Of a DNA stretch of 64,000 nt, positions 1-64,000 are shown piece by piece. Source of the DNA: Glandiceps talaboti (lineage: Eukaryota; Hemichordata; Enteropneusta; Spengelidae); NCBI RefSeq assembly GCF_964340395.1, contig NC_135566.1, forward strand, positions 4,778,501 through 4,842,500. Reading direction: 5' to 3'. Every line of letters begins with the position of its first letter. Position 1 is the stretch's first letter. Made by a program: the position numbers and the translations under genes. The notes beneath the pieces are model-generated. The model was not told the origin of the DNA, searched no databases, and was given only the letters and a program-made list of their open reading frames with translations.

Positions 1-164
1 TATTCATTGGCAATAAATATTGTTACAATACTAAGCGGATCTGACTCTTTCATAGACGTGTGAATTGAAAGCTACGACATGTTTGAATATGTTTGAAAAA
101 AAAATGGTCTTTACACTTATTGTCAGTAAAATAACACACCAATTGCAATCTGCCTATACATGTA

Positions 165-415
165 TATGCATGCCCATAAGCTTGCGCAGAGTAGATTCAT
201 TGGTGACCGGCTGCCTGGACTGCCTCACGAATCTATGATATTGTAGATAGCGACCTCCGCGTGGAGAATGCACATAACATATAGAATGTGCATGTGTAGT
301 CATTGCGCCGCAATGCATCCTTAGGTAAAACCACCCCCGAAAAATCACATAGTATATAGGACACACATGCGTACTACTCATTGAGTCGCTACGTGGCTGG
401 TTTGCAAGCTATTTA
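165..415. repeat. Dispersed repeat family B, copy 1
   Basis: Contains GCAGAGTAGATTCATTGGTG, CTGCCTCACGA, GATAGCGACCTCC, TAGTCATTGCGCCGCAATGC, ATAGTATATAGGA and CATTGAGTCGCTACG. About 75-80% alike to 1357-1580 by eye. Class unknown; no terminal repeats found. Confidence 0.75.
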
Positions 416-1356
416 AGGTAACTGAGTACATGAAAGTCTACTGAATTACAACAAATGTTTAACTGCACTTATTTCATTTGTCTAAATTGACTCTTTTACG
501 AGATAATAGGTTTTTGATTATTTCTCAGAATTGAGAATTACAGCACCTATTTAAAGTCCCAGTAGCTGTAGTTTTTCATTATTTTTTGTTACATTTTACT
601 GAAAAATAAACCAAATCTTTACCTGCAGACACAGTCCAATCTTTAGGACTGCTACATTTCAAGGATAATGTGATACATCAAAATGATGGGTTATTTACCA
701 TGAGGTTCTTCATTTCATCAGTCAGCATACATGATTTATGGTTTCCTTAAACTACTAAGCTGTAATTTAATAACTAACTAATATAGTAGTCATCAAATAG
801 TCAATTAATTTATAACACAACATCCACAATATTAAACATACATACATGTCTACAAACCCTTGTACACAGGTTAATGCTATAAACCACAGACAAAGTTCAT
901 ACAATCCATAAAATGGCCTCTATGTGTACAATTTTACATGTAATGGTAGTCTAGAAATGTACAGATTACAGGAAAATTGTGTATCAAATAACATGAGGCA
1001 AATCCATTTTGCTATACGAGTAAAACAGCACAGGGAATACAACCCTATCAGTGTCACATCTTGTACAAAATCACTAGACTGGTCACAAATTACATGTAGA
1101 AATGTCAAACTAATGGGCCGCTTTTTTGCATTCACCGTTCCATCATTTCTCTAGCATTTATTGAGTTACTCTTCATCACTTGTTGCATAACTAACATCGA
1201 CTCGTCTCCAGGTCTTAGATTTTCACATAAATGACAATAAACGGATCCTCATTCACTAGACAGTGTTGATACATTGATTTCTCCAAATTATTCTTGTCAT
1301 ATGGTATGAGGTCAACCATGTTTTTGTAAATTTGCTATATAAAATCATAACTAGGC

Positions 1357-1580
1357 AAAGCCCATGACCTTGCACAGAGTAGATTCATTTGTGACCGACT
1401 GCCTCACGATTATATTATAGATAGCGCCCTCCACCTTCCGTAGTATATTGAACATGCATGGTAGTCATTGCACCGCAATGCATCCTTGGGTAAAAAAAAA
1501 ACAATTTGCATAGTATATAGGATGCGCATGTGTACAAGTCATTGAGCCACTACGCAGCCACTTCATGGCTGCTGTGTGAG
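1357..1580. repeat. Dispersed repeat family B, copy 2
   Basis: Second copy in the same orientation, with GCACAGAGTAGATTCATTTG, CTGCCTCACGA, GATAGCGCCCTCC and TAGTCATTGCACCGCAATGC. It carries an A9 run absent from the other copy. Confidence 0.75.
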
Positions 1581-2171
1581 CTATTATCACATATGCACAA
1601 GAGATTATTTATGGTATTTGCACTGCAAAGCACCACCAAATCATTTCTGGATACCTACATGCAAATGATATGCAAATGAGTGCATGATCATTCCTTGTAC
1701 ACAAAAGCTAGGGATTGCACAGTAATGTTTTTACTGAAATTTGCTGTTTTTGATAACTGTATGTAATAATAACAGAACCCCATGCCATGAGAGTGCCAGT
1801 GTGGGTACTTGAGTATTTGCACTTGTGCTTGCAGTGTTTTCTACTGTACTTTCAGAGACCGCAGAGAACACTTCAAGCACTGATACTGATGCAAATGAAC
1901 GAGTACATCACACTTGCAATCGCTGTAATGGATTTCTGTCATCATAGCTGTTAGCTATGTTACTGTCCATGTGTTTATCTTTAGTGAGAAATAAGTTATT
2001 TCGCAGTAACAATAGTGTAAAGACTTTTATTTTGAAATATGTCCGATATTTTATACACAAAAGCTTACCATCTCAGTCTGTTCACTTAATAAATACAGTA
2101 AATAGATAATTAAATGGTGGACACACAACAATGTTGTTCTAAAACATCGAAAAAATAGCTGCAGGCTTATT

Positions 2172-2250
2172 TATATATCATCACATCAGTGTCGTATCTG
2201 CTATACAATTGCATAGCAGATACGACCTTACTGCACTGACGTGACGATAT
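2172..2250. repeat. Nested hairpin
   Basis: A perfect 13-bp stem TCGTATCTGCTAT (2192-2204) / ATAGCAGATACGA (2213-2225) with an 8-nt loop lies inside a second inverted pair TATATCATCACATCAGTG / CACTGACGTGACGATATA. No coding content. It may be a short foldback element; size also suits a small-RNA precursor, which is speculative. Confidence 0.6.
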
Positions 2251-3701
2251 ACATGTATCCTTTTATTCACAAATTCATTTTGCAGTGTTATGAATTGCAT
2301 CACTGTAGCTCATCATGAATTGGTATTCATATCATGTACAAATAAATTCCATCCCTACACATAGTTGAAAGGAAAATGTAATATCCAATAACATCTTTTT
2401 TTGAACTAATTGATTATAAATTAATGACATGTCGGCTGGTTTCTCAAATAGCTACAATTGCAGTCCTAAATATATGTCTGTCTGTTTCTAAAAATGCTAC
2501 AACAACTATGTTTGAACTCTCCTGACAAGCTAAATCAATCCCATATTTTATGCTAAATACACAAATGAAATTTATACCTTCGGTAATAAATTTTGGTGCT
2601 TTGCTGGTCGAGGACACAAAAAACATTATACAAGACCTGGACAAAATAAGAATAATAGACTCCATGTATAACAAAATGTATCTTTGTGAAATTGAATTGA
2701 TAAATTCATTATTATTGATTATTTAATTGCTTTTGTAGACTATCTTTGGATAAAATATTGATTGTGCCTTGACGGCAATACAACTCTGTAGCACACAAAT
2801 CATACAGGATATAAATGAACCAAAATGATATTACATTTTTAGATAGATTGAAAATGAATGATAAACTGTCTATTAATCCAATTTCAAGGAAACATTGAGG
2901 GTTCTCCCAATGCTGAACAGTACCGAATGGCACTCAAAACAGACTTCAACAAATGAGCTTGATCATCACCATAAATGATATATATATTTCCGTAATGAAT
3001 GTTCATATTCAGAATATTAATAACTGACCAGTACTTGTTCAGGGTTGGGGAGAACGCTGAATATTTTTGTCAATAGATAAGGTATGCCTACTAATAGTAC
3101 TATATGGAAATCAATATGATTACAAGAAGTCAATCAGTCTAGATGAAATATTTGGACACGATAACATTTCCTGCTTGTGGTAAGTTAAAAATAACCTTTA
3201 TTTATATCATGAAACCAAGCTGATGAATCTCTTTGGAAATATAATTATAATGTAACTTGAGAACAAGTTTATTTCAGCATTAAAATCACAACAGATTTGG
3301 GAAATTAAAACATTTGCTTCAAATGTTTTGTATTAGTAATGCAAACTGACATTCAGAAAATTGGGTTCGACTATTAGCAGTGAGAGAACTTCAAGAGATA
3401 TTTAAGCATGTGACATTGCATCATGGTGTCACACTGCCATTTCAGATACACATGAAAAGAATATTATTATGTTATTTTGTTTTTAAAATTCACACCATTT
3501 TCATCAGTAACCTTACAGTTCTATATATATATTTATTTATTAATCTTTCATATACAGACACCATTTCAGTGCTAAGCACTGTTCTCCCAATGGAACCTGT
3601 TGCAAGATTACGTACACAGAAAAACAAACAAAACAAAAAGGGACAAACTAGGACAAAAAGTTACAGAGGCACAGTGTACTTTAAAAAGATATCCAATTAC
3701 A

Positions 3702-3952
3702 TTACCAGACTACATTCTTAAGATGTCTTTTAAATATCAGTGGGTTTGGAGCTGATCTTATGGATACCAGGATAGGGGTAGATTGTTCCATAGAACAGCA
3801 CCACTGTAGTGAAATGCCCGTTTTAGCATATTCAGTTTTAAATGTAGGGATATATATGTTACCTTTACTGGCCTGTCTTGTGTTATAAAGATGAAATTGG
3901 TTGGAAAGATTGAACATTTTAGTGAGGTATCTAGGTGTATTACCTGTTCCAA
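3702..3952 (-). pseudogene. Non-LTR retroelement reverse-transcriptase 3' remnant
   Basis: Two overlapping minus frames carry pieces typical of the extreme C-terminus of non-LTR polymerase ORFs: HLYNTRQASKGNIYIPTFKT, then a SGAVLWNNLP segment in the neighbouring frame and FKRHLK. The switch of frame shows at least one frameshift. No reverse-transcriptase catalytic core is visible upstream, so only a 5'-truncated copy remains. Confidence 0.6.
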
Positions 3953-4686
3953 TTTTCTACATCAATACTATCTGATAGCCTACATTTTATATTACCAATA
4001 AATTAAGAAACTAAAGTTTTGTGTTTAAATTAGTTATAGTGCATTCTATATTTCATATCTATTTTCAGGCAAATGAAAAACCTAGTGTATTTATCATAAA
4101 AAACTGAGAAAAGATTTGATTTGTTCTGCTGACATACATTTTTTTCTTTCTTTTTTTGGGATTCTTAGCATATTTTGTTTTGTTCAGAGGTCAATCAATC
4201 TATTTAAAAGTCTATCTATAAAAGAACATAACTGAGTGTGCATGGCATTATTAAGATAAAAGTAACACTTTTTGAAATAAAAGAAAACAAGCCTTCTTGT
4301 CTGTCAACCCTTTAAAATCCGATGAGTTGTCATCAACTTGTCTACTTTCCACAGTTATTTACACACTTGAACATCATTTGTCCTTTGTAGCCATTGTGTC
4401 ACTATGACAACACAGACAATGAGTAATAGGAAGAAATGGGACACTTGGCAAGTGTTTGAAATAAGGCAATAGTAACTCATAGCCATGACCTGAGGATACA
4501 CTCTATTGTTTTCACATTAGAATGAACATACTGCCACAGGGTGAGCAATAAATCACCCCAATGTCCTGTCTTTCTGATATTCTAATGTGCAATTGCATTG
4601 TACAGGTAATTTAATGTACAGTGTTTGTCATCCATATCAATTGTAGTACCAAGTATGAGGTTACGGCTGGACAGGAGATCCACACA

Positions 4687-5186
4687 TGTGCCAGTGTCAA
4701 TCTAACGATGTGCCACTGTAAATCTACAGATCAACACATGCTTCTGTAAATCTAGAGATCCACAAATGTGTAACTGTAAATCTAGAGATCCACAAATGTG
4801 TAACTGTAAATCTAGAGATCCACAAATGTGTAACTGTAAATCTAGAGATCCACAAATGTGTAACTGTAAATCTAGAAATAGACATGCCACTGTAAATCTA
4901 GAGATCCACAAATGTGCCACTGTAAATCTACAGATCAACACATGCTTCTGTAAATCTAGAGATCCACAAATATGCCACTGTAAATCTAGAGATCCACAAA
5001 TGTGTAACTGTAAATCTAGAGATCCACCAATGTGCCACTGTAAATCTAGAGATCCACAAATGTGCCACTGTAAATCTAAAGATCCACAAATGTGCCACTG
5101 TAAATCTAAAGATAGACAAATGTGCCCCTGTAAATCTAAAGATAGACAAATGTGCCACTGTGAATCCAGAAATATACAAATTTACC
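4687..5186. repeat. 30-bp minisatellite, about 16 copies
   Basis: Tandem units of about 30 bp with core TGTAAATCTAGAGATCCACA, diverging at both ends. Because the period is a multiple of three, long frames stay open on both strands (CNCKSRDPQM repeats on plus). This is an array, not a gene. Confidence 0.9.
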
Positions 5187-5639
5187 TAGTTCTAAATCGA
5201 GATAAACCACTGGAACTTACAAAAGTACTGGTGGTGGTATGACAGTACTTGTCACCATTTTGCTGATACTTCATAAATCTGTATTCACCTCATGTTATAC
5301 TCAGTACAAAGTACAAGCCCAATTCACAGGACTCACTGTTTTGATTTTAATTTCTAAAATTCTTTAGGGGAAATGGACACTAATATCTCATACAATTTGC
5401 CATTAACTTTTTATGCTCCATTGATTGGAAACAAAACCTGCAGCTTGGAAAGCCCCAACTGTGCTGTGACACCATCTGACCTAAGAATGACCTTAGTGAT
5501 TACTACTAATTCCCTATAGGTAATTCTACATCCACACTGCATACCAAAATAGGTTGGTGGCACTGACATTACAGGTGATACCCTAAGAATTCTCACCATG
5601 CAAAATTAAGCCACTTTAGTAATCTCTGCACAATATAAT

Positions 5640-6145
5640 GTGGCTAGTATCTAACAATGTTTTGGGCAAGGTTGAAAAGTACTGGGTGAATACATATATA
5701 TCTGTGTTCTAACCCTGTTTTGTAATCCAAACAAAATGTAGGAGACGATAACATTAGGGTTAGGGATGTTAGAGTACACATAGCAAGACTGAAGTACACT
5801 GGGTCTGATCCAATATATTTATTGTAAACCCTTAACATCTTTTGTAACACCAACAGCATGAAGTAGGCCAGTAACACATTAAGGTTAGGGATGTTAAAGT
5901 ACCCACCATGGCAAAACTACAGAACACTGGCACTACGATCAAGATTAAATTATGTATCCTAACCAGTGTTGGTACCCAGGGAAAATGAAGGGATAGATAA
6001 TCGTATTGAGTACTGGGGATGTCAAGTACAAACAGCAACACTGCAAAAAACAGAACCCATCTAATTTTTTTTACATATGCAGCCAGTTTTGTAACCAAAA
6101 CAAAATGAAGTAGACAAGTAAAATGAGTAAAGAATGTTCCAGAAC
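5640..6145. repeat. Degenerate ~120-130-bp tandem repeat, 3-4 units
   Basis: Successive units share TTTTGTAAYCCAAACAAAATG-like starts, GTTAGGGATGTTARAGTAC cores and CAAGACTGAAGTACACTGG-like ends (near 5720, 5840, 5960, 6090). Copies are well diverged. Confidence 0.6.
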
Positions 6146-6789
6146 AGAATAAATTGCTTTCAACAAATATAGATGAAAAGCTAAGCACTACCCATAGAGG
6201 GTCTATGCACTACCTTAGGTCCTTCAATCTTCAGGTGTGACAACATTTACATGACAAAAGAAAATATTGTGATGCAAATTATTCCCTTTGTTTTCTAGAA
6301 AAGCTATAAGATGGAACCCACTACACTATTACAGCCTGGGGGAGAACCAGGAGTTAACAACACATCTACTGCTGTCTCTGTTACTACTTATTTATTTAGC
6401 TCCTGTCGGATGCGGAGCATTTAGTAAGGTCGAGGGTCAGCAGGTCAGATGAGGTCACCTCCTTCCCTGTATCATTGTATGCTTCAATGATTTCTTCACG
6501 TAGACCTGAATAGAGTCTTCTTATATTACCCAATCCCTTAGACTTTGTACAGCTGGTTTTAAGGGTGTGTATCAAAATGATGTAACCTAAGCTGAAATAC
6601 AGAGTGTACTAGGCTATTACGTGTGTTGCACTATGTACATTTTCAACAGCCATAGTGATAGCACAGACAGTACAGGCCGCTAAAAAGCTAAATAAATGTC
6701 AACTTTTCATGGTTCTATGCAACAGACACAAACAGATATATCATCTGACAATGAGTGTTTTTAGTTAACATTATGAAAGCCTGGTAAAG

Positions 6790-7014
6790 GTGAGGGGAAA
6801 ATATGGTTCAACTTGCTTGAAGAGTACCATACCTTGTACTGTAAACAAGAGTACTTCCTTTGGTAGCCGGTCTTTCTCACATGCTGCACCACATCGTTGG
6901 AACAAATTGCCACTAGAGTTTCAACAGACACCCACAGTCGATGCCTTCAGGAAGAAACTTAAAACATACTTATATATGAAAGTTGTTCAATATATAAGTG
7001 TACAGTGCCTCTGA
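6790..7014 (+). pseudogene. Non-LTR retroelement C-terminal fragment
   Basis: A 74-codon plus-strand frame contains SFSHAAPHRWNKLPLEFQQT and VDAFRKKLKTYLY, the usual end of jockey/CR1-like polymerase ORFs (APxxWNxLPxxxR...FKxxLKxxLF). The catalytic core is missing and the fragment starts abruptly, so it is a 5'-truncated insertion. Confidence 0.65.
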
Positions 7015-9500
7015 ACTTTACTTCGTATTGGATACAGGTGGTCTATAAATTTTCTGATTGATTTATTTATACTGTACTATATTTTAATTGGGGAATAAGG
7101 GTAAAAAAGCTGATGAACAATTATAGCTTTTACTTACTATAAATAACATCATTAACGCTGTACTAGCTGCAACTAGAACATTTTTAAAAACTGTTTTGTC
7201 AGATACATATTTTGACATACTTGTAATATCGTATACCCTGAACGTATTGAATCACCCGACTCCTGGGTAGCTTTGTGTAACTTTAGGTTTGAACCTAGAC
7301 ACCAGTCCCTACGTAGATTTGTCATATTCTTCAAATATGTTGACTTTGTTATTCACTTCTAGCTTTGGAAATAGAAAATATCATCAGCTTTGCTTTTTTT
7401 TTCCAGTTACTAAAAGAGTTGACCAATGTGTGAGGGTACCAGGTCACAGTGTACCTAAGTCCTTACAGACTAAGTTACTAGAAGTCTCCCACAAGAGTAA
7501 TATCAGTCACTAGTATTCATATGCCATAATGGGTGGAAATGTAGCCACTCAGTTAATATGGCCAAATATATAGAGAATAATAGACAGGTCCAAAAATTAT
7601 TCTAGCTAATCAGACAAGAGGGCACTTATGAACTAATTTGCATATCATTAACAACTGCCATATGACTTTTGGACATAACTTGGGGCTACTTATTTAGCGC
7701 TGCCTTTGTCATGAATAAATATAAGATCATGAGTGCAATGATGTCATTTCATCCATAATTCATAGCATGGCTCTAAATTAAAACCCCTCTATTGATAGAA
7801 GTCACACAGCTCAATGCATTCACCTCAGTCTTTTTAGCCTTGTTGTCATGGCAATTTACAAATACAAATGTAAAGTTATGTAACATGTTTACCTCTTTAT
7901 TGTATGATTCATACAGAATCACAACCATGTACATGTATCAGAGGTCACTGCACAATATTTCCTTCCGTGATTATTTTTTCAATTTCACTTCACAAGTTTG
8001 AATGACTTAAAACAGTCCATTTATGTAGAATTTAAGCACAAATACTGCTGGAATTTCAAACTTTTTACAACAGCATGTTCAACAGTACCTTCCATCATTT
8101 CATTACTTGAATCTTTCTCATTATTGATATCATTTGACCTTATTTATTCTTAGACAAGCATAAGTCAATGCATACCACCTGTACGTGTACTGCACTGATA
8201 TGTATATCCATCAATCACGATGGAATGGCTGTCGGAAATTCCTCCAGCAGTAAAGCTTTCTTATACAATCATTGAATGCCAATAATCAAGGGATATAAAC
8301 TCTATCTAGTACTCCATGTATATTATGCTGCTCACTCCATCACATAGCTTCATTACCCGTGTTGGTGGCCGGAAGATTGCGACAGGGATGAAGAATGAGC
8401 TCATAAGGGCTGTCGCGATAACACAAACGACCTAGTTTGATAAAGGGGAATGTTCTGTATAATGCATGGGTAGCGGACATGCAATTACAGAGACATTGAC
8501 ATTATCAGTTACAGTAGAAAACAGCAGGAGAACTGGGGTTAATCAGTTTCAAAGTGTCCACTGTATATTATTACTACCAACCATGTCTACTGACAGCAAG
8601 TTTTGAAGTTTCAAAATCAAAAGTTCTTCTTGACAAAGCTAGGTTGCTGAGGTGTGAAACTAGTCACAGATTCAATCTGTTTTTGTTCTCATTTACTGCC
8701 AATGCAAACTTTCAGCATTCACCATTTAAGTTTTCTGACTTGATTTCCAGTTATTCTTTTCAGAATTTCAACAAAGTTGTATAAACAGTAACATCTGCAG
8801 TCTATTGTCACAAATTTTAAAGTTTCAAAGTTGAGTGTTTAGCATTTTTTCATATTTGATTTTCCATCTCTTTTCAGATTTCCTGAAAAAGTTTAAATGT
8901 CTGAAGTATGTACTGTAGTTATTGTATTTCCTTTACTCTGACCACTCTTTTTTTTCTTACTAAAAATGCGAGGACAAATCACAAGTGTCTGCCTGTATAT
9001 CCATGCCACATTTGTCAATGTTATCACCCAAAATACCTTTTTTTGAGTAACACACTATGATATAGTAAATTACAAAACAAATGTATATTCACCACAGAAA
9101 ATTCAAACATCACAGTTCTTTTAAAGTTTAAATCAGCAGTGGTCTATTTATAAAATATACAAAAGTAGATGCAAAAAGAAATTGTCTAAACACAAATTGA
9201 GTTTGTGTAAACATCACAACTCTACTCATCTTTCATTAATAAATAAATCACTAACAAATTTAATCTTGTTTTTAACAAGAATATTACACCAAGTGATAAA
9301 TGAGCACATATTGCATATGAATGATGACTTCATTTGATGACAATCAAGTAGAAAGGCTGGTGAATTTCGACTTAGAGCTGTATGATTGGCAATGATGACC
9401 TCAGAGTGAGGGTCAATGATATAAACACACCACACACACATTGAGTGTGATAACAGGTTTCACACTGCACTGTATAGTTCAAACACCCAATACATTCTGA

Positions 9501-9802
9501 CTTAAAGGGCCATGTTTCAATCCCGGGTCATCGCATTAGTGTTATCTTTCTAGAAGGAGTACATGGGCTCATTCTCTTGCTCTGGCCCAACTTTCTTCTA
9601 CAAGTCTGCCAAACACCTGGTTTTCACACCAGATTTTAATCCTAATCCGAAGTGACAGGCCAGGTTTTCAATCCCTGATTTCTTGCCAAAGAGGATTATA
9701 TAGGATCCCTTTTTTTGTTCTGGACTAACACTTTCTATAACTCTGCCAAACAACTGTTTTTCACAACTAAATGTTAATCCTAATCTGAACTGGGTCTTTA
9801 AA
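9501..9802 (+). repeat. Dispersed repeat family A, two nested copies
   Basis: Starts TTAAAGGGCC, ends GGGTCTTTAA (inverted ends). Two internal units each hold TTTCAATCCC, a GGAT-rich middle, CTCTGCCAAACAACTG-like and TTTTAATCCTAATC segments. TTTCAATCCCGGG resembles a tRNA B box, so a SINE origin competes with a MITE origin. Confidence 0.65.
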
Positions 9803-12735
9803 TGATATCACTTCTGCTAGAAAAAACAGGAACTACAGACAAATCCATGTCAATTCTTAAATAAATAATCCTGATATTTGTGTCAATGTTGAACATTTCA
9901 GAATGATTGAGGAAACAATGCCAGAATAGCAACAACTTTTGGCAATGTTTATGTTTTATTTTGTGGCAATGTTCCTGATTACTAGATTTAGACAGCAATA
10001 ATAATTTGAATGAAATCAGATTATTTACATCTGTTATTACAATGGAATAGGGAGTGGAGTCCACATAGCACAACACACCAGCTTGCCCTCTAGGTCAGTT
10101 TTACGTGTATTGATGCACACAAATTTCTTCTTCTGCACCAAAATGTGGCATTCCCCTATCCCTTGCTATGTCACTGTGGTGATGCACAAGAAATCTCAGT
10201 TTTTATAAATTTGATCCACGATGCGAAAATGTCATTTAGACACTGCTACATACCTACATCAGATATAGTGTGGTTTCAATGGCCACCGAATGTCCAACCA
10301 TTTTTATTTGTGTTTAGCATCTACTCAGAAAACACTCCTTCAAGAAAACAGAAAAGGCAAAGGAGTACAAGGTATTTTCCTTTCACAACTGTTCCACAAT
10401 ACATAAATATGTCAACTATATACAGGACTTAGGATGTCACCATCAAATGAATTGCTCACGTTCTTTCCACTACACAAGGTTCCTTATACAGAAGTCACAG
10501 CAACAGATGTGAATTTAACTTGAAGGTGCTATTAAAACTACTCAGAATATCAAGCCATGTTTGACTCACTTACTACAAAATTTTTATAAAACATATTAGA
10601 AACCTTGGAGGATGAGATTCATTCCTAAAATTTGTATTAAAAAAATATAAATACTTTAAAATGGCACAAGCTGAGTATACATGTATGATGTGCTATTTGA
10701 ATGAAAATACTTAGTATTAAAAAACCTTCAAGAGACCGTTCTAGAGTAATGTAATACATGCTGTTGAAGGCATCAGAATCATCTTGGGTTTTCTCAACAT
10801 TTTAATATACATGTTACAATGTACATACATACCAAATTTTGTCATTGAATCATTTATATGCAGTATGCCCTATACCGGGTTGAGTTCTGCCAAGAGAAGG
10901 TGATGATTAAGTATGCTTAGTACATTCCAGATACCTTTCAGGCACCAAACATTACCCCTTAATTAATTTAAACACATAAACTACATGTAAGGTAAAACAT
11001 TTAAATACAAGTATTTTTTTCTGCGAATGCATTTTTTTTTCTCACAAATAATCAAGTGAAAGTATAAATATAAAGTATAAAGTATTTCAAATAATAGTAG
11101 AAGTCTACTTCTTACATCAACCTCTAACATGAAGAGTCAACATCCCATCATTTTCACCCTATGCTGTCCATTCTATTCACTGTAAGAGTCTTGTCCATCA
11201 TCGTCATGACTACACACTTTACTCACTTTACATGTACAAATAACTCATTATTAATAAAATATCTGACACACATTCATATCCAAGATTGCTATAATCAGTA
11301 TTCTAATTAATTTTTGAGATGACTATATTTTTAATCATTCTAGCATCAAACTGATTGTGATACCCTGACACTTTCTAGGGTTCCGTGATCTAATAAAAGT
11401 GAAAAGACATTACAACATACTGACTGACTGATTATTCACTTCATTATCTTGTTGTTAACGTTGGGGCAACGCTCACAGCATTTTACATGTAAATGTAAGT
11501 GATGAGACACTCAGCCTTTTTTATAATTGAAGGATAGGGTATTTCCGACCCTTGGCAAGTGCCTGTTGGGACTATCCTATAGAATAGAGTGTGGAACAGT
11601 TACACTCACAATTTGCTCAATATGAAATTATACTGAACCTTACACCTGGAGCTTAAAAACCCTAAAGGTTCCCCCCTCTCAGGAGCTAATAAGTAATATG
11701 ATGACATCATCACATTGCTACCTGCATCATCACCAAGTGAACCATGGTAAATATTCTTTGATTGGATCAAACTGCTCCAGGTTCATAAATGAGTGTCTAA
11801 ATGGCCAATAAGACACTGTTTTACATTCTTGAAATGACAGTACCACCTGAGTTGACCAGACTTGAGGAATCAACACTGCACTGTCACCTATGGATATACA
11901 TGTAAATACATACCATCATGTTTTAACTATTAACTGAAAATAGATTTTATGACATTAACAAAACACCTACACAGATTCCAGTTGACGTCATTTGGAGTAA
12001 CAAAAAAACATTGCTTCTGAGGTCTGTTTCTGATAACTGATAGAAGTATTTTAAAGAGTTCTTCACTGTAAAAACACTATAAAACCGGCAAACCATATAC
12101 AGTTTAGTTAAACATACTCGTTCTGACAACACACCCATGAGAGTGCCTACTTGTACTTTTTATAGTTTAGAATTACCAGCACTTTTAAAAAGTATTATGC
12201 CAGAAACTCATTCTGTGATGAAAACAAATAATCCGATGCATCAATTCAATCTGTTTTGACAGTCAATCAATCATTCAACTATGCTATTGAAATAATCGCA
12301 GCTCATTTACTGTATAAATGCTACCCTTGCAAATAAACAAACATCTTTCAGGATATGTTTACAGTTCTATGCTGATTTGTCTAGCATGTGTGTAGTATAC
12401 TATAACATGATCAATAACTGCAGTGTGTCGAATGTCACCAGACATTTCATAGCAGTGGTTTTGAAATGACTATCACATGGATTGTAATGAAATGTATGAC
12501 CTTAATGTACAGTGTGAGTGTTGACAGTTCTGTGTCTCAGTTGAAAAAAAATAATCCACAAGAAAAAGGAGATGAGATGAGTTGTAACATTATGACAGGA
12601 AAACAGTTCAAACTGCTGGCTGAAAGACATTGTCAACATCATTAAACCCATCATCATCATCAACAAGTAATTTGACAACTCATCATAAATTGTGAGCATT
12701 GACAGACAATGTTGTGACTCAGTTCACCGAACTTC

Positions 12736-12812
12736 CTAGGCTAGTCCCTATATGGTTACAATTTACACCTCCACTAGAAACCACATTGGCATCCAGACTA
12801 TGAACTTCCTTG
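12736..12812. repeat. Dispersed repeat family C, copy 1
   Basis: GGCTAGTCCCTATATGGTTA ... ACACCTCCACT ... GGCATCCAGACTATG. Matches 63874-63954. Its outer CTAGT and CAGACTA ends are loosely inverted and recall the TAGTCT ends of the 350-bp MITE. Confidence 0.55.
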
Positions 12813-13495
12813 ATCCTACATTGAATCCTTCACCTCGATGTGCTTTATGAGGGACAAACTAGGTAGGGAATAAAACCACCAGACTAATTAATGGATGGCA
12901 TGAGTACAATCAGACTGACAACATGTGAAGAAAATAACACAGTGACACTTTAATCAATCAATCAATCAAAAGAATATGTATAGTACCAAAATCCAATACC
13001 ACAATGGCACTGAACAGGAACAATAGTAGATCCAATGTAAAAAGTTAGAAAGCTCTGGCAAACAGACATGTCTCATTGTCCTTCTTGAATTTATCAACAG
13101 TTTGTGTTCTATTATTTCAATGTGGACTCTGATTCATATAGGTCAGTGTCAGGCAGATGTCACCCTTTAGAGGGTAGTGGGTTCTACACCATGATATTTT
13201 GAAATAATAGAATCTAATTAACATAACAATGCATTTGTTGTCACTACTTTTAAGGCAGAATTAAAAGAACCCTACTGAGAATGTAATACTAAAGCTGATA
13301 GAGGAGATATCACAACTGAAATAATCTAATCACTCCTCACAGCTTGCCTTCATTTGTTTTTCACAGACAGTATGTAAACTATATTACATAAACACTGCCC
13401 AGGTGTAGCACAAGTAAATAATTTGACAAAATCTGTTGATTTAATTTTGAACTGACAAATTTTCACATAAAGTTGGTCATGCTATCAGAACAGAA

Positions 13496-13688
13496 TTATC
13501 CCTGGATTTAATCCCATGTTTTCACATTAGTGTTATCGTATCAGTGGAGCCATACGGATTAGATCAGTCAATTCTTTCCTTATAAGGCCAACTAATCCGT
13601 CAGACTACATGTACTGTATCCCTATAGCTCTGGCAGACAACTGTTGTCTCACCTGACTTTTAATCCGAGTTAGACATTGGTCTTTACA
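13496..13688 (+). repeat. Dispersed repeat family A copy
   Basis: Shares TTTAATCCCATG, CATTAGTGTTATC, CATACGGATTA, CTCTGGCAGACAACTGTTG and GACTTTTAATCC with the copy at 9501-9802, ending GGTCTTTA. Confidence 0.6.
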
Positions 13689-15250
13689 TACTGGCCTGAT
13701 GTACTTACTGCAGGATACAGTGTAAACCTATCAACAACATTCTGCCTACCACCCTGTGCATGTACATGTGATTTATTGATTAGTGGAGTAAAATAGTCTG
13801 ACTTCTGTAAGTGGTCCAATTCACACACAGACCAACAGCAAGTCACCAGATATGACATGATCACCAGTTTCATGACTGTAGGGTAGGTGGGGTTACATCT
13901 GATAAAAACTTTATTAGCATTGCTACTGCTGGCTACCAGTAGATATCACTTGACAACTGAATAGAAATCACTCCACTAATGAAGTGACCTTCATACCCAT
14001 TCAATTGGTCAGGTCAAAGAAATGGTATGTGTTCAAAGACATGTCAAGGAATGAAGAGGACTGGCATATACTAGTATTCAAATCAGATATTCAGAATATA
14101 TGGTGATGTCACAATGGTTCAGATATACTTTAGCTGTAATGCACAGTATATCATTTATGACATTCATGGCTATAATTTGAGTGTTTCATGGATTTTTATA
14201 ATCTCTATGGCATTTTGATGATTCATTTTGATGTAGTTTTGGTCTCAGGAAAAATTTACCATTCCAACAAATTACTTTTATGGACTCTAGCACAGGGAAT
14301 ACCTCGGGGGAAAAAGAAACTTTCATCCACTCTAAGTATGCTAAGAGTGTGTTTGAAAAAAGAACTGAGAAAATGTGTCAAATGGGACTGTCTGGTAGAG
14401 GGTTTACTCTATTTATAAAGCTTACGTTCAGTACTCAGGCTATGTAAAGGTTTTCTGTCATTCAAAAAATGTCAGTATTTTGAGAAACTATTGATAGGGG
14501 TGCAATCAAACATAGTAGCATTGTCATTTGTAACACTTTCAAAAATGTGCAACCACCTTGAATAATTGTTGATGAAGGCAAGTTTTCCAACAAGATATGG
14601 GTCAGTTGAAAAGTAAATAATTTAATAGTCATTGCTGTGTCTTATGAAAATAGTTCATGAAATCTATACCAACTATGAGTGACTTATTCCTTGACCATGT
14701 AAAATATTCATCTTATGGTCCAATAAATATAATGGAGGTAGGATATCCAACAGGAAACACAAAATTGAAAACTCTGAGGAATGCTGGTAGCCAGTAGGAA
14801 GTAATCAGAGAACGTCATTCATGAATTTTGATACTGATACACGGACTAAATATCATATTTCATATTTCAGATCATATTTCATATTTCAGATCACAAATCA
14901 TCTTTGTTTTAACACATTGTTGTTTGCTGTGAATCTGAAATGAAGGTTTCATTTCATTTCCCTGGTATAAATAACTAAACACATAAATTAAATTGTGTTT
15001 CGAGCAACCCACGATCCGTTCACTGCTCACTTTTACAAATAAACAAAAGGGGGCACAGTCGTGCATTGTTTACATACACACCCATCAATCATTGGACATA
15101 TCTGTCCTGGTGACGTTGTAAACCTTTTCCACTACTACTGTCATCACGCCATACATGTTTATTGATCGTAATAGTTATTATATTAATTTGCATATTTTCT
15201 GGGACCGATCGTTATGCTGTTCGTGCGATTCTGAAATAGTCGGTACTTAC

Positions 15251-15456
15251 TTCACCTCTGTGTACTGTTTGCCACCAGTAAAGCCGTAACGATCCGGAGG
15301 TCTTGGGCCATTTAGTGAGCTAACACTACCTCGAATGCTGCCGTTATAAACACTGTTGTAGTCATCGTCGCTATCAACTGTACTAGCGACTTCACATTTA
15401 TCATTTTCCAAGTCATCCATCGTAACATCAATGCTACCCGTACCCGTCACCGACAT
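15251..15456 (-). CDS. TBC1D10-family Rab GAP, first coding exon (partial)
   Basis: A 206-nt exon opens at an ATG preceded in frame by TAA (15481-15483) and ends at a GTAAGT donor. It encodes an acidic Ser/Asp-rich N-terminus, then NGPRPPDRYGFTGGKQYTEV. The DRYGFxGGxQYT signature matches the segment preceding the TBC domain in TBC1D10A/B (for example DKYGFLGGSQYSG). TBC1D10 proteins are GTPase-activating proteins for Rabs such as Rab27 and Rab35. The TBC domain with its Arg and Gln fingers is not in this exon, and I could not find the following exon between 1 and 15250, so the first intron appears to exceed 15 kb. The short match leaves family identity probable, not proven. Confidence 0.65.
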
Positions 15457-15469
15457 ACTGGATATTCCT

Positions 15470-15960
15470 TGCTCAGTGCGTTATCCTTCAAAGTAAACTT
15501 CCAAAATTTTGCGAATATTTCAACGGATGGGAAAGAACAGCATCCAGATACCAAAACAAGAAGAAATATGCATCCGTCACGTCATTTGAGTCGGTTCTGG
15601 CATTCACTGTTCCCGCCAGTCTAGTAAACCCCCCTACGTTTCGACGTAAATATCTCGATCAGACTACACACTTCACCACTTCCTGCTTTTCAGAACATGT
15701 CCGTCGTCGCGATTCTCAGACCCCGGCACAACTATCGCGGATTCCGTCGAACACAACGAAAATTCTATCCGGATATCACGATTGTCAATCACCATATACT
15801 TCCCCATCAATGAGACGACCATACATCGATTTTCACGCGAATTTCTAAAAATTATGTGGGTCTCACACTTCCAAGGGTAAAATCTTCGCAGTAGAAATAA
15901 CGCATGCGCATTTCAGATCACAGGCCTCGTTTTCAAAGGCTATGACTTTATTCTTGCCAG
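15470..15960 (-). promoter_or_regulatory. CpG-richer promoter region of the TBC1D10-like gene
   Basis: Upstream of the 15456 ATG the sequence becomes rich in CpG compared with the AT-rich surroundings. It contains CGCATGCGCA at 15901-15910, an NRF1-like palindrome. No TATA box is evident. Promoter function is inferred from position, composition and this motif. Confidence 0.45.
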
Positions 15961-18122
15961 ACGAAAAAGTCGATGACCCCATCAGACAGTTGCGATAATA
16001 AATCAAATTTCAAACAAAGTATGGTGAAAAGAAGACACTGCGACTTGCAAACTACTTTATTAAGTTAAGCCTTTCAAGGTGGAATTTATTTTCATTTTAC
16101 ATATTCAGTAGTACTTTTTCTGAAAACTGCAGTGCGGAACTTTGAGTTCGAGCGCACGAGTCAAGCGTTGGTGACATGGTGGTGAACGTTTCATCCGAGC
16201 TTAAATTTGTATGACAAATTATTCTCCTAAATCTTAGAAAAAAATGGGTAAAATTTACGTTTGTCATTATAGACGTACAATGACTTTGTTTTGATCATTT
16301 CAGAAATTTATTATGGGATTTCTATTTCCATCTTTGGAATTGGACCATACATGTAATTCGTCACAGTACGGATTTACATTTTAGAGAAAAATTACCCTAC
16401 CAATTCAAAGAGATAACGCGCAAATGTAAAACGTTTATTTCGATAAAGCATTATGTACTTGAATTTACAGCGGATTAGAAATTTGAAGTGTACCATGTAA
16501 GTCATCAAAGTCTCCAAGGGCATTGTTTGTCCAGATTGGAAAGTTAAGTGCTCGAAGATTATGGAAGTCATTTCAAGGATGACACTTCTTTCGGGATTAC
16601 AGAGATTTTTTCCAAGTAACTTACACAAACTAAGCGTATAGTAAGAACACACATAAGCAGATCAACAACACTTTTTTGTGTTTACATGCACGTATTCTGT
16701 ATTTTAAAGTCCATAATACATTGAGCAAAAATATAATGTTTTCGAAAGAAAAATTTATACTTGCACTGTACATTTTTTACCCAAATTCTTGCTCTTATTT
16801 GTTCTCTAGGATATATTCGCTCCTTGAAGTCAGAAAAATCCCACCAGTGTACACGTCTCTGTTAAAAAAAGATTTTTGTCATTTTCAAATCCTAGAATTG
16901 ACACCAATTTCCATCGGTTCAGATATCAGGAGTTTGTTACTGGGGGAGATTGTAATTAAATTTGTCAAAAGACTTCCGTAAGATACATACAGAATATTTG
17001 CAAGGAAACTAAGGAAAATAGTTACACATTTTATGACTCCGCTTAAAGCTGATTTCTCTGAACAGGAATACAAAAGTAGTTGACTTACATGTATTAAAAC
17101 TCTCCATATATACATACTTATTACCCGAGTTGGTGATTACTTGACATTGAAAAGTATTTAGTTGTTGGTACATTTTCAGGCTAAATACCAGTCTCTCTTT
17201 TTTCGATTCGTAATCATACTCTTGTTACATATTATTAGAATGTAATTGTTATATGTTAAGAAATATTATTGATACAGTGATAGCGGAATTTGTCAAATAT
17301 TAAACGAACATTCAAGCATGTAGATCAGAGAATTATCGGTAAAATATCGTATTGTGATTGCTAAACAAACATTAATATCTCATCTGTGCAAATATATGTA
17401 AAATATTAACAGCTCATAGTATATGTATAATACTCGGTTACTCAAATCGCTGTCATTTTCGAAAGAAGTGTCGCGGGAGGGCGCCCCATACGATGAAAGG
17501 CTAAAATCATATCGCACTTAAAAACGGTTAAAACAACTCTGCGAGTTTCTCAAAGTTATATGATCTGAAGAAAGGTTAACAGAATATGTTGACTGTTTGA
17601 GTATGCAACCAAATTTTAGCATGAAACACCGGGAATTACTATTTTTCCAAAGGAAATTATACATTTGCCAAAGCACTCAACTTTGGTCCTCACTCAAGCT
17701 TCAGACGCTGCCTTTGAACAGCACTCTTAGGTGATAAAACATACAATCTTTTGTCTTTTTGATAACTGGAATGTGATTCTTGCCTTCCCTACGAGGAAAA
17801 TACGGTTCCAAATACTTTTGCAAATGTAGATCATGTGAGAGAAGTCATTGAATAAGCAGAAATGCATAAATATTTCGTTTTTGATGGAAGTCCAATTATG
17901 CGTGGACACCGTGTAGAATCCCACCTCAATAATCTCACGGTCAAATACGTCCAATTTCCGACCATGGAAGTTTTTTGTACTTTAATTTACATGTGTAATG
18001 GACATTAAATGAATAGATCTTAGGTGTAATATTTCGCTTTAAGGGGCAGGGGGGCATTATGTCTGAACAGGACCTGCAACCCATCGATGCATTGTTATCC
18101 GTGTTATGCTTTTGAAACTACT

Positions 18123-18190
18123 CCCCCCCCCCCAAAAAAAAAACAACAACAAAAAAAACAAAACAACAACAACAACAACAACAACAAAAC
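18123..18190. repeat. Poly(C)-poly(A)-(CAA)n tract
   Basis: C10, A10 and interrupted AAC/CAA repeats in series; may be the degenerate tail of a retroposed sequence. Confidence 0.8.
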
Positions 18191-19274
18191 AATGGTTATA
18201 CTAATACCATAACAACAAAAAGAAACGAAAAAAATGACAGAAGTTGATTTCATCGATCTATACACGGTGGTTTTGGAGAAATTGTGAGATAGTCACCGTC
18301 TACGTACTGAGGAAATGACATTCTAAAACACTGTATAGTATACGTTGCTGGTCTTGACTATTCACACAAGACAGCTCCCATTCTCATCTAGTTGTTTCTT
18401 TGTTTTTTAAATTTGTTGTTCGTCAAATTTTTATATCACTATTATTTCTCGAGCTCGTAATGTAAAGAAATTTGGAATTTGACAGCTCGTGAACTAAACA
18501 TCGTCAAATGAAAATTCATTCATCAACAGTGAACTATAAACAGATAGATCAGAGGATTTTTGCTCCAACGTAAGGCCAAATACCCTAGTAGATAAAATTT
18601 ACATTTGATATCTTTCTATTATTCTAATTGGTGAAATTAAATTTACATATAATGAAGTATATCATAGTCTTTTTTTCATAGACACTGAAGTGTACGCAAA
18701 TGGTCCATGCATGCAGTTGGTTCTGCACGTCGCGATCGGCTGCCATAAGGGTGTAACAAAAACTGGACTGTTGAGGGCGCAATTCGTACGACGTGGAATC
18801 TTCAATTCCTGATGTAATGATTTTATTTTCCTTCGTGTGCACGTGTCTAGGCGTATCTGATATTAAGCTTTGATTGTCAACATTGAAACATTTATTTTGG
18901 AAGAAGATTCACCAGATAGGGGCCAAATTTAAAAATATGTATATTTCATCCACTAGACAATCATTCAAATTAATGTCATGTGCCCCTGAAATAATGGAAT
19001 GGCTGGCTTTTATAATTTATTACAATTATATTTCAAATTATTCAAATTTCCTATCTTTACACTTACACTATTTATAGGTCTAAAACAGTCCGGTATGACA
19101 GGGAATTGGGTTATAGATGATGGAAAAGATAGGATATGACTACTTGTCACTGGGTGGGGCCTCCATTCTGAGCAATGACTCATAGAGTCATACTGCATGC
19201 ACTGTCTACTTATTGTGGTCATAATTCATGCACCTTATATAAAATGTACCTACCTTGGGGTAGAAAAAGCCATG

Positions 19275-19381
19275 GACAGACTGACCGACCGACAGACAGA
19301 CAGACAGACAGAGACACAGACACACATACACACAAAGGCAGACATACACACATAGACTGACAGCTAGACAGAGACATACTG

Positions 19382-19425
<44 letters not shown>
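19275..19425. repeat. Compound (GACA)n/(CA)n microsatellite
   Basis: GACA repeats followed by mixed CA-rich sequence and a perfect run of about 20 CA units. The open frames of Cys/Val repeats on the minus strand come from this array and are not genes. Confidence 0.95.
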
Positions 19426-20460
19426 TGCCTCTTGGAGGTGCACATAGGGCCCTTATATTTTCTCACATTTTACATGTAGGATTTTACACATAATTATCAA
19501 AGCATTTCTGATTGAATACGTTTCTGTCCATGTACACCTGATAGCATGACATACTAGTATTGCAGAATTTATTATGACAGCACCATGTAAAATGTCTAAG
19601 ACAACAGGGTTCAGCATGACAAGGTAAACATAAAACCACAGTCAGCTTATACACAACACAGTACTGGCCAGTGAAATAAACATAAGAACAGTCAGCTCAC
19701 ACACCACTCCACACTGCACTGCACTGTGAAATGAACATGCAACAGCTGGCCATTACTGTTATTATACACACGTAGTGAATAATTTATAGAGTCTAGAACT
19801 CAGGCTATTTATACTGACCTTTTGTGTTTTCCATATACTGAATATCAATACCACAATGTATTTTTGGGGTCAAGAACTAACTTTAGATTACTCAAAAACA
19901 AGGAAACGAATACGGATGTATCAGTCAGTCAATTTCACTTCCTACTCGCTACTTGAATATAAAGTCAGGAAATTACCCTTGACTTTTGCCGTTGCTGAAA
20001 TCAATCTGAAACCTGTTCTGTACATTTCAAAATACTGAACTGTAGGTCTATGTGTTTACGCATTCTATGTATTTCTGTCACTCTCCTCTACAGATACTAG
20101 TAAATGGAGGTATTAAAATAAAGAAAGGCTTCATACTTGATATGTACGCATGTTATTTCTAGTATCATATTGGATGTCACTAATCTCCATCTCTTATCTT
20201 TTACACGTCACTTTCCTTTTGCTATCACCCTAGAAGTATGGCAGAGATACCTACCCTCATCTCCAACACTAGCTTTCCCTCCTCCACCCACCCCATTTCT
20301 CACCCCAACCCTAGAATTATGATGATGGCAAAGATACCTACCCTCATAGATATCTTGCAATACTAACTCTCCCTCCTCCACCCCATCCCATTTCTCACCC
20401 CCATCAAAATACACAATTATTGCTGGTCACTTTTGCCCCTTACCTGACTATAAACATGTC

Positions 20461-20610
20461 CTTAAAAGCCACGGTTCCAATCCCATATTCTTGCATTCGT
20501 GTTATCTTATCACAGAAGCCATAAGGATTACTGGTACATAGGATTAATAGTTTGCTCTGGATTAACTTTTTTGCATAAATCTCTGCTAATTATTATTCAC
20601 ACCTAAATCC
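20461..20610 (+). repeat. Dispersed repeat family A copy, 3' truncated
   Basis: Begins CTTAAAAGCCACGGTTCCAA, then TCCCATATTCTTGCATT, GTGTTATCTTATC, CATAAGGATTA and CACACCTAAATCC. The B-box-like GGTTCCAATCCC is clearest here. Confidence 0.6.
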
Positions 20611-22790
20611 TTGTCTACTACAAGGTCACATATTCTAAATACCGGGTCAATCTGTTGACAAAGACTGAAACCTACAGTCAAAAATGTCAGCTACATTGTG
20701 TAAATTTTCTACTTCTTGTTTGGAACAGAGTTCATTTTGATACAGCATTACACTGTAAGTTTGTCGAGGATGGTATTACTACAGTGAATGGATTATAATA
20801 TGTGTACAGTAGAAATGGTTGAAATAGATCAAAATTAATTTTTCTCAGTTGACATATACAAGGGGTAATATTGTTTCATTATTCAAGAATTTGGCAGCAT
20901 GTCTGAGCAGGTGTGGTATATTTAGCTTACGATGTTACATTCCAACTGATGTCATAACCTAAAATAGATGAATCCTTATTGAAATTGTTTTATTAAAAGT
21001 TTGTAAAGATTCGCCAGCTGCTGCGTTGTCGTGATCACAGACTATTATCACATGTACAAACTAGTGGATTACTTTATTATATTCACTGTATAGTTGTAAT
21101 ATTTTGAAACAGATTGCAAAATATTTGTGTATGCTATGACAATATGCATGTATGGCTGATCACATTTTTTTGTTGTCATGTACGTATCTACTCATTGAAG
21201 TCCGTCGTCAAGTATATAGGCAGTACTCTAAGATGGTCATAGACTAGCTAGTGATGTTGATTAAATGAAATGAAATGAAATTAAAGACCCATATTTCAAT
21301 CCCCGGGTCATCCGACTCATCAGATCAGTGACAGTGTGTACACTGACTCCATAAATATTCCCTAATCCATGAAGATTATCTCTTACCAAAATGTCTATAC
21401 ATCTTTTACATTTTTTTTTCTCAGAAGCATAAACATTATGTTTATAACATGTACTATGGTATAACAATGAGGCCATAGTACTATGCTGTATGTCAGACAA
21501 GTATTAAAGTTACTTGTCTGTGGCTTTAGTGATGGACTCTCTTCTATGTGTTGTTGGGTAATGATTACATGAGTTTCTGGTATTTCATGTGTGCATATGT
21601 TGCATTTAAGTGATACATTAGGAATTAGTCACTTTCCAAACATTTGGTTCACTGTACTATTTTTCGTTGAGGTATCTGGCAATCAAGGTCTGTGTTTCTG
21701 ATTATGTAGCAAGTGAATCCCCCCTCCCTGAGTCCCCAGGTACTTCCCTACCAAAAGCACAACATGCCAGTGGAAATATGTCAATTTCACCATAATTATA
21801 CCCCCCCCCCTCCCCATCAAATCTTGGTTGTAAAATACAGTATACACCATTGTCCCTTATGACACGGGGAAGGTATAGTTACCTATGAAAATTTCACCCC
21901 ACCCCCACTCCCCGGTCACACACACTAACTATGGGGACTCTGTTGCTCAAACAGTTGTAATGCATAATACACATATTTGTGTATCACTGACTGCATATAA
22001 ATACTTTGGAAACTACCACAACAAAAATATTCAGACACGTTGTAAAATTAAACATTCTCTCCTTCCTTTATTTGCAAACTACTAGACAGCATACACAGGA
22101 TTCTCCATGCCAGTTCCCAGTTGGCAATCGTAAGGATCCCATAATTTCATGTCCAGCAACCTCTCCCTCTATTACATTATAGTTTGCAAACAGAACTAGA
22201 GTCCATTTCAATGTGTCCCATTTTGTTTGTGGAAGAATACGCCATTACACGAAGCACTCCAGATACAAGTTTTTTGAATCTGATGGCAATGTTCTTTCAT
22301 TGATACCATGTCAATCCTTGTCAAGTCAAAACATACGTACATACGTACAGATTCAACAAGTGGTTTTTTCACAGAGATCGGAACCAAAGACATGTATTAT
22401 GATGATGTATTTAGTTTTTTTTTTCACGTCATCATTCACATCAGCTGAGTTCTGGTCTTTGCGGACAGTAGGTATACTCCTTTTCCATGATCCATCAGAA
22501 TATTTTTAATGAGCAAAGAAACATCACAGCAAGCATGTCGTCTGCCATCCATGGCCGTTCTCCAACTATATGTCTCTGTGCATCCTATTATGTACTATGT
22601 GACACAAAACGCCATTATGGTCCAAAGTGGCACAAGCACATTATTTCGTCTCTCTTTTACTCCCCCCACCCCCCTTTTATTTTCTTGCTAAATAAAGTCA
22701 TCTTGACTGCTGGCAGCTCATGTTCAACATCCGTACCCATGGTAAACATCGCCATGGTAATTGGTTCACAGCTGTTGTCCATGAAATCTG

Positions 22791-22804
22791 GTTGCTATGG
22801 CAAC
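22791..22804. promoter_or_regulatory. RFX X-box-like palindrome
   Basis: GTTGCTATGGCAAC fits the RFX X-box consensus (GTTRCCATGGYAAC) with perfect 5-bp arms. GCCATGGTAAT at 22751-22761 resembles a second half-site. It lies about 1.6 kb past the ATXN2 stop, in 3' UTR or spacer; function unknown. Confidence 0.4.
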
Positions 22805-24397
22805 AGCTACTGACGCCACTACTACTCTATCATTCATCTTCTGATTCAGATGCAGAAGACAAATTGTTTGAAATCATAATTTTTAAATATAATTTTTTTT
22901 GTCATAATATTAGTTTTTAAGTCTGTAATTTTCCCCTTTTCAAAAACTTCATAGACTCAGCAGTCTGGCAATGTCTTCAGCTTTTATTTCCTGCAAAAGT
23001 AAAAGACAAAGAAAGTGCAAATGAGATATGTTGAATTTGTTATTCCACCTTACAGCACAATATGTTGTTGGTATGTTTGGTTATTTCAAATGTACATTTC
23101 ATGATGACTCTGAAATACCTCCATAGCAACATTATTTCTCTTAAAATGTTTGTACAGTATACATCAAATTGTAACATTTTCACTGTTAATAATACAATTT
23201 ATAAACTTGGACCAATTCTTGGTATCTGCCGTACCATTTTACCTCACGCTAGGGGTCAAAATAGGACAAGGAGGTTGTTCTATTCTCATGCATGCCTATA
23301 GAAATGTATATACAGCCCATAGAGTAGAAGTGATGGTGTCAACCAAGAAATCAAATGGTTTTGACTTTTGTCATAAAAGGTAGTAAAATTCCTTTGAAGG
23401 TAACAAGCATCTGTCAGATAATTAGATGTTCAATATTTTTCTTGGTTCAGCCATAGGAACCTATGAGGGACCTAAGGGGCCTTTGTCACTATGAGTCACT
23501 AGACAGCCCTTAGGTCACAAGTATTTTCCAGCTGAATGAAGAAAAATATTGGGGAATAACAGTTATACCAGTGCCAGTAATATCAAAGAAAATCGGGGAA
23601 AGTATTGGCAATTTTGAATGTTTTGACTTATATTTTGAACACAGGAAAATCAGTGACGGAGACACACGTTGTCGTGACGTAGAACAACCTGAGTATATAT
23701 TCCATATTTTTTGTTCAACTTAGCTTGTACATAGTATAATATTGTATGCAGCACACTCTAACAGTCCATATTGCACATTTTCAAGTCAGTGATGTTGACA
23801 GTATCTTAGAGAGACATTAACACTATGCACAAACACTACTAGCATGTAAACTATTGTCTTACTAATAAACAACACTGTCACATTTATGCCTAGCACAGAG
23901 CAAATTCGAGCAGAGAAGTACACATGAAAATAGGTACCATGTGAACTGATAGTGGTAAGCTTAATACTTGTGTCTTTTATTCAGTATCGTGGGGTGGGGT
24001 GGGGGGTGGGGGGTGTGTGAAAGCAATGTCAGTATTAGCAAGACACAAACTAAAACCATTATTGTGACATGTTATAAGCTAGCAACATTGATGTATTACA
24101 CTCACAGTATGTCAGTATCTCTGATAGCAAGATTTCATCAAGTGCCAGCACATTCAATAGCATTCAAATATCTATTTTCACTATCATCAAAATAGGGTGA
24201 TTACATCTACATATCCAAGGCACTGCTATCACCCACTTGTAAAGTCTACCACATGCAACAGCTATAGTTTTTAGTTTGTGTATGTCTGACTTAGTTTGCC
24301 GATAACACATCTTCCACAGTGACATGATTTCCAGTGGCTCTAAAAATGACAATCTTACCTCCACTGCGAAGAAATGCTGCCACATAGCACACATGCT

Positions 24398-27300
24398 TTA
24401 ATTATTCTGAGGATACTGTTGATGCACTGGTTGCTGAGCATGTGCTGGACCTGTAACAATAATCAACACTTCATGAGTATCACACCACTCAGTTTACAGA
24501 CACCACTGACATACACATCTCAAAGTAACACACAAAACAAAACAACACAACACAACACAACACAACACAACACAACACAACACAACACAACACAACACAA
24601 CACAACACAACACAACACAACACAACACAACACAACTGGGTTAAAGGTCAGTGTTAAAGGTCAAATGACATGACACTACACAAGACAAAGCTGAAGGTAA
24701 AATGTTAGAGGAGAAACATTGCTGTTTTCACCACAGACTTATAATATACTATGTTGGCAATGTATTGTGTTTGATAGCAGCCATGCACCATTGGACAGGT
24801 TAGACTGATAATGCTAAGGTTAAAAGAAAGACATATACCTTGAGAGAGAAAGAAGAATTGTATATATACATAATTTGAGCAAATACTGAACAGCAGCAAA
24901 TAACAACAAGCGACCTATCGGTCAGAATAGCTCCGCTGTTTTTTTTTTTAATTTAATTTTTTATTTTGGTGACATGTAGAAGTGGTTCAGGTCTTCACTA
25001 TGCAGTTTTGTTTTAGCGATGCAATAAAGTGGTTAGTGGTTTCATATGATGTCTCACTATAAAACACATTTTACACAGAAGTTGGTAATGTATTGTACTT
25101 TTATACCATAGTCACCATTTTATAACAAAAATCTACTGTTATGAAAAATTGCACAAAATCTCAGAAAAAAATGACTGGGAAATGCACACAAGAAAAAGAA
25201 AAAAAGAGGATTTTGAGGTTGGCTATAAATAATTCCAGTGTCTTACAGCTGTAACCCTGGAAAATTTTAATGATGAATGAAATAAACTAGGGATCTAAAA
25301 TAATTTTGAGGCAATTTGAATTTCAATTTTCTAACAAATTTACAAAGTCAACAACATTCAACTTGTACTAGTTGTGGTAGATATATATAGGGAAGAAATG
25401 TATTAATCGCCATCTTAGTTTCCGTACGGCGACAATCTCAAGTACCCGGAAGAGAGTCATTCTCAGCCATACGTTACAGTCACTCGTTCATGTTCGGTTA
25501 CCTTTCACAAAGAAAACACAACGAAATGGTTGAAATGATCATTATTTTTATTTCTTTTCATCACAACAACAAAATCTGCGTGATTGATCAAAAGTGTTGT
25601 AAACTAAACCAGAAAGAATTATCGGACTGGCTAAACTTCCCGATGAACTGGAGTAAGGTCCTACTACTTCCAAGTAAGCCTCGATAGTACTATAGTACGT
25701 GAGAAAATCGTCTCAAACTAGCGATACAACTTTCAAAATATAACTTGACATGTCTTCATTTGTTAGAGTTATACAATTCAAGACGGGTTTTCACTCGAAA
25801 ACAACAATTCTGTGAATAATGACACTCTGAACGCAGCGATTTCTCGGACGATGTTACCACTGTAACGTATGGCTGACAACGACTTGCTTCCGGGTTAGTC
25901 CCTCGTGCATACGGGTGGATTGTCGGCGATTAATACATACATGGTCTGATATTTTAATTCACAGTGTTTCTTGTGACCGGCGCCTGTCAGCAGACTCTGC
26001 CATTTTTTTCATCATTCCATTGTATTTAAACCTTGTACTTGACATTTCGCAATATTTATAATTCTCAACAAAATACCTCAACATGCCTCACTTCGCTCGT
26101 ACTCAAAGCAGCCCGGGCGGTATGATCACTGACACTGATGACATGATGAGAGAGAACCTTTTCGGATTTACATGTAAAACGGGGAAAGATACGCAAAACA
26201 TAATGCAAAGTCTGAAGCCAAATTAAAGTTGTAATTATTTTAATTATTTTTACTTGCCAAATATTTGCATTTTGGAAAGGCAAGACACGTTCATGTCGTT
26301 TAACTTTACATGTGAACTGTCGGCCATAACTTCAACCGCATGTCTGGCATGCCCTTCCTTACGCAAGTTGTCTGAATTCTGGTTCACTGTCATTCCAAAT
26401 TGCACGACAATATAGAATTAACCACAAGTTACATGTTATCTGAAAACATCACACTTTTATAGTGGGTCTGAAGTGTGATTTTAGTGAGTACCAAGAACGT
26501 CCTGTGTTGATACTCAAGATACTTGCTGTGGAAAATCGCTCGGTCAAATGAGGTCACCTTCAGCTTCTGGTCGAATCAGGATAGAGTATGCAAATGAGGA
26601 TGTTGCGGACTGATTTGAAGTTTACAACCCTGTTTCGAACAAACGCTTGTCATTTGGGCGCCCAATGCGTAGAATTATGACTATAGCACATATTACATTG
26701 CTTGTTTGACGTCAATAGTGTCTTTTGAAAAGTGGCAGTTTACTTAAAGTCTCGTCGACTGATTTCCAATATGGCGTCGGTCATTATGCTCATTAACATA
26801 TTCATTTTTTTTTCAAATTACAAAAAAAAAATCATAAAAAATAAAAATGAGGATGTGCTGACTTGAATTTAACAAATCTGAGTAAGCTACCCCCTGCGCA
26901 TCAACACGCCAGATATCAAAGCAATCTAATAAGAGGTTTTCAAGGAGTTGATGAAAATGACATTTTATGAAAAAAAATCATAAAAAATTGAAAATGGCAC
27001 AGATCAACTTGGCATGAATAAATCTGAATAGCCTCCCCCCAGGGAACATGCACACCAAATATCGAAGAATTCCGACTGTCACTTCCGGAGTAGATAGTAA
27101 AAATATAAAAGTTTGACGGACACCTATGATTCACTCTACTCTCTATACCTCAATACCCACCTATACCTAAAGCTACGCTTTCAGCTTTCGCTGACAGCGG
27201 AGCTAAAAATGTAACGGTAACATGGTAGTAAAAAACTAATCAGGGTAGTCTGTATTCTGTGATAATAACCCTCCACTACTGCCTGCCCTCTTCAGTACTG

Positions 27301-30300
27301 ATTTGCTACCTTTTTGCATAGCTTTACCAAGTACTAAAATGATTCCCGGTGGAGGAATTTTGCGCTTAACATTCTTCAAAAAATTTGTTGAACATATGTT
27401 GTCAAAGTTTATATATTGTTGTATTCATAAGCAAATTATACACAGGAATAAGTATTCAATGACAGATTGTGATCAATGCCGTCATGTCAGACAGTATATG
27501 AAATGTCACTATTGATTGTAAGTATGTGTACGTCTGCTACAATGTAGGTTTTGTAAAACATACAGTGACCATGTCCGTGACGAGTGTCACGTGTATATGT
27601 TCATATCGTAAAAATGCAAATTAATTGAAATACACAATACTTGAGATGACAATCAGTTATGTCTGATGTTTGATATATAGTTCAACTTTTGGTAAAGCAG
27701 GAAATTATAGAAAGATTTTCTCAGTTCAGCCTATAGCACAAGATTTTTTCCAGTCAAGTTTCAACTTGTTGAAGAGAAATAGCCCCATCCATGTTGAGAG
27801 TCTGAGGCTAAGAATCAAACGTCACAACTCAAGATGGTGTATTTGTGTATTTCTGAAGTCAGTGCAATGGTTTACTCTCAAAGTGTGAATCTACCACTGC
27901 ACAACATGCTAATGTCAGCCAACCCAAGTAAAACCACAATCATATAGCATTCCACCAATAGCTGGTTAATTACTATCAAATGGTGAATTTGTTCAATGCA
28001 ATGTGTAAGCTATACATGAGTGTTGTGAGTCTGGTTACATCTATAGAAAATCTATCTGTATCTGGGGAGGACAACTGGTTCTGTTAGACCTTGAAGTATC
28101 AGAGAAAAACACTAAATAATTCAAAAGTGATAAATCTCTTTTCACAAATTCAGAACTGTTTTTAAAGCTTACATTTAATTCAGACTTACTAGATTTGAAA
28201 TTTTTGATGTCGATATATCTTGAATAATAAGCTCACATATATTATTGTCAGAAATATGGAATTATTTTCAAGTTAGCTTAGCTGCTTTTAATTTTTCCTT
28301 CCCTCCTCGTTAAATGTTCAAAATGGACCTTTTCAGTGTACAGTACCCTCTAGAGGCAAGGTTGATACACGATATGATGTGAAGTAAAGAGTTATGTATA
28401 ATGTACTATGATATTGAAATGCTTTGGTACAAAATTTCAATGAACATTAACATTTTTCAAATCGTGTACAGTTTGGATGTACTTGTGACTCCCGCATGTT
28501 TACGTCAAGTATTGAATGACACATCAATTTCTTTGATTGTACGATTTCTTCAAGTCAACACAGACCAGCAAACCTCCCTTATGCATCTACAAAATTCTAC
28601 AAGATGATCATGGCAAATTGTTTGTTGTATCATTTTGATAGGAGTTTGGGGATGGGGGAAGTAAGTTCACCTGGTGAACTGATTCTGGGTGCTGCACTGT
28701 AATAAGCATTACCCTCTGATAACACCATAACCTTGCCATCAACTGGAATAACAAATAAACAAAAAGAAACAGAAAATATACACCACTGTCACATACAGGT
28801 GAACAGGAAGAAAATGCGACAAAAACAAATTCTGTTCAGAAACTGTCTATGTATACCAATGTATGAGTGAGTAATCACTGCAATTTCATCACATTGCAGG
28901 GTATGTCCTCGAAAGACATGTTTTTGGCTGTCGGATACACAGCTTACGTGTTGTTACATGAAACGGAGAAATGACTTACAGCCCTTCCAAAATACAAATA
29001 CAGAATGTTTATCTCTCATTGCTGCTAAATCATGACTAACCACACTGTGCACATTCCTGCCTGATCATAACATTTTCTTTAACATTTAGAGAATCCAAGT
29101 CACTTTGTTGCACAGTGGGATTCTGAATATAGATATCAGCATTACTCTTTTATCTTACTATACCACCTAGCATGCTTGTGGATTGATATGCTAAAAATAA
29201 AAATTCCACTTCAGATGTGTGGTATACATGAAAGACAGTACAAGCACAGTTGTACTCACCTTGTAGGTAGGAAGGAGCCATCTGTGTGGGGGCATTAGAA
29301 GCTACTACACCCCCTGCACCAGCATGTCCACCCGCTGAGGAATTATGTGCATGTCCATGACCCTGTTGTGGTCCAACCATCACCACCTGTTGTTGTACTT
29401 GTGGGTGTGGATGTGGGTAGGGTTGTGGGTGTACGGGTGTCACTGTGGTGATATGTGGACTAGCTGTGTGTGAAGCCACTGGCATTTGTTGTATTTGGTG
29501 AGCCTGTGCTTGTGAGTGTGTCTGCTGTTGGGGTGGGGGTGGGTGTATACCTTGGGGTGACTGAGGAGTGTGTTGCAATGCTTGTGGAGGGGGCTGCATT
29601 TGATGGGCAGCTGGTTGGTACAGTATCTGCTGTTGGGGATGAGCTTGGTGTGCGAGGTGTGCGTTTTGAGTTGGTGGTGGTGCCGAGTGTGGTACTTGGT
29701 GTACTGGGCTGGGTGTGGGATGAGAAGCATGTTGTTGCGCTGCTTGCTGTTGTCCTGGCATTTGTCCCTGTTGATGTTGTGCTGTTTGTCCCTGCTGTTG
29801 AGACTGTTGTGGGGGAGTGTGTCGCTGCTGGGCATGGGGGTGATGCATGTGTGGTTGGGGTTGTGCTGATGGGTGTGGCTGGGGTTGAGGTTGTGGCTGA
29901 TGTTGAGCTTGGGGGTGTGGCTGTGGTTGTGGAGGGGACACTGTAAGACAAAAAGAACAGAAAAAAACACACATGACAAGGGGAGATCATCTTAAAAGAT
30001 TCAATTAAAGCACTGAAAATCCAAATTCTTGAAATCTTAACAAGCTTTGGTGGCCATATTGGATTTAAAATGATTAAATTTTGCTATCATTTTGACCACT
30101 ATTTAAAATGTTTTGCAATGACCTTGGGTTTTTTTTTCATGATTTTAACTGAGACTAAGTCAGAGTTTTCCTGAACAAGGCAACAGCAAAAGTTTAACTT
30201 TTCATTTCTGAGGTGTATTTCTACATTAACAGAGCATCATCAGGTAACCAAATGTACGGCATTATTCAAACACACATGCACATAATCTTACAGAAAACAT

Positions 30301-33300
30301 AGCATTGAATACATTTGATTACTCCAGTTAAAATTACTTGTTTTATTTACACAGCTATCATCACATTGCATGAGTACAACGGGTGGAATGAGATGACCTA
30401 CCATAGACTGGTGCGGCTGACTGTGGTGCGTCTTGAGTAGGATAAGGGTGTTGGGGTGCTTGGTGTGGTGATGTAGCCAACTGTCCTTGGTGTTGTGGAG
30501 GTATCATTCTGTACATGGTAGTAGGCTACACAATAAAAACACAAAACATCTCAATAGCTATTGATGTGAAAATGGGCACAGCACATCTACATAAAAAGCT
30601 TTTCATTATTAATTGACAAACATGATACAGTTGAAATCATTATGTAAGCTCCTACCCATTCAAATTCAACCAAGTTCAAGTTGGGTATGTGAATGACCCA
30701 AGAGTTCACTAAGGAAAGAAGTCTTTTTGTGAATCATTTAATTTCTAATCAGAACAAAAATTTTGTGTGAGTGTCCATTAGACCCTGTAACAGCATTGAG
30801 GAAATCAGATGCTAGTCTAAAAGTCATTCTCCAGCTGTACCGGTACTGTACTAAGAGTGCAAAATGGCTAATTTATTCTGGTGTATGTACACAGTATACA
30901 GTATTACAAGCAATCAGCGAATGAACAGAAGCTGAAAACATAAAGTTACCTTTTGTTGATACTGTATATGCGGATACTGTACATGCTGTTGTAACATGGG
31001 TTGGTTCATTACTGCACCATGGGCGTGTGGCTGAGCAGCATACTGTACAAACTGGGTTTGGGAATACCCCATTTGTGCTACAATAGGTTGACCAGTTGCA
31101 GCAGACACTGGTAACACATGACCTGGTTGAGCCACGTCTGGGTGGTGCTGCATACGTTGTTGTGTTACTATCGTAGGAGCTGTGAAAGGTAAAAAAAAAT
31201 AGACAGGTCAGAGTGGTCGTAGAATTAGCCTACTGTGTGTCAACCTGAGTCAGATATATATATATTGTGACTGGCTGTGTACACTGTCTGTGACTGGCTG
31301 TGTACACTGTCTGGTCACGTCTCTTGAAGCTGTCAATACATTAGCAAGATACCATGGAGCAATTTTGTCATAATAGCCCTTTCTTCCAAACTAAACACCC
31401 TTCTTCTAAACTAGACTGCTGAACTTACAAACGTTCAACCAAACTACACACACTTTCTGCCAAACTAGAAATCCTTTCAGCCAAACTCAACATCTATTCT
31501 GCTGACTAAAACACCCTTTCTGTCAAACTGAACATGAAATAAAATTACTTACGTCTCTTCTGTGGATAGGCAGCTTTTTGCTGTACTTGTGTCATGCCTG
31601 TGACCATGGTTGGAGCAGCAGGCATAGTCACTTGCATTGGAGTGCTCGTCATTACAGTGTATTGTTGGGAGACACCACCAGAGTACACTGGTTGTCCTGT
31701 ATACGACATTGTATGGATGTTGGCTGGTTGTGGTGCGGCCATCACTACAGGACTATGCTGCTGTTGCCTTGGTGGAGTTGGAGTTTTGGCCACTCCAACC
31801 TTCTGTTTGGGAGAAACATACACTGAATTTAGACATGTATATTTTTTCTATAACTTGCAACACTGTGTTTATTAAAATACTCCTGCATTGGTCTCTTTAC
31901 TTATGAGATAGTTCATCTAAGACTCAATCTGATTAAAATCTGATGTTAGATAGGCTGGTTTTCCTGTATTTACCTTTATTCCATCGTTATTGCATCTTTT
32001 ACGTTAGTTTTTTATTTTCCTGGACGAACGCCTTTCCAACATCTGACACAGTATACTTGGATTTCACGTGTAAGTCTCGCCTTGCGAGCGCAGAGCTCAC
32101 CCAATCAGAAATGTTCTCTCTTAGGCAATTTTGAGCGAGGCTGCCGACATTGTACGCATGCGCACGTTCATCACATTATGAAAATGGCGACAGCGTCGGA
32201 CGCAGACGATGTTAACGTTTCTCAGCAAACAAACGAAGAGTCGGAGTGTATAATTGACGTAAGTTAATGGTCATTTTTCATTCATTATTAATTCCTCTTG
32301 TATCGAATATCTACAAGTTAGAAGCTATTGAGAATTGTAAGTTAACGGCATGTAAAATCTTGTACTAGTAGTAGTACGAAGGCAAACACAAGTAACTTCC
32401 ACAATAACAAACCAACTACCGCTACCTAGCTAGTGTTCGGTCAAATCATTACTTCCATGGTCAACTTGACATTTTTAATTCTTACGCATGATTGTTGAAA
32501 CTATCAATTGTCAACTTATGTTAAAAGAATTCTGTTATTAAATTTGATTTATGCATATAAAGCCTAGTATGTATCTGGCCGAAAATGACGTTCATAAAGG
32601 AATGCCAAAATGGACACAACATTTAAAAGCAAATAAAAAATATTGCGATCACCTTTAGTGATCGTGTCACCAAATATGAAATACTACTTTTTTCTTTTTT
32701 TTAAAACCCCAAACGATTATCTAATTCCATCTGTCATAGTTCAGGTATTACTTTAGCCACGTTAGCAAGACTGTGCTCTACCTTATGTATACTGTGTCTT
32801 ACTGTCTCTATACTGTGTCTAACTGTCTCATTTCCATTCTTCACAGGTTTCTCAACAATTTGGAGTAGCAGTGGAGGATATGAAGTCTTCACAAAAGGAG
32901 GCATTACAATTCCTCCTTTCAGGGAATGATGTCCTCGCAATCCTTCCAACAGGATATGGAAAATCTTTGATTTACCATATGTACCCACATATGTTGACAA
33001 GTCAGGGAACTGTATTGGTGGTTTCACCTCTTGTATCCCTTATGAAGGACCAGGTAAGCTTTCTCTCTCGAAGACAATTAATTAGTATTATTTTCTTGAC
33101 CTATTTGTAATAGGACTGTTACCGGTTCAACTTCTGGTGCTTGATTAAGACACACTGTACACTATGTCAATTTTAAAGTCACTGAATGTTGATTTTTTTA
33201 GATATCAATGTTGACGGAAAGGGGACAGTCTGCAGGACTAGCCAGTGAGTTTGTTGATGGCAACGTGTTACCAACGTACCTCTATGGCTAACCAGAGGAT

Positions 33301-36300
33301 TACCTCAAACAGCAAAATAAAATTGAAACAATTAAAAAAAAGTGACAAAATTGTGTTGTTGGTAGTTGATGAAGTCCATACCATTCCAAAATGGTAAGTG
33401 TTGCTCAAGACATAAAATAGATTGCGATTCATCTTACCCCAATTTCAACTCCTCTTATTTCATCTTGTCCTATTATTAACTCGCCCCAACATCACTTGTA
33501 AAAGTCTAAATGAATTAAGTGCATAGACTGAAATTTAAACGATTTTACATAAGTGGCTAGTCAATGTTCAAATGTGCCAGCATATTGTAGCAAAAGGTGG
33601 TGGTTTTGCATGATTTTTGACCTTCCAAAATGTATTACCATCGACGATGTCACATAATATGCACAATTATATTGCAGAGAGTTTGGGCAAGTTGAGTGGG
33701 ATGAGTTGAAATTTGGAAGAGATGATCCACCGCCCATAGAAAACTTTAACATGTAACGAACCAACTACCCACATTACATGTTGTTGAACGGAAATGCTAC
33801 ACAGTTTAGGATGCTTTAAAAGTAATTAATTTAAAGGAAGTTTAAAAAGTTGAAAGTCAAAGTATTTCATGATTGTTGTAGGTTTTCTAAATGAAATAAA
33901 TAAAAAATAACATGTTACAATTTTTTATATTTACTGACTGAAAAACTAGCACTATTATGCAGATGTCATTTTTTTAACCTTTATCCACATCGATTATTGT
34001 ATTTTATTAAATTTATTATCATTTTTCAGGGGTGAAAAAGCAGATGTCAGTAAAAAAAACAGCCAAAGGGGACATGTTGGGGAACTACGTTCATTTTTCC
34101 CCGATGTCCGAGTACTAGCACTTACTGCCACTGCTTCTAAACGCTTACAATACAAGATCAAGGAGAGTTTAATGGTCGAAGGTTACAAAGTAATTAATGT
34201 CTGTCCAAATAAAGACAATGTTAGATATGCTGTTATCAAAATTCCAAGTGACATACCCTCGGTTTTCTTTTGGATGGTAGATAAACTGCGAGAAGATGGT
34301 GCTGTATTTCCACGAACTGTCATTTATTATTCCTCAATTGATGCAACAGCCAAATTATATCATTATTTTAGGGAGGAATACCCACAATCAGATCAGTTCA
34401 TTGGAATGTATCATAGTGAGACGGATACACAAGTTCACATTTGTCAGAAATAACCAAAGATTCCGAATCAGTGTTTCGTGTAATTTTCTGCACAACAGTC
34501 CTCGGGATGGGTGTTGACATGAAGGACATGCATCATGTCATACACTATGGACCTTCATTGGATATTAAAAGCTACATATAAGAGGCTGGCAGGGTTGGGA
34601 GAGACAATAAATCTTCACATTCTGTTCTACTCTATCATGGGAGAATGTTGCGTGATTGTTGCCCAGAATTGAAAAAAGTATATAGTCAATGATTCTGTAT
34701 GCAGAAGACTCAAATTATTTGAAAATTTTGCTTCAGACAAAGATATTGAAAATATAAAAAGTAAGTCTGGACAACACGATTGTTGTGATGTGTGCCAAAA
34801 CAATTGTAAATGTGGTAAGTGTCTGTCAACGTCAAATTATATTGAGAACCATCTTATTCATTATGCTGCTAAAACTGATAGTGATGATGCCACAAGTGAG
34901 TCAGGTAGTCTGGAGTCAGATGCTGTTGTTGATTCCTTGGAAAGCTGTAGTAGTAGCTGTGAGGATTAATTCCTGCCGTCGCACCTGTACCTGTCTCATT
35001 TATGATATCCTCAGTATCTGTTCACCTAGAAGACTATAGTACTACTGAATCCAATTACATTGTACATGCTTGACCCACCATACCAACTTTTCCTTGAATC
35101 CAACATATTTATAAGACAGAACATGTATTTTTGACTAATTTTATTTCTTTTACAAAAGATGCAAACTATTTACTTTGTGTACCATGTTCCATCCATTTTT
35201 TTTAAAAATACACAATAAATTTTCAAACAGATACCTCGGCCTTGTGTATATTTTTTTATGGAATTAACCAATTATGACATCTCCACTACCTTCTTTAGTT
35301 AACAGCAACTTTAATTTTTTTTACAATAAAACAGGACAGGAAAATGTATGGTCACAAAATAGATGATAAAATAAATCATGCACATGTACGTTATAGTGGC
35401 TTGCAGCCACACATGTTGACAAAGTCATCAACTCATCATCCTTTAATTTCTTTTTCCTTCGATTACCCTTCACTTCTTTTCCTTGTTTGTTGACAAAGTA
35501 GTCTTCAAAGTCAAACCCACATACCACACATGTATTCAGTGGGTCCTGGGCTTTCTTGGGTGGAGTTGAAAACATTCTATATAATACAGTAAGACACAGG
35601 TTTTCTGTCAAAAGAAATGAAATTATTTCAAATACAATGATAAGGTAGTGTACAGTTTACCAGTACTAATAATACTATTTATACTTCAAATATGGTACAG
35701 TAAATACTGAGTAACAGTAGCGTTGTGTGTAGTATTATTTTGTTCCCACAATAATACAGTTTCCTGTTGCCAAAACATTTCCTCACTTGTTGCAACAAGT
35801 CGATATAGTTTGGAAATTGAAGATGAACTGATAATCATTCAATATGGTAACACATTATCATAATCACTGTAATGTGATCAACTTGTCAATGTTTTATGGC
35901 ACCACATTAACTAACCATTATTAATTACCGTTTTCGCTAGCATTTGTAATCACTGTTGATGTGTACAAAACCTATCAGTAATGGAGGTCGATTTCTTATC
36001 TTGTTAAAATATCTTTGTTTCCTAAGCGATTTGGTCTTCATTTACGAGATAACAATAGCGTAAATTCACGGTGGTTCTTTTGACATATTCACAAAATATG
36101 TCATATCAATATAGAAGCGATTTTGTAATCTTTCAATGTCATAAAAAAAAACATGCAAATTTCAACTGGCATAGGGTGTGTAGCTTGTCAATAACTTAGT
36201 ATTGGCCCAAATATAATCTGGAAATAGATGAGTGAAACGTAACAAATCTTGGCTAAAGACACAGCGCACCGACTAGTCGATGCAGGTTACGTCTCCATTT

Positions 36301-39300
36301 GCCGTGACGTTCATTTTAAGCATGAGACCGTGATACCCCGGGCCGTGATGAGGCAAGGAACGGAGACACGGCCGGTCTGCAGTTCATTAGGCGCGCTGTC
36401 TGGCCCATGCCTCAAAACTCTCTATGACAAATACGGGAAACAGTTATTCAAAAAGAAATTGGTAAATGGAAAGCAGCTTACTTACCACTACTTGGTATTT
36501 ATCTCCTGTTCACGTTAGTCGTTATATGCATCTGGGCTCCGCTAGTGCACGATCGCTGGGTTGTTTACAACGGAAGCTGTTTGTTTGTGCGTTTCCGATG
36601 CCTCCAATTTGACCTCAGGCGATTATTGAAACGAACACTCTGATTGGCTCGCTCGCAAGGCGAGACTTACACGTGAAATCCAAGTATACTGTGTCAGATG
36701 TTGGAAAGGCGTTCGTCCAGGAAAATAAAAAACTAACGTAAAAGACGCAATAACGATGGAATAAAGGTAAATACAGGAAAACCAGCCTATCTAACATCAG
36801 ATTTTAATCAGATTGTCTAAGACTCTGCTCAGTCCTTCCTTGGAGAAGATAAAGAAGTCACAGGTTCATAATTTCACAACAACTTGGATCGATTTTAGGA
36901 GATCTTCTATTTCTAATTAGAAGCTTTTAGAATACGTAATATGTTTGCAGTACAACAATTGAGGTGAGATTTTGGGTGTCAATATCATGTTTTAGTGGTT
37001 GTGGCAATGCAGGTATTTCTTGATGTGGATACAGTTTTAGTATTGAACAGAAGAGATCAAGTTTGGACTGACAGACTCAACATCTACATCAGCTTTATCA
37101 TGTCGAGACTACACACATCGTGACATTTTATTCAATTCTGTAATAACAAACATACAACACTTACTGGAACAAATGATTTCGCATGTGGATTAAACTCTTT
37201 AGCTTCTGGATTAAGAGTAGATTTCTTGGTTATACTGAAAGATAAAGCCACAATCAATGTTAATTTGGTGTTAACCAATATGGCAAAAATCACTTTGAAC
37301 ACTATCTCAAACTAAACAATGTCGAGATATAGGATGAACCCCTCTCTCAAAAAGAACCAATATATAAAATTGATATAGCTCACCAAGGTGGTATATTACT
37401 ATCACCATATCACTGAGACTGTGTTCTCTTGAGGTGCTGAGAAGACGGTTTAAATCTATCATTTCTTGAAAGTGGGAACATTTAGTTCACAATACATTTT
37501 TTATGGTATGCTACTGTCGTTTTCTTGAAAAGACACAGAGATTGCAAAGTTATATGAGTGCAATTTCTTTGAAGATGCAAAAAAAAATTCATAAGAACTC
37601 ACTCCTCAGTTTTACTAGTGGGTGTAGGTGCAGGTGTTGTAGATTCTTTAGGGTTATCTGTATTACTTGTAGAAGCAGCAACACTGGTTTCACCAGTCTT
37701 ACTCTCTTTGCTATCTCTTGGATTTCCCTTTTCTGCTTCTTTTGTTTTCCCACTTGACTGTTGCAGCTGTGAAATCAATAACATGATAGTAAATATCAAC
37801 ACGAAATGATCACATTTGTAACAACTATACATATAGTTAGTTAGAATGTATGCGAAGTACTCTACATAGAATTCTTAAATTTGCAAAATCCATACATTTT
37901 TACATGAATCTGCATGAGGATTTGTTATTAGTATGATGGCGTATACACACACTCCCATGGTATTCTTAAAAGTTGAAGGCTGCATTTTACTACAATTCAT
38001 CACATCAGTGTTATCTTAACTTGGATTACACAGGATTACTCATAAGTTCTGAGACAGCTTTTTCTACAGCTCTACAGCTCTGCCAAACAACTGTACTTCA
38101 CACCTAAATTTTAATCCTTAATCTGAACTGGACCTTTAAAGGGACGTGCCCACATTTGAACATTTTTCTGGACTATTTTTCTAATGACTCATAATAACAA
38201 GACCCTCTTAGGTCATTCATATTTTCCTCAGATGAATGAAGAAATGTATTGGGGAAGAATATCTAATTGTACATACTGAAATGATCACTAGTAACCACAA
38301 GATCTATAGCACAAGAGATTTGATCACATAATATTTGGGTACACCCATACGCATCAAGTTCATACAGATGTATACATACACACACAAACTTGTCAATGTT
38401 GTATGGATATGTTATACTCATTTAGAGGAACAAATCAATACAAATATGGGTACTAGAGGTTTACATTCATTAAGTATGTACTCTATAGAAACTGTCTGGG
38501 GTTGGTCTGCATCCCTTTACCACAGAGTCACTAATATTTTGTCAAAATTGTTGTGCTTGCTGACACTCTCAGAGTTTACATCAACTCACCTTAAAGTCGG
38601 CACCAAATTTTTTAAGATCTTCTATTTTCTTCATATCTCCTACATCACTACGTGCTGTGATAAAACATACAAAATATTGAAATATTGAAAAATACAATCA
38701 AAACAAGCATGGACAATTTCATACAGAATACTTCTACATGTTGATTGATAACTGGTCATTCTGTTTTCCAATAACTAAGTTCTGTACAGTAATGGGGTTG
38801 AGGCATGCGTTTTTGATAAGAACAAACCACATAAACATGGATAGGAATTAAACAAAGGAATTGTTGTAGTCATAAATCAATAACATTTGTTACAAATACA
38901 ACATATGCTAGTGAGAGTGTATAATGATGTCTGTCATACCCATGTTTTTTAGTTTGTTTAGAAATATGATATAAACATTGAAAGAATGATCTTCAGGTCA
39001 CATATACCACGATAACCACAGAGTAACAGCTACTTTATACAGTAAGATACAGTCATGGGTCGTGCTCTCACACATTTTTTTTTGGTGTCGTAGAGCAGAA
39101 GTCTTCTAAATTCAAAGGCACAGACCCCAACACAAATGTGCTACTAATTGGTGTTGTTGGGCTAATAAAACGAGTCTTCCTCAAAGACATAATCCCCAGC
39201 ATTTCAAATTACAAAGTCATTCAGGTAAACTATTGTGAAGGTCACATAATAAAGTGTTGTAATTATTGAACTACAGTATCTGACATTTATGCCAGGTTTG

Positions 39301-42300
39301 GTTGAAATTGGCATGGGTGCACAGCCCTGTATTAAATGGTGTTTTACTAGCTCCTACCACACATCGGTAACTGCTGACCTAATAACTCTGTGTTACATGT
39401 AAAGTCACTTTGTTAAATTTTGAAGCATGTAAATGGTGATGTGTGGGGGTAAATGAAAATGTGTGCCCACTCTGTCATATTACTACTCTTGAATTCAGCA
39501 CATGCATGTCAGATGTGTACATATACATTTTGAATACTTTTGGTTATTGACCTTGAAAATAGGGGTCAAGGTCAAAGGGGACTAACTACCAGAGAATAAC
39601 TGCCTCCCCTTGACTGTATTTTACCAGTATACTGTTACTATTCGAAATTAATCCATACAATTCACTTTTACACATCTCCATTCTAGTTCAATATCATCTC
39701 AAAACAAACTGAGCTTAAACAGACACACATACAGGACTATAAACACAACAAAAAAGTATGCTCACATTTACTAGACTTCCTTTCGGCTTGATTTGTTACT
39801 TGACTGCTATCTGCCTGCTGTTGTGGCTGTGACTGTTGCTGTTGTTGGGGTGCTGCTACTGCTGCTGCTTGCTGAGGAGGAGGTGGCTGCTGCTGTTGTG
39901 GGGGAGGTTGCTGTTTCTGAAGTTCTGGTGGTGGTAGAGACCCTCCAGTTTGTGGTAGTGGTTTGGGATTACTACTAATATTACTACTACTACTACTACT
40001 ACTTGGTGGTGGACCATCCGGCTTTCCATCCGCTGGCCCACCCCTAACTATATCACTAAGTTTCCTTTTGCCTGAATAGGCAGAGGGTGGAGGACCACTT
40101 GAAGGTGTGCTGCTACCGCTATCCAACACTTTCCTTTCTCCCCTCTCCACTGTAAAGAAATTATACATGATTTACCAATTACAGTCATACAATGCTAACA
40201 TATTCATGAGTTGCTGATCGCTTTCATTTACAAAACTTAACCTAAACTACCTTATCAATTAGTATCCATCAAACAGAGTATGTTATGTTTCTGAAATACG
40301 GTTTATTAGTTTATTCTAGTTAGAGCAGTAAATTTTATCGAAGGATCAACAAAAAAGAATCAATTACTTTTATAATTTGACGTGTCATACCACCTTATCA
40401 GCCTCCACATACTGCAAAGATGTGAACAGAACAATACAGTCTATGTCAAACTATGCAAAACTATTTCTAATTTTAAAGATAAAAGCAATTGCTGAATTTC
40501 TTACCTGAGCCATTAACATTTGCTTGTACAGTTTCTGTAGCTGGATGACTATCTCTCGGTACATGCTGGGTTCTGTATGGACCCTGTGATGGCATGGGTC
40601 TCCTGTGATGCTGCTGTTGATAATGTCCTTGAGGTGGCTGTTGTTGTTGTTGTTGGGGTACTGGTGGTCCACTTCGATTCCGCATTTGTGGAGGTATATA
40701 CCTAAAAGATAAAGAACGGAGCATTCAAGACTCATTTATTAAAAAAAGATTTGTACAAGAAGAGATTATTTCACAGCTCATTTTTAACACATGACAGAGT
40801 ACTTTACTACCTGACATCTGAACAGCATTATGAAATTCAGATATTTATAAACTAGATAATATCTACAACTATAACATTGTGTAATTGTTTCCCCCCCCCC
40901 CCCCTCCACCCCCAAGGACTTTCATATAAGCAGCTGTTTTACCTTTTAACATTGTTACTATTAGGTTGACCTGCATCACCGCTGCTACCCGGTCGCTGTA
41001 CAGCACTAAATCTATCTTCCTCGCTTCCTTCTAATTCTTTTGCTAGTCTGTGCTGGTACTGTGGAGTCTGTTCTATTTCTTTGGCCAGTTTTGCAGCTTC
41101 TTGTTCTCTCTCTTTGTACTCCTTGGTGTCCTTCTTCTCCAACGGTGTTGTGTACTGGGACATGTTTTCGTCAAATGTGGAACTTACGCCAAACTTCTGA
41201 GAGTTTATACGCAGCATTTCATCAACATCCCACCCATTAGACTGCAAGGCACAACAAGTCAAATACAAATTTCATACCATGTATTTTTGTCCTTAAGTAA
41301 ATAGCCATGTATCACTTGCAGACAGGACATTTACCATGTGTTGCCATAGTAAACCCTCTCAGCCAATCTCACATAAATTTCTTATGACATGCCAAAAATT
41401 TGATATTCCTCTATCCCTTACAATGTGGAGACTCACAAGAACACCACATACAACAAAGATACAACAAAAAACTGTGTCTTTTGTCAGAGGGTATGGTATC
41501 TGAAACAGATGCATTACAGCAATTTGCCAGGCTTGACAACAACAAACATCATACTACAATTATAACATGATCAATTAAACTTGTTTTCTCTTTGAAGGAC
41601 TAGTAATCACAAGCCATTTAGATGCACCAGTGACATACAGTAATTTCTCGGGACACACCAATGTTTTGCATTTCCCTTATCCCTTAACATGTGGTGACTC
41701 CAGCTTCTATCATTTTAACCCATAACAAAAAACATTATGTTTCCTTTGAGTGCACAATGAATGGCATACTACTCCTGAAATTGAAACTTTTGACATTTAG
41801 AAAGTGAAATGACAACATCTGGTGTCTATAGACTACTACAATATCACTGTTTACTTGAAAAATGTGTAATTTCCATTCCTTCAAGGAGTAGCTAAACAAA
41901 ATTACATGTGGCTACAATGCTCCTGTCTCCATATTTAGTTCTGGAAGAACACTGTACACAGATATATGATCAGTGAGCCACTGTGCCAATTTGACAAAGA
42001 CACCAACAGCAATTATTCTACCTCTTTAATCTTACAGTGTGATGACTCACAAAGAATATATCTTCTAAACCAACTTGACATGATGTCTCTGACACACAAT
42101 AATTAGGTGCCGTCTCTCCCTTACTCATTTCGGTGTAGTTGTTCTACAAATCCAAACTGATAACTTACACTAACTGTCTCTCCTTCCAGACCAGTCTCCT
42201 CACTCTGTGCATCTCCCTGCCATGGCTGTAAATCACGTTCATTGACTTGGCCATTCAACTTTCCACTTATCATGGTATCAGTGGCAAAAGCGTCTAGAAT

Positions 42301-45300
42301 GTAAAAAACACCACAAACATAAAACACTGAAACACTTCTTGGCACACAAAAGTATACATTGTACATGCAATACAACAAAACATGACAAGAATAAACTGCA
42401 ATACACCTAAATTATTGATACAAAAAATGCTTTCTACATTTGCTTTTCAACCACTGCAATCAGAAATGCTATTTCTACCATTCAGCTTTATGACTGAATA
42501 CATTGCAACAAAGAGGTGAAACTGAGAAGCTTTTATTTCAAATGTGAACAACTACAGACATGTCCTTTTCCTATTGTTTGGTACAAATAAACTGAGATAC
42601 TCCAAATGACGTCATCAATATTTAATGAGCCAGGTCATTAAAGGTTCCACAAAGTAGAAACTGGACAAAGAAAGACATTTTCAAAAAATCTTTTTCTTTT
42701 TCGCATTAAAGAGAATATTCTTTTGGTAGAACCAGCTTGTCAACCTTTTCTGCTGTGTAACTGCATTAACTGTTTTAACTCTCACTAACATCTCAATATT
42801 CAAAATTACTTTTTTTTAGAGACCTTATGATTTCAGATTTGACTGCATTGCAATCTAGAACAGCAAAAAGACTTCGTTTCACAGTTTGGAGTGGAAATAA
42901 CGATATGTTAGTTTTCAATGTACTAATAATTCAACAGTGAAACATAGCTACCATAACCGGTAGTTCAAAATAGAATTCCACTCATGAAATAACGTTTACG
43001 ATTTCAAAAGCAGAAAATACATTTTTTGTAAACACGCAAAAATTGTATTCAAGAAATAATTCTCGACCTAACTTTTCTACAGACCATGAAGGAACCACAC
43101 CAATGGAGGTCAACACACTTTTAATAGTCATTCCTTCCTGATGGTCACTCTTAAGTTGTTCACTATTTCAACACCGCTTTAGTTGACAGCATGCCAATTA
43201 ACAGTAATCTAAAAAATCCTGACCTTGTGCATGTTTGTAAACAACGGCATTTTAGTTTGAAGGTCGATGTACCATTGTCTGATGGAAATAACTCTGTCTT
43301 TAACATACCTTTAGTTGCATAGTCCATGTCTACGTCAAGTGCTGATAGTGAGACTATATCTTGAGCTTTTAGAATCAATTTATCCACTACAGTATCTCTA
43401 GATGGCAGAGTCGACACCAACTCATGCTTAGAAGACTCATCCAGTTTATGTGCCATTTCAAGAGCAAACTCAGCCTGCAAGCAACAATGGTTTCTTCTAT
43501 GATTACTGGGGCATTGCACTAGCCAGACAAAATATTCACTGTGTAGCCATAAAATCAAATATGCATGCAATTATATGTCTTTTGATAGTCAGCAACACAG
43601 CTATTCATTTATATCTGCATTTCAAGGTCAAATTCTCAAAATGATACTATCCAAGAATTCAATATACACAATATGAGAATATTTTTGTTGCCACTCCATA
43701 TACTGTTATCTGGACAAGCTTCAAGCTATGAATACACTGAAATCAAATTATGCATAATGACAACTGACCTTTGGGGAGGCTGTCCTGAAAATGCCTTCAT
43801 ATTTGTTTCCATTTTTGACTTGAACTTGCACTTTACAGCCCTGATGATAGACATAAAAGAAAGCACAATTTACTAGAAGTTGACACAATTAATTGCTACC
43901 ACAATAACTGATACTAAAGAAGGGGACAAAAAGCAATTATACAGATCGCTCCTTAGAAACTAATGAAACTGACAACTCACTGTGAGATATGATTAATTGA
44001 TCAAATTACATCATCTTGCCATTCAATACCATGGATGATATTACTGCAGGGATATTATCATGATTACTTCCTATTTCGGATTATACTGAAATAGACATCA
44101 TTTAGCCAAACACTTTTTTTTCCTTCTCTACAGTCTGCACTGTTTAATTGAATTGTATCAAGATATATGGGGAAAGCAATGGCAGACTTGTGAATTCCCA
44201 TTTCACAATATAGTGAAAAGGACGCCATTTTGCCAAAAACATTCAGTTTAAATTCTTGCTTTGTTTAATTCAATTTTGTGAAGACATATGAGAAAGCAAT
44301 GTGAGAGTTGTGAATTCAAAATGACATCATTTCCTATATTGAATTGAAATACACGTCATTTTGCCAAAGATTTTTTTCTGTAATTTTTTTCTTCTATTTT
44401 GTTGGCACTGTATAATTCAATTGTACCAAGATACGAGTGAATGCATCATTGACAGGGAAACCCATGAATTCAGAATGACACTAGGAAAATGCCTTCCTAC
44501 AAAGAGACTTATGGATCTTTAGGATCCTACTTGGAGGTTTATAGCACAATCAAATTTAACTAAACCTATACATTCACATTGTCTTCTTTTTTAAATTTTT
44601 ATTTCTATGTCCTTCCTCAAGATTACAAGAGATGTTAAATTTCATTCCAGATGGCGCAGACATCAGAATTATCAGCAAGGCTTTGATCAAGATATTGATC
44701 TGCTCTAATAAAAGGAATGTTACTTAATGATGTTTTGGGAGCATATTACTAACAGCTGAGGTACTTATAGATGTAAGCAAATCAATACTGAACTGTTTCA
44801 CCTAATCACTATTCAATTAAATTACATACTTTCACGTACTTGGACTAACACTATATGATCACTTTGTACTGGTCAATAGGGTTCACTGTAACTACGACTG
44901 TCCTGAAAATCTCTGACTACATTTAATATCACTTATTAAGACCTATGTTTTCAAATTATCAATTATCGTTAATATTCATGGTCATGCATAGACATTTTCA
45001 AAGTATCAATCATAACCAATACCATACACACACTTTCAAGTTATCAATTATCATAGATGTGATATACTTTCAAATTATAAAACATATTTTCATACAAATG
45101 ACCAATTTTCAATGATACCACACACACACATTTTTAAGTTATCTATTATCACACATTTCCATACATAAACTTTCATTATCAATGATCAACAGTACCTTAC
45201 CATAATTGATAATTACTCTATTTCAAATCATTAAATTTGCTATTATCAATCAGTTATGCTCTCGACACATTTTCAAATTATCATCCATCTTCCTGCATAC

Positions 45301-48300
45301 TTTGAAATTGAACATAATCAATGACATATTGGCATACAACTTGAAGTTTCAATTACTATTTCAATCTCAATACAACCTCAAATTTTCAAATATCAAAGAT
45401 CTAAAGAGTCAAATGATCAGTTATCAAAGATTTCAATAGACTTTCAAATTATCAATTATCAAAGATCTAAAATAGTCAAATTATCAATTATCAATAATAT
45501 CAACACACTTTCAAGTTATCAATTATGATAGTTCTCATACACTGTCAAATCATTGATAATCATGGATTTCCATTAAAATCTCCCTCAAATTTAAAATTAC
45601 ATTTCTAAAAGAATATACAATATATTCCCCATGGTCGAGTTCTACTGCCACTTGTACTGTGACAGGAAGAGGTACAGGAAATCAGACAATATACACAATC
45701 ATGTAGGAAGTGAAATTGTGTCTAGAATTGTAAGTTGCATTTTCATTTTAAACATGTCTGTCATTTCAAGTGGAAGTACAATTTGATTTCTTGAAAATCA
45801 CTCTTCAATTACTTAGGAATGGTTGATGAATAAAATTCCATGGATGGTCACACTTCGGAAGTTTACGCCAACATCTTTTTCAGAAATGTTTTTATGATCC
45901 CAATATCTACAGTTCTGCCTGATTTCAGTACTGCTTTAAATAACCGAAGGAGAAAATATCACCCACAGGAAATGTCTACCGTTCTGTTTAAAATCAAATG
46001 TATCAATTCTCAACAACAGTAGCAGTACCAGTCACACTTCACTAAGATTCAATCCATTCATATTCCAGTCGCAATATTGTCTGGTATGAGCAGCAATTGT
46101 AATGCACATGAACCCAAATTCACTAAGCCTGTACATGGGACAACCGATGCATATTGATCACGTGAAGACACGACAAAAGAACTAATAATGACATATTTCT
46201 GACTGTAGCATTTTCTACATGAAATAAAGATAATAGCATCCTATATAAAAACATGGTACAATCGATCACATGTAGAATTCTACTTCCACACGAAATGAAA
46301 ATTCCTGTGTGTTGTCGAATACTCTACTACAGTTCTATTTTTACTCTGAAAGTACACCGCCATTTTCACTATATCCATTCAATCTTGTAATCACATTACA
46401 AAACATTCACACGTAGACACCCTGCATGTACAGTCATACAAACTACAAACACGCCATTGCAACCAAATTGTTCAACATTAGCCAACTATAACATCTACTT
46501 ACCGTTAATGTTGCCAACACGTGACTAAAACGTGGATTACCATATATTCCTTCAAAATTCTATAAGAAAGACACAAAGCAAATGTCAATTTTATGATTAT
46601 TGTAGCAGTTGGTTTTTTAATAGTTTCTGTTGCCATAAAACCTCAAGGACAGTCTTTGCGGTACTGAATAATACTGCCAGTGTGATCCAAACCTTACATT
46701 TTATCTCAGGACAATATCCTGCATAATTTTGTATGTCGGCAGATCAAAACATGTTGAATGCCACTACATCACTTTTACTAACATCTACCCACAAAATCAT
46801 GTATACTGAAATCATTTTACCATAGAATAATTTTGATTTCAGACAACTGCAATTCATGATTTCCTTTAGAAAACAAATTCTGATCAGAAATGGTTGACTG
46901 CATTCTATAGAATTTGTATGTACAGCAGCTGAAGTGTGCCACAGAGAGTAATCTCATACAGACCTCGTCATCACCAATGTAAACATCTTTTAACTTGAGT
47001 GGCAGTTGTGACAATTACAGAGAGGAACATACTCAGCATTATAGTAATCATCTAGTTATTTCTTTCCTTCACAAAGAGCCACTTCGTTCACCATCACAAT
47101 GGAGATGTTGAAGCTTTCATTGACAGCTTCTATGTTTATTGTAATTCAGCACTGATTCGTGTTAAAACCCTCCCATTTAAAAAAATGAAACCACTGCTGG
47201 CAATCTACACTACCTTCTGCATGAATAAAATTCTACATTTAGCGAAAACGATTGGTATAATTATTTCCGCTTTAAGAAGTAATGACACTTCAGCTAATAT
47301 GTTTCACCAGAAGTTAATAATCACATTTAATGAGATGGTCATACAACAAATCTTCCTTTAATCATGAATAAATTGATGCTTAACAAAATATAATATTTAT
47401 TAATTATACATACATAACTTACTGCCTGAGCATTCTGTGACCCGGTTCCCTTGGCGTTTACACTACGACCACCACTCCTGTATATCAACAGCAAAGAAAA
47501 CAATCACTTTTAAAATTGTAAATTACAAAAGAAAAAGATAAAATTATATGCAAACTGCCACAAAGGGATAAATTCTTAAACATGTCATTGAATTCTCTGA
47601 GCAATTTCAAAGTTTTCCTTTCTCTTGTATTTGTATAATTCATGTCTATGAGTGACTCGATCCCAATGGAAACGACTACAAGATAATAAACCTGGGTGTG
47701 GGCATATAATAAATGACAATATCTTCACCATGGCTTGGCACATTCAGGATGTACATACATGTAGTATGTATGTGTTGGGATAAAAATCGATTTGAAATTT
47801 CAATGGCATGTAACTGTCACGAAATCTATAATACTACATTTCACATGATTTATAGTGACAACTACCATTTCTTAAAAATAGTCAAGTTCACTATCATTAA
47901 CCTTTACAAAATTAGTCAGTTGCCTATTTTCAGTTTCACATGATACCTATATCTATAAATATGTGATGTTGTAACTATTAGATAGTAAGTATCATCTAAC
48001 ATATCTAGAGAGAAATCTTGCCTGACACCACTGACACAATTGCCTATGAACTGGTCACATGTAGCATAGAATTACTAAAGTTCACCAACAGAAGTCCTCC
48101 TACGCATGGACACACTATGATTACTTATCAGCTGACAGTATTTCCTCAAAAGCTATATATATTATGTCGTGTTTTTACAACCATTCAGACATCTTGGAGA
48201 TCACTCGTGTCAAAGGCACATTCTTTGTTGACAAGTCTGGTCAAAAGGACACCACAAATATTAGAAAATCAATACACCCAAATCTACCAGTCTAGCCACA

Positions 48301-50200
48301 GAAGTGAATGTCATTCTGTCCTTGCCAGGCGCATATTCATCCACCACCATTCAAAATTCCATATGTTGAAATGTTTGTTATAGCAAACAGACTATGTGCA
48401 CTAGAAGAACACCACACTGCCGCCATGCCCCACTGACCATGCCAGGTCATGACATTGGCATCAATCTCAGCTGCACCCTCTTATTCTGTACACTTATCTA
48501 GAATTGCAATATCAAGTGACTTCATAGAAAATCTTGTATAAGGTTTACTGCCAATGGCTAGCATAGATGACTATACTATGAATGGTATGCTGTGACCCAA
48601 CATCAATGTTAACAATACATGATCATTCTAAAAGAGAAACAAATGTGCCATCACTCACACTAGTAAAAGACAACTGGGCTGAGTGCATTGCCTTACATAC
48701 TATGTTTGTCAGTTTACACATGCAGTCAATTTACACAAATAGCTGTCTTGATCAATTATGCAATGTTTACTTGAGCCTTGTTGATACTCTGTCTATGTCA
48801 TATGTACATCTCAACAACATCAAAATGACAGGAGAAACTACATCCTGATCAAAAGAGTAGTTGGCATCATCTATATCAAATTCTAGTTTAAACCGCCAAT
48901 GAAAAGTGCACTGATGGGAAACATTACTACGGTCACACAAAAAAATGAAATCATTACAAATGAAAGCATTGCACAGGCACAGCCTAGCTTATTTTATTGC
49001 CAATTATTTGTTTGATCAATAGTAAAACAATCTGTCCACTTTTAAAGGTAGTGGGGGTATTTTCCAATGAGGAGAATTGCTGGTCTAAAAATTCTGTACC
49101 TCTACCTAAGTTTAAACAATATTGAAATGGCCTTTTGAAACCAAAAATAGTTTGTGAATATGCTCAACACAGTTGTAAAATAAATTTGTTTTCTATTAAA
49201 TGTTCTAAAATTCATGACGGTGCTAATTAACATATTAGCTTTGCCCAAGGCGACAGCAATATTGTCTGCATACCAAAGGAACGAAGCCACTGAAAACCAC
49301 ATTGCATTTATTACCATAAACAATGGTTCTATCACCTCTAACATGGGTCAACCTTTGTCAAGGTTGTGAAGGGACATCATTACATGGACATGTCACTACT
49401 TGAATTCATTCTCAAAAAGAATGCCAACATTAAAAAAAATATCGCCCACCTGATTTTTCAACAGCCTGAATAATGCTGTTATTTTAAATATTAGTGTAAG
49501 ACCAACACTGTGTGGGCCGCATACTGTACGTTGTAAAACTTGTGACCACAGAAATTCCTCCCGTTATATTTGTGTTGCTGCCAGTTAGGCCACTTTTATA
49601 GCGAATCGGTTATAATGTAACGTTAAGTCCGTAACAAGAATTCACCCTCCACAAGAAATCGTGCCCCTCCAAAAAATGTTTATGAATTTGACTGTAAACA
49701 CAACATGAATATCAGATTGGCGATTTTGTCGGTATTTCACTATGATGAGCACACACCTGCTTCGGCTACTTCCTGTTTCTCAAGTTGGCTATAATATACA
49801 ACAACCTGCCAAATGGCCTTTGTCTCAAACAGTCTTCGATCGTGAAAAGTCTAGTATGTAAAACTACAATCTGGCAATTTTGATTTAAACAAGTTACAAA
49901 TCAAATTTCTCCGAACACTCAGCAGTACAAACAGTTGTCATGTGTTGTCTAACGTTACACGTCGTCCATTTTGGTTTTTCAGTGTGGGATTGTACACACG
50001 AAAATGCCGGTAGATTTCAAGGTAACAACTTACAAATTCATCGGAGGTTTCTCCCTCTGAAAGTCTGTCGCAGTGAGAGTATTTTATACCACAAACTGGT
50101 TGTATGCCAAAAATCGTAAGCAAAGACAACGAATTCCTTACCTGCCGGTAACTCCTCGACTCTTGTTCCTTGGTGGTACTCTACTACTGTTCATCGACAT
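24398..50200 (-). CDS. ATXN2: Ataxin-2, complete 18-exon gene
   Basis: Ataxin-2 is a cytoplasmic RNA-binding regulator of mRNA stability and translation and a stress-granule component that binds poly(A)-binding protein. Coding exons on the minus strand, 5' to 3': 50142-50200, 47423-47477, 46503-46559, 43769-43840, 43309-43474, 42169-42293, 40943-41241, 40505-40701, 39766-40149, 38590-38654, 37603-37766, 37165-37234, 31553-31802, 30950-31179, 30402-30525, 29260-29940, 28671-28742, 24398-24450. They sum to 3,123 nt (1,040 aa) with GT-AG borders and matching phases throughout. Order: Lsm (about 39-140), LsmAD (about 141-270), Q/P-rich linker, PAM2 (555-564), long Q/H/P-rich tail ending QQYPQNN. 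The start is supported by an in-frame TAG four codons upstream; a second ATG lies two codons later. Human ataxin-2 is about 1,300 aa; this one is shorter mainly at the N-terminus and lacks the polyglutamine tract near the start. Alternative exons cannot be excluded. Confidence 0.95.
24537..24636. repeat. (CACAA)n microsatellite
   Basis: About 20 perfect pentanucleotide copies in the last ATXN2 intron, about 90 bp upstream (in the minus-strand sense) of the final exon. Confidence 0.95.
25398..25938. mobile_element. ~540-bp inverted-repeat element in the last ATXN2 intron
   Basis: Outer ends ATGTATTAATCGCC and GGCGATTAATACAT are exact inverted copies. Inside, CGGCGACAATC (near 25428) mirrors GATTGTCGGCG (25918-25928), and a longer block with ACCCGGAAG and CAGCCATACGTTACAGT (left about 25444-25485) mirrors CTGTAACGTATGGCTG and CTTCCGGGT (right about 25861-25895). 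The left arm carries a short extra segment. ATTAAT beside both ends could be a duplicated, self-palindromic target. A 65-codon ORF inside has no recognised homology. Confidence 0.7.
29260..29940 (-). other. ATXN2: ATXN2 exon 16: large Q/H/P-rich low-complexity exon
   Basis: The largest coding exon (681 nt, 227 codons) encodes almost only Gln, His, Pro, Ala and Ser, starting with alternating PQPQPHPQ-type repeats and ending at APSYLQG. It corresponds to the vertebrate ataxin-2 C-terminal low-complexity region (HPHTPHPQPSATPTG-like). Such tails are intrinsically disordered and promote condensation into RNP granules. Because of the biased composition, the other two minus frames and a plus frame are also open over roughly 480-550 nt; only the frame given keeps splice phase with exons 15 and 17. 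Confidence 0.9.
31925..32090 (+). repeat. Left terminal inverted repeat of the helicase element
   Basis: 166 bp, starting CAATCTGATTAAAATCTGAT and ending CTTGCGAGCG, matched in reverse by 36650-36815 with one mismatch. Beyond it the two ends still share an imperfect CCAATCAGA segment. Such high identity between TIRs suggests a fairly recent insertion or gene conversion. Confidence 0.95.
32150..32168 (+). promoter_or_regulatory. NRF1-like site upstream of transposon helicase
   Basis: The sequence GCATGCGCAC lies about 10-20 bp upstream of the first helicase ATG (32178), in a locally CpG-rich stretch. It resembles the NRF1 palindrome found in many TATA-less animal promoters. A promoter role is inferred from position only. 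Confidence 0.35.
32178..34969 (+). pseudogene. RecQ-like superfamily II helicase gene, inactivated
   Basis: Four plus-strand exons: 32178-32258, 32847-33053, 33202-33393 and 34030-34969, with clear GTAAGT/GTAAGC donors. Visible motifs: Walker A region LPTGYGKS, motif Ia VVSPLVSLMKDQ, motif II DEVH, a motif III-like LTATAS, the C-terminal GMGVDMKDMHHVIHYG segment and motif VI EAGRVGRD, followed by a cysteine cluster like the RecQ zinc-binding region and an acidic/serine C-terminus. Lesions: TAA at 33289-33291; frameshift in the A8 run 33334-33341; frameshift near 34435-34441; TAA at 34579-34581 just before motif VI; frameshift near 34680-34691. AATAAA at 35214-35219 would serve as its poly(A) signal. 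It should lack a full-length product. Being inside the TIRs, it is transposon cargo and not a host gene. Confidence 0.88.
35321..35611 (-). other. Unknown ORF with CxxC motif inside the transposon
   Basis: A minus-strand ORF with an internal ATG gives MFSTPPKKAQDPLNTCVVCG, then FDFEDYFVNKQGKEVKGNRRKKK and a further Cys after a basic stretch. I do not recognise it. The CVVC pair and following basic patch could be the first half of a zinc-binding module in the N-terminal exon of a transposase read from the right end, the rest being lost or too decayed to see. It is convergent with the helicase gene and ends about 350 bp from its stop. It could also be non-coding. Confidence 0.3.
36243..36518 (+). 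other. ORF remnant near the right end of the transposon
   Basis: An open plus-strand segment of about 90 codons without a clear ATG start, ending at a stop 131 bp before the right TIR. It is more GC-rich than its surroundings and includes a lysine-rich KYGKQLFKKKLVNGKQ stretch. No family is recognised. It may be an exon remnant of the element or a CpG-rich promoter-proximal region that happens to be open. Confidence 0.25.
36650..36815 (-). repeat. Right terminal inverted repeat of the helicase element
   Basis: Reverse complement of 31925-32090, 165 of 166 positions identical. It is followed directly by the right copy of the 9-bp target duplication at 36816-36824. Confidence 0.95.
37165..37234 (-). 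other. ATXN2: ATXN2 exon 12: PAM2 motif
   Basis: This 70-nt exon encodes KKSTLNPEAKEFNPHAKSFV. The core LNPEAKEFNP is a near-perfect PAM2 motif, the short peptide that docks into the MLLE domain of cytoplasmic poly(A)-binding protein. Human ataxin-2 has STLNPNAKEFNP. The exon is isolated: the intron on its 3' side holds the 4.9-kb transposon, so correct splicing across that insert is needed to join PAM2 to the C-terminal tail. Confidence 0.95.
37972..38140 (+). repeat. Dispersed repeat family A copy in ATXN2 intron
   Basis: Contains CACATCAGTGTTATCTT, ACAGGATTACT, CTCTGCCAAACAACTGTACT, CACACCTAAATTTTAATCC and ends CTGAACTGGACCTTTAAA. Confidence 0.65.
39766..40701 (-). other. ATXN2: ATXN2 exons 8-9: internal polyglutamine/proline region
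   Basis: Exon 8 (40505-40701) has a run of six glutamines after GPPVP, written with CAA codons. Exon 9 (39766-40149) has a seven-serine run, several short Q runs separated by prolines, and a KRKLSDIVRG segment. The Q tracts mix CAG and CAA codons and are interrupted by proline or alanine, which tends to limit repeat expansion. This is where glutamine is concentrated in the middle of the protein, unlike human ataxin-2, whose expandable tract lies near the N-terminus. Confidence 0.85.
40891..40915. repeat. Poly(C) run beside ATXN2 exon 7 donor
   Basis: C14 plus a shorter C run. In the transcript this is a G run about 27-50 nt downstream of the exon 7 donor at 40942. Intronic G runs near a donor often act as splicing enhancers; that role is inferred. 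Confidence 0.6.
40943..42293 (-). other. ATXN2: ATXN2 exons 6-7: LsmAD domain
   Basis: Exon 6 (42169-42293) starts DAFATDTMISGKLNG and contains ERDLQPWQGD, equivalent to human DAFTDSAISAKVNG and KDLEPWDAGE. Exon 7 (40943-41241) begins SNGWDVDEMLRINSQKFGV and ends near DRFSAVQRP, equivalent to human SNGWDPNDMFRYNEENYGV and EKYTAVQRN. This is the diagnostic Lsm-associated domain of the ataxin-2 family, acidic and helical, with the charged KEYKEREQEAAKLAKEIEQ stretch near the middle. The next exon opens with YIPPQMRNR, the usual YIPPGQRNR motif at the domain's end. Confidence 0.95.
41385..42060. repeat. Locally repeated segments in ATXN2 intron 6
   Basis: Three diverged copies of a segment like TTTCCCTTATCCCTTAACAT followed by GTGGTGACTC, near 41405, 41670 and 42020. 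A similar stretch occurs at 10150, so the family is dispersed. Confidence 0.45.
44070..44480. repeat. Degenerate ~125-bp tandem repeat in an ATXN2 intron
   Basis: Three units share CATTTTGCCAAA, TGTTTAATTCAATT, AAGATATATGRGRAAAGCAATG-like and TTGTGAATTC segments. In the intron between exons 3 and 4. Confidence 0.6.
44945..45570. repeat. AT-rich tandem array, TTATCAATTATCA type
   Basis: Repeated CTTTCAAATTATCAATTATC units of about 40-50 bp, variably spaced, cover some 600 bp of the exon 3-4 intron of ATXN2. AAATTATCAATTATCA-like cores recur more than ten times. Confidence 0.7.
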
Positions 50201-50300
50201 GGCAGCCGTTAGCTACGTTACAGGCCATGCAGAGTACAGTCTTCTGGATCAAAACAGAGATCAGACACTCATAGTGGCTTCATAGGGTCCCGAATAATTA
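49560..50300 (-). promoter_or_regulatory. ATXN2 start region
   Basis: Sequence around the first coding exon is richer in CpG than the neighbouring intron and spacer, as expected of a TATA-less housekeeping promoter. A tight 59-nt first exon carries the ATG at 50198-50200. No individual factor site is convincing, and a transcription start cannot be fixed from sequence alone. Confidence 0.35.
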
Positions 50301-53300
50301 TTGTCGTACTCCTTTCTGCATAAGGGGGCAAGTAAAGGGGTAAAATACGAGGTCAAATCTGAGAAATCAGCCTGATCTCCAGGCACCAAAACAGACCAAA
50401 TTTTGGTAATGGCGCAAGAATATGAACTTACGGATGTGTATGGCTGCTGATGGCATCACGCAATAATTACATGTGAATCAAGGGACATAATTTGGTTAAT
50501 TTTTCCACATATCGATATATTTATTAATTGTTTAAAATAGAGTTGTTGTAAAAAGTTTTTAAATTTCATTTTGGGGCAAATTATACATATTATTGAAGCT
50601 CTATATTCTATCACATGAGCGACACAACCTTGAAAACTGAGTGCATCGGCTGAATGGCGCACGGCTGCTCATTGATCCGGTAGGGAGAATTGAAATGAAA
50701 TCAAGGCATTCAGCTGGATTATAAAGTGTAGAAATTTGTCACAACCCCCTCGTTTGGCACAATATTGATACATGCGAGAAATTCTTTCCTTACAGCATTC
50801 ATTCAATATACTCTAAAGAGAAATAAATGAACAAATAACGCTTTTAAGAAGCAAGACTTGACACGTAATGAGTTCACAAGCCGGCTACACGCTACATACA
50901 GCGTGATCGTAACGCGGCCAATACAACGGATTTTATTACTTTCTTCTCACATACTGTCTCGACTTTTGCAATGCAACACTTACTTTAATCTTTTGGGGAA
51001 CTGCTAGAGCAAGAGATATTCACTTTATTTTGGCAAGTCCCATTTACAAATCATTGAATCACTTTCATTCATCGACAAGTTTACTTCTCCCAAGTACTAT
51101 TCCAAACCTTCACCCTGCCTTCACCGTACCCACAATTCCCTTAAATTTTCCCGGTTGTACCGTGTGCTGGCGTACGCCAATCTGGAAACACTGACAGGGG
51201 CACGTTTCAGCTGCTACCATGCTGAATTATATATGTTCAAAATATACAAATTATTGATACTACATAATATACACGATATGACAATAAAAACGACACATTC
51301 CTTTTCATGCTGTTAAAGCACATTGATACTTTTCTTTAAAAATAATGAAAGAAGAGATAATATAAGCTTCATATAAAAAATATGCAAGAATATAAAACTT
51401 CAAATATGAGATAAAATTATGTCATCTCGGTCATAGCTTATACAGTACCTGTAATTATTCTCGATGGCCTCCTAACTACGACACAGCTGAACTGTATGTC
51501 GTACTGACAACTGACACTCTATAAATTGATTGATCGATTATGCACGGAATTATTGATAAAATGCGTGTCACATCGTATCAACAAACAATCGGCCTTGCTT
51601 TTTAAATATGATGTAATTGTAAAAAGTTATTCCTTAGACCTAATAAAAAAAATATTGTGTGATTCCGGTTACCCGACCTCACCTAGTTTTTCACGCCGAC
51701 CCTAAACTTTTTTTTTTTTACGTTTTCGAGAAAAAAATTGTGAAGTAGTGGATGCGGAAACTGACATCAACTTAAACAGACGATATAACACGTGCACTGT
51801 AATGGATGTACATCTGATGGGAAGAAACCAATAACACAGAGACCATTTGGAAAACAACGGAAAACATAACTACTACCTGAACTAGACGTTCACGCAAGAA
51901 AAAAATATAATAAGATAAAATAAAAAATCTACCCACCCCACCTATTCTAAAATTGGGCGTAATCGGAACCACACAATTTTTTTATTAGACCTTATTTCCC
52001 GTTAATTGAATAAAAAAGTAATTGATAAATGTGCAACTTTACACCATTCGGCACTTTGGCGAGGTCGGAGTTGAGAAAGGCAATCAACCTTGAAGAACAG
52101 CACGTGCACCTGTCATGACAACAACAACAACACATGACGTCAGAAGGCCAGTTAGGACATTGCCAAGGTTAATATTATTTGGGGGTTAAGATATGTCATG
52201 TGACTCTGTGAGTCGCCGTAATTAAAACTTGTCGGCCGTACTTTAATAGAGAATTCATGGCGATTGATTCTGACCCTTTATACAAATCTTCATGTTATGA
52301 CTTAGTAATATATTGTAGACTATTATTGTAGACTCGTTCTGAGTCACTGGCTTCGACCGTCACTGGCTTTAATAACATACTATAAGCCTTATAGTGAATG
52401 AGAGTCTACACATGTACATTTCATCCAGTACATGTGTACAATGTAGTATGTAAACAAAATAGACGTTCTTGGAATTCGATCTAGTAAAGATTTAAGTATG
52501 CAAACGTTATACCATGACATTTTTCAGAGAGGCGAATGGCGTTCAAAGCGCTGTACAACCTGTATCTATGACACGGACCTATAGTGCCACAAGTTATTTT
52601 TTAATATTAGAGAGCAAACAATCCATTGCAGCCTTTGTAAGCGCATGTGACTAAGGCATGTAATCTCTATCCTACCAGGTCCTAAATTACCACCATGCAC
52701 TCTTTAGTTTAGGACCATATTTCTATAGATCTGCCAGACAATTGTTTTTACACCTAATTGTTTTATTCCAATGTGACTATCAGTTGGTTTCCACTGGGGA
52801 ATACGTATATCATATATATAAGCATGCTGTAGCTGTAGTATGTAGATCTAGGTAGCTACACAAAACCCAGGGTAAGATATGACAAATCAATGGTTCTTTC
52901 TCCACATCGTGTACATAACATTTTTGGACCACACGAGAAAAGGATTGTGTTATCCAAATTATCTCAGTGTGAAAATTAATGAATTGCAGATCAAAACACC
53001 AACTAAAGGTAGAATTATAGTCTGACAGGGGGCTGGGGAAGTCTACTAATGGAAGGGCGAGTATTGCCCACTTCTTTGCTAAATACATGATATTTTTTGT
53101 CATCCAACAAGGATCGTGACTGGTCATCAATGTTATTTCAGGTGTAATGGAGTCATTTTGAAGTTGTCTGCTATTGATAAATCCGGTTTAAAAGTAGGGT
53201 GAAAACAAAATTATCATCAAACCAAACCAACACAATACATATGTCACTGTCCATTCATAGCAATACACACATCATTTATTCAATTACAAATGTGAAGAAT

Positions 53301-54242
53301 AAGGCAGTCGCCATAGTAACAAGAATGAACAGTTGCCATATTAACAAGAATGAATCAAACTATAATGTACAGCTTCAAGGTGAACAGAATTATTGATTTA
53401 GGATACTATTTTATACTTAGATAACCTTGACATTGTAATGAAAACTGGTCAATAACTCCATATATAGTATTACAAATCGTTTAAATGAGGTTCATATACA
53501 CTACAAGTAAAGTCAAATAAATTTTTAGGATTTTCCAGGAGTTTTTCACCAGTTTTCCAGGATTATTCAGATCAACTTTTATCATTTTCCATGAGAGTTG
53601 ACAAGTAGAATACATTTTATTTGTCAATACTCCTGATTTTAAATATATACTTCTTACCTATGTAATCAACATTTTATGACAGAGAAGTTCATTGTACAGT
53701 CAATCAATTTTCCATTAGTTTCCTGGAAATCAACCACATTTTCCAGGGGTTTTCAGGAGTCCTTTGAAATTCCAGAACTTTCCTGGAGCATATGAACCTT
53801 GTACAGATCATTTATACCTCAATATTTGTAATGATTCTCCAAAAGAAATTTTACTTTCCTAAACTGACAAATTTTGTCATCATAAACATACCAAATAAAT
53901 AATGTCATTATAAAACTAATATACAAAATCAAATTGAACTATTAAACTCGAAAACATATGCAAAGTGAGTGTATATTACACTGTCAATGCTGACATAACA
54001 TCTTCTGAAAAAAGACCAACAAATTGTTACATAGTCTGTCAAACACTTGTCAGCTATTTCAACTTCCCTGATTGTCTTTTTATATGGCAATAGCAGCCAG
54101 TTATTAAACCTGAAACAGAAGATTGTCTGTCACAACAAAAATCTTACACACACTGCTATATGCTATATTTTATCATGTGCTGAACAAAGGTAAAAAAAGA
54201 ATGTACATTTGAATTCTTTTAAAGTGCAGATCAGTGGAATAA
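50301..54242. other. Spacer between ATXN2 and ALKBH2
   Basis: No gene recognised. Contains the 343-bp MITE (51642-51984), a weak family A-like stretch near 52650-52780, and AT-rich sequence. Open frames are short and without family likeness. Confidence 0.6.
51642..51984. mobile_element. 343-bp MITE with 8-bp target duplication
   Basis: Flanked by TTAGACCT at 51634-51641 and 51985-51992. The left end AATAAAAAAAATATTGTGTG followed by ATTCCGGTTAC matches in reverse the right end GTAATCGGAACCACACAATTTTTTTA. Non-coding interior with a T9 run. The 8-bp duplication is compatible with hAT-type mobilisation; the terminal bases are not the usual CAG. Confidence 0.75.
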
Positions 54243-54763
54243 AGTGTAATGTTAAGTTTGTTGTCACAACAATGCAATGTAGCAATGTAAGATTGTTGTC
54301 ACAGCAAACAATGAAATGTAGCAATGTAACATTGTTGTCACAACAGACAATGAAATGTAACAATGTAAGTAAGATTGTTGTCACAACAATGAAATGTAGC
54401 AATGTAAGTAAGATTGTTGTCACAGCAAACAATGAAATGTAGCAATGTAAGTAAGATTGTTGTCACAGCAAACAATGAAATGTAGCAATGTAAGATTGTT
54501 GTCACAACAATGCAATGTAGCAATGTAAGTAAGATTGTTGTCACAGCAAACAATGAAATGTAGCAATGTAAGTAAGATTGTTGTCACAACAGACAATGAA
54601 CTGTAGCAATGTAAGATTGTTGTCACAACAGAAAATGAAATGTAGCAATGTAAGTAAGATTGTTGTCACAACAGACAATGAAATGTAGCAATGTAAGTAA
54701 GATTGTTGTCACAACAGAAAATGAAATGTAGCAATGTAAGTAAGATTGTTGTCACAACAGACA
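54243..54763. repeat. 35-43-bp minisatellite next to the ALKBH2 stop codon
   Basis: About 13 copies of a unit containing AGCAATGTAAGTAAGATTGT followed by TGTCACAACAGACAATGAAA, with shorter variants. Many copies hold ATTGTTGTCACAACAAT, an 8-bp-arm inverted repeat. The array ends a few bases from the ALKBH2 stop, so it lies in its 3' UTR. Confidence 0.9.
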
Positions 54764-54766
54764 GTT

Positions 54767-56911
54767 TCAATCTTTTACAGCATACTCATCAGTTTCCTTT
54801 AAATCTTTACACTCATCTTTCAAAATCATCTGTCTAAATGTCATGTTGATTCTAGGTAGACTTGCTCTCTTTCTCCTTGGCAAGCTATGATACCAATACA
54901 CATTAGTAGGGTGATTCATCATGAGCAAGCTGCCATGTTGGAGTTCGATGGTAATTGGAGGCAAGTCTCGTGACGCTCTATTGCCACGACTATTGGCATG
55001 CTGAAACACAAAGTCCCTGGCTTGTCCTAATGATAATGATGCTATTGATGCAGTTGGTACCAAGTCTTTCTCATCATCACGATGTGCTCCCATGTGGTCG
55101 TTACCATCGTTATACCTAATTAAAAGAATTCGGGAGAACCTTGTGAAGAGATTGTGTATTCATAATGGCCAAAAATTGTTCTACAAGACATGATAATATG
55201 CAAATGAACTTACAGATGGACATGCTACAAACACAAGTACACGAATGCTAAAACACAACATTCTAGCATGATGTTGACATAGGACTCAATTTTATCATCA
55301 AGTAATATTCCTACCTTATGGCAAGTCATACAGCAGACTTTGACTATTATATACCTAGAGTACTTCACAGTTTTTGACAAAAGTTACTTTTCTTTTCAAA
55401 TACAACGCTTTTGTGCAATCATTTTTGTTTTTACGTCTTGAAATTGACACCCAAAGTAACTCCTTACTAAGGATCACTTCAATCCACAAAATTGAAATTG
55501 TGGATTCAATATTTCTTTTTTTTTATTTGTTCCTAATTACAATGCAACCCTTCATGACACAGACATGATTTTTGCGTGTGTAGCACTTGGATGATCTGAT
55601 TGGACATCATATGCTACACACTGGGATTCCATTGGTTGCTGTGACTTCATCTTAATGGCAGTTGTTTTTGAAATAAAAAGATCTTTTTGATTGGTCTATA
55701 ACTTACATGATGATGGCAATTCATGGCCATGTGAGGGCGTGCTACAAACATACATGAAAAATCCCCTGTGGCTCCAAGGATTGAAATGATGTTTGTACCA
55801 AAATAAAAAACTATGGATAATTCAAAATAAAATAATTTTGGAATGACCAGGAACTTATGATACAATTTTTCTCACTGAGATAGAAGTTATAAATATGATA
55901 GAGACGATACCTATTTATCAACACAAAATTAAATTTCTGTCCGGTTACTTGTGTTATTTTATCCCGGATCTCAGTCAGAAATGGAATCCATGGTCTGGCT
56001 GGAATACAGTTATTGGAAAATGTGTAAGTCAATCCTGTATCACCATGAGCAACCTACAAAAACAAGAGGAAGGAAATTTGGTGAATATCTTTGTCCTTGT
56101 AAAGTGTTACTATAAACCTGAGGGCTCGAAATTAGCAGTAGTCCAGCGCATATAGACTACCAAAAATAGTATCTAGACTAGCAAATTAGAAGTAGTCTAG
56201 AAAATATAGACCACCTAACATTATATCTTGACTACCAAATTTATGTGGTAGTCTGTTAGACCAATAGAAACCAATGGAAGATTGTTGCTGAAATAGATTA
56301 CTTGGATAAATTTGACTACCAACCAAAAAGTTAAATTTGAGCCCTGCAAACAAATAGAACTATAAACAAAGGTTTACTACCATAGTTTCACTGAAAAATA
56401 TACTTTTGAAAAGTAAAAATAAATAAAAATAAATGGCTATGAGAACTCAAAGACAACAAACCAAGGTATACAATTCCAATTCACCAATTTTCTATATGTA
56501 GAAGGTGTGACATTCATATAATACCTGTTTTCTGGGTATATTATGCCATTTCCCAAAAATATTGACTTGTGCCAATTTCCCTGTATTGTATACAAGTTGT
56601 TCTTCACATTCTTTGTACAAGTCATCTGCCTCTCTCTTAGAGAACAACTGTACATAATCACAGTCCAAATTTTCCGCTTCATATTGTTTCCATGACAACC
56701 CAGCAGCTCGAGCTTTTAATAAATATTGTTTATCATCTGTCTGTTCTTCATCCGTTTCCAACACCTCCGACTTTGGTGAACTCTGTTTGGTTTTTTGTGT
56801 GTTTTCGTCAATTCTTTCTTTCTTCACCTTGCAAGGAAGCTCGGGGTCGTCTGTTTCACTTCCCGCCGATATATCGTCAGTTGGACGCTTTCTCACGACA
56901 AATTTATCCAT
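54767..56911 (-). CDS. ALKBH2: DNA oxidative demethylase ALKBH2, complete
   Basis: ALKBH2 is a nuclear Fe(II)/2-oxoglutarate dioxygenase that removes 1-methyladenine and 3-methylcytosine from DNA. Exons: 56525-56911, 55911-56053, 54767-55115 (387+143+349 nt, 292 aa), phases consistent. Exon 1 gives MDKFVVRKRP, a basic/acidic linker and NIFGKWHNIPRKQ (human VFGKWHSVPRKQ). Exon 2 gives GDTGLTYTFSNN and GQKFNFVLINR. Exon 3 contains the iron-binding HxD in GAHRDDE, ELQHGSLLMMNHPTN with the second histidine, and PRINMTFR with the 2-oxoglutarate-binding arginines. All catalytic positions are present, so the enzyme should be active. The N-terminus resembles the human PCNA-interacting start MDRFLVK. 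A minisatellite begins a few bases after the stop codon. Confidence 0.96.
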
Positions 56912-57060
56912 GTTATCGTTGAGTTGAATATCATTTTACTGAATGCAATTATGTACCCTGCGCGCACTTCGATGACAGTCAAGTCGAGTCGGACGGACAA
57001 CTTCAACTCAGCAATAATGGGGTTAAAGGTTATATTTTGACACACTGACCCAGTGAGGGC
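56912..57060 (-). promoter_or_regulatory. ALKBH2 promoter region
   Basis: Directly upstream of the ALKBH2 ATG lies a CpG-containing stretch with CCTGCGCGCACTTCG (56957-56971) and GTCGAGTCGGACGGAC. No TATA box is seen. Assigned by position and composition. Confidence 0.35.
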
Positions 57061-57228
57061 GCCCAACATTAACAGACAAAAAACATATTTTACGCCAGTC
57101 TAATTTTAAGGACGATTCTCAGCATTTCCGCCAACTCTAAAAAACGTGCAGTAGTTACATGTGTCGACCTTAGTTTCATTAATTTAAATGCTTGATTAGA
57201 ATAATAAAGTGCTATTTTGATCAAAAGA

Positions 57229-57552
57229 TAATACATCCAATGCACAGTCACTTGTGAACTAATATTCCATTCCAGGATGGTGATATTCTAGTCTAGGATG
57301 TTCATAATACAAAATAATGACGTTTTTATAGGTATTTACGATAGTCAAAAAATATCGTTACCGGTGACTTTTTCGGATAAGAGAGACAGGCATCGGTAAC
57401 GTCATTTTTTGAATGCCGTAAATACTTACAATAACGTCATTATTTTGTATTATGATCATCCTAGACTAGAATATCACCATCCTGGAATGGAATATAGTTC
57501 ACAAGTGACTGTGCATAATACTTCTAAAAACACAACGCCATTGGATGTAGAC
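57229..57552. repeat. Large imperfect palindrome (foldback element)
   Basis: Left arm from TACATCCAATGCACAGTCAC (57233 on) is mirrored on the right through CTGTGCA and, after a ~23-bp interruption, CATTGGATGTA. Arms include TTCCAGGATGGTGATATTCT / AGAATATCACCATCCTGGAA and AATAATGACGT / ACGTCATTATT, converging on a short loop around 57370-57395. The right arm's extra segment between CTGTGCA and CATTGGATG looks like a later small insertion. Non-coding, between ALKBH2 and the SPPL3 3' end. Confidence 0.8.
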
Positions 57553-58042
57553 GCACTTGCAGATGGCAGTAGCTTAATTAAATCACATTCTTTCATTGAC
57601 TTGTTAATTATAACAACATTATTTTTCAATTTATTTAATTTAAAACACACATTTCAGTTGCCAGTGGTTTAATCAAATTGCAAAGCTTTTTTTAAACAAG
57701 AATAAACTGTGGGTGTTAGCTTAGCCTGAAATATCCACGTGATCCTTCTGCTTACACAACCGGACCAACAGTTGGACTTTTCATGGGAGGGCAAAATATC
57801 TTATGAACATTCACATAAGGATGCAGAAGAATAACTCAAATGGTAAATATGATAAACAAAATAAATACGCCATATTCAAGTATACAGAAAGACAAAAGAT
57901 TGTATGTATAGTTTGACCACTAGTAGGGCTGATTAGAGGTAGCATTTGGACCACAAGGGCCATGCTAGGAAAGTACTATAGTCTTGTCTCCTTTGAAAAA
58001 ATTACTTCCCATTGTCATCATCAATCAGTCAAGTGATTCTGC

Positions 58043-58186
58043 TTATTTTCTTTCCGATAGCATAAGTTTCAGAAACAAATGGAATTGTTTTAACCACATT
58101 TTGTTGACTGCTTCACGTAAAGCAGGGGCTATGCCCTCAACGGCAAGAGGCTGTTTTACCGACACGAGTTTAGCCACATTAGCCAT
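58043..58186 (-). other. 47-codon ORF of unknown status
   Basis: Minus strand, starts MANVAKLVSVKQPLAVEGIA and continues into an amphipathic-looking segment with LREAVNKMWLKQFHLFLKLM. Composition is more protein-like than neighbouring frames, and it begins near a GGGCGCC stretch. No homolog recognised. It could be a micropeptide gene, a first exon (GTAAAA donor after LVS) or chance. Confidence 0.2.
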
Positions 58187-58334
58187 CACTTTTCCTTATG
58201 AAGGGCGCCCTCTTGTGGCACTTTTTAGTAGATAACTTGTATATGGCATATTGAGCAAATTCTTATCAGATCTAACAAGTTTGTACACGAAGAGCACAAC
58301 ATCAAATAGTAAAAATAAGGAAGACAACACAAAA

Positions 58335-58370
58335 TTTGGTTCCTTTTTCAAAATTCTTTATTTTTTTATT
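58335..58370 (-). terminator. Candidate poly(A) signals for SPPL3
   Basis: On the minus strand this stretch reads as overlapping AATAAA hexamers (plus-strand CTTTATTTTTTTATT), about 3.3 kb past the SPPL3 stop. No intervening gene is supported between 58370 and 61645, so this may end a long 3' UTR. Earlier signals may be used instead. Confidence 0.3.
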
Positions 58371-59244
58371 GTTACATGTAACATCTCAAATAAATTTGAT
58401 CTACGTTCAAACACAGAAAGAAAAAACATCAACAAGGCATATTACATCTTTGCTTCGACCAATTATTTATGTGTGATAAGTTAGACATGATTATATCTGA
58501 ATAAAATTGCCAAATTATATGTCGATTTTATCATATTGTTAATTATTTGGGAGAGAGGCTTTCCATTTCAAGTTCATTGCCATTAATATCTAGAAACCCT
58601 GACATTTTTTGTAAACTTTCTGAAGTATCACTACTCAAAACTAACAACACTAAGTTCTTTGGGAAGGTTATAATATTTACAATAATAATTTTATGCGAGA
58701 AACTGAGAGATGGCACACTATGACACAAGAATAATTGCAAATTTGCCCTGTTATATCACATGACAATCATGTGACAAGGTTAAAGGTCACTATCAGGTCA
58801 TTCTTGCTCAATTAGTTTCATTCAGTGGTGCTACTTTACAGTACATCGGTGAATATGCACCAAAAAAACCCTCTCAGCTTGTTTATCATAATTTGTGTTA
58901 AAATTTACAAATAATACAAAATTGTTACCATCGTGAAACTCTCTCGAAAGGAAGTTGTGATAAATTACTGGAAAGTTTCACACATTTATTTGATAGTTTT
59001 TACTATTTCAACTTTACTGGAAGCCAAATTGCCTGCTGTACCATGCGTAGTTTTCATTATATTACACTGGTGAGTTGAAATGACGTTCACACTGATTGTA
59101 CAACTTTTTTACATGGCAGAGACTGAACTTAGGGATACCATAAAGAAAAGGGAAATATGTCAGTACAGTTATTAGAAACATCTAGGATTGTGACTGCCGC
59201 AACGAATCAATTACACAAAAAGTATTAATCTGTTATTACATAGC

Positions 59245-59405
59245 AACTAAGAGAAATAGTTCACAACTAACAAAAGTGGTTAGCAACAAACTAAAGTGGT
59301 TAGTAACTAAGAACAATTGTTACAACTAACAACAGTTGCTAGCAACCAACAGCAATGGTTAACAACTAACAGAAATGGTTAGCAATGAACAAAAAAAGTT
59401 CACTC
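59245..59405. repeat. Degenerate ~21-27-bp tandem repeat
   Basis: About six units resembling AGCAACTAACAAAAGTGGTT, in the probable SPPL3 3' UTR or downstream spacer. Confidence 0.65.
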
Positions 59406-61645
59406 ACAAGATACACTGTTAATTTGTATGCTATAATTTAAAGTGGGGAAGGTGTGTGCTGACATTTCAATTATAGTAAATTGTTACAAAATAGAGATAC
59501 ACTATTTGTAGAATAAAATGTATTTGTTGTGCTTTCAACATTTTAACATGTATTAGTGGTTAATGCAATGTTGAAATCTTTAGCCAAGTTTTTCATGATC
59601 ATAATGACTGGAAACATGACTACGATTTCAACTGTGATGATAACATTGCCAAGTTGACTTTTACAGACACTCTTATAAAATGTTGTCATGTTATCTTTAA
59701 GTTTGAGAAATGTTTAGACTTATCATGCACTTCCCCCTCTGAAACATATCACTTGTTTTTCTACATTTTCTATGCAGCACAAAACAGAAGACTTGACACA
59801 GACAGGTACAACATTTTTGATGACTTGATACAAGTAAAATCCACACACAAATTTTTTAAAGTTTTTTTTTCTGTTTAAAAGCCCATAACACTTACCAAAA
59901 CCAAATGGTTAATGTCACCCCACCAAAAGATACAAATACACCGACACCAAAATGACACGGACATAATGATTCATTCAGAGTATATGTGGACGAGTATACG
60001 CAGTATGGAGATTGAAGCATGTTGGTAACCCCTGACAAGACAGTGTGAGTTGGCACAGTAAGCCACTGTTATGAAAGCATGTATCACTTTGTAACAGTGT
60101 GTAACAAAACCATGGCCACGACTTCGTTTTTCTGTGATATTTGTATGACATGAACTCGGTGTTTCAACAGTGTATGAATTTGTGAACAAACCAACCCCAA
60201 GTCAATACATTAGATTTCTGCCCTAAAGCCCTAATGAGGGTGCTATTTCACTTCAAGGATCTGTTGCCCTTCTGCCTTATCTTATGGATAGTCCTCAGCC
60301 TTTTGCAGGGTGCAAAATCCAGCACTTCACGTTTTTTCATAGTTATTTTTGTTTTGTGTAAAAGTTGTTCAATTATTTTCACATGACAGTGCCTATGAAT
60401 TGCAAGAAACTGACAAAACCATGGCCTGTTGTTTAGACGACACAATGATTGAATTTATTATAATTATCAAAATCTTATACAAATTCACAACATTGAGTCA
60501 ACTCGACAGTTCATTGTTTTGCCAATAGCATGTCATATTTGGTATGTTTCAGAAAAAAATGTTAAAATCAAGAAACTGAGCAAAACTGTGAAGTTTGGAC
60601 TGTGCTCCCTTTTCAGGGGGTCAACCTGAGGTAGACTTTTGATGATGGTGTCCTTGTGTACATATAGATAAAACCTTGTACAAAAATCATTTCAAGGGAA
60701 AGCATGATCGACAGGTTGAATTTGATGTTAACCACCCCTATCTTACACATATCTTGGTTTAACTTCATTGTTCTTCTGACAACGGTTTAGTCTACAGGAA
60801 GTCAGATGGGGGTGAGATAGTATACACTTGACAGGTTCACAATTTTGTTATGCCTACTACTTTCACTGTCTTAGCTACCTCCACCAAAAAGACGTGACAC
60901 AATAAGCTATTTTTAAGCACAATAAAACAAGGCTTTCGCTCTAAAAATCTACGACAACGAGCAATAAAGTGTAAGAGTTATGTTATATAATTTCTATGAT
61001 CCAATCTGGATAAAAATGTCAAAACCATGACAACAAATATAATCTCGATGGGTGTAAATATGCAACTATCATTTCTGTATATTAATTAGAACTGAGGACA
61101 AAACGTGAGCAGGAACCTGGATGTTTTAAAACTCTACGTCTTAAGTCTCAGCATTAATGTCACGTGGTGTAGAGATATTGCCGAGAGATAGACTAGTGAA
61201 ACTAACACTCATTATAAAATGCTCTACAAGAGTCAGTTCTCCACTGGGCATTTCACTTGGACCAGCAGCTGGGGGTGTGAAACTTGAAGTTTCTCTGAAG
61301 ACATGATTCAAGTTCAACAGACACTATTTCAGTTGTACTCTAGATGCCACATTCATAGCACCGTCCATCTCTCTCCATAAAATACGCTAAATTTCTCGAA
61401 CACAGCAAAAAAAAAAAAAATGCCAGTTTCCATTACATTAGAGACTGTTGTGCTGTGGTCTTGAAAATATATATGACAGCCCAATGAGACATGTCTGGGG
61501 TTTCACTTTGATATGCAAAATGTCTTCAAAATAGTAAACCCACAGAGACAGCCATTTGTATTGGAATGGACTGGTCTTGTTTTTTTAGCTCCTAGTACTG
61601 GATATGAGGTCCGAGTCCGGGTCAAACCACATGAGACTTGTGATG

Positions 61646-63274
61646 TCATACGTCCATGTACTTTGGTGTCACATTCTTAATGAAGGGTTCATGCCACATT
61701 CTACGTAGATCACCCTATAATGTGAAAAACAAGACATGATTTGTGATTATTATCCACACATTATAAATCCAAATGTTTGAATCCCATGAATTAGTATTAT
61801 CTTTTCTGTGAAGCTTTACAGTTTAATTTGGACCATTTTTTTTTGTTCAGGACCAAACTTGAAAAATTGAAATGATGAATGCAACAAATATCTAGTTCAT
61901 ACATTTCACTAAGTACTTGTATAACTAACAACAGCAAACAATTAACAGAGTTTGAACATTACATCATGCTCAAACCGATTAGTTTGAAAAAATGCACTCA
62001 AAATGATTGGTTGCACAAAACCCCCAATAAACTGATTGGTCACAATGGGGAGTGGTAATGTACGTCAGCCTAATTGACTATATTCAAATGAAGTCATTAT
62101 GTAAATGAACACTCAAACTGATTGGTCTCAATGGGGAGTGATAATGTACGTCAGCCTAATTGACTATATTCAAATGACTTCATTATGTAAATGAACACTC
62201 AACTGATTGGTCACAATGGGGAGTGATAATGTACGTCAGCCTAATTGACTATATTCAAATGAAGTCATTTTGTAAATGAACACTCAACTGATTGGTCACA
62301 ATGGGGAGTGATAATGTACGTCAGCCTAATTGACTATATTCAAATGAAGTCATTTTGTAAATGAACACTCAACTGATTGGTCACAATGGGGAGTGATAAT
62401 GTACGTCAGCCTAATTGACTATATTCAAATGAAGTCATTATGTAAAAGTATCCTTGTTGAGAAGAGCATAAGAGTGACATAATTTACATATGATATAAAT
62501 ATCTACATACAGACATGTTGATAACTGCCATTGGGGGCACGGCTACAGTAGTCATGCAGGTGCTGTTGCTAGCATTACAAACAGGCATGCTGATAACTGC
62601 CATGGGGGGGGGGGGCATGGCAACATTAGTCAGTTGCTGTTGCTAGCATTACACAAATGGTTTGTGAGACAGCAAAGCAAAATCACAGATCAGCAATATA
62701 AACAAGGTAGGATAATACCAATATAAACATATGTTTACATATCTCTGACAAAGCTAGTCTCGGTTACCCAGACTGGGGGCTCTGCCTACGAGAGCACCCA
62801 AGACAAAGAGTCTGGGGAAACCATGTATCAACTACCCTGCACAGGAAGTAGCTTGTAGAGCAGTGCATACTGGGAATACTTCACGTCCAATATTGCAGGC
62901 TAAACGATTTAGGTACTTTAGCTACAAGTTATCACATTTTAAGTACAACAAACAGGCCTTGTAAGCCATTTGTTATGACTTGGAAGAAATGTACTGTGTG
63001 ACTTCCGGCGCATGGTAGTTGAAATTTGTTTTCTCCAGACTCTAATTTGGGGTAGTCTTGTAGGTAGAACCCCCCAATGATGGGAGTCTGGGTAACCCAG
63101 ACTATGACAAAGCAAACTTTACCCATTTTCTTTATCAAAGATTGATAATTGATTTTGTACAAACCTTAAGATAAGCCATAACAAAAAGTGGCAGCAGTGT
63201 AAATGGTACCAAGTATAAGAGGGCAGGTTGGGCTGCTTTATACACTTCTGAAGATATCGTTGCTGTAAGCAAAC
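61646..63274 (-). CDS. SPPL3: SPPL3-type intramembrane aspartyl protease, 3' end (partial)
   Basis: Two terminal coding exons. Exon 63165-63274 encodes [20 protein letters not shown] followed by [16 protein letters not shown]; exon 61646-61714 encodes [22 protein letters not shown] and a TGA stop. The first contains the PAL motif (QPALLYLVP) of signal-peptide-peptidase proteases within the final membrane helices; the match to human SPPL3 ([27 protein letters not shown]) is closer than to SPP or SPPL2. SPPL3 is a Golgi protease that clips type II glycosyltransferases. The catalytic YD and GxGD motifs would lie upstream, beyond the window. The 1.45-kb intron between these exons contains a tandem array and a MITE. 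Confidence 0.92.
62025..62452. repeat. ~85-bp tandem repeat in SPPL3 intron, about 5 copies
   Basis: Each unit contains CTGATTGGTC, CAATGGGGAGTGATAATG, TACGTCAGCC, TTGACTATATTCAAATGA and TTATGTAAATGAACACTC. Copies are nearly identical, implying recent amplification. Each unit has an inverted CCAAT box (ATTGG) and an ACGTCA half-CRE. Confidence 0.9.
62515..62655. repeat. Two-copy ~70-80-bp tandem duplication
   Basis: Two units share GATAACTGCCAT, a G-rich run, GGCATGGCAAC-like sequence and GCTGTTGCTAGCATTACA. The second copy has a 12-G run. It lies between the 85-bp array and the 350-bp MITE. Confidence 0.7.
62755..63104. mobile_element. 350-bp MITE with 9-bp target duplication
   Basis: Flanked by perfect 9-bp duplications TGACAAAGC (62746-62754 and 63105-63113). 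Ends are inverted: left TAGTCTCGGTTACCCAGACT, right AGTCTGGGTAACCCAGACTA. Each end is itself nearly a 19-bp palindrome. The inverted similarity continues inward (GGGGGCTCTGCCTAC against GTAGGTAGAACCCCCC). No ORF of note. It lies in the last SPPL3 intron. A 9-bp duplication fits Mutator-like or AcademH-type transposases better than hAT or piggyBac. Confidence 0.85.
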
Positions 63275-64000
63275 CTGTAAGTCAAAACAAACCAGGATAA
63301 ATACAACCCAGAAAAAAACCCTGGTGTGTTTGCTTGCTTTTGGTAATTAAGAATAAGACAAGTTTGATGCAAAGACATACAGTGTAATTAACATTGATAA
63401 CTTATCAAAGTATGCAAGACTCCTAGACTCCATAACTCTATTTAGTGATAGAACACACCACATTGGGACTGTTACTGCTACATTATACCTATCACAGATA
63501 TAAACAAACTGATAAAAGCAACAGTATGGACCTACAAGTAGAGGCACCCATAACACACTACAGAATGCTATACATTACTGGGGGCATTGGCCATAAGGGC
63601 ATTCAGAAATGATGGGTCACTTGCTGTTCAAGTTATACTACAAGTGATCAAACACCACAAGGGGGCCATTCACGAACTGTCCATTTGTTGAAATATTTGT
63701 CCAATGTGTATGGATGACATAGAGATATCTGATGTCACTGCTAGCTCATTGCTGCATTCCCAGAACAATTGCAGATTGGAAGTGCCAAGGTATGATATTC
63801 AAACTGCATGTAAAAGACATATCAGTACTTCAACACTGATGTTACCCTTCCAAGTAAAGTTCAGTTGTTTGTGTCATAGTCTAGTTCCTATACGATATCG
63901 TTATGATTCACACCTCCACTCACAGTTAGATATCACGTTGGCATCCAGACTACTAGAGCCTGGACCACTAGTTTCTCACACCTGCTTGTTTGCTAGTAAA
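63275..64000. other. SPPL3 intron, 3' part
   Basis: Upstream of the PAL-motif exon; no further SPPL3 exon visible. A family C repeat lies at 63874-63954. Confidence 0.6.
63874..63954. repeat. Dispersed repeat family C, copy 2
   Basis: CATAGTCTAGTTCCTATACG ... CACACCTCCACT ... GTTGGCATCCAGACTAC. Inverted ends TAGTCT/CAGACTA relate it to the MITE at 62755-63104. Confidence 0.55.

Follow-up and report, generated by a model that had tools for sequence, protein, structure and literature searches.

The transposon and its insertion site

A young, recently inserted DNA transposon of 4.9 kb lies in an ataxin-2 gene in the window, by which we mean the whole 64-kb stretch of DNA that was analysed. The element spans positions 31925-36815 (4891 bp; coordinates are those of the window unless a contig or locus is named) between exact 9-bp target-site duplications (TSDs), TCTAAGACT, at 31916..31924 and 36816..36824, which are unstranded features recognised by sequence match and flank comparison. 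The same 9-mer occurs only twice in the 64-kb window, once on each flank of the element. An inverted-repeat search identified 166-bp terminal inverted repeats (TIRs) at 31925..32090 on the plus strand, starting CAATCTGATTAAAATCTGATG, and at 36650..36815 on the minus strand; the two differ by one mismatch (99% complementary over 166 nt) and no longer inverted repeat is present in the 64-kb window. Both the inverted termini and the perfect duplication had been described in an earlier note on this DNA and are borne out.

The ataxin-2 location given in that note is likewise supported. The host gene lies on the minus strand and encodes an LsmAD domain (Pfam, E 2e-17, above cut-off) together with a weak match to the ataxin-2 SM domain (Pfam, 3.6e-5, below cut-off). 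The element is found on the 3' side of the LsmAD/SM exons and, past it, the downstream open frames resemble the Pro/Gln-rich end of an ataxin-2-like gene, pointing to an insertion within an intron of that gene.

A broken RecQ-family helicase

On the plus strand, the element carries the remains of a helicase gene whose four exons were deduced by eye from splice signals, so that all splice sites are inferred. Exon 1 (32178..32258) was assigned from its reading frame and splice signal, whilst exon 2 (32847..33053), with motifs I and Ia (TGYGKS), is matched by the Pfam DEAD and the RecQ models. Exon 3 (33202..33393) encodes a DEVH box and contains one frame change and an in-frame stop at 33289-33291. 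Exon 4 (34030..34969) encodes motifs III-VI and a Cys-rich end, with a frame change after 34430 and a stop within motif VI at 34579-34581. The pieces match Pfam DEAD with E 2.4e-10 and a window exon matches NCBIfam RecQ models at 1e-16, all NCBIfam RecQ scores falling under the whole-protein cut-offs, as each open frame covers just part of the protein. A helicase relative on C2 matches the PDB chains of BLM, RECQ1 and WRN (E from 3e-18). The earlier note was thus right to see a RecQ-like helicase as cargo, but the gene is not intact.

At least part of the helicase is present in all six long copies of the element (see below), as are both stops, and the frame change after motif IV is also common to the long copies. 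Since these near-identical copies share the stops, the family must have spread after the helicase was broken. Motif VI is still open in the relatives on C1 and C2. Comparison between helicase families gave dN/dS values of 0.09 (L075-L076) and 0.10 (window-L076), with dS near saturation in both cases, and 0.03 (L076-L077), the L075-L077 value being undefined; between the window and L075, the C1 copy, the value is 0.57. Low values between families with 0.57 against the C1 copy would be expected of a gene that was once under selection and is now relaxed.

Copies in the genome and their target-site duplications

The earlier note had proposed searching the genome for the TIR and collecting long copies. 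This search of the 590-Mb host assembly returned at least 71 matches (40 of 245 candidates were scored), from which five further long copies and 15 short copies were fetched for comparison, giving 21 copies with that in the window. The long copies, at least six including the window copy, measure 4707-5302 bp and are 99.3-99.9% identical in ungapped aligned columns. They differ from one another by indels: L032 and L034 lack 233 bp in the helicase exon 3 region, L031 lacks 53 bp, L034 has acquired a nested insert and L035 has an additional 111-bp TIR unit at each end. The insert in L034 (C4:23666200-23672250), located near the equivalent of window position 36550, is 608 bp long including one copy of its own 9-bp duplication, TCGCTGGGT, and its ends read ACGAGTATAAA. 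The 15 short copies (207-415 bp) have the same termini as the window copy and 9- or 10-bp TSDs. Several short copies, L040, L041, L042 and L049, contain three or four TIR units.

Across the six long and 15 short copies, the TSD is an exact 9 bp in 14 cases and an exact 10 bp in six, and in the one remaining copy the two 9-bp repeats differ by a mismatch. L030, which would have been the 22nd locus, was left out of the count, its left end lacking the exact 13-mer. The earlier note had asked whether other copies also show 9-bp duplications; in the family as a whole the length is 9 or 10 bp. When left and right flanks were paired across different copies, the 420 pairs matched over at most 6 bp, and the duplications thus exceed chance. 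T occupies position +2 past the 3' edge of the duplication in 16 of the 21 insertion sites, often inside TAC, possibly reflecting a target preference.

The 21-bp terminus CAATCTGATTAAAATCYGATG has 3348 exact occurrences in the genome, with none for the reversed control, and marks a very large family of short copies. Many of the 100 listed occurrences form pairs that face each other across a few hundred bases.

DUF6589 genes paired with RecQ helicases

A genome search with PF20231 (DUF6589) found 20 matches, which fall into 16 loci; the helicase of L081, taken from the pair at C8:16391881, found 41, which fall into 33 places. A RecQ helicase is found within 5 kb of nine of the 16 DUF6589 loci, with 0.02 expected by chance, and in all nine the two genes are convergent, tail to tail. 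Near-twin places on C20 and C26 are among these pairs. Two of the nine DUF6589 matches sit just under the Pfam cut-off (26.4 vs 27 bits), and the pairs at C8:16391881 and on C10 had been noticed before counting. The remaining seven DUF6589 loci have no helicase within 10 kb; two of these seven, at C7:8362883 and C16:7639053, lie in very long frames (2240 and 1860 aa). Conversely, DUF6589 is missing from the 10 kb around 24 of the 33 helicase places, six of which belong to the family of the window element. Pfam confirmed both genes at L081 and at L082; these two loci lack the CAATCTGATT terminus and a search there for a TIR or TSD found none.

The window element has the layout of these pairs, with the helicase on the plus strand, a second gene on the minus strand and their tails facing. 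The same is seen in L077, an older relative with the window element's terminus, where a RecQ helicase faces a fragment of a DUF6589 transposase. A right end of L077 was not found within the following 10 kb, and it is therefore not proven that the DUF6589 fragment is part of the L077 element. In L076 the terminus points away from the helicase. No intact copy combining the window termini with a transposase was found in the genome search.

A leftover exon of the second gene

The earlier note had reported no visible transposase. This is true of the catalytic part, but the minus strand also holds the leading exon of another gene, which was overlooked. This Cys-rich first coding exon (35408..35596) was identified by tblastx, with 48% identity over 63 aa to L078; it lies in a reading frame at 35321-35656, and the remnant as a whole extends over about 35324-35596. 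Genome matches place the exon in all six long copies, in the C1 relative and at four distant places. Homology to L078 ends at about 35408, which may be the edge of an internal deletion.

The link between this exon and DUF6589 is indirect and made stepwise, from the window exon to L080, from L080 to the minus-strand gene of L077 and from there to DUF6589. In L080, the Cys-rich exon occurs twice behind the window element's terminus, apparently through a tandem duplication, and the next piece is 54% identical to the L077 minus gene (E 1.5e-16). The neighbouring piece of L077 matches a profile built from the L081 and L082 DUF6589 transposases with E 1e-11, the best of 1695 frames; the second and third matches fall within the same L077 gene and are not significant (0.27 and 0.68). 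Detection required this profile, the L077 minus pieces giving no Pfam match even at E 10, and against the window copy the profile's best match has E 0.58. Taken together, these matches suggest that the leftover window exon belongs to a DUF6589 gene. Counting against this reading, the second gene in L080 runs into pogo-like DDE_1 matches (5.6e-8 and 3.4e-7), located at 382-786 and 5483-5854 of that locus, perhaps the result of a later insertion.

Classification

DUF6589 is, we assume, the transposase of the Academ superfamily, whose AcademH lineage was reportedly described in Kojima 2020, Mob DNA 11:15. According to the account of these lineages in PMC10045372, AcademH elements generate duplications of 9 or 10 bp, whilst AcademX elements generate duplications of 3 or 4 bp and encode a nuclease in place of the helicase. 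Compared by description, the family studied here resembles AcademH in its helicase gene, which is of superfamily II (DEAD, RecQ), in its animal host and in its duplications, 20 of the 21 being exact at 9 or 10 bp and one a 9-bp duplication with a mismatch. It differs from AcademH in that the helicase is broken in all six long copies and the window copy lacks a catalytic transposase: of the DDE transposase it has the leading exon only, with a DUF6589 fragment beside the L077 helicase. AcademX would share a presumably related transposase but has a nuclease rather than a helicase, and none of the 21 copies has a 3- or 4-bp TSD. The 15 short copies, with their common termini and 9/10-bp TSDs, are like MITEs or foldback elements, from which the window copy differs in its length and in the gene remnants that it carries.

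The earlier note had offered two options, an internally deleted AcademH derivative or a family that conserves the helicase as its cargo. The first is the better supported, by the 9/10-bp TSDs, the RecQ helicase, the leftover exon and L077, and we consider it very probable that the element is a recently inserted, non-autonomous AcademH-type DNA transposon, internally deleted and moved in trans. Mobility in trans, also put forward in the note, follows from both options and is likely. That the helicase is a working, selected cargo mobilised by unrelated transposases would fit its being the largest recognisable gene, retained at least partly in every long copy; with two identical stops in all six, internal losses of 233 and 53 bp in three of them, a dN/dS of 0.57 against the nearest relative and 15 of 21 copies too short to hold a helicase, a helicase-only family is most improbable. 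What we see is most likely a shortened copy, carried as a passenger, of an already known kind of transposon.

Other superfamilies have also to be weighed. Mutator-like elements (MULEs) have long TIRs and 9-bp duplications, and a MULE that had captured a RecQ gene would account for the TIR length; moreover, a gene near the C1 relative resembles CaRF/MULE-like RNaseH proteins (Pfam ALS2CR8 3.7e-11, ZSWIM RNaseH 8e-7, and MULE 1.4e-4, below cut-off). Yet of this gene's eight genome matches only the starting one has a helicase match in its vicinity, termini are lacking in the C1 copy and the DUF6589-RecQ pairing is much stronger, all of which make such a capture very unlikely. Pfam scanning of the element's frames (five in the main scan) found no MULE transposase between the TIRs of the window copy, although an autonomous copy elsewhere might encode one. 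As a candidate for the family's transposase, the MULE-like gene beside the C1 helicase was rejected, being unlinked to helicases elsewhere.

Kolobok transposons duplicate TTAA, whereas all 21 duplications here are of 9-10 bp and vary in sequence. The KolobokH lineage does encode a RecQ helicase adjoining its transposase, but is reported, in the account of it in PMC9587614, from fungi only, and we give an origin from it almost no weight. A superfamily distinct from Academ, characterised by a DUF6589 transposase and a RecQ helicase, would be consistent with several observations: the equation of DUF6589 with Academ is an assumption; a literature search found no paper that uses DUF6589 or PF20231 for the Academ transposase; and none of the eight XPG_I nuclease matches in the genome, sought as a sign that DUF6589 is Academ, is near any of the 16 DUF6589 loci. 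The combination of a helicase with 9/10-bp TSDs nevertheless corresponds exactly to AcademH as described in PMC10045372, leaving a distinct superfamily decidedly unlikely. Framed more specifically, as a separate superfamily of tail-to-tail DUF6589 and RecQ genes in which the stagger alternates from 9 to 10 bp and the helicase can be lost from passengers as small as ~210 bp, its action being either in trans or absent, the idea is an unlikely one.

Proposed history and implications

For the deleted AcademH-type transposon that we favour, the ancestor would have had two tail-to-tail genes between its TIRs, encoding a RecQ-family helicase and a DUF6589-type transposase. An internal deletion would have taken the transposase except for its first exon, with decay of the helicase following. 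An intact relative may then supply the transposase, and perhaps the helicase, in trans; its recognition of the TIRs would allow a copy to be cut out and inserted with a staggered cut of 9 or 10 bp. Both this supply and whatever the helicase may contribute mechanically are inferred.

The puzzle of a helicase element without a transposase is in this way reduced to an ordinary deletion derivative, and a single animal genome is seen to combine DUF6589-RecQ pairs with passengers that carry a helicase and with a large set of short ones. It has been suggested, in the account of PMC10045372, that the transposon helicase sets duplication length. As very short copies still have duplications of 9 or 10 bp, helicase-free donors make it possible to test what the transposon helicase does and whether it has this role.

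Other features of the window

An Rfam search of the window gave zero matches. At 57262-57495 there is a near-perfect inverted repeat of 113 nt with an 8-nt spacer (88% complementary), and at 54767-55159 on the minus strand an exon encoding an AlkB-like 2OG-Fe(II) oxygenase (Pfam 5e-23), presumably ALKBH2.
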